Assembly (NCBI RefSeq): GCF_904067545.1
Contig: NZ_LR881183.1
Location: 624,277-688,276, forward strand
Length of the DNA: 64,000 nucleotides
DNA from: Thermococcus camini
GTDB taxonomy: Archaea > Methanobacteriota_B > Thermococci > Thermococcales > Thermococcaceae
Direction: 5' to 3'
Positions 1-64,000 of this stretch are shown here, one piece after another. The notes beneath the pieces are model-generated. The model worked only from the letters and a program-made list of their open reading frames with translations. It made no database searches and was not told where the DNA came from. The translations under genes were made by a program, and so were the position numbers. Position 1 is the first letter of the stretch, and every line of letters starts with the position of its first letter.

Positions 1-311
1 TAGTTCTTCGCGAGCTTCCTGGCTTCCCTTGGGCTCTTGGCAAGTTCCTCAAGCTGCTCTCCACTAATCACATCAAGCCCGAGCTTTTTAGCCGCCTCGG
101 CAACGGCACCATCAGCGATGACCGCGATCTTGGGCTCCTTCCCACGACCGTGGGGCAGCACAACCTCAAGCTTAAACCTGTTCTCCGGCTTGCGGAGGTC
201 TATATCCTTGAGGTTGACTGCCACTTCGACGGTCTGTGTGAAGTTGCGCGGCTTAGCCCGGGCCTTCGCCTCCTTCACCGCTTCCACGAATTTCTGCCTG
301 TCAAAGGCCAT
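1..311 (-). CDS. rpl1: 50S ribosomal protein L1 (N-terminal part, cut by window edge)
   Basis: Large-subunit ribosomal protein that forms the L1 stalk, binds 23S rRNA and helps release deacylated tRNA. The readable N-terminal ~103 residues begin [20 protein letters not shown] and include the L1-type stretch [20 protein letters not shown]. The start ATG ends at 311, with a GAGGG-like ribosome binding site just upstream. The C-terminus lies left of the window, so the gene is partial only because of the edge. It follows rpl11 by about 79 nt in the ftsZ-secE-spt5-rpl11-rpl1 cluster and is probably co-transcribed. L1 autoregulation is known in some archaea, but I did not identify a mimic site here. 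Confidence 0.95.
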
Positions 312-390
312 TTACAGCCCTCCTTTCGTTTTTGATTTAAGCCGGAAAAAGTCAAAGATGCCTAAAAAGAGGGATTTTTAAACTTTTCCC

Positions 391-882
391 TCACTCCTCG
401 GCGTTGGCGAAAATCTCGTCGTAAACGCCTTCGTCAATCTCCCTCTGAACTTCCCTGGGATCCTTGCCTTCGATGGTAACGCCCATGCTGAGGGCGGTAC
501 CGATGACCTCCTTCGCCGCAGCCTTAATGTCGGCCGCGAGCATCTGGTCAACCTTGGCCTTCGCTATTCTGATGACCTGCTCCATTGTCAGGTTCCCGAC
601 CGGGCTGTGGCCAGCCTCACTGGAGCCCTTCGGGGCGCCTATCTCTTTCTTGATGAGCTGGCTGACCGGTGGGACACCGACCTCGATCTCGAAGGTCTTC
701 TTCTTCGGGTCGGTGACGATGATCTTGACGGGAACCTGCATTCCCTCGAAGTCCTTGGTGGCCTTGTTTATCTCGTCAACGACCTGCTTGACGTTGAGTC
801 CGAGCGGACCGATGGCAGGACCGAGCGGGGGTCCGGGTGAAGCCTTTCCTCCCTCAACGAGCACCTCAACAACCTGTGCCAT
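391..882 (-). CDS. rpl11: 50S ribosomal protein L11
   Basis: Component of the GTPase-associated centre of the large subunit, binding 23S rRNA and contacting elongation factors. The 163-residue protein starts [20 protein letters not shown]; the proline/glycine-rich [19 protein letters not shown] segment is the L11 N-terminal signature, and the C-terminal RNA-binding domain follows. An upstream in-frame start would add ten residues, but the ATG at 882 has a GAGGTGAG site five bases before it and matches the family start, so I use it. It lies 26 nt after spt5 and 79 nt before rpl1. Confidence 0.96.
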
Positions 883-908
883 TTTTCTCACCTCTGTCTG
901 TTGACCGT

Positions 909-1367
909 TCACTCCTTCTGGCGTTTGCTTATAAGTCTAACGTATTCGCCCCTCACCGTGACCGGAATCGGGACGATCGAGCCTATGAGTTCGACTACTA
1001 TCTCGTCCTTGGCTTCGTCGACCCTGACGACCTTGGCCTTCTCGCCCTTGAACGGGCCGGAGATGAGCTCAACGATGTCGCCGGGCTCGAAGCCGCTCAC
1101 AGCGGGCTTCTCCTCGAGGAAGTGCTCTATCTCCTCGAACTTGACCTCGCCGGGGAGGGTCCCCTTGGCGTGGCGTATGCCCTTTATGGCCTCATCCACG
1201 GCGCTTTTACTCGGCGCCTCTATGAAGATGTAGCCTTTAACCTTCGACGGCGCCAGTATGGCGTAAACTGGAAGGTTGTACGTCTTAATCTTGCTGTATA
1301 TCAGCTTGGCGGTGGTCTCTTCCTGTCCCACCGTGACACGCACTGTGAATATCTTGCCGTCGCTCAT
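909..1367 (-). CDS. spt5: Transcription elongation factor Spt5 (NusG family)
   Basis: Archaeal Spt5, which binds the RNA polymerase clamp with Spt4 and raises processivity. Of about 152 residues, the first ~85 form the NGN domain ([36 protein letters not shown]) and the C-terminal part is a KOW domain ([21 protein letters not shown]). A GTG three codons upstream is possible, but it lies within the GGGTGAG ribosome binding site, so the ATG at 1367 is preferred. Its place between secE and rpl11 is the arrangement expected for nusG/spt5 across prokaryotes. Confidence 0.95.
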
Positions 1368-1387
1368 CGCTCTCACCCGTGAACAGT

Positions 1388-1573
1388 TCAGGCCCCTGTA
1401 ATCAGGTAGCCTATCAGGCGGAGTATAAGGCCAATGGTACCTATCAGGAGCATTCCGATGCCGGTTATCTTCGCTGCCATCTTAAATTCCTTCATTCCCG
1501 GCTTTTTAGTGACCATCAAAACCCTCCGCGACTCCGCGAAGAAGCTTTTAAGCTTTTCCGTGGTCGTTGCCAC
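1388..1573 (-). CDS. secE: Preprotein translocase subunit SecE (Sec61 gamma)
   Basis: Small essential subunit clamping the SecY channel in the cytoplasmic membrane. It has about 61 residues: an amphipathic cytosolic helix ([20 protein letters not shown]) followed by one membrane helix ([20 protein letters not shown]). A GTG three codons upstream lies inside the GAGGTGA ribosome binding site, so the second GTG, at 1573, is the more likely start. It sits 37 nt after ftsZ and 20 nt before spt5 on the same strand. Confidence 0.92.
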
Positions 1574-1610
1574 TCCCGTCACCTCGCTAAATTTTGAAAA
1601 TGAAAGTTAC

Positions 1611-2732
1611 TCAGAGCTCCTCAAGATCGAGCTTAATAACTTTTCTCTCCTGCTCCTCACCGTAGTAGCCCGGTTCCTCCTCGGCCACCGCGTAGGGTGA
1701 GCTGACGCCGGTGACCACGATGAGGATGCGGATCATCTTCTCCAGCTCCTCGTCGAGCTGGATACCCCAGATGACCTGCGCCTCCGGGTCGAGCTTGCTC
1801 GTGACGAGTTCGATGATCTGCTGGGCCTCCTCGAGCTTGACGTCGCTTCCGCTGATGCTTATCAAAGCTCCCTTGGCACCGCTTATGTCAACATCGAGGA
1901 GCGGGCTGTTCAAAGCTTGCTGGGCAGCTTCGAGGGCCCTCTTCTCGCTGTCGCTCTCGCCGATACCGATCATGGCGACGCCGCCGTCCTTCATGACGGC
2001 GCGAACGTCGTTGAAATCGAGGTTGACGAGACCGGGCTTGGTGATGAGCTCGGTGATGCCCTTAACGGCCTGGACGAGTATCTCGTCGGCGACCTTGAAG
2101 GCCATGTGGATCGGCAGGTTCGGGGCAACCTCCATGAGCTTGTCGTTCGGAATGACTATGACGGTGTCGCTGTTCCTCCTGAGCCTTTCCAGGCCGTACT
2201 CGGCGTTCTTTATCCTCCTGATGCCCTCAACCGTGAATGGGAGGGTGACGACGGAGACTGTGAGGGCCCCCATCTTCTTGGCGATCTCGGCAACGACCGG
2301 AGCAGCACCGGTGCCGGTACCTCCACCGAGACCGCAGGTGATGAAGACCATGTCCGCTCCTTCAAGAGCCTCCCTTATCTCGCGCTCGCTCTCCTTGGCG
2401 GCCTCCTCACCCATCTTGGGGTTGTTCCCTGCTCCGAGGCCGCGGGTGAGTTCCTTACCGATGAGTATCTTCTTGTGAGCGCGAACCTTGAGGAGGTCCT
2501 GGGCGTCCGTGTTTATTGCGACAACCTTAGCGCCCTGAATACCAACCTGCATCATCCTGTTAATGGTGTTACAGCCGGCACCGCCGACACCAACGACATT
2601 AATCTTAGCCTGAATCTGCTCAAGGATCCTCCTGAGCTCCTCATCGATGTCAGTCTGGGGGGCCTGGGCCTCCGGCACCTTGTTAAGGCCGGCGGAGGTT
2701 CTTTCAATGGCATCTTCAATCAGCTTCAGCAT
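1611..2732 (-). CDS. ftsZ: Cell division protein FtsZ
   Basis: Tubulin-like GTPase that forms the cytokinetic ring. The 373-residue protein has the nucleotide-binding N-terminal glycine loop ([17 protein letters not shown], about residues 44-60), the tubulin signature GGGTGTG at about 136-142, and the catalytic T7-type region ([12 protein letters not shown]). The C-terminal domain ends in an acidic tail. An ATG twelve codons upstream exists, but the ATG at 2732 has a GGAGGGTGA site and a normal FtsZ start. It heads the secE-spt5-rpl11-rpl1 run. A shorter, degenerate paralogue lies at 39390-40145. Confidence 0.96.
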
Positions 2733-2782
2733 CTTTTCACCCTCCGGGCAATTTAACATCTGTTCCACTTTGTACGCAGGTA

Positions 2783-2793
2783 GTATATAAATT
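2783..2793 (-). promoter_or_regulatory. TATA box for the ftsZ cluster
   Basis: On the minus strand an AATTTATATAC element lies about 50 bp upstream of the ftsZ ATG, placing transcription start about 25 nt downstream near 2760. It is the only clear TATA-like element before ftsZ and would serve the whole ftsZ-secE-spt5-rpl11-rpl1 unit. Inferred from motif and spacing. Confidence 0.6.
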
Positions 2794-2853
2794 TAGCTAA
2801 GGACGAGTGTTGATTTTAAAATCCCGCTCAACATCTTTAAAGATTTCGCCCCT

Positions 2854-3672
2854 TCAGTCCCTTATGAACTCCAAGCCCAGTTCCTCGGCCAGTCTCTTCG
2901 CCAGCTGCCTGGTTTCACCCCTGCTGCCCTTCCAGTCAACGTAAATGGCATCGACTCTCCCCTGTGTTCTCTCAATGGCGCTGAGGAGAAGCGCCTCTTT
3001 AACTGGGTGTGCATACTTCGGGGCTATGTGGCTGAAAGCTATGTCGGTCTCAAGTGCCCTCTTGGTCTGCTTTGGGGCGTAGTGTCCGCCGCCTATGCCT
3101 ATGGCCACAGGGAACCTGGTGGTCTTATAGTTTTCAAGCACGTGGATTATCGTCTCGGCTATTATTTCCCCCGCCCTATCGTTGACCCACTCCTCCTCAC
3201 TCGAGCCTATCTCAATAAACAGGCTCGGCACGTCGAGCTCGCTGGGGCCGTGGTGCGTTGCCTCGTAGCAGACGGTCCAGCCGAGGTCGTTGAGCTCGTC
3301 CATTTTCATGAGGGCAAGCTTCATGGCCGCCGGCTGGGCTATGGCGAGGCTCTCGTCTTTCCCCCCGTACATCGCGTTCCCCCAGTTGCCGGTGACGTGG
3401 GTGGTAAGGGAGGGAAGCTTCTGCCTGCTGGAGTGACGCGAGGCGAATACTATGATATCCGGGGTGATTCCAAGCTGCCCTTTTATGGCCCCATCGAGGC
3501 CGTCGTAGTATATCATCTCATCGTTCGTCGTGAGGATGAGGGTGTCATCCTTTGAATAGATGGGATTGCCGTCGAACTCCCCTTCCGTCTCCTTGAATCC
3601 GAAGTTCTCGATGAGCTTTTTCATTATGTTCATGGAAGCCAGGTCGATCCTGGTTGTCATTATAACTTTCAT
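2854..3672 (-). CDS. dtdA: D-aminoacyl-tRNA deacylase (DtdA/GEK1 family)
   Basis: Zinc-dependent hydrolase that removes D-amino acids mischarged onto tRNA (archaeal/plant family, unrelated in fold to bacterial Dtd). It has 272 residues, start [20 protein letters not shown]. Family landmarks are the N-terminal ASMNI, the central [13 protein letters not shown], the [12 protein letters not shown] stretch with metal-binding-type histidines, and [10 protein letters not shown]. The length is typical. It is monocistronic, in the same direction as ftsZ but with its own intergenic region. The opposite-strand upstream neighbour is the TRAP transporter. Confidence 0.93.
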
Positions 3673-3896
3673 TTTACAACCCCCACGGGAGATCCCCCTT
3701 CTGATTAAAAGGCTTTGCCCGGGTTCGAAATTCTACCTTTGTATAGTTCATATCGAGATTCTTACGTTTCACGTTGGCATCCAATGAAAGATTTACGAAA
3801 ATGTAACGCAAACTATATAACATACAATGTGCTTCAATATCCTAATGTGGTCGTTAGGCCATAAACGAACATTATAGTTTGGAGGTGTGCAGGACT
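3673..3896. promoter_or_regulatory. Divergent promoter region dtdA / TAXI-TRAP operon
   Basis: A 224-bp non-coding spacer between divergent genes. A TATA-like ACTATATAAC at 3812-3821 faces the transporter; start would fall near 3843, leaving a ~50-nt leader and the GGAGGTG site at 3881-3887. On the minus strand, CCTTTTAATC near 3703-3713 could serve dtdA. An imperfect dyad, TCGTTA with TAAACGA, lies around 3851-3868 downstream of the plus TATA and could be an operator. No other gene seen. Confidence 0.45.
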
Positions 3897-4928
3897 ATGA
3901 GAAAGTTTGTCTCAATAGGATTGGTTGTGGTTTTGCTTTTTGCGGTCTTTATTGCCGGTTGTATAAGCCCCGGAGGGGAAACCACCTCCTCCACAGGCCC
4001 AACCGAGAGCTACTCGGTGGAGATATACACCGGAGGAACCAGCGGCGTCTATTACCCGCTCGGCTCTGCCTACGCTAACATCCTCAACCAGTACAGCAGG
4101 GAGGAAACCGGGATAAAGATTGATGCCAGGGCCGTCACCAGCGGCGCCAGCGTTGCCAACGCTCAGGCCATTGGTGAAGGAAGGGCCCAGGCCGCTATAC
4201 TGCAGAACGACGTTGCTTTTTATGCCTACAAGGGAGTTATTCTCGATGCCTTTAAAGGCAAGCCCGTCACCAAGATCCGCGGTGTTGCGGCGCTCTACCC
4301 CGAGACCATTCAGTTCGTTGTTAAGGCGGACAGTAACATAAAGACCCTTGCTGACCTCAAGGGCAAGAAGGTTGCCGTTGGTGCCGCCGGAAGCGGTACT
4401 GCGGTAGCTGCCCAGCAGATACTGGAAGCGGCGGGGGTCTGGAACGACGTTGATAAGGTCTACCTCAAGTTCAGCGAGGCTGCTCAGCAGCTCAAGCTCG
4501 GTCAGATCGACGCAGCGGTTATAGTCTCGGGTGCCCCAACTCCGGCCATCGACCAGATAGCCGTTCAGACCCCTGTCAGGGTTCTCCCAATAGGGGAGGA
4601 TATCCTCAAGAAGCTTAAGGACAAGGGGTACATATTCTACGTCAGCCAGACCCTCCCGAAGGACACCTACAAGGGCATGACCGAGGATACACCCACCCTT
4701 GCCGTTAAAGCCATCCTCGTCGTCAGCGCCGACGTTCCAGATGACGTTGTTTACGCCATGACCAGGCTCCTCTTCCTCCACGTTGACGAGCTAAGGCAGG
4801 TTCACGCCAAGGCCCAGTACATAAGCTTTGACACGGCCCTTGACGGTATGAGCATTCCGCTCCATCCCGGGGCAGTCAAGTACTACGAGGAGAAGGGCAA
4901 GACAGTCCCCAGCGAATTAAAGCCGTGA
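3897..4928 (+). CDS. TAXI-family TRAP transporter solute-binding lipoprotein
   Basis: Extracytoplasmic binding component of a tripartite ATP-independent periplasmic (TRAP) transporter of the TAXI type, which delivers organic anions to a cation-coupled permease. Of 343 residues, the first 22 are a lipoprotein signal ending IAGC, so Cys22 is the likely lipidated residue; a Ser/Thr-rich linker (SPGGETTSS) follows. The mature protein opens with the family hallmark VEIYTGGTSGVYYPLGSAYA and contains LKGKKVAVGAAGSGTAVAAQ. ATG at 3897 fits GGAGGTG spacing; an upstream ATG would place charges before the signal. First gene of the operon with the DUF1850 protein and permease. The substrate cannot be read from sequence. 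Confidence 0.93.
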   Translation: MRKFVSIGLVVVLLFAVFIAGCISPGGETTSSTGPTESYSVEIYTGGTSGVYYPLGSAYANILNQYSREETGIKIDARAVTSGASVANAQAIGEGRAQAAILQNDVAFYAYKGVILDAFKGKPVTKIRGVAALYPETIQFVVKADSNIKTLADLKGKKVAVGAAGSGTAVAAQQILEAAGVWNDVDKVYLKFSEAAQQLKLGQIDAAVIVSGAPTPAIDQIAVQTPVRVLPIGEDILKKLKDKGYIFYVSQTLPKDTYKGMTEDTPTLAVKAILVVSADVPDDVVYAMTRLLFLHVDELRQVHAKAQYISFDTALDGMSIPLHPGAVKYYEEKGKTVPSELKP

Positions 4929-4939
4929 GGAGGGTCTCT

Positions 4940-5398
4940 TTGAGCCGGAAAACTCTTTCTTTTTTTGCAGTTGTTCTCACGTTTTTCCTGCTCTTTCTTC
5001 CTGTTAAAGCGGTTGAGATAACCGTTGATGGTGAATCCCACATTTATCCTCTTGGTTCCACGATCGAGATATCCTACGTCCACAGCGTTGAGCGGAGCCC
5101 CGTGGTGGAGGTGCTCGTCGCCAACGACACCGGTTTCTACGCCGTTGAAATGAGATGGAAGGACTTCGGGGCAGGCCTTCCCGAGGACATTCAGAACCTG
5201 ACGGACGGCTTTTACGTCAAGAAGACCCGCGATTACCTTGGGAGGGAATTCCGATACTGGTTCATCCCGATAAACCACGCGAACATCACCGTGGACGGTT
5301 CCCCCGTCATCGTGAACTCCGACGGCGGGAGGCGGATCATTGTGGATTTCTGCATCAAGCGTGTTCCGCTCATAATGAAACTCATTGGGAGGTGGTAA
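4940..5398 (+). CDS. DUF1850 family exported protein of the TRAP operon
   Basis: DUF1850 proteins regularly accompany TAXI-type TRAP transporters; their role is unknown. About 152 residues, with an N-terminal signal or anchor segment (LSFFAVVLTFFLLFLPVKA), then a beta-rich extracytoplasmic domain including ISYVHSVERSPVVEV, a DUF1850-like core. Start uncertain: GTG at 4925 overlaps the preceding TGA by four bases but has no ribosome binding site, whereas TTG at 4940 lies five bases after GGAGGG. I use 4940. Its stop lies one base before the next gene's start, so translation is probably coupled. Confidence 0.85.
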   Translation: MSRKTLSFFAVVLTFFLLFLPVKAVEITVDGESHIYPLGSTIEISYVHSVERSPVVEVLVANDTGFYAVEMRWKDFGAGLPEDIQNLTDGFYVKKTRDYLGREFRYWFIPINHANITVDGSPVIVNSDGGRRIIVDFCIKRVPLIMKLIGRW

Positions 5399-5399
5399 A

Positions 5400-7715
5400 G
5401 TGGCAGAGGAACCCAGTATAGACGTTGTTGAGATAGAGGAGGTCGTGATAGAGAGGACGAGGACCCTGTCCCCGAGGCTGGAGCTCGTGGTCAAGGTGGC
5501 GGCGGTGCTCATCGGCCTGTACGAGATTCTGTTCATCTTCAACTTCAACTACACGCTCTACGACCTCTTCCAGCGCCTCGGCGTGGAGCTGGAATTCCTG
5601 AGGATAACCTTCCAGCCCAAGCAGGGCGAGGCCTTCGTCATGGCCATGCTCATGGTGATAACCTTCCTCCTCTACCCTGTACGCAAGGGGGAGAAGTACC
5701 TCCGGAAGGTTTTCTCCTACGACTACGTCATGGGAGCCGCCGGAGTGGTCTCGATGCTCTACCTGTTTGCGGTCTACCAGCGCTACATACTGACCTCTTC
5801 CCTGAACCAGACCGACGTAATCTTCGGCCTGCTGGCCATAATAATGGTCATCGAGGCGACGCGGCGCGTCCTCGGTTGGGTCCTGCCCATGATAGTCGTT
5901 CTTTTCCTTCTCTACGGCGCCTACGCTATCAACTACGACTGGGTGCGCTTCGTCCAGCAGCTCTACTTCGATGAGGGAATCTTCGGAATCCCGTTCTTCG
6001 TCATGACCATCTACGTCTTCGCCTTCATATTCTTCGGTGCTTTCCTGCTGAGGATAGGCGTCAGCGATTACATCACCGAGTTCATGATAAGCCTCTTCGG
6101 AAAGAGGCCCGGCGGCCCGGCGAAGTCCGCGGTCATCTCGAGCGCCCTCATGGGAACGGTCAGCGGTTCGAGCGTTGCAAACGTCCTCACCACGGGAACC
6201 TTCACGATTCCCCTCATGAAGAAGGCCGGCTATCCGCCGGAAATAGCCGGAGCCGTTGAGCCGGTCGCTTCAACCGGCGGCCAGCTGATGCCACCGATAA
6301 TGGGCGCGGCGGCCTTCATCATGGCCGAGTTCCTCAATTTACCGTATAACAAGATTATCATCGCGGCCGTCCTTCCTGCTCTGGTCTACTACGGCGGGGT
6401 CTACCTCTTCATAGACCTCGAGACCAAGAGGCTGGGCCTTAAGGGCATGGCGGCCGAGGCCTTCAAGACCATGGCCTACTTCCTGCGCAAGCTCTACATC
6501 CTCCTGCCGATAGTCGTCATCACCGTTGCTCTCGTGTGGGGAATAGCGCCGCAGATAGCTGCTATATCGTCACTCGGAGTTGCCATATGGGTTGCGTGGA
6601 TATCAAGGGACGAGATATATGGAAATGAGAAGCTCTACGTCGCGGTCGCACTGCTGGCAACGCTCCTGATGTTCCTGGGTAAGGACGTCGGAAAGCAGAC
6701 CTCCATGGTTCTTCTGGTCATGTTCCTCCTGCTGGCCGTGCTAGGGGTAATGAAGAGGGGCGTCACCTTCAACGAGAAGTTCTACATAACCTCCCTCTTC
6801 CTGCTGTTCATAGCCCTGACCAAGTACCTTGGAATGGGCAAGGAGCAGATAGTTCTCATGACCGGCGTATTTGGAATAGTCTTCTCAATCCTCGTCGGCT
6901 ACCCTTCGGCACTCGACAGCGGCAGGATGATGTACCGCGCGACCTACGAGGCGATGATAGACGCCGGCAAAACCAGCGTCAGCGTCATGCTCGCGGCCGC
7001 CAGCGCGGGCCTCATACAGGGCGTCCTCACAATGACCGGCGAGCTTACAAACATCGGCTACCGCCTCATCAGCCTCACCCACGGAAACCTCTGGCTTCTC
7101 CTCCTGCTCACGATGGTCTTCAGCCTCATCCTCGGAATGGGTGTCCCCACGACCGCCAACTATATCATCACCTCACTCGTCGCCGCTCCAGCAATTTACA
7201 TGCTGGTCAGGAACATCGAACCCTACAACCAGCCGGTTCCGGGCTACACCGTCCTCATAGCCATGCTCGCGGCCCACTTCTTCGTCTTCTACTTCGGAAT
7301 CCTCGCAGACGTTACCCCACCGGTGGCCCTTGCCAGCTACGCCGGCTCGGCAATAGCAGGCGGCGACTTCTGGAAGACCGCTATGAATGCTGTGAAGTAC
7401 GCGCTCGCCGGTTACATAGGTCCGTACATATACTTCACCCACCCGGAGATGTTCCTCATAACGGTCTCTGAGTGGACTCCAGCGATGATACTGAGGGTGC
7501 TCTACTACCTGGTGGCAACGCTCTTCGTCATGTACCTCCTGGCGATAGCGCTGACCGGCTTCTACAGCACCCGCCTTAAGTCCTGGATGCGCGGAGTAAT
7601 CGGCGCCCTCGGTCTGGTAGGGGTGACCCTGAACCCCATCGTCATAGGGGCAGGGGTCGTGGCGTGGCTCGGCCTGAAGTTCTACGGGGCACGGTTCGAG
7701 AAGAGCGCCTCCTAG
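5400..7715 (+). CDS. TRAP transporter fused permease (4TM+12TM, TAXI type)
   Basis: Membrane permease of the TAXI TRAP system, fusing the small DctQ-like and large DctM-like subunits. About 771 residues with many hydrophobic segments over the whole length. The DctM part shows the conserved glycine/serine stretches SSALMGTVSGSSVANVLTTG and AVEPVASTGGQLMPPIMGAAAF (about residues 245-310), and in the second half LGMGVPTTANYIITSLVAAP and ADVTPPVALASYAGSAIAG, characteristic of the family. The GTG start at 5400 has GGAGGTG five bases upstream. It ends the operon; a T-rich tract after 7727 may terminate it. Confidence 0.94.
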   Translation: MAEEPSIDVVEIEEVVIERTRTLSPRLELVVKVAAVLIGLYEILFIFNFNYTLYDLFQRLGVELEFLRITFQPKQGEAFVMAMLMVITFLLYPVRKGEKYLRKVFSYDYVMGAAGVVSMLYLFAVYQRYILTSSLNQTDVIFGLLAIIMVIEATRRVLGWVLPMIVVLFLLYGAYAINYDWVRFVQQLYFDEGIFGIPFFVMTIYVFAFIFFGAFLLRIGVSDYITEFMISLFGKRPGGPAKSAVISSALMGTVSGSSVANVLTTGTFTIPLMKKAGYPPEIAGAVEPVASTGGQLMPPIMGAAAFIMAEFLNLPYNKIIIAAVLPALVYYGGVYLFIDLETKRLGLKGMAAEAFKTMAYFLRKLYILLPIVVITVALVWGIAPQIAAISSLGVAIWVAWISRDEIYGNEKLYVAVALLATLLMFLGKDVGKQTSMVLLVMFLLLAVLGVMKRGVTFNEKFYITSLFLLFIALTKYLGMGKEQIVLMTGVFGIVFSILVGYPSALDSGRMMYRATYEAMIDAGKTSVSVMLAAASAGLIQGVLTMTGELTNIGYRLISLTHGNLWLLLLLTMVFSLILGMGVPTTANYIITSLVAAPAIYMLVRNIEPYNQPVPGYTVLIAMLAAHFFVFYFGILADVTPPVALASYAGSAIAGGDFWKTAMNAVKYALAGYIGPYIYFTHPEMFLITVSEWTPAMILRVLYYLVATLFVMYLLAIALTGFYSTRLKSWMRGVIGALGLVGVTLNPIVIGAGVVAWLGLKFYGARFEKSAS

Positions 7716-7777
7716 CCTCTCGTTTTTACTTTTCCATTTGCCGCTTGTTCTGAAAAAGTCTGGAAATTGAAAAAAGC
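7716..7777. terminator. Intergenic end region between convergent genes
   Basis: A 62-bp gap between the convergent TRAP permease and fucose-isomerase-like genes. It holds a T-rich stretch on the plus strand (CGTTTTTACTTTTCC, about 7728-7742), and on the minus strand a T-rich CTTTTTTCAATTTCC at its left-reading end. These suit archaeal oligo-T termination in both directions. No hairpin seen. Confidence 0.4.
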
Positions 7778-8986
7778 TCAGTAGAGCATGACCTCGAAGC
7801 CCAGCTCGCTGAGCAGGTCCGCCAGCTCCTCGCTATCCACGTAGACCAGCAGGTGATGGTTTCCGAGGGTGCCGTCTATGAAGTCCATTGCGTCCTCTAT
7901 GCGGAGCTTCAGCTGGGTTCTGCATCTAAAGTTGCTGTGCTCCTGGCCGACGACCTCCACAGAGGCAACGACGGCCTTCCTTCCGCGTATCTTCAGGAGG
8001 CTGGCCTTCCCTTTGGGCAGCTGGACGTCGACGCCGACGCCCATGCCGCTCTCAAAGTGCGACCTGATGATGTACTTTCCGATGAGCGGTGCGGTGCAGT
8101 GGGCGAGGATTATGTGGCTTTCCCCGTAGTCGGCGATGTTGCCCATAAACGCTGGCCTGTCGAAGAAGCGCCTCGCTATCATCATGCCCATGAGTGCGTT
8201 CAGCTCGCCCTCGCACGCCGCTGGAATTCCCTCCGCGTTGAACATTGCCAGAGCCAGGCAGGGCGTCGCCTTGAGCTTGCCTATCAGGTCGAAGCAGCCG
8301 ATGGTAAAGCCGTCGAGCCTGTAGTCCTCCAGTATTCTCTTTATCGCCAGGTATATCCTTCCGGCCTTCACCAGGTCCTCCCTGTCAGGCTCCTTTATCT
8401 CAATAGCCTTTCCGACTATTTCCTCCACCACCTTCCAGCCTTCCGCCTCGGTGGTGGCCTCGTAGTACTCGTAGAACTTCTTGAGGCTTATCTTTGTGTA
8501 TGGGAGCTCGAACTTCTCGTTGATGAGCCAGGGCGAGACCCTGCCGATTATGCCGATGCGCATGCGGAGGAACTTATCGAGGGTCTCCTTCATGTCCTCG
8601 TATCCCAGAAGCGCCGCCTTCAGCTCGTTGAAGTCCTTCACCAGGGTTGAAGGGACGAGCCTGTCCCTGAAGTACTCCCTGAGCTCGATTCCAGCGGCAA
8701 GGGAGTTGTTGAACGGGTCGCCGTAGATGACTATCGGCCGCCGGTAAACGAAAAACTCCTTCAGCGGGCCTTCTGTGCCGCCGGTGAGGGGATAAAGGAC
8801 TATGGCATCAACCTCGTTGAAGTTGACCTCCTCTTTGGCTTCCCTGAAATCCTTCCGTGTTGAGATGAAGAACCCTCCAACAACCTCAAACTCCTTTGCG
8901 AGACCCGTTATGAACTCCGAGGCTTTCTTCTCAAAGGCCTTCGGGTTCGCAAGCTCGCTGACTCCAAAAACGACTCCGACCTTCAT
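7778..8986 (-). CDS. L-fucose/arabinose isomerase-like protein
   Basis: Member of the fucose isomerase-like superfamily (COG2407 type), a fold that interconverts aldoses and ketoses with a divalent metal. 402 residues, start MKVGVVFGVSELANPKAFEK. N-terminal half is Rossmann-like with VDAIVLYPLTGGTEG. The C-terminal half contains TPCLALAMFNAEGIPAACEGELNA and ILAHCTAPL, resembling the metal/substrate region of the superfamily. A 98-codon upstream extension is an artefact: the ATG at 8986 has AGGTGA five bases upstream. Monocistronic and divergent from the RNA-ligase partner. The true substrate is unknown; it may not be fucose. Confidence 0.75.
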   Translation of the reverse strand: MKVGVVFGVSELANPKAFEKKASEFITGLAKEFEVVGGFFISTRKDFREAKEEVNFNEVDAIVLYPLTGGTEGPLKEFFVYRRPIVIYGDPFNNSLAAGIELREYFRDRLVPSTLVKDFNELKAALLGYEDMKETLDKFLRMRIGIIGRVSPWLINEKFELPYTKISLKKFYEYYEATTEAEGWKVVEEIVGKAIEIKEPDREDLVKAGRIYLAIKRILEDYRLDGFTIGCFDLIGKLKATPCLALAMFNAEGIPAACEGELNALMGMMIARRFFDRPAFMGNIADYGESHIILAHCTAPLIGKYIIRSHFESGMGVGVDVQLPKGKASLLKIRGRKAVVASVEVVGQEHSNFRCRTQLKLRIEDAMDFIDGTLGNHHLLVYVDSEELADLLSELGFEVMLY

Positions 8987-9046
8987 GCTTTCACCTAACC
9001 GTTTTAAACTTCCGTGCTTAAATAAGCTTGTGGTGGTAGCGTGGCA

Positions 9047-9646
9047 ATGCGGTTCGTCCTCGACACGAGCATCTTTGTCAACCCCGAGATACGGGGAAAG
9101 TTCGGCGACAGTCCGACCGAGGCGATGCGCGCTTTTCTGGACTATGCCGAGAAGCTCTTCGGTAGAATAGAGTTCTACATGCCCCCTGGCATCTACAGGG
9201 AGGTTATGCATTTCGTAGATGAGGAGGAGCTCCTTCCCGAGGTCGAGCTGTACATAATCAAAAAGCCCCCGAACGTTCACGACATCAAAATCCCCGCCTT
9301 CGTCGTCTACGAGCTGATAGACGACATAAGGCGGAGGATAGACAAGGGCCTCCGCGTCGCCGAGAGGGCGGTAAGGGAGGGGGTCATCGAGACCGATAAC
9401 GTGGACAGGATAATCCAGAAACTCCGCAGAAACTACCGCAAAGCCCTCCGCGAGGGTATAGTGGACAGCAAGGAGGACTTTGAGCTGATCCTTCTCGCAA
9501 AGGAGCTCGACGCAACTATAGTTTCCGCCGACGTTGGCATACTCACCTGGGCGCAGAAGATGGGTATTAAATGGATAGACGCCGCCAACTTCAGGGAGGT
9601 CCTTGAGGGTCTGGTGGACAAACTGGGAGGAGGGAAAAATTTATAA
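9047..9646 (+). CDS. RNA ligase partner protein (PIN domain)
   Basis: Family usually encoded near an archaeal ATP-dependent RNA ligase; the PIN fold suggests ribonuclease activity. About 199 residues. Start MRFVLDTSIFVNPEIRGKFG carries the first PIN aspartate; later acidic residues lie in DSKEDFELILLAKELDATIVSAD. A GTG two codons upstream (9041) is an alternative; the family starts at MRFVLDTS, so ATG at 9047 is preferred. The ligase gene is not in this window. The 3' end of the gene contains the TATA box (about 9637-9648) of the following tRNA-Thr gene. Confidence 0.88.
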   Translation: MRFVLDTSIFVNPEIRGKFGDSPTEAMRAFLDYAEKLFGRIEFYMPPGIYREVMHFVDEEELLPEVELYIIKKPPNVHDIKIPAFVVYELIDDIRRRIDKGLRVAERAVREGVIETDNVDRIIQKLRRNYRKALREGIVDSKEDFELILLAKELDATIVSADVGILTWAQKMGIKWIDAANFREVLEGLVDKLGGGKNL

Positions 9647-9672
9647 AGCCTCACCTGCATCGTATCATCGAC

Positions 9673-9749
9673 GCCCCGGTGGCTCAGCCTGGTGGAGCGG
9701 CCGCTTGGTAAGCGGCAGGCCGCGGGTTCAAACCCCGCCCGGGGCTCCA
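9673..9749 (+). tRNA. tRNA-Thr (anticodon GGT)
   Basis: Complete cloverleaf: acceptor GCCCCGG pairs with CCGGGGC, D-stem GCTC/GAGC, anticodon stem GCCGC/GCGGC closing loop TTGGTAA with anticodon GGT, T-arm GCGGG-TTCAAAC-CCCGC, discriminator T then encoded CCA. A TATA-like AATTTATAAA lies about 30 bp upstream within the preceding gene. Four bases after CCA comes a strong hairpin (9754-9775). Confidence 0.96.
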
Positions 9750-9753
9750 CAAC

Positions 9754-9775
9754 AAACTTTTCTGGCGAAAAGTTT
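9754..9775 (+). repeat. tRNA-trailing hairpin, copy 1 (after tRNA-Thr)
   Basis: Perfect 9-bp stem with arms AAACTTTTC and GAAAAGTTT around loop TGGC, starting four bases after the tRNA CCA and followed by GATCAAA. The same 22 bases occur after tRNA-Val (51207-51228), and a variant with two compensatory pair changes follows tRNA-Pro. Role unknown: 3' processing, termination or DNA element. Confidence 0.85.
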
Positions 9776-10574
9776 GATCAAATAGTTTTCGAATTGCGGC
9801 TTAAGCAGGCACTAAATATTGCATGCCATCTTACTACGCCTCTTAACGGGGGTTTGGTACCATGATAATCTCTTTTGAGGGTTCTAAATTCATTCCGGCA
9901 CCCAAAGGGTGCCTTTTTGAAAGGAACCTCCTCAAAAGGACAATTAAAATACAAACCCTGGCAAAACACTCTCTTAACCAGTGCATGCACTTAGAAACTC
10001 TCCTTAGGGGAGTCAGAACTTTTTGATGAAACTTTGCGCAGGCGAACAAGCTTTTAGAAAAAGCTTGACCAAAACAGTGCCCTTCTCATTAAATGAGCAG
10101 TGATTAGCTGTGCACTAACCAACGACAACTTTAGAGGGGTTTCACCTCATAGATAACGCCTTTCAAACCAGTTTCAACTTTACTCTTGGCGTCCGAAGGA
10201 CGCCTTCTTGAGTGAAACACTCCCAAAAAAAGCACGTTGAGAAGAAACCCCTACTTAAATGGGCCTACTTTAAAAGAGCACTTAATTTTCCGCCAGCGCT
10301 GGAGCTTTTGGAAAGCTCCACCAAAAGCACGTAGCTCACCCTCCAAAGGAAACATAATACAAAGATTTTTACACTCAGAAAACTCGTTTTCCCAGGAGAA
10401 CACACTTAAACAGGCCTTGGCACTGGGTTTACTCTTCTTTGACGCCCTTCGGGCGTCGATTTTAAAGTTAAATCCTATCAAGGAGCAACTTGAAAAGTTT
10501 TCACATTAAAACCACCGTTCGGGTAGAAAATCACTCAGAATTTGACCTTTAAAAAGGAGCTACGAACCTTGGTC
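9776..10574. other. Repeat-rich non-coding region between tRNA-Thr and tRNA-Pro
   Basis: About 800 bp, richer in A+T than the flanking genes, with no credible gene: open frames are short, lack ribosome binding sites and overlap one another on both strands. It contains three tight palindromes in related surroundings: GGCACCC-AAA-GGGTGCC at 9898-9914, GGCGTCC-GAA-GGACGCC at about 10189-10205, and GACGCCC-TTC-GGGCGTC at about 10441-10457. A 40-bp block at 10034-10074 (minus strand) recurs at 10807-10842 and 51252-51290. The minus-strand frames through the first two palindromes give weakly similar peptides ending near KPP/KPL, suggesting decayed copies of one repeat family. Confidence 0.6.
10034..10074 (-). 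repeat. Dispersed 40-bp block, copy A
   Basis: Read on the minus strand it runs TTTTGGTCAAGC, then TTTTTCTAAAAGC, then TTGTTCGCCTGCGC. The same order of words with a few substitutions occurs at 51252-51290 (plus), and a shorter form at 10807-10842 (plus). Contains the small dyad AAGCTTTT-TCT-AAAAGCTT. Confidence 0.7.
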
Positions 10575-10596
10575 AAACTTCGCGCAAGCGAAGTTT
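10575..10596 (-). repeat. tRNA-trailing hairpin, copy 2 (after tRNA-Pro)
   Basis: On the minus strand, three bases after the tRNA-Pro CCA, arms AAACTTCGC and GCGAAGTTT enclose loop TTGC, followed by GACCAAGG. Compared with copies 1 and 3, two adjacent positions in one arm (TT to CG) are matched by complementary changes in the other arm, so the 9-bp stem is kept. Confidence 0.85.
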
Positions 10597-10599
10597 GAA

Positions 10600-10677
10600 T
10601 GGTGGGGCCGCCGGGATTCGAACCCGGGTCACGGGCTCCCAAAGCCCGCAGGATGGACCAGGCTACCCTACGGCCCC
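10600..10677 (-). tRNA. tRNA-Pro (anticodon TGG)
   Basis: Minus-strand cloverleaf: acceptor GGGGCCG pairs with CGGCCCC, anticodon stem CGGGC/GCCCG closes loop TTTGGGA with anticodon TGG, T-arm CCGGG-TTCGAAT-CCCGG, discriminator A and encoded CCA. A TATA-like TTAATAAGG lies about 30 bp upstream on the minus strand (10705-10713). Confidence 0.96.
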
Positions 10678-10882
10678 GCCCGCGGTAGGTGCATGGGGAG
10701 GTTCCTTATTAAGCTTTTCGCTGGAAGCTTTTCCTAAGGGACTTCACATCAAGGTTGCGGATGGAGGTCATACCCTGAATTGGCATCTTCAACAGGAGCT
10801 ACACTCTTTTGGTCAGGCTTTTCCAAAAGCTCGCTCCGCAGGATTTTTATAATCCACCCGCCTATCGCCTCAAGGTGTCGTC
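10678..10882. other. Spacer between tRNA-Pro and topA with repeat copy B
   Basis: A 205-bp gap between divergent units. It holds the tRNA-Pro TATA element (about 10705-10713, minus), a short copy of the dispersed block at 10807-10842 (TTTTGGTCAGGCTTTTCC then AAAAGCTCGCTCCGCAGG) and, for topA, a TTTTTATAATCC TATA box at about 10844-10855 with an AAGGTG ribosome binding site before ATG 10883. No gene seen. Confidence 0.6.
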
Positions 10883-13042
10883 ATGGTAACGCTCATCATA
10901 GCCGAGAAACCTAACGTGGCCAGAAAGATAGCCTACGCCTTAGCTGAGGGCAAGCCGGGGAGGAAGACCATCGGCAAGGTTCCCTACTACGAGTTCACGC
11001 GCGACGGAAAGAGGATAATCGTCGCTCCAGCAGTTGGCCACCTCTTCTCTCTCGCACCGAAGACTAAAATCTACGGCTATCCAATCTTTGATATCGAGTG
11101 GGTTCCCGTCTATGTGGCCGAAAAGGGAAAAAGCTACGCCAAGGACTACATCAAGGCATTGGCAACGCTCGCCAAGCGCGCCGACGAGTTTGTGGTGGCA
11201 TGTGACTACGATACCGAAGGTGAAGTTATTGGCTACACCGCCCTCAAGTACGCCTGCGGCGTTGACCCGTCAAAGGCAAAGCGCATGAAGTTCTCCGCCC
11301 TCACCAAAAAGGACCTCCTCAAAGCCTGGTACAATCTCGAACCGACTATAAACTTCGGAATGGCCGATGCCGGAATAGCGCGCCACGTCCTCGACTGGTA
11401 CTGGGGTGTGAACCTCTCCAGGGCTTTAACCTCGGCCATAAAGCGTGCCAGCGGCAAGTGGCAGGTTCTCTCCACCGGCCGCGTCCAGGGGCCGACGCTT
11501 AAGTTTCTGGTTGACAGGGAGAAGGAGATTCAGAACTTCAAACCCACACCGTACTGGGTAATCAAGATGCTCCTCGAGAAGAACGGGGGGCAGTACACGG
11601 CCGTTTACGAGAAAGAGCGCATACTCGATGAAAACGAGGCGAAGCGCATCGTTGAGGAGGCAAAAAAAGGCCCTGCCTTCGTGGAGAATGTCGAGGTGAA
11701 GCAGCAGAACAGGCATCCCCCGGTTCCCTTCGACCTTGGAACCCTGCAGAGGGAAGCTTACTCCGCCTTTGGATACAGCCCGAAGAAGACGTTGGAGCTT
11801 GCACAGAAGCTGTATGAGCGCGGGCTCTCGAGCTATCCCAGGACAAGCTCGCAGAAGCTACCCAAGAACCTCAACTTCCGCTCCATTCTCCAGAACCTCG
11901 CCAAGTTACCCGAGTACAAGCCATTCGCCCATGAGCTTTTGGGGAAGGATAAGCTCAAGCCCGTTGAGGGTAAGAAGGACGACCCCGCCCATCCGGCAAT
12001 CTACCCGACGGGTGAACTACCCAAGCCTGGCGAGCTTACCAAGGACGAGGCCAACCTCTACGACCTCATTGTCAGGCGCTTCCTGGCCCTCTTCATGGAG
12101 CCGGCGGTGAGGGAGATTATGAAGGTCGTGATAAACTCCAACTCCCATCGCTTCATTCTGAGCGGTGCAAGAACGGTTAAGGAGGGCTGGTTGAAAGTCT
12201 ACGGCAAGTACGTCAAGTTCGACGAGGTGATCCTTCCCGCGTTTAAGGAGAACGAGCCGGTCAAAGTCATCCAGATAAAGCGCGAGAAGAAGAAGACGAA
12301 ACCTCCAGCCCGCTATTCGCCCGCGGCGGTTATCAAGAGGATGGAGGACCTCGGCATAGGAACCAAGGCCACCCGCGCCCAGATTCTGGAGACCCTCTAC
12401 AGCCGCGGTTACATTGAGGGCAAGCGGAAGATAAAGGTCACTCCCCTCGGCATGCGCGTCGTTGAGGCCTTGGAGAAGAACGTGCCTGACATAGTGAGCG
12501 TCGAACTCACGAAAGCCTTCGAGGAGAAGATGGAGGAGATAATGGCCGGGAAAGCAAAGAAAGAAAACGTCATCGAGGAGAGCAAGAGCCAGCTCATCAA
12601 AATCCTGAAGGTCTTCAAGGAAAGAGAGATGGACATAGGGAAGATGCTCATGGAGACCACCGGAACTGGGGCGACCACCTCAAAAACGGCCGCCAGAAAA
12701 GCTGGCGCCGTGAAGGAGCTTAGCGAGGAAGAGGAGAAGGCGGTTAAAAAGGCCGTTGACAAAGGAGAGAGGAGGAAGGAGTACCTCGTGCTGGGCAAGT
12801 GCCCCAAGTGCGGCGGCGATCTCGTGGTGCGCTACAACAGAAAGACCGGTAAGCGCTTTGTGGGCTGCTCCAACTGGCCGAAATGCAACGTCACATATCC
12901 ACTCCTCCAGCGCGGCGAGATAATCCCGACCAACAAGACCTGCTGCGGCGGCGCGCCGGTGGTTAAGATACGCGAGAAGGGCCGTGAGTACGAGATATGC
13001 GTTGACATGAACTGCCGGGATTGGAAGAAGGGAAAGAAGTAA
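10883..13042 (+). CDS. topA: DNA topoisomerase I (type IA)
   Basis: Relaxes negative supercoils by transient cleavage of one strand. 719 residues: N-terminal TOPRIM domain with [13 protein letters not shown] and the metal-binding [13 protein letters not shown], central domains with the active-site tyrosine in [14 protein letters not shown] (Tyr318), a long linker, and a C-terminal zinc ribbon [13 protein letters not shown]...GCSNWPKC. Further cysteines near the end ([14 protein letters not shown]) may form a second, altered zinc site. ATG at 10883 has AAGGTG upstream. It ends directly against the convergent geranylgeranyl reductase gene with no intergenic base. With reverse gyrase at 30760 the window encodes two type IA enzymes. 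Confidence 0.95.
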
Positions 13043-14230
13043 TCAGAGAAGCTCCCTGAGGAGCTTTATTCTCCTCGGGCTGAGGATGACCTTCGGGTGC
13101 TTGAGGAGTGCCCTGATAACCTCTCCGTAGTCGCCTCCCGCTATCTTTTCTGCGTCGGCGCCGCTGAGTACCTGGATGAAGAGGTCCAGGTCCTCGTCGC
13201 TGAGCTTCTCCGTGACCTTCCTGACCTTGAGAACCTTTTCGAGCCTCTTTCCGTCGGTCTCCCACCATTCGGTCGTGTAGTTCCTGAGCAGTCCGAGGTT
13301 CTCCTCTTCGAGGGCCTTGACTATCCACTTACTCGCTATCGTTCCTGCCTCCATGGCCTCGGCCATTCCACCGCCGTGCATCGGGTTTACCTGCCTGGCA
13401 GCATCACCGACGACGACCACGTTGTCCTTAGCCAGCTCCTTGACGAAGCCGCCGACCGGGACAACGCCGACGTTCACCTCGAGGATCTTCTTAGCCGGAA
13501 TCTCGTTCTCCCTCAACCACTTGTCGAGGTAGTACTTGGCCGTCTGCGGGTTGTCTGAGTTGATGCCTATGCCGACGTTGGCCCTGTCCTCGTCCTTCGG
13601 GAAGACCCAGACGTAGCCCCTCGGCGCTATCTCGTTGCCGAACCAGAGGTGTATCAGGTCCGGGTCGTAGCCCTCGATGAGCATCTCGTACTCGTAGCTT
13701 GAATCGAACTCATGTGGGGGGGCATAGGTGTTTATGCCGGCCTTCCTGGCTATGGTGCTCTCCACGCCGTCCGCCGCGACTATGATATCTGCATGGATCT
13801 CAACAGTCTCATCCTCGTGCTTGGCCTTGATGCCTGCTATCTTCCCGTCCTTCCTGATGACGTCCAGAGCCTCGGTTCTCGCTAAGACGTCGGCACCGGC
13901 CTTTGCCGCGTAGTAGGCCAGCATCTTGTCGAAGACCTTCCTCTCAAGGATAACGCCGCTGGCCTCTTTATACCTGAGCTCAAGCTCGTATCCGCTGGGT
14001 GAGTAGAGCTTTGCCCCATAAATCTCACGGTTTATGAAGCGCCTGTCGTAGGGGATGCCGTACTTTTCGAAGACCTTTATGCTTATGCCCTCGGCGCACT
14101 GCTTGGGCGTGCCGATGGCGGACTTCTTATCGATGAGCAGAACCGAATAACCTGATTTGGCAACGTTCCTCGCCACTATCGGCCCGGCGATTCCGGCGCC
14201 GACAACGACGACGTCGTATTTCCAGCTCAT
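13043..14230 (-). CDS. Geranylgeranyl reductase family flavoprotein
   Basis: FAD enzyme of the digeranylgeranylglycerophospholipid reductase family, which saturates the isoprenoid chains of archaeal lipids. 395 residues, start [20 protein letters not shown] with the dinucleotide-binding GxGxxG; the PxxCAEGIS-type motif ([11 protein letters not shown]) lies about 45 residues in; a second FAD motif is [24 protein letters not shown] 14230 has GGAGGTGAG upstream and overlaps the ferredoxin stop by ATGA; the longer upstream frame is the ferredoxin region. Adjacent ferredoxin is a plausible electron donor (known in other archaeal GGRs; inferred here). Confidence 0.9.
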
Positions 14231-14430
14231 TCGCTCACCTCCAGGGGTTCGGCGCTGAGCGCTCCAACGGGGCAGGCGCTGATGCATATCCTGCAGCTTA
14301 TGCACTTGTCCTGGAAGAACTCCCAGCCGCTGGAGTGCACTTCAATTGCAAGGGTGGGGCAGACACCGGCGCAGCCCCCGCAGAGGTAGCACCGGTCCTC
14401 GTTCACGATGACTTTAATCCTCTCTGGCAT
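14227..14430 (-). CDS. 2[4Fe-4S] ferredoxin
   Basis: Small 67-residue electron carrier with two classic cluster motifs: [12 protein letters not shown] and [12 protein letters not shown], each CxxCxxCxxxCP, so two 4Fe-4S clusters are expected. ATG 14430 ([12 protein letters not shown]) has a GGTGA site; it overlaps the end of surR by 17 bp and its stop overlaps the next ATG, so surR-ferredoxin-reductase form one operon. The neighbours suggest that it feeds electrons to the geranylgeranyl reductase under redox-sensitive control (inference). Confidence 0.93.
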
Positions 14431-15124
14431 CGCTTTCACCGCCAAGTTTTTGTTTGAGCCTTTCTTCGTCAATTTTAATGGTGCCGTCTTTTATTATTAA
14501 CGGTACGAACCTGTCCAGCTCCTGGGCCTTGACCAGGACCTCTCTCTCCTTGAGGTTGAGTCTGTCGCTGAGCTCGTCAACGGTGGCCTCTCCGACGAGG
14601 AGGATGTAGTGCAGTATCGCGAGCTGGGTCATATCGCCAATCTCCTTGAGGTAGCGCTCCTTTATCTGCCTCATGAGCACCTCGCGTCTGCCCTCAACTG
14701 CCTGAAGGGCCTTGAGAACCTTTTCAAGCTCTGAAGTCAGTTCATGGAAGGAGTAGACCATGCCCAGGAGCGAATCGTGTTCCCGGGGAATGCGGGACAG
14801 GTCTATTGTGGTTTTCTCCGGGGATTCTCCCCCCAGATCGAGCCCCCGGTACCAGAACAGGTTCGGCGTAACGGTGGCAACGTACGTCTTTGATATGGCT
14901 ATGTCGTAGTATTTCCTCGCAGGCCCGATGAAGGGTCCCTCCCTCTCGTAGGACTTTAGTATGCCCTCTCGCTCCATGATTTTAAGGTGCTTTGCAACGG
15001 CCGTCGAAGAAACGCTAACCTTGCTGCTCAGGAAGCTGAAGTAACATTCAGTGCAGGTGAGGTGGCTGAGCAGATCGCGCCTCACCTTGTTCCCCAGGAT
15101 GTAAAAGATGTCCGGTTCAGTCAT
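14414..15124 (-). CDS. surR: SurR, sulfur/redox-response transcription regulator
   Basis: ArsR-like winged-helix regulator that in Pyrococcus switches between hydrogen and sulfur metabolism through a CxxC thiol switch. 236 residues starting MTEPDIFYILGNKVRRDLLS. The redox pair is C24-T-E-C27 in HLTCTECYFSFL, followed by the recognition region SVSSTAVAKHLKIMEREGIL. The C-terminal half carries a second helix-turn-helix-like segment (EATVDELSDRLNLKEREV). An upstream 28-codon extension is rejected because it covers the promoter. Divergent from pdo as in Pyrococcus; TATA box at 15155-15164 (minus) and SurR operator just upstream suggest autoregulation. Confidence 0.95.
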   Translation of the reverse strand: MTEPDIFYILGNKVRRDLLSHLTCTECYFSFLSSKVSVSSTAVAKHLKIMEREGILKSYEREGPFIGPARKYYDIAISKTYVATVTPNLFWYRGLDLGGESPEKTTIDLSRIPREHDSLLGMVYSFHELTSELEKVLKALQAVEGRREVLMRQIKERYLKEIGDMTQLAILHYILLVGEATVDELSDRLNLKEREVLVKAQELDRFVPLIIKDGTIKIDEERLKQKLGGESDARED

Positions 15125-15173
15125 GACCCACACCACCCAGATCTGTGACGCAAAGCTTATATAGTGAACATTC

Positions 15174-15190
15174 AACCTTAGGTTGCAAAC
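15174..15190 (-). promoter_or_regulatory. SurR operator between surR and pdo
   Basis: On the minus strand the bases read GTT-TGC-AAC-CTAAG-GTT, an exact match to the published SurR consensus GTTn3AACn5GTT. It begins about 10 bp upstream of the surR TATA box. A second core half-site, GTT-ATA-AAC, lies at 15228-15236 over a TATA-like element in front of pdo. Confidence 0.85.
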
Positions 15191-15260
15191 CTGGAGATTA
15201 AACTCCACGTGGTATTGTGCTCAAAACGTTATAAACCTTTAGCTATGGAGGTGTTTGGAG

Positions 15261-15941
15261 ATGGGACTGATTAGCGACGCTGACAAGAAGGTCATCAGGG
15301 AGGAGTTCTTTTCCAAGATGACGAACCCCGTTAAGATTATCGGATTCACGGGCAAGGAGCACTGCCAGTACTGCGACCAGCTCAAGCAGCTGGTTCAGGA
15401 GCTCAGCGAGCTCAGCGACAAGCTCACCTACGAGTTCCACGACTTCGACAGTGAGGAGGGCAGGAAGATAGCCGAGCAGTACAGGATCGACCGCGCCCCG
15501 GCCATCACACTCACTCAGGACGGCAAGGACATGGGCGTCAGGTTCTTCGGCCTTCCGGCCGGCCACGAGTTCGGCGCTTTCCTCGAGAGCATCGTTGATG
15601 TCAGCAACGCGACCACCGACCTGATGCCGGACAGTAAGGAGGAGCTGGCCAAGGTTGACAGGGACGTCAGGATACTCGTCTTCGTCACCCCGACCTGCCC
15701 GTACTGCCCGCTCGCCGTCAGGATGGCCCACAAGTTCGCCATCGAGAACACCAACGCCGGCAAGGGCAAGATACTCGGCGACATGGTCGAGGCCATCGAG
15801 TACCCCGAGTGGGCCGACAAGTACAGCGTCATGGCCGTGCCGAAGATCGTCATAATCGTTGATGGTGAGGACAAGGTTCAGTTCGAGGGTGCCTATCCCG
15901 AGAAGATGTTCATGGAGAAGCTCCTCGCGGCCCTCGAGTGA
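15261..15941 (+). CDS. pdo: Protein disulfide oxidoreductase (glutaredoxin-like)
   Basis: Intracellular thiol-disulfide enzyme of hyperthermophiles made of two thioredoxin folds. 226 residues with active sites CQYC (35-38) in the first fold and CPYC in the second (FVTPTCPYCPLAVRMA); both cis-proline loops are visible (RAPAITL, AVPKIVI). Start MGLISDADKK matches the family; an in-frame extension of two codons is possible but ATG 15261 is best placed after GGAGGTG. Divergent from surR, with which it forms a redox pair; a SurR half-site over the upstream TATAAA suggests direct control. Confidence 0.95.
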   Translation: MGLISDADKKVIREEFFSKMTNPVKIIGFTGKEHCQYCDQLKQLVQELSELSDKLTYEFHDFDSEEGRKIAEQYRIDRAPAITLTQDGKDMGVRFFGLPAGHEFGAFLESIVDVSNATTDLMPDSKEELAKVDRDVRILVFVTPTCPYCPLAVRMAHKFAIENTNAGKGKILGDMVEAIEYPEWADKYSVMAVPKIVIIVDGEDKVQFEGAYPEKMFMEKLLAALE

Positions 15942-16087
15942 GGGTCCCGTTCTTTTCTCCGTTTTGGCCCTCCCAGATCCCTCCAGGGATGTTTTTTCAT
16001 CTCCGTGTTAATGTGCGTCGCTCAGTGGGTGCGGCTTCGCACGGAAAAGTTATAAATCCCCCCATCCAGCCCATACCGGGGGAGCCA

Positions 16088-17020
16088 ATGGGCATGAGAA
16101 TCGGCGGTGTGAACGTTCATTTCAGCGGGGAACTTGACGATGGTTTTGAGAGGGCTTTCAATGTAGTTTTTGCGCGGCGTTATCTTCCAGATGTCGGGGA
16201 GAGCTCAGGGGAGCCTCACGTCGTGGTGGAGCGCTTTAAGGGCGACGAGTTCAGGGTCTTCAGTGCGGTCTATGACCACATGGGGCGCGACGAATACAAG
16301 ATAGAATCACGCGTCCCGTCCGCCTACGGAAACGAGGCGCCCATCTTCTTCATACTCCAGGCATCCGCGAGGGCCGCGGCCAGGGCCGGCAGGATGTTCA
16401 TAACTGACTCCGTGGGCGTCATGGCCTCCAACGGGAAGGCGGTGCTCTTCGTTGGCTATCCTCACACGGGGAAGAGCACCATGTCTGTTCTTGCAATGGC
16501 CAAAGGTCTGCCGGTCCTCAGCACGGAGAACACCGTCGTTGAGGTTCGCGACGGAAAGCTCTACATCGTCGGCGGAACCGAGGTCCTTGTCTATGACCCT
16601 CGAGTGGAGGGCATCTACGGCATTGAGGTGCCCTACGATGAGCAGACGAGAAGCGGTTACAGGATAACGGACCTCAGAAAGGACGCCGGCAGGAAGAGGC
16701 TCCTGGAGCGCGGCGTCGAGATCGACATGATAGTCCTCCTTCACGCGGCTTTCAACTGCATGGAGGCAAGCTTCTCCACGATAAAGGGCAGGAAGGTCAG
16801 GAAAACGCTCTGGTACTTCTCAACGGCCCTCATGAAAGGCCTCGACTACTACGAGCCTTCGCCCCTCCACGTCCCAATGAGCGACGAGATAAGCAGAAAC
16901 CTGCGGCTGTTCCTCGAAACCGCCTCCGAGAACTACTCCGGCAGAATGTTCGAGGCCTTCGGAAACCACAGGGCTGTTTTCGAGAGGGTCTTTGAGATGG
17001 AGCTTGCGCAGAGGGAGTAG
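16088..17020 (+). CDS. HprK/PEPCK-like P-loop protein
   Basis: About 310 residues, function unknown. A Walker A motif, VGYPHTGKSTMSVLAMAK (about residues 123-140), has the GxxxxGKST pattern seen in HPr kinase/phosphorylase and PEPCK-like folds; the protein lacks obvious HPr partners in this window. The N-terminal ~115 residues (PHVVVERFKGDEF) are unassigned. An upstream in-frame extension to 15938 is rejected because a TATA box (AAGTTATAAATCC, 16046-16058) lies inside it. ATG at 16088 or 16094 could be the start; a GGGGGAG site precedes both. It borders the leader-distal end of the CRISPR array. Confidence 0.7.
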   Translation: MGMRIGGVNVHFSGELDDGFERAFNVVFARRYLPDVGESSGEPHVVVERFKGDEFRVFSAVYDHMGRDEYKIESRVPSAYGNEAPIFFILQASARAAARAGRMFITDSVGVMASNGKAVLFVGYPHTGKSTMSVLAMAKGLPVLSTENTVVEVRDGKLYIVGGTEVLVYDPRVEGIYGIEVPYDEQTRSGYRITDLRKDAGRKRLLERGVEIDMIVLLHAAFNCMEASFSTIKGRKVRKTLWYFSTALMKGLDYYEPSPLHVPMSDEISRNLRLFLETASENYSGRMFEAFGNHRAVFERVFEMELAQRE

Positions 17021-17034
17021 CTTCTGATCCTTTA

Positions 17035-17063
17035 TTTTCAATTCTCCGGAAGCTTATTGTCCG
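17035..17063 (-). repeat. Decayed CRISPR repeat (outermost, leader-distal)
   Basis: On the plus strand TTTCAATTCTCC and CTTATTG of the repeat are kept at their correct places, but the centre is GGAAG in place of TAGAGT and the end is changed. It lies 48 bp before the next decayed repeat, spacer-like but a little longer than the others. Confidence 0.65.
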
Positions 17064-17110
17064 GGGGACGTTCTGTCCCCATACTCCTCGAACTTAAACG
17101 CACGAGAAAC

Positions 17111-17140
17111 CTCTAGAAGTCTCTGGAGTCTTATTGCAAC
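17111..17140 (-). repeat. Decayed CRISPR repeat (second, leader-distal)
   Basis: The last 15 bases, GAGTCTTATTGCAAC, are identical to the array repeat while the first half has diverged. A 40-bp spacer-sized interval separates it from the first intact repeat at 17181, so it is the eroded trailer end of the same array. Confidence 0.85.
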
Positions 17141-17180
17141 ATGTCGAGAGGCCGGCCCGCGTCAAACACTTTTATATCGA

Positions 17181-18089
17181 GTTTCAATTCTCCTAGAGTC
17201 TTATTGCAACCCCCTCTTGATTTCCCAAAGTTGGGGTCCGAGGAGTGGTTTCAATTCTCCTAGAGTCTTATTGCAACTTGTACACTAAAAAAGCCTTCTC
17301 GTGCCTTCTTTTTGCTCGTTTCAATTCTCCTAGAGTCTTATTGCAACTGGGTCTTCAGCGTCAGCGACCCGGAGTTGAGTATTCGTTTCAATTCTCCTAG
17401 AGTCTTATTGCAACTCCCACGCGTTTTGCCGATTTTGCTTGAGGATTTTCCAGTTTCAATTCTCCTAGAGTCTTATTGCAACAGGAGTGATAGGCATGGA
17501 GCACGTCGAGGAGGTCTTGTTTCAATTCTCCTAGAGTCTTATTGCAACAGTATTGAATATCGCGTTCCCAAGACCCTGTGAGGTGGGTTTCAATTCTCCT
17601 AGAGTCTTATTGCAACTTCAAAATGAACTGGAGGGAACTTCCGCGCTTTCTTACGTGTTTCAATTCTCCTAGAGTCTTATTGCAACCTATGGTGACTGGC
17701 GGGGTGGTTGCTTCGACTGGAGTGAGTTTCAATTCTCCTAGAGTCTTATTGCAACCGGTACTTCGACGCGGTAGAACTCGCGATAATCACTGTTTCAATT
17801 CTCCTAGAGTCTTATTGCAACATGAATTTCGACTTATTAAGCGCAAGCTCATCCATAACTGGTTTCAATTCTCCTAGAGTCTTATTGCAACTTTCTTGCC
17901 TTGTCAAGTTCTTCCAGAACGTCTCTGTTTCAATTCTCCTAGAGTCTTATTGCAACCGCTTGAACGTCGTCTATTCTGTCGACCCCACAGCTTGTTTCAA
18001 TTCTCCTAGAGTCTTATTGCAACAACCTCGTCTACAGCCAGGCGTTTGACTTCGATTATGTTTCAATTCTCCTAGAGTCTTATTGCAAC
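17181..18089 (-). CRISPR. CRISPR array, 14 intact 30-bp repeats
   Basis: Plus-strand repeat is GTTTCAATTCTCCTAG followed by AGTCTTATTGCAAC. Identical copies begin at 17181, 17248, 17318, 17385, 17453, 17519, 17587, 17657, 17726, 17792, 17862, 17927, 17994 and 18060; the 13 spacers between them are 35-40 bp. The crRNA sense is inferred to be the minus strand: there the repeat starts GTTGCAATAAGAC and ends ATTGAAAC, the 8-nt 5' tag pattern of Pyrococcus/Thermococcus crRNAs, and the AT-rich leader lies at the high-coordinate end. Two decayed repeats extend the array leftwards. Cas6 (26664-27431) is the expected processing enzyme. Confidence 0.98.
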
Positions 18090-18604
18090 AGGCGGGGATT
18101 TTGCCCCGTTTTGCCTGTGTAGTCCTAAGAACCCCTCAATATTTAAACTTTTCTGGAAACCGCTGAAAAAGAAGCTCCGGAAAAGCCCGAATTTTAGGCT
18201 TCTAATTGGAAAACATAACAAAAAAGCTCACGAGAAAGTCCCGAAAACACAATGAACAAAAAAGTACAAAAGATTTCCCGGGACTTAAAAAGCCTTTAAA
18301 ACCAGAAAAAAGGTCTGAAAGCAGACTAAAACCTGGAGGGGGTATTCTTAACAGGATTCCGGGTAAACCAGGCTGGGTGACAGGAGCGTTGAGAACTTCG
18401 AAAAAATTTCGTTACAATAGTACAAAGAATATAAAACAGGACGTAACAACATAAAAAGGCCAAAAATCGATTTCCCGGGCTATTGGGGGGCGGTTTTTTG
18501 GATTGAAAGGGAGGATAGGTACTATAAGTCCAATCAAAAGGGTATGAACGTGATAGAGCCGAAACCGTTAAATTTCCGTGCTCTAATTTATTGCTGGTGG
18601 TGGC
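18090..18604. promoter_or_regulatory. CRISPR leader and cas2 promoter region
   Basis: A 515-bp, mostly A-rich region without a credible gene. For the array (minus strand), a TTTAAATATT TATA box lies at 18139-18148, about 50 bp from the first repeat, so transcripts would start roughly 30 bp before it. A stem, CGGGG-6 nt-CCCCG at 18093-18108, touches the first repeat. For cas2 (plus strand), CTATAAG at 18522-18528 is a possible TATA box. An 82-codon frame at 18206-18454 has no ribosome binding site and is not accepted. Confidence 0.75.
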
Positions 18605-18862
18605 GTGTACATAGTCATCGTCTACGACGTGAACGTGAGGCGCGTCAATAACGTCAAAAAGTTCCTGCGCCAGCACCTTCACTGGGTGCAGAACAGCGTC
18701 TTCGAGGGGGAGGTAACGAGGGCAGAGTTTGAGAGGATAAAGGCCGGGCTGAGGGAGATAATTGATGAGGACGAGGATTCGGTGGTAATCTACCGCCTCC
18801 GCTCCCGACCCTTCAGGGAAATCTTAGGAACGGAAAAGAACCCGCTGGAGGACGTTATTTAA
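18605..18862 (+). CDS. cas2: CRISPR-associated endoribonuclease-fold protein Cas2
   Basis: Structural partner of Cas1 in spacer integration. 85 residues with the ferredoxin-like start YIVIVYDVNVRRVNNVKKFLRQ (conserved Asp after the first strand) and VFEGEVTRAEFERIKAGL; typical length. GTG start follows GGTGGTGG. It is the only cas gene on the plus strand: it faces the leader and its last four bases overlap the convergent cas4 end. Separate transcription from cas1/cas4 is therefore likely. Confidence 0.95.
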   Translation: MYIVIVYDVNVRRVNNVKKFLRQHLHWVQNSVFEGEVTRAEFERIKAGLREIIDEDEDSVVIYRLRSRPFREILGTEKNPLEDVI

Positions 18863-19557
18863 GGCTTCAGCCATTCCCGGTCGATGCTGGCACATATCGG
18901 CCTGAAAATGCAGGAGTTGCAGACCCAATTCCTGTTCCCGACGGTTCCTATCCATTTCGGGAACTTCCCCTCCTCAAGCTCCTCCACGGACTCGATGACT
19001 CGCTCGGCCCGTTTTATGAACCTCCTGAACAGTCTCTCGTCGAAATCCACTGGGAATATTCTGAATTCAAGGCCGTTCCTGTCGAAGATGTATATGTATC
19101 CCCTCTCCTTCCCCAGCATTCCAAGATACGCATTGAGCTGCTCCACCCATTCCTTTGAGGGCTCTGCGTGATCCAGGTCTCGGTTTTTCTTGTTCCTTGA
19201 CTCGCTTTCGGTGCCTCCCTTCTTCTCGAAGCCCTTGAACTTGAACTCCAGAACATAGTCGCCCTTAACGGCGTCCGCCTTTCCGACGAGGGTCCAGCCG
19301 TTTCCGAGTTTGTACTCCACGGGAACCTCAAACTCCGCCCCCTTAACGACCTCGCCGAGCCATCCGTGGAGCGCTGAACCTATCCTGGCCTCCCAGCTCT
19401 TTGAGGGGTTGTACGTGTTGAGGTATATTGAGAGGGCCGTCTTTCTCAGACAGTGGCTCAGAGATGTCACCCATATCCTTCTCTCCAGCAGTGGTTTCCC
19501 CGAGACGGCGCTCTTTATACGCTCGTTAAATTCTGAAATCTCGTCCGGATATTCCAT
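18859..19557 (-). CDS. cas4: CRISPR-associated Cas4-family exonuclease (longer copy)
   Basis: PD-(D/E)xK nuclease with an expected 4Fe-4S cluster, used in trimming and orienting new spacers. 232 residues; an N-terminal Cys (SLSHCLRKTALS), nuclease residues in LVGKADAVKGDYVLEFKFKG, and a C-terminal WVCNSCIFRPICAS supplying three cysteines. ATG 19557 (MEYPDEISEF) has GAGGTGGGGGAGG upstream and follows cas1 by 11 bp. A second, shorter Cas4 lies on the other side of cas1. Pyrococcus also has two Cas4 types with different roles in spacer orientation; which is which here is not decided. Confidence 0.88.
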   Translation of the reverse strand: MEYPDEISEFNERIKSAVSGKPLLERRIWVTSLSHCLRKTALSIYLNTYNPSKSWEARIGSALHGWLGEVVKGAEFEVPVEYKLGNGWTLVGKADAVKGDYVLEFKFKGFEKKGGTESESRNKKNRDLDHAEPSKEWVEQLNAYLGMLGKERGYIYIFDRNGLEFRIFPVDFDERLFRRFIKRAERVIESVEELEEGKFPKWIGTVGNRNWVCNSCIFRPICASIDREWLKP

Positions 19558-19568
19558 CCTCCCCCACC

Positions 19569-23238
<3,670 letters not shown>

Positions 23239-23242
<4 letters not shown>

Positions 23243-23856
23243 TGACTCCACCTGTGGAGGTAGACTCCGACACCGAGTTCATCGTCGTAAGGAAGCCTCA
23301 GTTTCGGTGCTTTGCCCTTTGGAAACGGCAAAACCACAAAGGGCCTGACGAGCCTTGCCTTCCTCGGAGTTACTGAATAGTCGTATTCAACCACCAAGGC
23401 GTGAACAACGCCGGGAATCCCGAGCTTAACGGGAACTACAGTCCCACCGACGGGAGCTTCGGACTTCTTTAGCTCAACCCGTTTTATCTCCTCAACTGTC
23501 GCCACGTCGTTTGAACGGCCAAGGAGGAGCTGGTATCTGGGTCTTCTGAAGTGCTCTTCCCACTCATCAGGGAGGTAGAGGTAAAGCTCAACATTGTAGA
23601 GGAACTCTCGCCTCATTATGTCGGTCTCGACCTTTCCGAGGGCGTAGATTTTTTCGAGGTCAAGTCCTTTACCTTCGCTCCTGAAGACGTAGCCGACGTA
23701 TGGAAGCTCGGTCAGATATACAGGCTCGCCCTTCGCCGCCGAGAGGATTCCCTGAATCGTTGAGGGCGGTGGAACTGGTAAGGTTGGCTGATAACCCGAC
23801 TGGAAAGTTGGATAGCGGAATGAAGCTGTCCACGCCCTCAGTTTGACCCTGATCAT
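23239..23856 (-). CDS. cas5: Cascade subunit Cas5 (type I-B)
   Basis: RAMP-fold subunit holding the 5' tag of crRNA in the Cascade complex. 205 residues, start MIRVKLRAWTASFRYPTFQSGYQPTLPVPPPSTIQGILSA, where the PPPSTIQGIL segment is the Cas5 hallmark. Close packing with cas7 (4-bp gap) and cas3 (ATGA overlap). GGTGAG precedes the ATG. The neighbouring Cas7 and Cas8 point to the Tneap/Cst-like branch of I-B. Confidence 0.92.
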
Positions 23857-23860
23857 GGGC

Positions 23861-27530
<3,670 letters not shown>

Positions 27531-27693
27531 CTATCCAATGGTAATGCAGTAGTAACTTATTCCTACGAGAACTACACAACCCAGCTCCCCATGCGTCTAC
27601 AGCGCATCAAGATGTATAACTGCCATTATAATAACCACAATTATACTTGAAATCTGCCCTAAGTGCAGAAGAGAGAAAAAGGGCCAAAAGCCC

Positions 27694-28392
27694 TCAGAGA
27701 AGCATCCTCGCGTCGACGGCAACGGCGCTGTCCTCGTAGGCGAAGATCGGGTTGATGTCGAGCTCCTTGATCTCAGGAAGCTCAAGAGCGAGCTCGCCGA
27801 CCTTGGTGATTATCTCGGCGAGGGCCTCGATGTTAACGGGCTTCTCACCGCGGGCTCCCGCCAAAATCGGGTAGGCCTTGATCTCCTTGATCATGTCGAG
27901 GGCCTCGTCCTTGGTTATCGGGGCGACGCGGAAGGAGACGTCCTTGAGTATCTCGACGAAGATTCCACCGAGACCGAACATTATAGCCGGACCGAACTGC
28001 GGGTCGCGGATCATACCGACTATGACCTCTTTGCCGAGCGGGAGCATGCGGTAGATGATAACGCCCCAGAGGTCGGCGTCCGGCTTGTAGTTCCTGGCGT
28101 TCTCCATGATGGTCCTGAAGGCCTGCCTGGCCTCATCATCGCTCTTGATGTTGACCTTAACACCACCGGCGTCGCTCTTGTGGATGATCTGCGGAGAAAC
28201 GATCTTCATAACGACCGGGTAGCCGATCTCCCTGGCGAACTGAACGGCTTCCTCTTCGTTGGTTGCAACTTTGAAGTCCGGAACGGGGACGCCGTAGAGC
28301 TTGAGTATCTCCTTTGCCTCAGGCTCGACGAGCGGCCTGTTTTCGGCCTTGGCCTTCTCGATGATTGCCCTAGCCTTCTCGATCCTGTCCAT
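27694..28392 (-). CDS. ADP-forming acetate/acyl-CoA synthetase, beta subunit
   Basis: ATP-grasp subunit of the archaeal ADP-forming acyl-CoA synthetase, which makes ATP from acyl-CoA at the end of peptide and sugar fermentation. 232 residues, start MDRIEKARAIIEKAKAENRP; ATP-grasp elements GYPVVMKIVSPQIIHKSDAGGVKVNIKS and MFGLGGIFVEILKDVSFR are clear, with a C-terminal ELDINPIFAY. The alpha subunit is not in the window, as usual in Thermococcales where subunits are unlinked. ATG 28392 is preferred over a GTG three codons upstream that forms part of the GAGGTGA site. Confidence 0.92.
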   Translation of the reverse strand: MDRIEKARAIIEKAKAENRPLVEPEAKEILKLYGVPVPDFKVATNEEEAVQFAREIGYPVVMKIVSPQIIHKSDAGGVKVNIKSDDEARQAFRTIMENARNYKPDADLWGVIIYRMLPLGKEVIVGMIRDPQFGPAIMFGLGGIFVEILKDVSFRVAPITKDEALDMIKEIKAYPILAGARGEKPVNIEALAEIITKVGELALELPEIKELDINPIFAYEDSAVAVDARMLL

Positions 28393-28545
28393 ACCAATCA
28401 CCTCATAAGCCTGACAGTTCTCAATCCGGCCGGGGGGTTAAAAGGGTTTCCATTCGTCAACCAATCGTTTCTTTCGTTTCGGCTCGGTTTGAAGCGATGA
28501 GAGAGTATAAATACTCCGCCGCCGAATATAGCACAGGTGATTTTT

Positions 28546-29847
28546 ATGAGAAAGAAGGCGATAGCTGCAGTGGGTGGAATTGCACTTATAATCCTGGCGG
28601 TTTTCTCGTTCCAGGGGGAGAAGGCTTCCATGAGTGACACCACTGTCGTTCTCTACAACTCCGCGAAGATCGGGGTTGTGGAGAAGGTCATGGAGGTCGA
28701 GCTGGATGGGGGAATGAACGACGTGCCTCTGGAGGAGCTGGCCGGCCTCGACATAGCCGAAGTCACGATAAGGCCGCTCGACGAGGGCGTTAAGGTTCTC
28801 GGGGTCTTCAGCAAAGGCTCAACCGGGGACGTTTACAGCGCCAACGTCGGAAGCGAGGTTGAGGTCAAGCTGAGGAGCGGCGACACCGTTACTGGTAAAT
28901 TCCTTGGATTCAAGAACGGGAAGATAGCCATCGAGGGCGACGGCTACTACCTCATAAACCCTAGTGAGGTCGTGTACTTCAAGGCCAAAAACCTTGAGGG
29001 GAAGGCGAGCGTCTACGCGGTTCTTCAGGCGGAGGAAGCCGGAAAGTACAACGTAAGCATCGTCTACCGCGTCTCCAACATGAGCTGGGAGAGCAGGTAC
29101 AAGCTCTACATCGGCGATAAAGCCAGACTCTACGGCTACATGGTCCTCAACAACCCGACTGCCCAGGAGTTCAAGGACGCGAAGGTCCTCCTGGTCGCGG
29201 GTGACGTCCAGCTGTATCAGGCTACTCAGCCGAGGGTTCTCTACACCCTGGCTGAGAAGGGAACCGACCAGATCGAGGTCGGCCAGCCGGAGAAGATAGA
29301 GGCGTTCTACCTCTACAAGCTCGGCGTCGTTGACCTGAACCCTGCGAGCAAGATGATGTATCCGTACATCAACTTCGAAGCCCCCTTCGAGAGGGAGTAT
29401 CTCTACGAGAGTTGGCCGTATTCCAAGGAAGGTCCAGTCTACGAGTCGATATCATTCAGGACGGAGAAGGTTCTCCCGGCGGGAATCGTTGAAATATACA
29501 GGGAGACCGGTGACGGTAACCTTCTCGTGGGCGAGAGGGCCATCGAGCATACCCCCAAGGGGGAGATGCTGAGGATAGGCATCGGCAGGGACTACGACCT
29601 CAAAGGCACAACTACCGTGCTCGATCAGAGGAACGGCGAGGGCTACACATACTACAAGATAAAGATAACCCTCGAGAACTTCGGAAACGAGACCAAGACC
29701 GTCGTGGTCAGGCACCACAAGTGGGGGAAACTCCTAACCTCGAGCATCCAGCCGATCGAAGAGACCGCCAACTACATCGACTTCAGGGTGACCCTGAAGC
29801 CCGGAGAAAAGAAGGAGATAGTCTTCGACTACGAGAACCGGTATTGA
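28546..29847 (+). CDS. DUF4139-like membrane-anchored protein
   Basis: 433 residues, function unknown. Begins with a basic signal anchor (MRKKAIAAVGGIALIILAVF); the remainder is beta-rich and presumably outside the cell. The central SIVYRVSNMSWESRYKLYIGDKARLYGYMVLNNPTAQEFKDAKV resembles DUF4139 proteins. ATG 28546 is five bases after AGGTGA. Ends two bases before the convergent small gene. Confidence 0.7.
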   Translation: MRKKAIAAVGGIALIILAVFSFQGEKASMSDTTVVLYNSAKIGVVEKVMEVELDGGMNDVPLEELAGLDIAEVTIRPLDEGVKVLGVFSKGSTGDVYSANVGSEVEVKLRSGDTVTGKFLGFKNGKIAIEGDGYYLINPSEVVYFKAKNLEGKASVYAVLQAEEAGKYNVSIVYRVSNMSWESRYKLYIGDKARLYGYMVLNNPTAQEFKDAKVLLVAGDVQLYQATQPRVLYTLAEKGTDQIEVGQPEKIEAFYLYKLGVVDLNPASKMMYPYINFEAPFEREYLYESWPYSKEGPVYESISFRTEKVLPAGIVEIYRETGDGNLLVGERAIEHTPKGEMLRIGIGRDYDLKGTTTVLDQRNGEGYTYYKIKITLENFGNETKTVVVRHHKWGKLLTSSIQPIEETANYIDFRVTLKPGEKKEIVFDYENRY

Positions 29848-29849
29848 GA

Positions 29850-30083
29850 CTAGCTCTTCCGCAGGGTTATCTCAAATATGTTTTCTCCTTTTGTTATGTC
29901 CAGCACGAGGCTCTTGTCGTAGTCGACGAACTTGGTGTTCACGACTGCGTAGCCCTCCTCCTTGAGGAACTCCGCCATCTTTAGACCCAGGTCGCCGAAG
30001 AACTCCGCCGCCATCGTGGCCATGCTCGGCTCCTTTACGCCCAGCTCGTCGTGATAGCGCCTGGCCAGCTCAAAAACATCCAT
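29850..30083 (-). CDS. Small conserved-looking hypothetical protein (77 aa)
   Basis: Not recognised. 77 residues, MDVFELARRYHDELGVKEPSM onward, charged and without membrane segments; predicted alpha/beta (FVDYDKSLVLDITKGENIFEITLRKS). GGTGGTGACC precedes ATG 30083; a GTG three codons earlier is less well placed. It faces the DUF4139 gene tail-to-tail and is divergent from the SWIM protein. Confidence 0.65.
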   Translation of the reverse strand: MDVFELARRYHDELGVKEPSMATMAAEFFGDLGLKMAEFLKEEGYAVVNTKFVDYDKSLVLDITKGENIFEITLRKS

Positions 30084-30176
30084 GGTCACCACCGGTTATA
30101 GTATGCTCCCGGAGGATAAAACGCTTTCGTCCGAAAGGCTTAAAGCAATCCCGGCCAAGCGGTGAGAGTGAGAGCC

Positions 30177-30707
30177 ATGGATGAGAAGACCCTCCGGAAG
30201 GGCGAGCGCTACTACAGAGCGGGAAAGGTCCTATGGGTCGTCAAGTATGGTGACATGCTCTTTTCCAAGGTCCTGGGCACTTACCCGTACTACGTGGAGC
30301 TGAACCTTTCGACGGGAGAAAACACCTGCACCTGCCCTCTGGGCGGTGACTGCAAGCACGTTGCGGCCGTTATGAAGGCCCACGAGAACGGGTTCTACTT
30401 TGAGGCCTTCGATCGTCACGCCGATCTCTTTCCTGAAGCGGTCGCCATGGAGTTCTTAGCTGAGGTTCCGGAGCTGGCCCTCGACGTCACCATTAAGGAA
30501 CTCCGCTTTGCCCTCAGCACCGACGAGAGCGGGAGTGAAGTCGCGAGACTTTTCAGACGGGCACTTAAGCTTGTGGGCATGACCGGGAAAAGAGAAGCCC
30601 TGCACTTCCTTGAAGAGGTTATTGAGGAATACCGGCACGTTTTCAGCGACTATGAGCTGGCGCTGAGGCTCGAGAACGAACTGAGGGAGCTTGAGACGGC
30701 CCTCTAA
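30177..30707 (+). CDS. SWIM zinc-finger protein
   Basis: 176 residues with a SWIM motif CTCPLGGDCKHVAAVMKAH (CxC...CxH), a zinc fold found in DNA-handling proteins such as helicase and recombination partners. N-terminal beta strands lead into it; the C-terminal ~100 residues are helical and unassigned. ATG 30177 preferred over GTG codons 9 and 15 bases upstream, which crowd the GGTGAG site. 52 bp before reverse gyrase and in the same direction, though a separate TATA box (TTATAAATC, about 30716) lies between them. Confidence 0.8.
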   Translation: MDEKTLRKGERYYRAGKVLWVVKYGDMLFSKVLGTYPYYVELNLSTGENTCTCPLGGDCKHVAAVMKAHENGFYFEAFDRHADLFPEAVAMEFLAEVPELALDVTIKELRFALSTDESGSEVARLFRRALKLVGMTGKREALHFLEEVIEEYRHVFSDYELALRLENELRELETAL

Positions 30708-30759
30708 AAAAGCCTTATAAATCCCCCATGCACCAAATAGAAACTTAGAGGGTGAGAAA

Positions 30760-33700
30760 ATGAAGGCGATCTATCGGGAGATGTGCCCGAACTGCCTCGG
30801 TAGAATCTCCGATGAGAGGCTGATCAATAAGAACCCGTGCAGCGAGTGTCTCGATAAAAACGTCACCGCCGATTCTTATTTTGACCTCATCACCGCGGTT
30901 AGAAGTGCCCTGAAGCTCAGAGGCACGTTGAAGGAATGGGAAAGAATATACTCCCTTGAGAACGGGCTGCGTGAAGTTGAGGAGTTCTTTGAAAAGGCCA
31001 CCGGCTTTACCTTCTGGAGCGCGCAAAGAACCTGGGTAAAGAGACTCCTGAAGGGCAGGAGCTTCTCGATCATAGCCCCGACCGGAATGGGTAAGAGCAC
31101 CTTCGGTGCGTTCATGGCCGTGTGGCATGCCACGAGGGGGAAGAAGAGCTACATAGTCGTCCCGACAACCCCGCTGGTGGTTCAGACCGTCAGAAAGATT
31201 CGGAAGATAGCGGAGAATGCGGGCGTTGAGGTCAACCTCGCCTACTACCACGGCAACCTCCGGAAGAAGGAGAAGGAGGAGATGCTGGCCAAGATTGAGA
31301 ACGAGGACTACGGGATACTCGTTACCAGTGCCCAGTGGATGGCCAGGAAGTTCGATGAGGTTCTGAAGGGCAGGCACTTCGATTTCATATTCGTCGATGA
31401 CGTTGATGCGTTTCTCAAGGCCAGCAAGAACATAGACCGCTCCCTTTACCTCCTCGGTTTCAACGACGAGGTAATCGGAAAGGCCTGGGAGATAATCCGC
31501 CTGAAAAAGCAGATGTCCAAATACCTGAACGGACGCGCCAGGGACAGGGAGGAGAGGCTTAAGGAGCTGAACGCTCAGATAGCGGAGCTCCAGCGCGATA
31601 TAGAGAAGTTCAAGCGCGAAAACCCGATCGGAATCATGATAATCGCCTCGGCCACGGGCTCGGCAAGGGGAGACAGGATAAAACTTTACCGCGAGCTCTT
31701 GGGTTTCGAGGTTGGAAGCGGGAGAAGCGCCCTCAGGAACGTCGCTGATACCTACCTAAAGCCGAGCAAGGACATCAGGGAGCACGTCGAGGACCTTTTA
31801 ACGATGCTCGGAAAGGGCGGTATAATATTCACCCCTATCGATCAGGGTCTGGGCTACGCCGAGGAGCTCGCCAACTATCTCCGTGAAAGGGGCTTCAGGA
31901 TAGAGCTCGTCAGCTCTAAGAACAGGAAGGCCCTCGAACGCTTTGAGAACGGCGAGGCCGACTACCTCATAGGTTCGGCAACCTACTACGGTTCCTTGGT
32001 TAGGGGCCTCGACATGCCCCACCTCATCCGCTACGCGGTCTTTACCGGCGTTCCCAAGTTCCGGTTTTCAATAGACCTTGAGAGGCCGACCATCTACCGT
32101 GCCCTCGGCCTGCTCAGTGAGATAATGGAGTTCCTGAGCGATGAGGACAGAAAGCAGGCCGAAAGAATGCACGCAAGGCTGAGGAGGCTCATCAGGAACA
32201 TCCCTCAGTTTGAACTGCTCAAGATCGAAGAAGCCCTCGCTGAGGGACTTCCAATAGAGAACGGCTTCCACAACCACGTCCTTGGTGTTTTCCGAGAGCT
32301 GGTGGAGTTCCTGAGGCGGGTTCTCAGGGATGAGGAGGTTCTCAGGAGGCTCGCGGAGGATCCATTCATCAGCCTGAAGGAGGAAGGTGGCAAGTGGTAC
32401 ATCGAGATTCCCGACGTTAGAACGTACATCCAGGCCACTGGAAGAACGAGCAGACTCTTCGCCGGTGGAATCACCAAGGGACTGAGCGTGCTTATAGTTG
32501 ACAACGAGAAGGTCTTCAACGGCTTGTTAAGACAGATGCGCTGGCGCTTCACCGAGTTCAAGATGGTGCCCTTCGAAGAGCTGGACCTCGATGATGTTCT
32601 GAGGCAGATAGACGAGGACAGGGAGAAGGTCCGCCTCGTGATGGAGGGCAAGATAAGCGCCAAGGTCAAGGACCTCGTCAAATCCGCCCTTATGATAGTG
32701 GAGAGCCCCAACAAGGCGCGCACGATAGCCAACTTCTTCGGCCAGCCGAGCAAGACGAGGATAGGTGACCTCGTTGCCTACGAGGTGAGCATAGGGAACA
32801 TGATGCTGACCATCCTTGCCAGCGGCGGGCACATGTTCGACCTAGTGACGAACGAGGGCTACCACGGCGTTCTGGTTGAGGAGAAGGACGGCATGCTGAA
32901 GTTCATCCCCGTCTACGACACCATAAAGCGCTGCCGCGACTGCGGTCATCAGTTCGTTGACTGGGAGGAGAAAGGAATTTGTCCGCGCTGCGGCTCGACC
33001 AACGTCCGCGACGCCCTTCAGAACGTCAAGGCGATGCGCGAGCTAGCCCAGGAGGTCGATGAGATACTCATAGCAACCGACCCCGATACGGAGGGTGAGA
33101 AGATAGCCTGGGACATCATGAACGTCCTGAGTCCGTACACCCCGAACATCAAGCGCATAGAGTTCCACGAGGTGACGAGGCCGGCTATAATGAGGGCCAT
33201 CGAAGAGGCGAGGGATGTGAACGAGGGCCGCGTCAATGCCCAGATAGTGAGGCGCATAGAGGACAGGTGGATTGGTTTTGAACTCAGCCAGGAACTCCAG
33301 CGCGTCTTTGAGAACCGCAACCTCTCAGCAGGAAGGGTCCAGACGCCGGTTCTCGGCTGGGTAATTGAGCGCTACAAGGAGTTCACCGAGAGCGAGACAT
33401 ACTTCATGGGGCTGACCCTCGAGAACGACCTCCGGGTCACGATAGAACTCGGAAAGGACGGCAAAAGCGTTGAGCCTCCGGAGTTCGTAACGGTTGAGAA
33501 GGTCGAGCTTGAGGAAAGGGAGCTGAAGCCCTCGCCGCCGTACACGACCGATGCCATGCTCAAGGACGCTTCAACTTTCCTCAAGCTGTCGGCACCTGAA
33601 ACGATGCGCTTAGCCCAGGATCTTTTCGAGCTCGGACTGATCACCTATCACCGTTCCGACAGCACTCATGTCAGCAACACGGGAATAGAGATCGCTAAAG

Positions 33701-34440
33701 AGTACATCACCCAGGAACTCGGTGAGGAGTACTTCAAGCCCAGGCCCTGGGGTGAGGAGGGGACCCACGAGGCCATAAGGCCGACGAGGCCGATAGACAC
33801 GGGCAGGCTGATGCAGTTGATCCGCGATGGAATCCTTCAGCTTCCGAAGAACCTCACCCGCAACCACTACAGGCTCTACGACATGATATTCAAGAAGTTC
33901 ATGACGAGCCAGATGAAGGCTGCAAGGATAATCCATGAAAGGGCCGTCATCGACGCGGGCATCGGAAAGACCGAGGTAGAGGGCTATGTCGAGGTCGTTG
34001 AGGAGGGCTGGACGCGGCTGAGGAGCCCGCCGATGCGGCAGCTCCCGAGGCTGGAGGAGGGGGCCAGGCTGAAGGTCGTGGAGGCCAAGAAGTGGAAGGC
34101 ACCGAAGGTGTCGCTCTACACCCAGGGAGACATAATAGCCCTGATGAAGGAGCGCAAGATAGGAAGACCCTCAACCTACGCGAAGATCGTTCAGACGCTC
34201 CTCCAGCGCTACTACGCCATCGAGACCCGCGGCAGGAAGAAGCTGGTGCCGACGGATCAGGGCATCAAGGTTTATCACTATCTCATTAGTAAGTATAGGG
34301 ATCTCGTCAATGAGGACAAGACGCGGGGGCTCGAGGAACTGATGGACCGCATCGAGGAGGGCAGCATCGATTATCAGGAGGTTCTAAACACACTTTACAG
34401 GGAGCTGCAGGGATATCTGGGGAATGGGAAGCCCCAATAA
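30760..34440 (+). CDS. rgy: Reverse gyrase
   Basis: ATP-dependent topoisomerase that introduces positive supercoils; the hallmark of hyperthermophiles. 1226 residues. N-terminal zinc finger ([10 protein letters not shown]...NPCSEC), helicase-like half with Walker [10 protein letters not shown] (about 106-114) and FVDDVD box, and topoisomerase half: TOPRIM from [17 protein letters not shown] (~645), a second zinc motif CRDCGHQF...[18 protein letters not shown] (~772), and the active tyrosine in [14 protein letters not shown] (Tyr963). No intein interrupts it, unlike the T. kodakarensis gene. GAGGGTGAG precedes the ATG. Confidence 0.98.
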
Positions 34441-34780
34441 TGTTTCTTTCAGTTGGTTGTTTACTACTTTTTGATACTCTGTGTCCTAACACTTTTGGTG
34501 ATATCAATTTTGGACCGCACCGGTACAGGGGGTCAGGTTTTCCGAAATTTTGGGCGCCCCATGGCGACAAACGGTTTCAGGGTGATTTTGCTCCCAAGTA
34601 AAACCAAAAATTTTAAAATCCCGATGTAGTAATGAGTTTGCATGCATACGCAACGGCAGTAATATCCCGGGAAGTCATCCCGGGGTAATCTTCGGGACAT
34701 AACCGAAGACACTAACAACATTTGGAAAAAACTTATATGTGATGAAATCGAAAGACAGAATAGAAAATGTGGTGGTAAGA
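34441..34780. promoter_or_regulatory. Long upstream region of trmBL2
   Basis: 340 bp without a credible gene. Near the promoter are repeated GC-rich words: ATCCCGGG at 34664-34671 and 34677-34684, 13 bp apart, then a perfect inverted repeat TCTTCGG-7 nt-CCGAAGA at 34689-34709. A TATA-like CTTATATG lies at about 34730-34737, followed by the gene's start region. The arrangement looks like an operator block, possibly self-recognition by the abundant TrmBL2 protein, though its published binding is non-specific. Confidence 0.5.
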
Positions 34781-35575
34781 ATGGTTAAGGACAGGATGGT
34801 TGAGCTCCTTCAGGAGCACTTTGAGTTGAACCTCTACGAGGCCAGGGCGTACGTGGCATTAGTCGGTTTTGGCGTCCTCACCCCGGCGGAGCTGGCCAGC
34901 GTCTCCGAGGTTCCGGCGCCGAGGACCTACGACGTCCTCAGGAGCCTTGAGAAGAAGGGCTTCGCCATCAGCCAGCCCGGCAAGGTGAACAAGTACAGGC
35001 CCGTCCACCCGCAGAACATCCTCGAGAAGTTCATCGAGGAGTGGCAGGAGAGGGTTGCTGAAGAGCTTGAACTCAAGAAGAAGGCGAAGGAGGAGCTCCT
35101 CGAGCTCATGAGCCCGCTCATCGAGACCGAGATTCCGAAGTACGGCGTTGAGAAGGTCTGGGTCGTCAGGGGAATCAGGAATGCCACCCTCAAGACCAAG
35201 GAGATGTTCGAGGAGGTCAAGGAGCAGATCCTCCTGGCTGACGACGGCTACATCGCCATCAACCTCGAGAGCGACATCATAAAGGCTATCGACAACGGAG
35301 CCAAGGCCAAGATAATCGTCACCGAGAACGTCCTCCACAGGCTCGGCACTTCGAAGATAATGGACTACTACAAGGCCGGCAAGCTCGAGCTCAAGGTCAT
35401 CGACAAGCTCGAGCTTCCGATGCTCATCTGCGACGACGAGGTCTTCTTCGCCCTTGAGGACATGGCCGCCCGCTACTTCAACTACGAGACCCAGATATGG
35501 ATCAAGGACTTCCGCGTCAAGGCCCTCTTCGAGGGCAAGTTCAACGAGTACTGGGAGCAGGCCAAGAAGGCCTGA
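34781..35575 (+). CDS. trmBL2: TrmBL2-like chromatin/transcription protein
   Basis: Abundant DNA-coating protein of Thermococcales that forms thick fibres and represses genes globally; derived from the TrmB sugar regulators. 264 residues beginning MVKDRMVELLQEHFELNLYEARAYVALV; winged helix over the first ~80 residues (SVSEVPAPRTYDVLRSLEKKGF), coiled-coil (~90-120, ELELKKKAKEELLEL), then the TrmB-type domain. The 14-codon upstream extension from 34739 is rejected because the family starts at MVKDRM and the TATA box lies immediately before it. T. kodakarensis TK0471 has the same length. Confidence 0.93.
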   Translation: MVKDRMVELLQEHFELNLYEARAYVALVGFGVLTPAELASVSEVPAPRTYDVLRSLEKKGFAISQPGKVNKYRPVHPQNILEKFIEEWQERVAEELELKKKAKEELLELMSPLIETEIPKYGVEKVWVVRGIRNATLKTKEMFEEVKEQILLADDGYIAINLESDIIKAIDNGAKAKIIVTENVLHRLGTSKIMDYYKAGKLELKVIDKLELPMLICDDEVFFALEDMAARYFNYETQIWIKDFRVKALFEGKFNEYWEQAKKA

Positions 35576-35597
35576 TTTTTCTTTCTCTTATCCATTT

Positions 35598-36539
35598 TCA
35601 CCGCTTTGCTCTTCTCAGCAGGACAGGTATTGCAGCGGCCAAGAGGATAAATCCAGGTCCGCAGATGCTCGTTTCGGTGTTCTCCGTGTTGGCTGCTGTT
35701 CCCGCTTTGTTTGACTGCGTCTCTGCTGTGGGGGATGTGAGGTTGACTTCAGCGGGCGTGCCGGTTGAGGTGTCTGCGCTTGTTTTCTTGCAGACTGTTA
35801 CGTTGGCGATTTTAACATTGCCTGGAAACCAGAAACCCTGTATCAGACTGTTGTTTCCAGTTGTGTTCAGGTAAATGAGGGTGACGTTTCTGACCAATTC
35901 GTCTTTTTTGATAATGAAATAAACCGGGAAAACGCTCGAATTCACAACGATGGCCGGACCTGGAGACCAGCTACTCGCGCTTTTGCTGGAAGCTATCCAG
36001 AGGTCGCTCACATTAGCATGGCCCCACTCGCCAGGACCCCAGGATTGCAGTTCAATCTTCCAGCCGTTAATCTCGTTGCTAATTTTTCCTCGATGGAGCC
36101 AGAACCAACTGCTGACGTTTACCGGCTCAACGCAGAAGTTCCGAGTGTCAAACCTGTAAGCCATATCGACCTGAGAATAATCTGGGAGGTAGTACTCCAT
36201 CTCCACGTACCAGCTCCCGTTGATGAACGTTGCTCTCCTGTAGATTATCCCCTCCGTGGGAACTCCTACTGCGGGAGTAAAGTTCAGCAGGTAAAGCCTG
36301 CCGCCATCGAAGAACAGGAGGTACTCGTGGCCGTAAAAGACCTCAGGCCAGCAGTCGGTCATGCCACAGCTGATCCCCCACTAAAGGACTTCCAGATGAA
36401 TTAAGGCATTGGTTCCGTTCGAGAGAACCGAGTATTTTACCTCGTAAAGGGAACTGGGCTCTTTTACGTAGTACGTTGCAGAAACCTGAAGGGTGAGGAA
36501 AAGGAGGGCAATAAAGAGAGGGGTTACCAGTCGGGACAT
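35598..36539 (-). pseudogene. CGP-CTERM surface protein gene interrupted by in-frame TAG
   Basis: One reading frame encodes a signal peptide (MSRLVTPLFIALLFLTLQVSA), about 30 more residues ending ALIHLEVL, then TAG at 36381-36383, six further sense codons (WGISCG) and a long extracellular domain from MTDCWPEVFYGHEYLLFF to a C-terminal CGP-CTERM tail: Thr/Ser-rich linker, CGPG, hydrophobic helix, RRAKR. The two halves are in the same frame, so a single base change explains the break. ATG 36539 has an AGGTGAG site. Without readthrough the large part lacks a signal peptide. N-glycosylation sequons are frequent (NGS, NVS, NVT). Confidence 0.8.
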
Positions 36540-36705
36540 ATGGTTCTCACCTTGTTTGGGTTCTTTCTCTCGCATCATGATACTGCTTGGATGCATAAAA
36601 GACTATTTGAATTTTTACCTGTCAAAATTGCAACATTATGAGTCAAAAAATAGGGAGTAAAAAACGATTACTCGGGCTCCAATCTAAAGAGCAAAAATCA
36701 GGGGC

Positions 36706-36918
36706 TCAAACGTACTTGAACTCATCCTCAAGCTCGTCCTTCTCCTTCAGCTTCCAGTAGATCTTTCCATCCTTCTGGTAGCTCTCGACCTTGCCCTGTT
36801 CAACGAAGCGGAGCAGGTAGCGGCGCACCTCCATTGAGGAGATGCCGGTTTTTCCTGCTATCTCCTCGATGGTCTTGGGGCCGTCGCCGAGGGCCTCCAG
36901 AACCTTTACATTTTTCAT
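36706..36918 (-). CDS. Winged-helix DNA-binding protein (70 aa)
   Basis: Short regulator-like protein: MKNVKVLEALGDGPKTIEEIAGKTGISSMEVRRYLLRFVEQGKVES is a complete helix-turn-helix with wing (KDGKIYWKL), followed by an acidic tail. GGAGG precedes the ATG, which overlaps the upstream UPF0148 gene's stop (ATGA), so the two are coupled. Target unknown. Confidence 0.85.
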   Translation of the reverse strand: MKNVKVLEALGDGPKTIEEIAGKTGISSMEVRRYLLRFVEQGKVESYQKDGKIYWKLKEKDELEDEFKYV

Positions 36919-37244
36919 TCTCCTCCCTCCAGTTTCCGGTATCTTCCCAACAGTTCTATTATCTTCTCCATTGCCCTTAAATGTTTCTCCAGTTCGTCTA
37001 TGTCCTCTGGGAGGGAGTTGGCGAGCTCGTTCAGCTTTTCTATCAGCCTTTCTTCAACGCCCTTCATTTCGGCCTTCTGCTGCTTCTTCCTGTGCTCGCA
37101 GACCGGGCAGAATACCTTGCCATCCTTCTCAAAGAGCGGTGAACCGCACTGGGGACAGTGCCTGTCGAGCATCTTGGCCCCTGAGAGCATGAGGGGCATT
37201 ATTATATTCCGTATCTCCTCCTCCGTGGGCCCCCTGGCGCTCAT
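36915..37244 (-). CDS. UPF0148 / Sjogren-autoantigen-1-like zinc ribbon protein
   Basis: 109 residues with a zinc ribbon CPQCGSPLFEKDGKVFCPVCEH near residue 30, as in the archaeal UPF0148 family (related to human autoantigen SSSCA1), and a C-terminal coiled-coil (LIEKLNELANSLPEDIDELEKHLRAMEKI). Function unknown. It starts five bases after the arginase-fold gene's stop and overlaps the winged-helix gene, forming a three-gene operon. Confidence 0.85.
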   Translation of the reverse strand: MSARGPTEEEIRNIIMPLMLSGAKMLDRHCPQCGSPLFEKDGKVFCPVCEHRKKQQKAEMKGVEERLIEKLNELANSLPEDIDELEKHLRAMEKIIELLGRYRKLEGGE

Positions 37245-37248
37245 TCAA

Positions 37249-37974
37249 TCACCCCGTCAGGAGCTGGAACACCTCGACGAAGGCCTTCTTCCCGAGTCTC
37301 GAACGCCTTATTCTATCCGACACCTCTGCTATGTCAAAAGCCGCTATCCTGAAATTCCTTTTCACCTCTTCAAGCACCTCTGTGAGCTCATCGAGGGTCA
37401 GCTCGCCGTGCTGGAAGCGGGCGATTTTGTATTCCGGTCTGAGGACATCCATGTCCACGGTGAGGTAAACCTCGTCACCGAGGTACTTCTTCGCCTCGTC
37501 GAGTATCTCGAGCAGGTCGTTTGTCTGGAGGTTCTTATAAGCTCTCCACTTACCGCGGACTTTTCTGCTCCTCAGGAGGGCGGGAAATATCTTGACGCGC
37601 CGCGTCCAGAGCTGCGTCCGCTCGGTGGTTGGTATCATCAGAACTGGGGCGAGGACGACGGCCCGGTTTACGAGGCGCTCCTCAAGGGTATAGGCCAGCC
37701 ACGAGCCGTGGTCGAGGTAGTCGTGCATAAGGTCGGTGTGGGCATCGACGCTGATGAGTGACTGGGGCCTGAGCTTTTCAACTATTCCGTACGTGGCAAG
37801 GTGCTCCCCTATTATGTACGCGCTGTCCTGGGGAATCCTCTCGGCCAAAAGCTCGACCCTGCTCGATTCGACTATCATGTAATCCTCGATGAGTTTGTTC
37901 CTTTTGAGGAGCTGAAGAACGTAGAGAACACCGTCGCGGTTGGGCTTTTCGCCGAAGGGGATAAACGTCACCAT
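37249..37974 (-). CDS. Arginase/agmatinase-fold protein
   Basis: 241 residues with ureohydrolase metal motifs: GEHLATY (His position of GxxHS), SVDAHTDLM (DAHxD) and LTVDMDVLRPE (DxDxxxP). The protein is shorter than most agmatinases and the GGDHS motif is altered to IGEHLA, so substrate is uncertain. ATG 37974 (MVTFIPFGEK) has GGTGGA upstream; the upstream extension to 38076 overlaps the next gene's promoter and is rejected. First gene of the operon with UPF0148 and the winged-helix protein; divergent from HPS-PHI. Confidence 0.8.
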   Translation of the reverse strand: MVTFIPFGEKPNRDGVLYVLQLLKRNKLIEDYMIVESSRVELLAERIPQDSAYIIGEHLATYGIVEKLRPQSLISVDAHTDLMHDYLDHGSWLAYTLEERLVNRAVVLAPVLMIPTTERTQLWTRRVKIFPALLRSRKVRGKWRAYKNLQTNDLLEILDEAKKYLGDEVYLTVDMDVLRPEYKIARFQHGELTLDELTEVLEEVKRNFRIAAFDIAEVSDRIRRSRLGKKAFVEVFQLLTG

Positions 37975-38113
37975 TTGATTCCACCGACCCGTGTTGGCGC
38001 TCGGGCTTTTAAACCTTGGCGATGTGTTTGGACATTTAAATGTTAATTCGCGACGCCAAAGTTTAAAAAGTAGCATTCTGAGGTTAAATCGAAAACTCTT
38101 CGGAGGCGAGGAG

Positions 38114-39334
38114 ATGATACTTCAGGTTGCCCTTGATCTGACTGACATTGAGCAGGCTATTTCTATCGCAGAGAAGGCCGCCCGCGGCGGTGCCCACTGG
38201 CTCGAGGTTGGAACTCCTCTCATCAAGAAGGAAGGCATGCGCGCTGTGGAGCTTCTCAAGAGGCGCTTTCCGGACAGGAAGATCGTCGCCGACCTCAAGA
38301 CCATGGACACCGGCGCCCTGGAGGTCGAAATGGCTGCTCGACACGGTGCCGATGTCGTTTCTATCCTCGGCGTCGCCGATGACAAGACAATAAAGGACGC
38401 GGTTGATGTTGCAAGGCGCTATGGAATCAGGGTCATGGTTGACCTCATAGGCGTTAAGGACAAGGTCAAGCGCGCCAAGGAACTCGAAAAGATGGGCGTT
38501 CACTACATACTCGTCCACACGGGCATAGACGAGCAGGTCCAGGGCAAGAGCCCGCTGGAGGACCTTGAGAAGGTTGTCAAGGCCGTCAGCGTTCCCGTTG
38601 CCGTCGCCGGCGGACTGAACCTCCAGACCATACCGAAGGTCATTGAACTGGGAGCTACGATAATAATCGTTGGAGGCGCGATAACCAAGGCCGAGAAGCC
38701 GGATGAAGTTACGAGAAAGATAATCGACCTCTTCTGGGGCGAGTACATGATGACCATACAGAAAGCTATGGATGATATAATCGACCACATCCACAACGTC
38801 TCGGAGAGCCTCAAGCTGGAGCAGGTTCGCGGCTTCGTCGATGCCATGATCGGGGCGAACAAGATATTCATCTACGGCGCTGGAAGGAGCGGCCTCGTCG
38901 GTAAGGCCTTCGCGATGAGGCTCATGCACCTCGATTTCAACGTTTACGTCGTCGGCGAGACCATAACCCCAGCCTTCGGCCAGGGGGACCTGCTCATAGC
39001 CATCAGCGGTTCCGGTGAGACCAACAGCATCGTCGATGCGGCTGAGATAGCCAAGAAGCAGGGGGGCAAAGTGGTCGCGATAACCTCCTACGCCAACTCG
39101 ACCCTCGGAAAGCTCGCCGATGTGGTCGTTGAGATACCCGGAAGGGCCAAGACCGACATCCCGACGGACTACATAGCGCGCCAGATGCTCACCAAATACA
39201 AGTGGATAGCCCCGATGGGAACGCTCTTCGAGGATTCAACTATGATATTCCTCGACGGAGTCATAGCTCTCCTCATGGCCACCTTCCAGAAGACTGAGAA
39301 GGACATGAAGAAGAAGCACGCGACCCTTGAGTGA
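38114..39334 (+). CDS. hps-phi: Bifunctional hexulose-6-phosphate synthase / phosphohexuloisomerase
   Basis: Fusion enzyme that in Thermococcales runs the reverse ribulose monophosphate pathway, making ribulose 5-phosphate and formaldehyde from fructose 6-phosphate. 406 residues: synthase barrel in the first ~210 (QVALDLTDIEQAISIAEKAARGGAHWLEVGTPL; VAVAGGLNLQTIPKVIELGA), isomerase SIS domain after (IFIYGAGRSGLVGKAFAMRLMH; LLIAISGSGETNSIVDAA). GAGGCGAGGAG precedes ATG 38114; a TATA box (GTTTAAAAAG, about 38060) rules out the 41-codon extension. Confidence 0.96.
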   Translation: MILQVALDLTDIEQAISIAEKAARGGAHWLEVGTPLIKKEGMRAVELLKRRFPDRKIVADLKTMDTGALEVEMAARHGADVVSILGVADDKTIKDAVDVARRYGIRVMVDLIGVKDKVKRAKELEKMGVHYILVHTGIDEQVQGKSPLEDLEKVVKAVSVPVAVAGGLNLQTIPKVIELGATIIIVGGAITKAEKPDEVTRKIIDLFWGEYMMTIQKAMDDIIDHIHNVSESLKLEQVRGFVDAMIGANKIFIYGAGRSGLVGKAFAMRLMHLDFNVYVVGETITPAFGQGDLLIAISGSGETNSIVDAAEIAKKQGGKVVAITSYANSTLGKLADVVVEIPGRAKTDIPTDYIARQMLTKYKWIAPMGTLFEDSTMIFLDGVIALLMATFQKTEKDMKKKHATLE

Positions 39335-39389
39335 GGGCTGACCGAAAAGGATATGAACGGCCTTTCCTATTCCCTTTTTAGGGGTCGTC

Positions 39390-40145
39390 ATGCAGTCCTT
39401 TACCCATCTTTTCGTTGGAATAGGCGGCACGGGCGCGCGGATAGTCAACAGCATAACCGCGGATGGGATAGTTAAGGTGACCGTTAACCCCGCTTACTAT
39501 CTTCTCTCGAACTCCGAGATGTACGAGGAGAGGCTCCGGAACTTCTTTTCCCGGCTTCCAAAGGACACGTTCCTTTGGCTGGTGTTTGAGGATAAGGACG
39601 TAAATCACGAACTGAGGGAGATTATAGTAGAGAGCGCACCCCGGGACACAATAAGGCTCGCTTACGTTCTCACCCCCAGAAAAGAGCTTGTGGATGAGAA
39701 AAAACCCCCTTGGGCACGCGATTTTGAGACAGTTTTTTACGATTCCCTCTGGGATTTCTTTACCGACGAGAGTGTCTCCCTCCAGGATGCGTTCCAGGGG
39801 GCCTCCGCGGGCATAGCGGAGATGTTCTCGCGGCTCTACTACTATCTGGAGAGCCAGATGCTGGTGAACATCGACTACGCCGACCTGTTCAACATGATCC
39901 GCGGCGGCAACGTAGGAATCCTGCGCCTCCTCCGTGAGGTGGACTTCACCTGGCACTGGGGCATCTGGGAGCGCGGGCTGATAGGCATCCTTGTTGGGAA
40001 CGACTTCCCCCTCAAGGGGGCCCACAGCATACTGCACAGTTTCCAGGAGATACTCTCCGAGAAGGATGTGATCTGGGGCGTGATAACGGACGAGAACCTC
40101 ACCGGCAGGGTCGAGATACTCTCCCTGCTCGTCAAAAAGTGGTAG
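39390..40145 (+). CDS. FtsZ/tubulin-superfamily paralogue, reduced
   Basis: 251 residues aligning by eye along FtsZ with gaps. The N-terminal glycine loop is kept (THLFVGIGGTGARIVNSI). The GGGTGTG signature is absent: the corresponding place reads TFLWLVFEDKDVNHELREII. Later segments match well: VNIDYADLFNMIRGGNVGILRL with Fts[23 protein letters not shown], and ILSEKDVIWGVITDENLTGRVEIL with [23 protein letters not shown] hydrolysis is therefore doubtful. Weak ribosome binding site before ATG 39390. Precedes the HAD gene by 8 bp in an apparent operon. Confidence 0.7.
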   Translation: MQSFTHLFVGIGGTGARIVNSITADGIVKVTVNPAYYLLSNSEMYEERLRNFFSRLPKDTFLWLVFEDKDVNHELREIIVESAPRDTIRLAYVLTPRKELVDEKKPPWARDFETVFYDSLWDFFTDESVSLQDAFQGASAGIAEMFSRLYYYLESQMLVNIDYADLFNMIRGGNVGILRLLREVDFTWHWGIWERGLIGILVGNDFPLKGAHSILHSFQEILSEKDVIWGVITDENLTGRVEILSLLVKKW

Positions 40146-40153
40146 GTGGTAAA

Positions 40154-40798
40154 ATGAGGGCGGTTCTTTTCGACATCGACGGAACTCTGCTGACCGAAAT
40201 GCCGCTGATTCAACTGTTCCTCCCGCAGGTTTATGACACGCTCTCGAGACGGTTTGGAATCAGCAAGGATGAAGCCAGGGAGCGGTTCCTGAGTGAGATA
40301 TTCGAGAGGAGAGACACCTATGACTGGCACGACTGGAACTTCTTCTTCAGGCTCTTTGACCTCGACCTCCACTACGAGGAACTCATGGAAAGGTACCCTC
40401 ACAAGCTCCACGTCTATCCTGATACGATCCCCGTGCTTGAGTGGCTGCGGGAGAGCGGTTATAAGCTTGGGGCCGTTACCAGCGGACCCGAGTACCAGCG
40501 GCTCAAGCTGAGGCTCACCGGTCTGCTGGACTACTTCGACGCTGTCGTTACTCGGGAGGACGTCAAGGCAATAAAGCCCGAGCCCAAAATATTCCTCTAT
40601 GCCCTGGAGAAGCTGGGCGTCGAGCCCGGGGAAGCCGTTATGGTGGGTGATTCCCTGAGCCAGGACGTTTACGGGGCCAAGAACGTGGGTATGGTGGCGG
40701 TCTGGATAAACCGGGATGGCGACGAGGATTACAACATGGCGGACTACGAGATTAGAACGCTTCACGAGCTGAGAAAAGTGCTGGGGGGATTGGAATGA
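40154..40798 (+). CDS. HAD-superfamily hydrolase
   Basis: Phosphatase-like protein of 214 residues. Motif I LFDIDGTLL at the start, motif II VTSG, motif III lysine in KPEPKIF, motif IV VGDSLSQDVYGAKNVGM; a helical cap of the C1 type lies between motifs I and II. Substrate unknown. ATG 40154 directly follows GGTGGTAAA; stop overlaps the next small gene by four bases. Confidence 0.9.
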   Translation: MRAVLFDIDGTLLTEMPLIQLFLPQVYDTLSRRFGISKDEARERFLSEIFERRDTYDWHDWNFFFRLFDLDLHYEELMERYPHKLHVYPDTIPVLEWLRESGYKLGAVTSGPEYQRLKLRLTGLLDYFDAVVTREDVKAIKPEPKIFLYALEKLGVEPGEAVMVGDSLSQDVYGAKNVGMVAVWINRDGDEDYNMADYEIRTLHELRKVLGGLE

Positions 40799-40974
40799 GG
40801 GAGGTATTCAACGCCGAGGGAGTTTTTGTCAGGTACAGGGAGAGCATGGTGAAGCTGGAGAACGGCCACGAACTGACCCACAGGAGTGAGGAGCCGACGG
40901 AACTCTGGTGGAAGCTTAAAGAAGCGATAAAGGGCAGAAAGGTTAGGATAGTTGTCTACGAACTCGAGGAATGA
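40795..40974 (+). CDS. Small hypothetical protein (59 aa)
   Basis: Not recognised. Encodes MREVFNAEGVFVRYRESMV...LWWKLKEAIKGRKVRIVVYELEE. ATG overlaps the HAD stop as ATGA and the next gene starts three bases after its TGA, which is strong evidence for a real translated gene in the operon. Preceded by GGGGGGAT. Charged, no membrane segment; probably a small alpha/beta protein. Confidence 0.7.
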   Translation: MREVFNAEGVFVRYRESMVKLENGHELTHRSEEPTELWWKLKEAIKGRKVRIVVYELEE

Positions 40975-40977
40975 GGC

Positions 40978-41787
40978 ATGATCGCACATCTAATAAACAC
41001 GGACGTTGGGAACCGGGGGGTTCTGGGGGTATACCTCGACTACCGCAGGGAGAACCCCAATTTTTTACATAATTCTGCAAAACTGTTTTTGGATAATTAT
41101 GAACGCGTTCTCATCGTCACGGGCTTTCCCATACCCCCCACCATGCGCGCCGAGACCGACGGGCCGCCGGGAACACTGGCCCTGGCGAAGGCAGTTGAGA
41201 CCCTGGGAGGCACCGCAGAGGTGCTTACTTATCCTGGGGTAAAGACCGCCCTGGAACCCTTCGGCATCAGGTTCACAGACGAACCGGAGATAGAAGACTA
41301 CTCCCTCGTGATAGCGGTCGAGACACCCGGCGGGGCCGCGGATGGAAGGTACTACTCAATGAGCGCCATGGAGATCACGAGAGAAGCTTTTGACTGGGCG
41401 GTTCTCAGGGCAAGAGACATCGGAGTTCCGACGATTGGTATAGGCGATGGAGGCAACGAGGCGGGCATGGGGAACATACGGGATCTCGTCTCTAAATACA
41501 TGCCACACGGGGAGAGGATAGCGAGCACTGTTGAAACTGATGAGCTGATCCTATCTGCCGTCTCAAACTGGGGGGCCTACGGGCTCGTGGCCCAGGCGTC
41601 AATAGAGTTTGGGCGGGAGCTCCTCCCGGGATGGGATGAGAAGACGATAGTTAGGGTAATCTCAAAGCTCGGCCTGATAGACGGGGTCTCCAAAACCCGG
41701 ACGCCGACGGTTGATGGGATAAGCCTCGACGTCCACGAGAAAATCGTTGAGCTTTTAAACGCCGTTGTAAAGGAGGCCCTAAGGTGA
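40978..41787 (+). CDS. DUF4392 (D-glutamate cyclase-like) protein
   Basis: 269 residues; domain related to the C-terminal part of D-glutamate cyclase. Family traits: VLIVTGFPIPPTMRAETDGPPGT near residue 45-65, VIAVETPGGAADGRYYSM, and GIGDGGNEAGMGNI, a conserved acidic/glycine motif probably binding metal or substrate. ATG 40978 follows GAGGC. Two genes after the HAD protein, and followed by the HD hydrolase. Exact activity in archaea is not known to me. Confidence 0.82.
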   Translation: MIAHLINTDVGNRGVLGVYLDYRRENPNFLHNSAKLFLDNYERVLIVTGFPIPPTMRAETDGPPGTLALAKAVETLGGTAEVLTYPGVKTALEPFGIRFTDEPEIEDYSLVIAVETPGGAADGRYYSMSAMEITREAFDWAVLRARDIGVPTIGIGDGGNEAGMGNIRDLVSKYMPHGERIASTVETDELILSAVSNWGAYGLVAQASIEFGRELLPGWDEKTIVRVISKLGLIDGVSKTRTPTVDGISLDVHEKIVELLNAVVKEALR

Positions 41788-41791
41788 TGTG

Positions 41792-42412
41792 ATGAGGCTT
41801 GAGGAGTTCATCGGCGATGGGGATTCAATCAGACTCATAGAACGGACCCGCGATTACGCCAGGCACTTCTTTGAACGGGAGGGAACCCACGGCTTCAGCC
41901 ACGTGGAGCGGGTGCTCAACCTCTGCCTCCACATCGGGAGGGAGGAGGGTGCGGACCTGGAGATCCTGGCCCTTGCGGCCCTCCTCCACGACGTGGCAAG
42001 GCCACTTGAGAGCGAGGGAAGGGTTGAAGACCACGCCGTAGAGGGATCCAGGATAGCAAGGCACTACCTCAGAAGCCTCGGGTACCCCGAGGATAGGGTG
42101 GAGGCGGTTGCCCACGCCATTGAGGCCCACCGCTTCTCCCGCGGTCCGGAGCCAGAAACTCTTGAAGCCAAGATACTCAGCGACGCCGACAAGCTCGACG
42201 CCATCGGTGCCATAGGGATTGCAAGGGTCTTCATGTACTCCGGCGAGCACGGAAGGAGCATAGAGGATTCCCTGGAGCACTTCGAGGAAAAGATACTGAA
42301 GCTGAAGGATTTGATGTACACCGAAACCGCGAGGAGAATGGCCGAGGAGAGGCATCGCTTCACCGAGGAATTCATCGAGCGCATAAGGCGCGAGATAGAG
42401 GGCGAAATCTGA
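41792..42412 (+). CDS. HD-domain phosphohydrolase
   Basis: 206 residues with HD metal motifs: HGFSHVERVLNL (first His), LALAALLHDVARPLE (HD), EAVAHAIEAHRFS, and late Asp in KILSDADKLDAIGAIG. Family acts on nucleotides or other phosphoesters; substrate unknown. A GTG directly precedes ATG 41792; AGGTGA spacing favours ATG. Last gene of the FtsZ-like/HAD/DUF4392 run. Confidence 0.88.
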   Translation: MRLEEFIGDGDSIRLIERTRDYARHFFEREGTHGFSHVERVLNLCLHIGREEGADLEILALAALLHDVARPLESEGRVEDHAVEGSRIARHYLRSLGYPEDRVEAVAHAIEAHRFSRGPEPETLEAKILSDADKLDAIGAIGIARVFMYSGEHGRSIEDSLEHFEEKILKLKDLMYTETARRMAEERHRFTEEFIERIRREIEGEI

Positions 42413-42512
42413 ACCTCCTTTCGGCTTTTTCTTCCATAATAAGGTTTTTAAAGGACTTCCAGAATTAAGGGTTAGCCCGTTTAAGGTCATTCTTAGGTGA
42501 GGAGGTGAGGAT

Positions 42513-43025
42513 ATGAAGGCGCCAATCTGTGAGGTGTGTTTGAAGACCGACGACATTCTGTGCCCGGCTGACGAGAAAAAGCTCCAGGACGGGGTCATCT
42601 CGGAGCTTGATGTTAAGGTTGCGAGACTCCTTTACAGGCTCATCGGGGACGCTGACATGGAGTTTAAGAGGGCCGTTGAGGCCGGCGACATAATAGTCAT
42701 CGTGGTTGGCGAGGGAGACGTTCCGATAACCATAGGCAAGGGCGGCAAGAACATCAAGGCCCTCATGAGGGAGCTTGGAAAGAGGATACGCGTCATAGAG
42801 GCCGTCGAGGTCACGGGAACCGACGACGTCAAGAAGCTTGCCACAGACCTACTCTACCCCGCGGGCGTCTTCGGAGTCAACATCGTTTACAAGCCCGGCG
42901 GGGGAACCTACTACAAGGTCCTCGTCATGGGGAGGGACAGGAAGAAGCTCCCCGAAAAGGCCGACGTCCTGGAGAGCATCCTCTCCCAGATAACCGGGGC
43001 CGAGGTAAAGATAAACTTTATTTGA
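42513..43025 (+). CDS. NusA-like KH-domain RNA-binding protein
   Basis: 170 residues. N-terminal CEVCLKTDDILCPADEKKL looks like a small zinc-binding segment; then two KH domains: VVGEGDVPITIGKGGKNIKALMRELG (GxxG GKGG) and a second without a clear GxxG near the C-terminus (PGGGTYYKVLVMGRDRKKLPEKADVLESILSQ). Archaeal NusA homologues have the same two KH domains. GAGGAGGTGAG precedes the ATG. Followed by aspS after 45 bp. Confidence 0.85.
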   Translation: MKAPICEVCLKTDDILCPADEKKLQDGVISELDVKVARLLYRLIGDADMEFKRAVEAGDIIVIVVGEGDVPITIGKGGKNIKALMRELGKRIRVIEAVEVTGTDDVKKLATDLLYPAGVFGVNIVYKPGGGTYYKVLVMGRDRKKLPEKADVLESILSQITGAEVKINFI

Positions 43026-43070
43026 ACTTCCTTTTCTTCCCTACAGGTTTACGAACTGGAGGTAAATAGG

Positions 43071-44387
43071 ATGTACCGGACGCACTACTCGAGCCAGATT
43101 ACGGAGGAGCTCAACGGCCAGCGCATCAGGGTGGCCGGCTGGGTCTGGGAGGTCAAGGACCTCGGAGGCATAAAGTTCCTCTGGATAAGGGACAGGGAAG
43201 GCATAGTTCAGGTAACCGCCCCCAAGAAGAAGGTTGACCCTGAGCTGTTCAAGCTTATCCCGAAGCTCAACGCGGAGGACGTTGTTGCGGTTGAGGGAAC
43301 TGTGAACTTCACGCCCAAGGCCAAGCTTGGCTTCGAAATCCTCCCGGAGAAGCTTGAAATACTGAGCAGGGCGGAATCACCTTTGCCGCTCGACCCGACC
43401 GGAAAGGTGAAAGCCGAGCTGGACACCAGGCTGGACAACCGCTTCATGGACCTCAGAAACCCCGAGGTAATGGCGATTTTCAAAATCAGGTCCAGCGTTT
43501 TCAAGGCCGTCAGGGACTTCTACCATGAGAACGGTTTCGTCGAGGTTCACACCCCCAAGATCATCGCCACCGCCACCGAAGGTGGAACCGAGCTCTTCCC
43601 CATGAAGTACTTCGAGAAAGATGCTTTCCTCGCCCAGAGCCCCCAGCTCTACAAGCAGATAATGATGGCGAGCGGCCTCGACAGGGTTTACGAAATCGCC
43701 CCCATATTCCGCGCTGAGGAGCACAACACGACCAGACACCTCAACGAGGCGTGGAGCATCGACAGTGAGATGGCCTTCATAGAGAACGAGGAGGAGGTAA
43801 TGGAGCTCCTCGAGAGGCTCGTCGCCCACACCATCAACTACGTCCGCGAGCACAACGCCAGGGAGCTTGAGGTTCTCAACTTCGAGCTCGAGGAGCCGAA
43901 ACTGCCGTTCCCGCGCGTTACCTATGACAGGGCCCTTGAGATACTCGCCGACCTCGGCAAAACTATAGAGTGGGGCGAGGACATAGACACCGAGGGTGAA
44001 AGACTCCTTGGAAAGTACATGATGGAAAACGAGGAGACACCGCTGTACTTCCTCTACCGCTACCCCAGTGAGGCGAAGCCCTTCTACATAATGAGATACG
44101 ACGATAAGCCGGAAGTCTGCAGGGCCTTCGACCTCGAGTACAGGGGTGTTGAGATAACCTCCGGCGGTCAGAGGGAGCACCGCTACGACGTCCTCGTAGA
44201 ACAGATAAAGGAGAAAGGCCTCAACCCGGAGAGCTTTGAGTTCTACCTCAAAGCCTTCCGCTATGGAATGCCGCCCCACGGTGGGTTCGGGCTCGGGGCT
44301 GAGCGCCTGATAAAGCAGATGCTCGACCTCGGTAACATCCGTGAGGTCATACTGTTCCCCAGGGACAGAAGAAGGCTTACACCGTAA
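43071..44387 (+). CDS. aspS: Aspartate-tRNA ligase
   Basis: Class IIb aminoacyl-tRNA synthetase, 438 residues, of the archaeal type without the bacterial insertion. N-terminal OB-fold anticodon-binding domain ([27 protein letters not shown]), motif 2 with [14 protein letters not shown], and motif 3 [20 protein letters not shown] near the C-terminus. Strong GGAGGTAAATAGG ribosome binding site. Probably co-transcribed with the KH protein. Confidence 0.96.
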
Positions 44388-44446
44388 CGCCTTTATACCA
44401 CCTTTTCCTTTTGGTGATTAGTTAATACTCTTTGGAGGCTGGAGGC

Positions 44447-46498
44447 ATGAAAAAGGCCGTTGCTCTAATCCTGCTGGGACTGATGGTTTTCTCCCTAACA
44501 CCTGTGGTGCATTTAGCGAAATCCGCCACCGTGCCCAAGAGCGCCAGCATAACCGGCGTTTCACTGGGTCTGAAAGACAAGGCGGTTCTCGGCCCGTTTG
44601 AGGTTCAGTTTGTCGACGTGAACCCCAACTGGAGCAAGATATACCTCCAGGTTGACGGCCCGCAGGGATCGCTCAGGTACGTCGTTAGCCAGGACGGATA
44701 CCTCCTATACCCATCGAGTGCGAACGTTTACCTCAACGTGAGCCTTGTGTGGATTAGGTACGATACCAAATCTGTCCTGCTGGAGATAAAATCTCCCCTT
44801 CAGAAGATATTGTCCAACAGGAACATGGTGGTTGGAAACACCCTCACACTTCCCGAGGGATTCCCCCAGATAAAGATAAAGCTGACATCGGTCTCCGGTG
44901 ATACCGCGTCTTTCAAGGTCACCATGCCGTACGGGGACACATACACCCTCACCGTGGACAAGGGCTCCGCGGGAACCGTTAGATACAAGCTGGACGGTAC
45001 ACACTCATACTCAAACTACCTTACGATAGAGGTCACCAACACCGTTAGCAACGGGGCCACGATCAACGTTTACATACCAAAGATAGCCTCCACCAGCTTC
45101 AAGATCGTTAAGGAGGGGCAGGATACGAATCCTCCCGAGCAGAACCCGCAGGAGACCGTACTCGTTTACAACGGGCTCATCTATGTCAACGAGAAACTCC
45201 CGGTCAAGGTCGAAAACACCACCTACTACGTTAAGCTCGTATCCGCAATTCCCGACGTGGCAAAGGTGGAGATCCTTAGGGGCAGCCAGAGTCTTGGGAC
45301 AATGCTCCTTGAAGTTGGGGACGTCCCGAAGGACGTTCCAAAGACACCTCTCAGGCTGTCCGTCCAGGGAGTCGAACCAGACTACAAGCGCGCTACCCTG
45401 AGGGTGTATGCACCCCTGGGCGCAGAGGTTACCCCCATACTCCGGCAGGCGAACCTGGTTGCCGATATAAGCGCGATTCCCAGGGAGATGATGCTGACCG
45501 ACAGCATTGTGGTCACAATCAATGTCCAGAACCTCGGCAGGGGAGACGCCTACGACGTGAGCGTCGCCGCGCCGATACCGAACGACTTCGAACTCATCAG
45601 CATGACCAAGACGTGGAACCTTAAGGCCTTCCCGGCCTTCACGAATATGCCGGCCCTCATCTACGTCCTCAAACCCACGAAGGTCGGCGAGTTCGACATC
45701 GGAAAGGCGACCGTTACCTTCTACGACGACAAGAGCCTGGAAACCGGCAAGAAGAGGGTTATCCACTCAGCGCCGCTCACGGGCATTAAGGTTTACAACG
45801 TTCCCTCCATAGACGTCAGCGCTCAGGCATACAACGGCACCTGGAGTAACTACGTGACCGCCAAGGTCGGGGACAAGGTCAGCCTCAGGTTCACCCTCCG
45901 CGCCTCCGACGGCAACCCCGACTACGAGTTCGTCAAGAACGCCACCCTGCTCCTTGACCTCCCATCAAGCGTTGACGGTCAGGCGCTGGTTGACATCGGC
46001 ACTATAAGGGCCGGTGAGACCAAGACCCTTCAGCTCGACCTCACGGTGCTCAAGGAGAATCTCACCAACATTAAAGCCACCCTTGTATACCTCGATCCGC
46101 TCGGTGGGGAGCACCGGCTTACCCTCGGCAGCCTCGTCACGATCAACAGCATTCCCCCGAGGATAATAACGGAAGAGGTCAAAGTGTGGCCGACGGCAGA
46201 GGAACTTCCCTCCTACGTCAACCAGACCCTCGCCAAGATGGACGACCCCAAACAGCTTGCGGAGGAGCTTGCGGGCATCTCCGCGGAATACCTCCCGCCG
46301 GAGAGCAACCCGTGGAAGCCCGCGGCGATAGTGTTCATCCTGCTGACCGTCATACTCGCAGGGGTGGCCTACAGGTACTGGGACGAAGCAGAGAAGCTCA
46401 AGGAGAAGCTTGAGCGGAGGAAACAGAGGCGCCCTGGAGGACTGCCGAAGAAAGAGGGCGAGGAAGAGGGAGAGAGCTCTGAGATAGCTGAGCTATGA
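44447..46498 (+). CDS. Large surface protein, C-terminal membrane anchor
   Basis: 683 residues, not assigned to a known enzyme. Signal peptide MKKAVALILLGLMVFSLTPVVHLAKSA, beta-rich repeats, and two CARDB-like segments (LTDSIVVTINVQNLGRGDAYDVSV; KVGDKVSLRFTLRASDGNPDYEFVKNATLLLDLPSS) typical of cell-surface adhesion modules. One membrane helix near residue 630 (AAIVFILLTVILAGVAYRYW) followed by a basic then acidic cytoplasmic tail. GGAGGCTGGAGG precedes ATG 44447. Resembles archaeal S-layer-associated proteins; role unknown. Confidence 0.75.
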   Translation: MKKAVALILLGLMVFSLTPVVHLAKSATVPKSASITGVSLGLKDKAVLGPFEVQFVDVNPNWSKIYLQVDGPQGSLRYVVSQDGYLLYPSSANVYLNVSLVWIRYDTKSVLLEIKSPLQKILSNRNMVVGNTLTLPEGFPQIKIKLTSVSGDTASFKVTMPYGDTYTLTVDKGSAGTVRYKLDGTHSYSNYLTIEVTNTVSNGATINVYIPKIASTSFKIVKEGQDTNPPEQNPQETVLVYNGLIYVNEKLPVKVENTTYYVKLVSAIPDVAKVEILRGSQSLGTMLLEVGDVPKDVPKTPLRLSVQGVEPDYKRATLRVYAPLGAEVTPILRQANLVADISAIPREMMLTDSIVVTINVQNLGRGDAYDVSVAAPIPNDFELISMTKTWNLKAFPAFTNMPALIYVLKPTKVGEFDIGKATVTFYDDKSLETGKKRVIHSAPLTGIKVYNVPSIDVSAQAYNGTWSNYVTAKVGDKVSLRFTLRASDGNPDYEFVKNATLLLDLPSSVDGQALVDIGTIRAGETKTLQLDLTVLKENLTNIKATLVYLDPLGGEHRLTLGSLVTINSIPPRIITEEVKVWPTAEELPSYVNQTLAKMDDPKQLAEELAGISAEYLPPESNPWKPAAIVFILLTVILAGVAYRYWDEAEKLKEKLERRKQRRPGGLPKKEGEEEGESSEIAEL

Positions 46499-46561
46499 AC
46501 TTCTTGCCTTTTTTCTCCTTAACTTTATAAATCGGTTCTCGCAGTTTCTTCGGGATGGGAC

Positions 46562-46918
46562 ATGTTCAGGTACAAGCAGGTCATAGTCTCCCGGAAGGAT
46601 CTGAAGCTCAGCAAGGGTAAGTTCGCCGTCCAGGTTGCCCACGGAGCGGTTACCGCTGCACTGAAGGCTCAGAAGGAAAAACCCGAATGGTTCAAGGCCT
46701 GGTTCCATGAGGGGCAGAAGAAGGTCGTCGTTAAGGCTGAAAACGAGAAGGAGCTTTTTGAACTGAAGGCCCATGCAGAGAAGCTGGGCATCCCAACTGC
46801 GCTCATCAGGGACGCCGGTCTGACGGAGATACCTCCTGGCACGATAACCGTCCTCGCTATTGGTCCGGCCCCGGAGGAGATTGTGGACAGGGTTACCGGC
46901 CATCTAAAGCTGGTGTGA
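46562..46918 (+). CDS. pth2: Peptidyl-tRNA hydrolase (Pth2)
   Basis: Releases tRNA from prematurely dropped peptidyl-tRNA; archaeal/eukaryotic family. 118 residues, typical length. Landmarks: KQVIVSRKDLKLSKGKFAVQVAHGAVTAAL, and TALIRDAGLTEIPPGTITVLAIGPAP. Its stop is three bases before the truD start, so both are likely one transcript of tRNA-related functions. Confidence 0.96.
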   Translation: MFRYKQVIVSRKDLKLSKGKFAVQVAHGAVTAALKAQKEKPEWFKAWFHEGQKKVVVKAENEKELFELKAHAEKLGIPTALIRDAGLTEIPPGTITVLAIGPAPEEIVDRVTGHLKLV

Positions 46919-46921
46919 GAG

Positions 46922-48172
46922 ATGGATCACCGCGAGTTTTTTTCCCGGTTCAGGTATCTGAGCAAAGAACCCGGCATTGGGGGCAGGATAAAGGTTCAGC
47001 CGGAGGACTTCGTCGTCATCGAAGACCCCCTGCCCCAGATATTTGAGGGCAGGAAGCACGCCATCTTCCTACTCAAAAAGCGGAACTGGGACACCATGAG
47101 CGCCGTCAAGGAGATAGCGAAGCGCGCCGGGATTAACTATAGGGACATCGGCTTCGCCGGGACGAAGGACCGGCACGCGGTGACCTATCAGTACATAAGC
47201 GTGCCGGCCGAGGCGAGGGGGGCCGTTGAGAACGTCCAGATAAGGGACATAAAGCTCCGCTTCGTCTCCCATGGCAGGTTTATCAAACTCGGTCATCTCC
47301 TTGGGAACCGGTTCAGAATAATCGTCCGCGACGTTGGTGAGGATGCCTTTGAGAGAACCAGAGAGATAGTGAGAGAACTGAAGAGAAAGTGTGGCTTTCC
47401 CAACTACTTTGGCTACCAGCGTTTCGGGGAGAAACGTGTCACGAACCACCTGATCGGAAAGCTCCTCCTCCGTGGAGACTTCGAGGGTGCCGCGAGACTT
47501 TTCCTGGGTGCCCACGGGGGGGACATGGAGGGCGACGAAGCTAGGAGGCGCTTCTGGGAGACGGGCGACGTTGAGAGAGCCTTAGAGGAATTTCCGAACT
47601 TCCTGCGCTATGAAAGGACACTCCTCTACCGCTACAAGGAGACGGGGAGCTGGAGAAGGGCCTTCCTCTCGCTGCCCCTCCCAGTAATGCGTATCTTCAT
47701 CCACGCCTACCAGAGCTACCTATTCAACCTCTACATTTCCAGGAGGATTGAGAGGGGCATTCCTCTGAACGAGGCCCTCGTCGGCGATATCGTTGTTCAG
47801 GTCAAGGGAGGTATTCCCTACCGCGATAGAACGTACCGCGTCACCAAGGGGAACCTCGATTTTGTGAACGAAAAGATACGGCGCGGCGAGGCCATGGTTT
47901 CCGGCCCGCTCTTCGGCTTTGCGGTGAGGCGTGCTAAGGGGCTTCCCGGAAGGCTGGAAGAGGAGATACTTGAGGCGGAAGGGATATCCCTCGAAGTCTT
48001 CAGAAAGCTTCCGAAACCTATGGCTGAACCAGGCGGAAGGAGGGAGCTTCTGATACGGCCCCTGGGCCTCACCTACGGTCACATCCCTGGAACGGGAATG
48101 TGCTTCCGCTTCTTCCTGCCGAAGGGGGTTTATGCAACCAGCGTCCTGAGGGAGATAATGAAGGACCACTGA
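46922..48172 (+). CDS. truD: tRNA pseudouridine(13) synthase TruD
   Basis: Modifies U13 of tRNA (and possibly U35 of tRNA-Tyr, as Pus7 does). 416 residues with the catalytic aspartate in [17 protein letters not shown] (Asp83), [11 protein letters not shown], and the TruD insertion domain in the middle ([15 protein letters not shown] borders it). Length suits archaeal TruD. Co-oriented and nearly overlapping with pth2. Confidence 0.96.
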
Positions 48173-48222
48173 TGTCCAGCAACCCTTTTATCGGGTTTTC
48201 TCAACTTTTTTCGGTGGTGTGA

Positions 48223-48960
48223 GTGAGGGTGAGGGCAATATCACTTGACATAGACGGTACTATAACCTATCCCGACAGGCGGCTCAGTGAGAACGCTTTG
48301 AGGGCAATACGGCTCGCCGAGAGTCTGGGCCTTCCGGTCATGCTCGTCACCGGCAACTCGGTACCGTTCGCGGAGGCCATGGCCATAATGATAGGCACCA
48401 GCGGACCTGTTGTCGCGGAGGACGGGGGCGCGCTGTCCATAAAGGACGGACGGCTGAGGAAGAGGGTTTACCTGACGAAGATGGACGAAGAGTGGATTCT
48501 CTGGAGCGAGATAAAGAGGCGCTATCCGGAGGCCGTCATGAGCTTCTCGATGCCGGAGAGAAAGGCAGGGCTTGTGATTATGAGAACGATTCCAGTCGGG
48601 GCAGTTAGGGAGATCATAGGGGAGCTCGGGCTGAACCTCGTCGCCGTTGATTCCGGCTTCGCGATACACGTCAAGAAGCCCTGGATCAACAAGGGTACGG
48701 GGATCGAAAAGGCCTGTGAGATACTCGGGATAAGTCCCAGGGAAGTTGCCCACGTCGGGGATGGAGAAAACGACCTTGACGCCTTCCGGGTCGTCGGCTA
48801 CCGCGTCGCCGTTGGTCAGGCCCCGGAGAGCCTGAAAAGGGAAGCCGACTACGTGACAAAAAAGACCTACGGGGCCGGTGGAGCGGAGGGCATAGTTCAC
48901 ATCCTTAAAGAATTCGGCTACATGGGTGAGGGCGATGATGATCCGCTTGGCGACCCTTGA
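48223..48960 (+). CDS. Phosphoglycolate phosphatase-like HAD protein
   Basis: 245 residues of the COG0561/archaeal phosphoglycolate phosphatase type: motif [17 protein letters not shown], motif [26 protein letters not shown] lysine motif, and motif [24 protein letters not shown] with C2-type cap between II and III. GTG start at 48223 follows GGTGGTG. The 3' end overlaps the acetyltransferase gene. Confidence 0.88.
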
Positions 48961-49768
48961 CGACGTTGGGGGAATAGTTGCACTCCACACTGCCAACGAG
49001 AGGCTCAGCGGCAACCTCTACGAACGCTACACCAGGGGCGGTCCCTGGATGAGCGTTGAGACCTGCGCAATCCATCTGAACAACCTCCTGCTGGATAACC
49101 AGCTGGTTGCCGTAGCGGAGTTGAACGGAGAAATCGTGGGCGAGGTCGAGGTTCTGTTCTCCGAGGAGCCCGTTGGTGGGGGGCTCAGGAAGATAGGGCA
49201 TGTGGACGTTATCGAGGTTCACCCCGACTACAGGGGCAGGGGAATCGGAAGGCTCCTGATGGAGTTCGTTGAGGAGGTAGCCAAGGAGCGGAAGGTCGAG
49301 ATGCTGACCGTCCAGCCGGATGAAGGAGCAGAGGGATTCTACAGAAAGCTCGGATTTGACGCTGATCTTTTCACGGGAACAACCGTATGGGTTCCGGCAA
49401 GGGGCGGAGGAACCGTGGAGCCTTCGGCGTTCGGCTGGGAGGACGTTAAAAACCTTGAACTGGTTGCTGGTAGATTTCAGAGCTCCTACAGCATGTTCTT
49501 CTCGGCCTTTAAGGACAACATCGCCGGGATTCACTATACCGTTGAATCCGGCAGGAGCGACGGCTCGTACTATGTCCTCAAGAGTCTCCCCGGGAGGGAG
49601 GGCGCTGCACTCCTTCTCTGGGGCAGGGTTGAGGATTTGAAGGCTGTTCTCGGCAGGGCAAAGGTTCTCGGGTTTGAGCGGGTTCTGACGCTCCTGCCGG
49701 GCGACGTTGAGAGCTTCGGCGCTGAAAAGGTGGGAAAAATTAAGATCCTCGCGAAGGAGCTCACCTGA
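48935..49768 (+). CDS. GNAT-family acetyltransferase
   Basis: 278 residues. The N-terminal half is a GNAT domain: [47 protein letters not shown] (acetyl-CoA loop RGRGIG), and GFYRKLGFD. The C-terminal ~140 residues resemble a second, degenerate GNAT-like unit ending in [12 protein letters not shown]. Substrate unknown. GGGTGAGG precedes ATG 48935 (another ATG follows); it overlaps the phosphatase gene by 26 bp. Confidence 0.85.
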
Positions 49769-50924
49769 GGAACTCCATGGCAAGGGCAACCTCCATCGCC
49801 GTGCCGAGGTGGAGAACCTCTTCATCAACGTCGAACCTTGGATGATGGTGCGGGTAGGTTATCCCCTTTTCCTCGTTGTAGATTCCGAGCATCAGGAACG
49901 CTCCCGGGACTTTCTGGAGATAGAAGGCAAAGTCCTCGGCGCCCATGGTCGGCTCGACATCGCTGTGCCTCAGCCCGTACTTTTCGGCAACGTTTCTGGC
50001 AAAAGCCGCCATGCCCTTATCGTTAACGGTCGGCGGGACGAGCTCCTCTATCGACAGTTCGTAGGAAGCCCCGTGTGCCTTTGTGACGCCTTCGAGTATC
50101 TCCCCCATGCGCGTCTGAATCAGCTCGCCTATCTCGTGATTGAAGAACCTTATCGTACCCTTCATCTTGACCTCCTCTGGAATCACGTTGAAGGCCGTTC
50201 CGGCGTGTACAGCAGTGACGCTTACAACGCCAGTCTCAATTGGAGGTACGTTTCTGCTCGCTATGGTCTGGAGTGCGAGTATTGCTTCCGCCGCTATGGG
50301 AATTGGATCGACGGTCTGGTGCGGCGATGCCCCGTGGCCGCCTTTTCCTATTATCCGTGCCTTGAATATGCCCGCGCCGGCCATGATGGGGCCTTCCCTT
50401 ATGCCTATGACCCCACTGGGGAGGTCATGCCAGACGTGGAGGCCGAACACTGCATCCACTCCTTCAAGTGCCCCACCCTCGATCATCTTCACCGCTCCGT
50501 TGCCGCCCTCCTCGGCCGGCTGAAAGATGAGCCTTACCCTGCCGCTGAACTCATCGATGTGCTCCGAGATTATCTTTGCGGCTCCGAGAAGCATGGCCGT
50601 GTGTGCGTCGTGGCCGCAGGCGTGCATCTTGCCCGGAACACGGGACTTGTAGGGGACGTCGTTCTCCTCCTGAACGGGCAGGGCGTCCATGTCCGCCCTG
50701 AGGGCTATAGTCTTCTCCCCTTCTCCGATGTCGGCAATTATTCCGGTTCCAACGCGCTTTATCCTGTATTCCCATTCGTGGAGGTGCTCTTCAACTATCC
50801 CCGAGGTTCTCTCCTCCTCGTACTTAAGCTCGGGGTGCATGTGGAAGTCTCTTCGCCAGGAGATTATCTCCTTTTCAATCCTCTTTGCCTCTGAAACCGG
50901 GTCAAAGCCCATGGTCTTCACCAT
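49761..50924 (-). CDS. M20-family metallopeptidase/amidohydrolase
   Basis: About 387 residues of the M20D carboxypeptidase/aminoacylase group. Metal and catalytic motifs: FHMHPELKYEE, MHACGHDAHTAMLLGAA, FQPAEEGGNGAVKMIEGG, and PTMGAEDFAFY near the C-terminus; lid domain in between. Start is uncertain: ATG at 50924 or 50912 both fit family length; upstream extension to 51095 runs through a tRNA gene and is excluded. No clear ribosome binding site, so the mRNA may be nearly leaderless. The last codons overlap the convergent acetyltransferase gene by 8 bp. Confidence 0.9.
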   Translation of the reverse strand: MVKTMGFDPVSEAKRIEKEIISWRRDFHMHPELKYEEERTSGIVEEHLHEWEYRIKRVGTGIIADIGEGEKTIALRADMDALPVQEENDVPYKSRVPGKMHACGHDAHTAMLLGAAKIISEHIDEFSGRVRLIFQPAEEGGNGAVKMIEGGALEGVDAVFGLHVWHDLPSGVIGIREGPIMAGAGIFKARIIGKGGHGASPHQTVDPIPIAAEAILALQTIASRNVPPIETGVVSVTAVHAGTAFNVIPEEVKMKGTIRFFNHEIGELIQTRMGEILEGVTKAHGASYELSIEELVPPTVNDKGMAAFARNVAEKYGLRHSDVEPTMGAEDFAFYLQKVPGAFLMLGIYNEEKGITYPHHHPRFDVDEEVLHLGTAMEVALAMEFLR

Positions 50925-51035
50925 GGGACATTCTGCCTGGGAGGATATTAGCTTTTCGATGCTCATCTGAATGGGGGCACCGACCGTAAAATTTATAAAC
51001 CCACCCAGATAGGTGATTACGGCGTCGATGGAAGT

Positions 51036-51113
<78 letters not shown>

Positions 51114-51124
51114 TTCCTTGGGTT

Positions 51125-51202
51125 GGGCCCGTGGTCTAGACTGGTTATGACGTCACCCTGACACGGTGAAGGTCCGGGGTTCGAATCCCCGCGGGCCCAC
51201 CA
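51125..51202 (+). tRNA. tRNA-Val (anticodon GAC)
   Basis: Acceptor GGGCCCG pairs with CGGGCCC, anticodon stem TCACC/GGTGA closes loop CTGACAC with anticodon GAC, T-arm CGGGG-TTCGAAT-CCCCG, discriminator A and encoded CCA. Probably co-transcribed with tRNA-Ala because the 11-bp gap has no room for a promoter. Four bases after CCA is the shared hairpin. Confidence 0.96.
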
Positions 51203-51206
51203 TAAG

Positions 51207-51228
51207 AAACTTTTCTGGCGAAAAGTTT
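51207..51228 (+). repeat. tRNA-trailing hairpin, copy 3 (after tRNA-Val)
   Basis: Arms AAACTTTTC and GAAAAGTTT around TGGC, identical to the 22 bases after tRNA-Thr (9754-9775), followed by CATCAAAG and then GTAGCTAC. Copy 2 after tRNA-Pro is likewise followed by a CAAGG and TAGCTCC at similar spacing. Confidence 0.85.
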
Positions 51229-51370
51229 CATCAAAGTTTGTAGCTACTAACTTTTGGTAAAGCTTTTTCCAAACGCTTGTTTGCCTGCGCGACGTCAAGC
51301 TTTGCTCGGGTGTAGACTGAGACGATAAGGTTTATAAGACAACGTCCCAACCCAACGTGAGGCGAGACCG
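51229..51370. other. Spacer with dispersed block copy C, before DUF357 gene
   Basis: Non-coding. Contains the plus-strand block at 51252-51290 (TTTTGGTAAAGCTTTTTCC then AAACGCTTGTTTGCCTGCGC), closely related to 10034-10074 on the minus strand. Toward its right end a TATA box, GGTTTATAAG, at about 51328-51337 serves the DUF357 gene. Confidence 0.6.
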
Positions 51371-51658
51371 GTGGGGCGGGAGATAACCGAGGAAAAGCTC
51401 CAGAAGTACTTTAGAATCACCGAAGAGGCTTTAAAGACCCTTGAAATAGCCGTCCATGAGAAGAGCCTTCTTAGGGGCGTTGCGGAGGATTTTCTGACGA
51501 TGGCGAGGAGCTATTTCAACGACGCCAGGTACTACTACGAGAGGGGTGACTACGTGACGGCTTTCGCGGCACTTAACTACGCGCATGGCTTTATCGACGC
51601 CGGCGTGAGGCTTGGCGTTTTCAGGGGAGAGGATGACAGACTTTTTGCCTTCGGCTGA
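51371..51658 (+). CDS. DUF357 family protein
   Basis: 95 residues, a small helical archaeal family of unknown function: [59 protein letters not shown]. The tyrosine-rich helix pair resembles HEPN/TPR-like helical hairpins, though this is only a shape argument. GTG start; a GAGGCGAG site precedes. Ten bases before the DUF555 gene. Confidence 0.85.
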
Positions 51659-51668
51659 GGTGAGAGCC

Positions 51669-52049
51669 ATGGGAGACTATGTCGTCGTTTTGGAGGCACC
51701 CATAATCGTGAGGGACGTCGAGACCAGTGAAGATGCGATAAACGTTGCGGTTTCCAAGGTCGCCAAGGCGCTTAATAAGGAGAAGCTTGATTTCGTGAGG
51801 GTTGAAATAGGCTACTCCCAGTGCCCCGTCTGCGGGGCCCACTTTGAGAGCGCCTTCATCATTGGCTCGGTGGGTCTCGTGGGGATGTACCTCACGATCA
51901 AGGTGTACAACGCCCAGACCATCGAGCACGCCGAGAGGATAGCCAAGGCCGTCATCGGCAAGGCCCTCAAGAAGGTTCCCCTCAAGGTCTATGAGATACG
52001 GGAGCTGACCGAGGAGGATACGGGGGACGGTCTGGAGCTTGGGGAGTGA
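51669..52049 (+). CDS. DUF555 (UPF0212) family protein
   Basis: 126 residues; conserved archaeal family without known function. Contains a CPVCGAHFESAF segment suggesting a metal site, within alternating strands and helices. ATG 51669 has GAGGTGAG five bases upstream; the in-frame start 19 codons earlier overlaps DUF357 and is rejected. Operon with DUF357. Ends directly against the convergent membrane-protein gene. Confidence 0.88.
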   Translation: MGDYVVVLEAPIIVRDVETSEDAINVAVSKVAKALNKEKLDFVRVEIGYSQCPVCGAHFESAFIIGSVGLVGMYLTIKVYNAQTIEHAERIAKAVIGKALKKVPLKVYEIRELTEEDTGDGLELGE

Positions 52050-52955
52050 TCAGATTTCCCCCTCGATTTCTTCTTCTGGAGACGTCTCCCAGTACACCCA
52101 CAGTGCGCCCAGGCTGTTTATTACGTACCGCACCGCTCCGAGGGAGAGCAGGAGGAGCAGCGTCAGTGCCCCCATGTAGTATTTGTACTGGAGAATCAGA
52201 AAGACGTCCACGATTGAGAGGCCCAGCCCCAGGGTGAAGTAGCCGCAGGGGTTGGATCTGGCGACGCGCCATATCTTCTCCACAACTCCCACGTTCCTGG
52301 TGAAGTAGTATGCTGGGACGACGAGCGCGAATGCCGGCGTGGCTATTATCCCGGCTATGAACGAGCCGAAGGGACCGAGGATCGCTATGGGAATCGCCAG
52401 GAGGATCAAGGCGATCAGAACGAAGATGAACGTCAGAACCTCCGCGGCAATCAGGGCTGGCAAAGCTTTCAATCCGGCCGCGATGGATTCCAGGGTCCTC
52501 TTCTCCCCCTCCCTGGCCAGCTCCACCGCCGCGTCCACGAGAGCGTAGCTGAAGGCCAGCTGAGCTAGGAATGCCCACACTGAAAAGATAACCATCAGGG
52601 GAATTTTTTCTCTCATCTCGCTCGATGCATGGAGGTACTCCCAGTACGTATCTCTGTAGACGCTCATTCCGCAGCAGCTCACGGTCGTCTCGTTGGGGCG
52701 GTAGTAGGTCTCGTCGCATCTCATTCCATGGCTCCCGAAGAATTCAGGGTTGGAGTTGAAAACCGAGTGGCAGGTTATGGCGTCGTTCTCCTTCTCCATC
52801 AACCTTAGTATCTCCTTCACCCTCCCGTAGCTCTCCATGAACTCACTCACCAGCGGGAAGGGAAGGGCGTAGGTTATGAGCAGGGCTGTGATGAGCAGAC
52901 CCATGAACTTCTTACTTCTGAGCGTCTTATTGGCCTCTATGTAAAGAGTCCTCAT
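52050..52955 (-). CDS. Polytopic membrane protein, function unknown
   Basis: 301 residues, not recognised. First helix LLITALLITYALPFPLVS, then an outside loop with four cysteines (TCHSVFN, MRCDE, SCCG), then about five helices (VIFSVWAFLAQLAFSYALV; AAEVLTFIFVLIALILLAIP; FIAGIIATPAFALVVPAYY; LGLGLSIVDVFLILQY; ALTLLLLLSLGAV). C-terminus acidic. The basic start MRTLYIEANKTLRSKK resembles ABC-2 type permease subunits. No ribosome binding site seen, possibly leaderless. Confidence 0.65.
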   Translation of the reverse strand: MRTLYIEANKTLRSKKFMGLLITALLITYALPFPLVSEFMESYGRVKEILRLMEKENDAITCHSVFNSNPEFFGSHGMRCDETYYRPNETTVSCCGMSVYRDTYWEYLHASSEMREKIPLMVIFSVWAFLAQLAFSYALVDAAVELAREGEKRTLESIAAGLKALPALIAAEVLTFIFVLIALILLAIPIAILGPFGSFIAGIIATPAFALVVPAYYFTRNVGVVEKIWRVARSNPCGYFTLGLGLSIVDVFLILQYKYYMGALTLLLLLSLGAVRYVINSLGALWVYWETSPEEEIEGEI

Positions 52956-52968
52956 GTTACATCATTAA

Positions 52969-55559
<2,591 letters not shown>

Positions 55560-55695
55560 TCCACCACCTGCTGGAGTAATGGGGGATGGGCCTTTTAAAT
55601 TTTTTGAGTCTGCGAGCCAGAAAAGCTTATAAACGAACCCCCGAAAGTGGCGATAGGTTGTAAACGGTGAATATCAATCTCATGAGGTGAGAAGA

Positions 55696-56088
55696 ATGGC
55701 TATCTGGCAGGGAAGATCACTCAAGAAGCCTTCGGGCGGAAGGATTATCCTCGCTAGGAAGAAGAGGAAGAGGGAGCTCGGAAGGGAGCCCGCTTTCACC
55801 AAGGTCGGCGAGGACAGGGAGAAGAAGAAGATAATCAGGACCTACGGCGGAAACAGGAAGGTAAGGCTCATCGAGGCCCTCTACGCCAACGTCTTCGACG
55901 GCGGGAAGGGCAAGAAGGTCAAGATACTCAACGTCGTTGAGAACCCGGCCAACAGGCAGTACGTCAGGAGAAACATAATCACCAAGGGCGCCATCGTCGA
56001 GACCGAGGCCGGCAGGGCCATCGTCACCAGCAGGCCCGGCCAGGACGGAGTTGTAAACGCCGTCCTTATCAAGGAAGAGAGCGCCTGA
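55696..56088 (+). CDS. rps8e: 30S ribosomal protein S8e
   Basis: Archaeal/eukaryotic small-subunit protein, 130 residues: [16 protein letters not shown] is the universal S8e start; the [13 protein letters not shown]-like segment ([16 protein letters not shown]) and [14 protein letters not shown] follow. GAGGTGAGAAGA before ATG 55696. Single gene with TATA box CTTATAAACG at about 55627-55636. The left 70-bp repeat starts 25 bp after its stop. Confidence 0.96.
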
Positions 56089-56113
56089 ACTCTTTTCCCC
56101 TTTTAAATGTCAT

Positions 56114-56183
56114 CGTTAAGTACCGTTAACCCTAAAAACTTTACGCTACCGTTAACTTCTCTGGCCTTACGGGGGTTAACGAT
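56114..56183 (+). repeat. 70-bp direct repeat, left copy
   Basis: Runs from CGTTAAGTACCGTTAACCC to GGGGGTTAACGAT and is identical, base for base, to 57478-57547. Within it, CGTTAACCC (56124-56132) and GGGTTAACG (56173-56181) form a 9-bp inverted repeat, and a further GTTAAC lies between. It overlaps the last two codons and stop of the AlbA_2 gene. Confidence 0.97.
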
Positions 56184-57471
56184 GAACCATCTCGTACCTT
56201 CTCTGGGCACCTCTGCCTGTGGCTCTTGCGAGGCCCAGGGCTTCGAGCTTTTCAATCCTCTTTAACACGGCGGGCTTTGAGAGGCCGACGTACTCCGCTA
56301 TCTCACCGCTCCTCCTTGGGACAGTCAGGAACTCCAAGATTTTTCTGTCAGTATCATCCAAAAGCTCGTCAGTTTTCTTCTTGAAGACCACTTCAAAGCG
56401 GTTTGCACTGCTCTTAAACTCTACCTCCACGAGGCCGTGTTTTCTGCATTCCTCGCGGATCAGTCTTAGGCCGTAGCCGTACTTTTCGATGTAGCCCGCA
56501 TCGTACATAAGTCCGCAGAGGTTCGGGTTCCTCGGCACGTGTTCGGGGTCTTCGAGGTCCACTCCCGGCATCAGGCCCCCGGGATTTCTTATTACAATCA
56601 TGTCGGGATGAATGAAAATCCTAACGTCCGCGGGGATTGCGTAGTTCCTGTGGGCGAAGGCGTTTATTATCGCCTCCCTAACGGCCCTTAGGGGATACTC
56701 GGGCAGTTTGGTTCTCTTCGTTCTCGCCACCACTTCTATCGTGCTGAACTGGGAAAGGAGCTCCGCGTACATCTCATCTATAACCTTCCATACAGGCCCC
56801 CGGAACTCCCTGCTCCACACAGGTCTCTCTCCGTCCATTCTGACAATCCTGCCCCCTGCGTGCGGTATGAACTCCTCGACATCGGTGAAAAACAGGACTC
56901 CTGCATTCGTCAGCTTGTCTCCTTTAATCGCCTTTGCGCTCCTTAGGTAGCGGCTCCAGTCTTCCTCTGGGATACGTCTGCCCCTTGCCTTCTCCACCGC
57001 TGAGAAAAACCATTCCACGTATTCTTCCTTCGTCTTCGAGAGTTCTGCCGCGGGAAACTCGTCCCAGGTAACCGCCCCCAGCTCGGAGGAGAGCATGAGA
57101 ATCTCCTGGATTGAAAGGGGCCTTATCCCAGAGCCTATCCTGATGTAGGCAACTCCACCGATAGAGCAGAGGTTCCGGGACTTTGGAACTTCTATGACAA
57201 GGACGTTTCTGTCCCCAAGCTCAAGCGCGTGGGTTTTTACCTGAAGAGGAGGGGTGATGTTCTGGAGTGAGGAGGATATCGTTTCCCTAGCCTTTTTGAT
57301 GTCACATCCCAAAACATTGCCCTCGTCGCTTACACCTATAAGGATGTAGCCCCCGTCGGCGTTTGCCATGGCACATATCTCTCTGGCGATTTCAGGCGTT
57401 GCCCTGCGTTTGAACTCTATCCTCTCGTTCTCTCCTTGGCGAATGAGTGCCAGAAGTTCGTTCACGTCCAT
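56176..57471 (-). CDS. AlbA_2 / HATPase / winged-helix protein between direct repeats
   Basis: 431 residues. N-terminal AlbA_2 (Schlafen-type, old AAA_4) domain: NERIEFKRRATPEIAREICAMANADGGYILIGVSDEG. Middle to C-terminal half matches the RecG_C/HATPase_c_4 class: LRAVREAIINAFAHRNYAIPADVRIFIHPDMIVIRNPGGLMPGV. The last ~55 residues are a winged helix (RRSGEIAEYVGLSKPAVLKRIEKLEALG). Such proteins are often annotated as putative transcriptional regulators; a few are defence-linked. A TTTATAT TATA box (57546-57553) precedes the right repeat, and no ribosome binding site is evident. The gene plus one repeat looks like a discrete cassette. Confidence 0.85.
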   Translation of the reverse strand: MDVNELLALIRQGENERIEFKRRATPEIAREICAMANADGGYILIGVSDEGNVLGCDIKKARETISSSLQNITPPLQVKTHALELGDRNVLVIEVPKSRNLCSIGGVAYIRIGSGIRPLSIQEILMLSSELGAVTWDEFPAAELSKTKEEYVEWFFSAVEKARGRRIPEEDWSRYLRSAKAIKGDKLTNAGVLFFTDVEEFIPHAGGRIVRMDGERPVWSREFRGPVWKVIDEMYAELLSQFSTIEVVARTKRTKLPEYPLRAVREAIINAFAHRNYAIPADVRIFIHPDMIVIRNPGGLMPGVDLEDPEHVPRNPNLCGLMYDAGYIEKYGYGLRLIREECRKHGLVEVEFKSSANRFEVVFKKKTDELLDDTDRKILEFLTVPRRSGEIAEYVGLSKPAVLKRIEKLEALGLARATGRGAQRRYEMVHR

Positions 57472-57477
57472 GATTAC

Positions 57478-57547
57478 CGTTAAGTACCGTTAACCCTAAA
57501 AACTTTACGCTACCGTTAACTTCTCTGGCCTTACGGGGGTTAACGAT
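57478..57547 (+). repeat. 70-bp direct repeat, right copy
   Basis: Identical to 56114-56183. Lies six bases upstream of the AlbA_2 gene start, between its TATA box and ATG, so the mRNA leader would be made of repeat sequence. GTTAAC words at the TATA-proximal edge would suit a repressor operator. Confidence 0.97.
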
Positions 57548-57562
57548 ATAAAAGAAGAGCGG

Positions 57563-58642
57563 TCAGAGCTCCAGCTCGTCCCTGTACTTCCGCAGCTCCT
57601 TCTCCATTATTTTCCTTGCCTGCTCCTCAACCATCGGTTTGACCAGCTCGATGACGCGTCTCTTCAGCTCATCCAGGCCTTCACCGTTGAGCGCCGAGAT
57701 TCTGAGGGGTTCGAGCCCCTTGGAGCGGACGAAGTTCTCAACAGTCTTTATTTTCTCCTCGTCCGCTATGTCCACCTTGTTGAGGACAACGATGAAGGGG
57801 AACTCGCCGAACTCGGCGTAGATTTCCTCGAACAGGTGGGTCTGCTCTTCAATCGGATAGCCGCAGTACTCACTGGGGTCGAAGATGTAAACTATCACCT
57901 TTCCGAGGTGCTTTAAAGCCAAGATAGCCTGTCTCTCGACCTCGTTCCTCTCGCTCAGCGGCCTGTCGAGCAAACCCGGTGTGTCTATGACCTGGTATTT
58001 CAGGTAGTGCTCCTCGAACTGGCCGACGTTTATGCCCTTGGTGGTGAAGGGGTAGCTGGCAACCTCGGGTCTGGCGTTCGTCAGCACCCTGAGGAGCGTG
58101 CTCTTGCCGACGTTGGGATGACCTGCTATCACGACCGTCGGAAGGTTGAGATCAACGACCGGGAGGTCTTTGAGGACGTTTCTGGCCTGGTTGAGGTACT
58201 CAAGGTCGTCGGCGATGTCCCTGATGACGTCGGCGACGCGGCCGTAGAACTGCCTGCGGAGCCTTGACATCTCGTCCGGGTCGCGCGAGTATCGTATCTT
58301 CTCGGCGTAGCGCTGCTCAAGGTTCCGTATCGTCTTTATTGCCCAGTTGACGTGGGCCAGGGAGCGGTGGAACTGGTCGCGATCAACGAGCGTATCAACC
58401 AGCTCCCTGTAGAACGGAGGAAGTTCTGAAACCCCCGGTGTCCTGTCCAGCAGTTTCTTCAGGTTGTCGCGGATGACGTTGGAGATCGTTCTGATTCTCA
58501 GCTCTTCCCTCTGCCTGGCCTTGGCCCTGGGGCCGCCCTTGGGGGTGAGGGCCGAGGCCGCTTTCTCCGCTCTCCTGAAGGCCTTATCGATAATCTCGTC
58601 AGCGGTAAGAACAGTGGGCATCTTCTCAAAAGGATTTCTCAT
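57563..58642 (-). CDS. Nog1/Obg-type GTPase
   Basis: 359 residues. Long helical N-terminal domain (MRNPFEKMPTVLTADEIIDKAFRRAEKA, NOG1-N type) followed by a TRAFAC GTPase domain: P-loop VVIAGHPNVGKSTLLRVLTNARP, switch PFTTKGINVG, G3 DTPGLLDRP, G4 VLNKVDIA, G5 ISALNGEG. Eukaryotic Nog1 acts in large-subunit assembly; a similar role in archaea is likely. GGGTGATG precedes the ATG. Confidence 0.93.
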   Translation of the reverse strand: MRNPFEKMPTVLTADEIIDKAFRRAEKAASALTPKGGPRAKARQREELRIRTISNVIRDNLKKLLDRTPGVSELPPFYRELVDTLVDRDQFHRSLAHVNWAIKTIRNLEQRYAEKIRYSRDPDEMSRLRRQFYGRVADVIRDIADDLEYLNQARNVLKDLPVVDLNLPTVVIAGHPNVGKSTLLRVLTNARPEVASYPFTTKGINVGQFEEHYLKYQVIDTPGLLDRPLSERNEVERQAILALKHLGKVIVYIFDPSEYCGYPIEEQTHLFEEIYAEFGEFPFIVVLNKVDIADEEKIKTVENFVRSKGLEPLRISALNGEGLDELKRRVIELVKPMVEEQARKIMEKELRKYRDELEL

Positions 58643-58700
58643 AACATCACCCCGTTATCTCGCGGAGAAAAGTTAAAAGAAGAGTTTAAAAAGTTGCCCC

Positions 58701-58913
58701 TCATTCATCGAGGGACTTGGAGACGGTATAGCCTATAAAAGAGGCCAGAAAGACCAAGATGAACAGGATAAGCGTCATTATCCTTCCGGCTTGGTTGCTG
58801 TCGGTGAATCCGGCCGCTATCATGAGGAAAAAGACCACCACAAGCAGGATTCCAAGTTTCTCAAACAGGTTCTCATGAGTGTTGAACTTTTTAATTATCG
58901 CACCTACTTCCAC
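58701..58913 (-). CDS. Small membrane protein, two helices
   Basis: 70 residues, unknown. Two hydrophobic segments, LGILLVVVFFLMIAAGF and ILFILVFLASFIGYTV, separated by a short polar loop (TDSNQAGR). GTG at 58913 has GGGGGTGG seven bases upstream; an earlier GTG at 58922 lies inside that site. Monocistronic between nog1 and the MBL gene, all on the minus strand. Confidence 0.7.
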   Translation of the reverse strand: MEVGAIIKKFNTHENLFEKLGILLVVVFFLMIAAGFTDSNQAGRIMTLILFILVFLASFIGYTVSKSLDE

Positions 58914-58986
58914 GTATTCCACCCCCTAAAGGTTCGTTCTAAAATCAGAAAGGTGCGGAAATATAAAAAACTATCGCAGAAGAGGG

Positions 58987-59793
58987 TCAGAGTTCGATTA
59001 CCCTTCCCACGTAAAGCTGCTCTATCCTCTCGCCCAGCCCCGCCTTCAGGAATGCGTACTCGTCCAGACCCGTGCAGTGGCCGGCGTAGAGCCTTTCGGC
59101 GTCGATTCTCTCAACTACCTCATTTAGAAGCTCTTTTTTGGCGCCCCTCAGGTGAAGTCCCCCTATCAACGCCCTGACTGGCTTTCCAAGAACGTCCTCC
59201 GCGTGCCACGCTATGTTCAGAACTCCAGAGTGTCCGCAGCCGGTGACGACGGCTACCGAGTTCCCCAGGTCGATGATCAGGGCGATATCATCGGGGATCG
59301 GGTCTCTGATGAGGCTGCCGTTCTCCTCAACGTAACCAACGGCCCTGTCCCACGTGCGCCGCGGTATTTCCCCGGAACTCCAGAGTCCCGGCGCAAACTC
59401 GAAGGGCTCTTCTTTCAGGATGAACTCGGCCCCGAGCCCCTCAAGCTCCCTCCTGTCAAAGGGGATTCCTATATCCCTCCTGTGGGGTTTCAGTGCCACC
59501 CTGCGCCGGAAGATTCCTGGGTGGGCGATGACCCTCACCGGCTCCTCCCGCGCATTTAAAAACGCCTTCAGTCCGCCGGTATGGTCGTAGTGCCCGTGGG
59601 TTATGAAAACGAAGTCTATTTCCCCGGGATCGATTCCAAGCCAGGTCATGTTGCTGAGAAGCACCTCCCCGTCGGTTCCTGTGTCGATGAGCACCCTTCT
59701 GCCCCTGTGCTCCAGGAGGGCGGAAAACCCGTGCCCGCCCAGGAGGCCCTTCACGAACCCCGCATGGTTCTCATAGATCACGGTCAGCCTCAT
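58987..59793 (-). CDS. MBL-fold metallohydrolase (COG1237 type)
   Basis: 268 residues. Metal motif FITHGHYDHTGGL (HxHxDH), N-terminal GFSALLEHRGRRVLIDTGTDGEVLLSNM, then VVTGCGHSGVLNIA and GGLHLRGA near the C-terminus; this pattern marks the family annotated as 7,8-dihydropterin-6-methyl phosphate-type synthases in archaeal methanopterin biosynthesis. Whether this species makes methanopterin is doubtful, so the role is open. GAGGGATTCCG before the ATG. Confidence 0.85.
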   Translation of the reverse strand: MRLTVIYENHAGFVKGLLGGHGFSALLEHRGRRVLIDTGTDGEVLLSNMTWLGIDPGEIDFVFITHGHYDHTGGLKAFLNAREEPVRVIAHPGIFRRRVALKPHRRDIGIPFDRRELEGLGAEFILKEEPFEFAPGLWSSGEIPRRTWDRAVGYVEENGSLIRDPIPDDIALIIDLGNSVAVVTGCGHSGVLNIAWHAEDVLGKPVRALIGGLHLRGAKKELLNEVVERIDAERLYAGHCTGLDEYAFLKAGLGERIEQLYVGRVIEL

Positions 59794-59848
59794 CGGAATC
59801 CCTCGAAAAGTTTATGTTTTAGGCCGTTTAAATTCTTCTGTGGTTGCC

Positions 59849-60664
59849 ATGATATCACCCGTGGACTACGTTGCACCGCTGATTTCCGGAATGATAATCG
59901 CGCTTGGCTCCTGGCTCCCGGTCGGTCCGGAGGGTCACTCCTTCACGGCCCTTTTATGGGCTATTGCACCATCGTATGGAGATTATCTCGTTCCCTCCTA
60001 TCTGGGTGTAACGTTTGCTGTCCTCTTCTATTTCAGGGAGCTGATAGCGCTCGGCTCCCACAATGCGATTAAAAGACGTCTTGATTCGGACACGGTGTAC
60101 TTCATTTACGCCTCCGCCTTCACCCTGCTGGTGGGGTACCCCGTCCTGAAGACGGTTTCCGACTCAGTGGGTCCCGGTACCTCCGACCTGATAAACGCGA
60201 TCGTAGGCATTGGGATGATTCTGGTGGGCCTCCTGGCCGGTACGCGCGTTCGGGCACCCCTTGAAGGGATCGAACGCAGTATCCGGGAGAAAAAGGACGA
60301 GGCCACCCTGGTGGATGCGGTGGTAGCAGGGCTGGCTCAGGGCGTCGCCCTAATAGGGGAGCTCTCAAGGAGCGGCTTTGTCCTCCTTGGCCTTGTGAGC
60401 ACGGGTATGGACGTAAAGCGGGCCCTTGAGCTGAGCTTCCTGGTGGCACCCGTGTACCTGGCCATGAAGCTCGCTTTCATGGGAGGATGGGATCCAGAGC
60501 TTCCCGTCGTGCTGCTCTTCACAGCGTTCCTGGCGGCGTTCGTGGTGAGCTCTGTAACGATGAAACTCCTCCTCAAACTTGCCGGCGCGGTGGGCAGGCG
60601 GGCGTTCCTCGTGTCCTTCGGTTTAATTGCAATCGCGGTTTACCTGATGGGGGTGGTCATGTGA
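59849..60664 (+). CDS. UppP/BacA-like undecaprenyl-diphosphatase homologue
   Basis: 271 residues with about eight membrane helices. Family signatures: GSWLPVGPEGHSFT near the start (SEG-like motif, PxGPEGH) and GVALIGELSRSGFVLLGLVSTG (the PGxSRSG-like region, here IGELSRSG). In archaea these enzymes probably recycle polyprenyl diphosphate lipid carriers for glycosylation. ATG 59849 preferred over GTG 59840. Stop overlaps the nucleotidylyltransferase GTG, which supports a cell-surface glycan context. Confidence 0.85.
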   Translation: MISPVDYVAPLISGMIIALGSWLPVGPEGHSFTALLWAIAPSYGDYLVPSYLGVTFAVLFYFRELIALGSHNAIKRRLDSDTVYFIYASAFTLLVGYPVLKTVSDSVGPGTSDLINAIVGIGMILVGLLAGTRVRAPLEGIERSIREKKDEATLVDAVVAGLAQGVALIGELSRSGFVLLGLVSTGMDVKRALELSFLVAPVYLAMKLAFMGGWDPELPVVLLFTAFLAAFVVSSVTMKLLLKLAGAVGRRAFLVSFGLIAIAVYLMGVVM

Positions 60665-61920
60665 AGGCGGTTGTTCTTGCCGCTGGAAAGGGTGAAAGGC
60701 TCCGGCCGCTGACGGACGACAGGCCAAAGGTTATACTTAAAGTTGCCAACAGGCCTATAATCGAATACGTCCTCGAGAACCTCGATCCTTTTGTGGATGA
60801 GTTTATAGTCGTTGTCCGCTACGAGAAGGGAAAACTGATTAAGGCTCTGGGCGATGAGTTCAACGGCAAACCGATAACCTACGTCGAGCAGCTGCCCGGC
60901 GAGGGGACTGCCAAGGCAATAGAGTCTGCCCGGAAGCACATCGGGGAGGAGGAGTTCATAGTGGCCAACGGCGACATTTACTTTGAGATCGCGGGTGTAA
61001 AGGATCTGATAGGGGCCTTCAGGAGGGAAAAGGCCGACGCTGCCCTTCTCGTTAAAGAGTTCGACGACCTCAGCCACTTTGGCAAGATAGAGGTCGAAGG
61101 GAGCCTCGTTTCCGGAGTGAAGGAGAAACCCGGGAAGGTTCCCGGCTACGCCAATCTCGGTGTTTACATATTCAGGCCCGAGGTCTTCGAGTTCATCGGG
61201 AAGACCCCCGTGAGCAAGCGCGGCGAGTACGAGATAACGGACACCCTCAACCTCATGATAGGATCCGGAAAAAGGGTGACATACGCGGTTTACTCCGGCT
61301 ACTGGAACGACATAGGCAGGCCCTGGAACCTCCTTGAGCTCAACGAATACATCCTGAAGAACAGGCTGAGACACGAAATACGTGGTATAGTTGAGGAGGG
61401 GGCCACTATAGTCCCGCCGGTTGAGATTGGGGAGGGCACAGTTGTCCGGAGCGGCGCGTATATCGTGGGTCCGGTTAAGATAGGAAGGAACTCCAGAATT
61501 GGCCCCAACTGCTTCATACGGCCCGCCACCAGCATAGGAGACAACTGCCACGTGGGCAACGCGGTGGAGGTCAAGAACTCCATAATAATGGACGGCAGCA
61601 ATGCGCCCCACCTCAACTACGTCGGCGACTCAATAATCGGGGAGAACACCAACCTGGGAGCTGGAACTATAACCGCGAACCTCAGACACGACAGGGGCAA
61701 CGTGAAGGTTGAGGTTAAGGGTAAGCTCGAGGACAGCGGCAGGCACAAGCTCGGCGCAATAATTGGCCACAACGTCAAGGTGGGCATAAACGTTAGCATC
61801 TACCCAGGAAGGAAGATAGGGAGCAACTCTTTCATAGGTCCTGGTGTCATAGTTGATAGAAACGTCCCTCCCGGCAGCCTGCTGATCGTCAAGCAGGAGA
61901 AGGAGGTACGGAAGCTTTGA
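60661..61920 (+). CDS. Bifunctional sugar-1-phosphate nucleotidylyltransferase/acyltransferase
   Basis: 419 residues in the GlmU-like archaeal class. N-terminal nucleotidyltransferase domain: MKAVVLAAGKGERLRPLTDDRPKVILKVANRP with the GxGxRxxPLT signature and NGDIYFE. The C-terminal ~170 residues form a left-handed beta-helix with hexapeptide repeats (IGEGTVVRSGAYIVGPVKIGRNSRIGPNCFI...) ending in HNVKVGINVSIYPGRKIG. Likely makes UDP-GlcNAc or a related activated sugar. GTG start at 60661; the long upstream frame overlaps uppP and is an artefact. Confidence 0.92.
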   Translation: MKAVVLAAGKGERLRPLTDDRPKVILKVANRPIIEYVLENLDPFVDEFIVVVRYEKGKLIKALGDEFNGKPITYVEQLPGEGTAKAIESARKHIGEEEFIVANGDIYFEIAGVKDLIGAFRREKADAALLVKEFDDLSHFGKIEVEGSLVSGVKEKPGKVPGYANLGVYIFRPEVFEFIGKTPVSKRGEYEITDTLNLMIGSGKRVTYAVYSGYWNDIGRPWNLLELNEYILKNRLRHEIRGIVEEGATIVPPVEIGEGTVVRSGAYIVGPVKIGRNSRIGPNCFIRPATSIGDNCHVGNAVEVKNSIIMDGSNAPHLNYVGDSIIGENTNLGAGTITANLRHDRGNVKVEVKGKLEDSGRHKLGAIIGHNVKVGINVSIYPGRKIGSNSFIGPGVIVDRNVPPGSLLIVKQEKEVRKL

Positions 61921-63017
61921 GCTGGGCGTACTTCCTCAACTTTATCTCTAGATGGGTCCTGTTTGGGGTGGCGGCGTACAAAACACGGAGGGAGGAGAGC
62001 AGAGGTTGGATGCTGATAATGTTTGCTTTCCTCCTGGCCGCCCTCGACCCGGAAAGACTTCTCCTTGAGCCTCTGGGCCTTTCCCTTGTATCTTCGGTGT
62101 CCTTTGTGCTGGATATGATAAACACTGCGTTCCAGGGCGTCCTCCTGATACTAGCCGCGGACTATCTTGCCCCTTCAAACCCGTCCCTCAAGAACTCCCT
62201 ACTCTCCCTTGGGGTGGGGGTGCTGGCGTACCTCTGGATAGTTATTACCAACGTGAGCACCGTGGAGGTAAGCTTCTTCCTGAAGAGCTTCGGACCAATG
62301 ATGGGTTACGCTGCGGGTTATATCTACATGGGTCTTCTGCTCTACAGGTATGTAATCACCAGGAGGCCAGGACAAATTCTCTTCCCCGCAGGAATGATCC
62401 TCTTGGGTTTCCTGAACGCCACGTACCCGGTAACTGCCACGTGGCAATGGTTCATTCCCTACGGGTTCTGGCTGGGCACCATATTCAGGATTATGATGGC
62501 CATCGGCGCACTGAGCTTCGTCCTCTGGCCGTTTGTTTCCCCTGACTCGGACGACGGTCATGAAGTCCCAGGAGGGGCTTTTATGTATCCCAGCCGGTCC
62601 GCGGCGATGAGGGCTCTGGGAGATTTTGAGAAAATACCCAGTATGGTCCTAATAACCCGAAGAGACGTTAATTCGCTCGAAGACGGGTTGCACCCGAATG
62701 CCATCGTGTTTTGGATGACGAGAGTGGCTGAAGGGGAGCTTTCGGATTCACCCAGGGTGTACGCCATAAGCCCGACTAAGATAGATATCCTGACCGATTT
62801 TATAGCCGGGGCCCTGGATAGGGGGTATGCTGTGGTTGTCGTAGAGGCTGTGGAATACCTGATTGTTGAGAATGGGTTCGAGAGTGCGTTCAAATTCCTT
62901 TTGAACATAAAGGACAGAGTGCTGCTCCGGGGAGGCACTATGGCACTTATCGTTGACCCTGCATCACTGGAGAAGCAGCAGTTGAAAACTCTCGAAAGAG
63001 AATTTAAAATGGAGTGA
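61917..63017 (+). CDS. DUF835 membrane protein
   Basis: 366 residues with five to seven helices in the first ~210 (MLIMFAFLLAALDPERLLL; VLLILAADYL; LLSLGVGVLAYLWIVI; FPAGMILLGFLNATY) then a cytoplasmic DUF835 domain (SRSAAMRALGDFEKIPSMVLITRRD...GYAVVVVEAVEYLIVENGFESAFKFLLNIKDRV). DUF835 is an archaeal P-loop-lacking, RecA-like module of unknown role. TTG at 61917 overlaps the previous stop (TTGA), with GGAGGT about 12 bases upstream. Confidence 0.85.
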   Translation: MSWAYFLNFISRWVLFGVAAYKTRREESRGWMLIMFAFLLAALDPERLLLEPLGLSLVSSVSFVLDMINTAFQGVLLILAADYLAPSNPSLKNSLLSLGVGVLAYLWIVITNVSTVEVSFFLKSFGPMMGYAAGYIYMGLLLYRYVITRRPGQILFPAGMILLGFLNATYPVTATWQWFIPYGFWLGTIFRIMMAIGALSFVLWPFVSPDSDDGHEVPGGAFMYPSRSAAMRALGDFEKIPSMVLITRRDVNSLEDGLHPNAIVFWMTRVAEGELSDSPRVYAISPTKIDILTDFIAGALDRGYAVVVVEAVEYLIVENGFESAFKFLLNIKDRVLLRGGTMALIVDPASLEKQQLKTLEREFKME

Positions 63018-63019
63018 AA

Positions 63020-64000
63020 TCACTCCAGTCCCAATTTTTCTATGAACCTCTTGTAGTACCGGGTGTCGTGCTCCAGCTCGGCCTTCTGGAGCAGCTGCCG
63101 CTCGATGGCCCGCAGGGCGTCGTGGACTGCCTGTATTGCACCCCACGTTTCTCCCGTAGCCACGAAGACCCCTCTGTCGGTGACGACACGCATCCTTGCC
63201 TGGTACAGGTGCACGCCGCGGAACTTCTCGTTGAAGCGCCTTATGTAGAGGTAGATTATGCCCTCTTGGCCCAGTAGATCCTCGTAGCCATCGACGAAGC
63301 GCCTGACATCCTCTATGATGCGTTCCCTTGTGAAGTCGCTGAGTATCTCGGCGTCGCCTCCAAGCTGGAGGTAGAAGCGGACCTCCTTCTCCACCATCCT
63401 CGATATTGGCAGGAGCAGGTCCTTTACAGTCAGGACACCCGCAACCTTGTTGTTATCATCGACGATGATGAGGCCGTCTATGTCGTTCTCCATCATCGTC
63501 GCCACTGCCTCCTTGACCCTGGCCTCCGGCTTTGCCGTTATGACGCCCCTTATCATGACGTCGCGGAGCTGCATGCTGAATGGGGGAATCTTCTCACCCG
63601 CCACCTCGCCGTACTGGGACTTGAAGCGGGGTTTGATGAACCTTATGATGAGGTCGTGGAGGGTTACGAGCCCCTCGAGCTTTCCGGCTTCGTTTACTAT
63701 CGGGATCCTCGATATCGCGTGGTCGCGCATGGTTGCCAGGGCCTTGGCAACGGTGTCGTCCGGTTTCAGGGTTATAACGTCCTTGGTCATGAACTCCTCC
63801 GTCTTCTTCTTTCCGAACTCTCCCTCGGCGACCCTCTTGAGAAGCTCTATGTCGCTTATAACTCCAATGATTTCAGCCTTGCTCTCCCCAACCGGGAGGG
63901 AACGGAGGTCAACCTCCATCATGAGCTTGGCAGCCTTGCTAAGGTCCTCATCCGGCTTGATGACCGGTGCGGTTTTGTACACGTCCCTAACCTTGGCCTT
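63020..64000 (-). CDS. Four-CBS-domain protein with HPF-like tail (partial, runs off window)
   Basis: At least 326 residues; the N-terminus continues past 64000, since in-frame codons upstream of the first GTG read KAKVRDVYKTAPV, an intact CBS beginning. Four CBS repeats (KTAPVIKPDEDLSKAAKLM; EFMTKDVITLKPDDTVAKAL; DVMIRGVITAKPEARVKEAV plus its partner) typically bind adenosyl ligands. The C-terminal ~110 residues (VHLYQARMRVVTDRGVFVATGETWGAIQAVHDALRAIERQL) look like a beta-alpha ribosome-hibernation-factor fold. Role inferred as energy-sensing, possibly ribosome-linked. Confidence 0.85.
   Translation of the reverse strand, partial: KAKVRDVYKTAPVIKPDEDLSKAAKLMMEVDLRSLPVGESKAEIIGVISDIELLKRVAEGEFGKKKTEEFMTKDVITLKPDDTVAKALATMRDHAISRIPIVNEAGKLEGLVTLHDLIIRFIKPRFKSQYGEVAGEKIPPFSMQLRDVMIRGVITAKPEARVKEAVATMMENDIDGLIIVDDNNKVAGVLTVKDLLLPISRMVEKEVRFYLQLGGDAEILSDFTRERIIEDVRRFVDGYEDLLGQEGIIYLYIRRFNEKFRGVHLYQARMRVVTDRGVFVATGETWGAIQAVHDALRAIERQLLQKAELEHDTRYYKRFIEKLGLE

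Follow-up and report, generated by a model that had tools for sequence, protein, structure and literature searches.

A candidate autoregulated one-gene cassette, bracketed by two word arrays, at the rps8e-nog1 junction of Thermococcaceae

Within the 64,000-nt stretch of the Thermococcus camini genome that was analyzed (the window), a single gene combining Schlafen AlbA_2, GHKL ATPase, and winged-helix domains lies between two identical 70-bp direct repeats, each an array of short words. We favor, with a probability of roughly 60%, the reading that this is an autoregulated gene with a binding array at both ends, which would be lost by recombination between the arrays and regained by transfer. 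This reading builds on the structure of the arrays, the conservation of the downstream array at the level of its words, the presence of empty sites in relatives, horizontal transfer of the gene, and at least one phylogenetically nested loss.

The two repeats (56,114 to 56,183 and 57,478 to 57,547) agree at 70 of 70 bases, are oriented alike with respect to the gene, and lie 1,364 nt apart from start to start. The gene (minus strand, 56,176 to 57,471), which encodes a protein of 431 amino acids, is flanked on the left by the convergent rps8e (plus strand, 55,696 to 56,088) and on the right by nog1 (minus strand, 57,563 to 58,642). The right, upstream copy, hereafter U (minus strand), ends 6 nt before the ATG, and the left, downstream copy, D (minus strand), supplies the stop codon (56,176 to 56,178), as the earlier note on this DNA had claimed. 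The perfect repeats described there proved to be the only two copies in the whole genome, the next matches being 14 and 27 nt long; a third array is absent, which rules out a dispersed repeat family or regulon. When flanking direct repeats were scored for 289 open reading frames of the window and 15 homologous regions of 18 to 20 kb, the 12 copies of the AlbA_2/GHKL gene scored 28 to 70 and the 277 control frames at most 12.5; the repeats are not due to chance and, among the frames scored, are specific to this gene.

The domain architecture proposed from the letters alone was recovered by domain matches to SLFN_AlbA_2 (1.7e-22), HATPase_c_4 (4.5e-18), and an AsnC-type HTH (3.8e-8), in the order expected of COG2865-type proteins (PDB 3lmm, DIP2311), with which the protein shares both domain order and fold. 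The profile match to the COG2865-type protein 3lmm has an E value of 3.4e-25, and in a PDB fold search the AlphaFold model (pLDDT 86, pTM 0.61) matched 3lmm best (E 4e-23), followed by Schlafens; the literature searched reports neither a function nor flanking arrays for COG2865-type proteins. The AlbA_2 domain has the ExxxxExK active-site motif in common with the Schlafen endoribonucleases SLFN11 and SLFN14, whereas the archaeal protein is set apart from them by its additional, fused GHKL ATPase and winged-helix domains. The motif residues E14, E19, and K21 are invariant in 26 aligned homologs and align with the SLFN14 motif, E206/E211/K213 (PMC12215978); a nearby aspartate, D49, is not conserved throughout the homologs. 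Because the motif is present and invariant, nuclease activity is possible. PADLOC found no known defense system, its matches (to pAgo and CARF models) covering parts of domains only, on which ground this assignment was rejected; cargo of plasmids or viruses was rejected as well, since only distant relatives, of no more than 34% identity, occur there. In genome G022 (L009), AGG replaces the ATG, and a GTG farther downstream is probably the start codon.

Each array contains six words of the form ACCGTWAA/TTWACGGT, which in gene orientation run reverse, reverse, forward, reverse, forward, forward, with the dyad TTAACGGT-AGCGTAAA at the center; the four GTTAAS words and the inverted repeat CGTTAACCC/GGGTTAACG noted earlier are likewise present in both copies. 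The words of U are, in gene orientation, ATCGTTAA (57,540 to 57,547), CCCGTAAG (57,530 to 57,537), TTAACGGT (57,512 to 57,519) and its dyad partner AGCGTAAA (57,504 to 57,511), and TTAACGGT twice more (57,486 to 57,493 and 57,476 to 57,483), the sixth starting 2 nt outside the 70-bp identity. The words of D, from the sixth to the first, occupy 56,112 to 56,119, 56,122 to 56,129, 56,140 to 56,147, 56,148 to 56,155, 56,166 to 56,173, and 56,176 to 56,183 (span 56,112 to 56,183). Between the fourth and fifth words of U, which flank and abut it, lies a presumed TATA element, TTTTTAGG (minus strand, 57,495 to 57,502), about 25 nt before the ATG, so that U would be a promoter with an operator array rather than the mRNA leader it had been taken for. 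Words that overlap a presumed promoter are what is expected of an autoregulated operator, and the repeats, read in this way, are consistent with binding by the winged helix.

D has been conserved differently. The fifth T of the TATA element is retained in 12 of 13 U copies at rps8e-nog1 and in all 8 upstream arrays located elsewhere but in only 3 of 13 D copies. In D, spacer columns vary more (0.402) than word columns (0.168), a contrast reached in 1 of 10,000 permutations of the columns and in 0 of 71 shifts of the mask; the words had been set by eye on one sequence and were then tested on others. The word scores of U and D are alike (43.5 and 43.6, of 48). With its words constrained and scoring equally to those of U, and with the TATA T mostly lost, D appears to be under selection for binding rather than for promoter function. 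Words are likewise constrained in solo arrays, which occur without the gene (see below; 2 of 10,000 permutations), and 9 of 12 of these arrays are D-like at the fifth TATA base. The stop codon of every gene at rps8e-nog1 is that in the CGTTAA of D, and gene copies located elsewhere, which have U only, end in unrelated sequence.

According to the mechanism we propose, each repeat would be an array of six words to which the bracketed protein binds. The overlap of U with the presumed promoter makes autorepression by the protein most likely; D would be a promoterless copy of the array that starts in the stop codon, and the gene could be looped out if the GHKL ATPase bridged the two arrays. Array, gene, and array would together form a one-gene cassette that has no recombinase: if the two arrays recombined, the gene would be deleted and one array left, as at the empty sites, and DNA from another species would restore the gene at the same site, the mover presumably being ordinary homologous recombination. 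Two points weigh against the cassette: members with an upstream array only, both in the subfamily and among methanogen relatives (L135 to L137), show that D is dispensable for having the gene, and solo arrays keep their words without the gene, a state that pure decay would not be expected to leave in place for long. Regulation alone could also account for D, as a second operator acting by looping, a roadblock, or insulation between the convergent genes, with a dispensable gene moved and lost by ordinary homologous recombination and the repeats merely easing deletion. The constraint on D words while the TATA is lost points in this direction, as does the recurrence of arrays at both ends, with unrelated words, in distant relatives; however, upstream-only members are common, and this explanation, which is not fully separable from the autoregulated cassette, seems to us rather unlikely.

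The site was compared across 94 genomes of Thermococcaceae, one per species. The gene with two repeats occupies rps8e-nog1 in 13 of them, at gene identities down to about 71%, and is broken between the two repeats in 2 (G055 and G001). Another 13 genomes (G039, G044, G071, G054, G036, G018, G048, G059, G067, G064, G066, G053, and G056) have one repeat and no gene there; rps8e is visible across the solo repeat in 10, the remaining ones reaching a contig end or a different neighbor, and the flanks of the solo site align nearly base for base in G039, G044, G071, and G054. Because several of these assemblies are incomplete, the gene is most securely absent from the near-complete genomes G039, G044, G071, G054, G036, G018, G059, and G067. 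At many junctions, that of G023 among them, no repeat is recognizable. The relatives thus give a mixed answer to the earlier note: many keep the same gene and both repeats with diverged sequence, yet gene-less sites with exactly one remaining copy, as it had anticipated, are found in close relatives, alongside sites with none. For this subfamily in these genomes, two repeats always mean rps8e-nog1; members elsewhere (G005, G007, G010, G011, G083, G084, and G093) have the upstream array only, and G047 has a different type (72% amino acid identity) at rps8e-nog1.

Several related genes and remnants were observed in the same genomes. G039 encodes elsewhere a relative of 63% identity (L328, 4,531 to 5,817, on G039:C1) whose upstream array has a different word, TTAACGAAA, and in G013 a related wHTH/GHKL coding remnant (L077, 1,324 to 1,569) abuts the 3' end of nog1. 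A region of G084 (L325, G084:C4:270000-289990) contains two AlbA_2 genes and a third starting nearby, about 15 kb apart in all, with a TTAACGG array only at the subfamily member. In a Thermococcaceae paralog of 33% identity (L029, G073:C1:373663-377934), which adjoins a second paralog copy, the 3' end and the upstream side share a direct repeat (121/128) that contains ATGAGTCAA words.

Identity at fourfold-degenerate sites is far higher in the gene than in its neighbors for G033 and G061 (0.91 versus 0.51, p 5e-25), G015 and G042 (0.83 versus 0.43, p 7e-23), G061 and G042 (0.80 versus 0.50), and G031 and G029 (0.85 versus 0.55, p 3e-9), whereas gene and neighbors are alike within the clade of G000, G015, G033, and G022. 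Judged by these differences, the gene is moving horizontally between species without its neighbors, as a unit independent of them, in agreement with what had been suggested. Identity drops near U on the nog1 side, although the boundary can be placed only roughly because rps8e is conserved, and hence uninformative, and the nog1 end evolves fast in general. Loss is evident as well: in trees of nog1 and of pyrG, nog1, and DUF4013, the solo genome G039 is the sister of the double G015 (98/98) within a clade of doubles that inherited the gene vertically. Since G039 nests among gene-bearing sisters, precise loss has occurred at least once, deletion between the repeats being the simplest history by parsimony; G044 is consistent with a second loss, its place in the tree being less decisive, and in some lineages the solo site could be a pre-insertion site, not a scar. 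In evolutionary terms, the cassette is mobile.

The cassette has features in common with several classes of mobile DNA. Att-flanked integrated elements, such as that of A. veneficus with its 55-nt att direct repeats (PMC4158269), likewise have perfect direct repeats and a single copy at the empty site, but the cassette contains a single gene, with neither integrase nor recombinase between the repeats, has no tRNA target, and is bracketed by word arrays that include a presumed promoter. Nor is it an insertion sequence or transposon: a transposase is absent, the repeats are direct rather than inverted, and the site is constant. Free-standing homing genes likewise show presence or absence at one intergenic site, horizontal regain, a nuclease motif, and some broken copies; in the cassette, however, insertion does not disrupt the recognition site, the target array being intact on both sides of the gene in occupied alleles. 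One may ask whether the protein, by means of its Schlafen-type motif, itself cuts or synapses the arrays and so makes its gene home or excise, given the invariance of E14/E19/K21, the alignment with SLFN14, the repeated transfer to the same site, and the single array at empty sites. We consider such active mobility unlikely, since the two complete arrays of occupied sites would be unprotected from cutting, unlike in classical homing, the Schlafen nucleases studied act on RNA, and homologous recombination gives the same pattern.

The layout appears older than the identity in T. camini suggests. In most genomes, U and D, which mostly differ by 5 to 25%, are less alike than either copy is to its counterpart in other species, U to U and D to D; the two-repeat layout at rps8e-nog1 is therefore, on sequence comparison, old and predates several species splits. 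In type 3 (G029 and G031), distances of 0.08 for U-U and 0.14 for D-D, against 0.25 for U-D, rule out concerted evolution of the whole array in all lineages. In T. camini, D has bases of the U type, among them TTTTTAGG, at which the D of its five type-1 relatives has C, and bases peculiar to this species are present in both copies, so the 70/70 identity probably reflects local conversion of D by U. U also pairs better with its own D than with the D of other genomes (0 of 5,000 permutations for all types, 6 of 720 for type 1), and some homogenization or transfer as a unit therefore does seem to occur. Among the causes of identity that had been listed, namely recent duplication, gene conversion, and selection, conversion thus fits and duplication does not. 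A recent tandem duplication or fresh insertion, for which the perfect identity would speak, is very improbable: 12 other genomes have the double structure at rps8e-nog1 with repeats and genes that have diverged, this structure is older than several species splits, and the species-specific bases are shared by both copies, as conversion predicts.

Iteron-controlled rep genes, such as P1 repA and F repE, are autoregulated, encode DNA-binding proteins, and have short iterated binding words before and after them. The cassette has such words on both sides but is chromosomal, lacks a replication initiator domain, and repeats the whole array as a unit. That it is or was a mini-replicon whose words serve copy control and handcuffing, as the upstream iterons and downstream inc array of P1 and F would suggest by their geometry, is very improbable, as the protein has no Rep-family match in Pfam, PHROGs, or NCBIfam and the neighbors inspected appear chromosomal.

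Arrays at both ends recur far beyond Thermococcus. Methanosarcinal genes are bracketed by direct repeats of their own words (66/70 at L282; 88/110 at L281, L281/L134), as are 7 of 9 relatives in the phylum of the micrarchaeal genome G094 (L283, 63/63; L288, 74/75; L290, 83/87; L286, 88/91; L291, 36/38; L289, 42/51; L285, 23/25). The words of these methanosarcinal and micrarchaeal-phylum arrays are private: ATGCGTAAA, GGCGCGTAAA, TGGCAAAA, TGGCGAGAAA, TTGCGTTAAG, ATTCGTTAA, and ATCGTTACC. G094 has five paralogs, each with a private repeat pair, and the arrays searched genome-wide (L283, L288, and L290) have exactly two full copies each. Since these genomes are largely metagenome assemblies, misassembly of an individual locus is possible; the pattern, however, is found on more than one contig and in more than one genome. 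Flanking arrays are mostly absent from bacterial homologs; the clear exceptions, L159 and L187, look like dispersed repeats or duplicated genes. The literature searches found no description of such arrays. A more speculative reading, which we consider less likely than not, is that of a family-wide, recombinase-free selfish or defense gene of archaea, in which a Schlafen-nuclease/GHKL/winged-helix protein evolves a private word, arrayed at each end, for self-control and exchange between genomes. For a widespread, uncharacterized architecture, the array-bracketed gene offers a first concrete handle: a binding word can be predicted for each protein and an operator for either end, and empty as well as occupied alleles exist in nature. 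Paralogs with differing words, such as the five of one micrarchaeal genome, constitute a natural set for winged-helix specificity, and gain, loss, and transfer at one site are open to study in genetically tractable Thermococcus hosts.

Two micrarchaeal loci have further surroundings of note. On G094:C64, a two-gene unit flanks the array-bracketed L289 on both sides (L320, 1,778 to 3,859 and 5,386 to 7,407), a larger duplication around the gene. On G094:C2 (L322, 2,335 to 3,618 and 3,762 to 5,018), a further AlbA_2-like gene is convergent to the paralog L291, so that the downstream array of L291 lies between two converging relatives.
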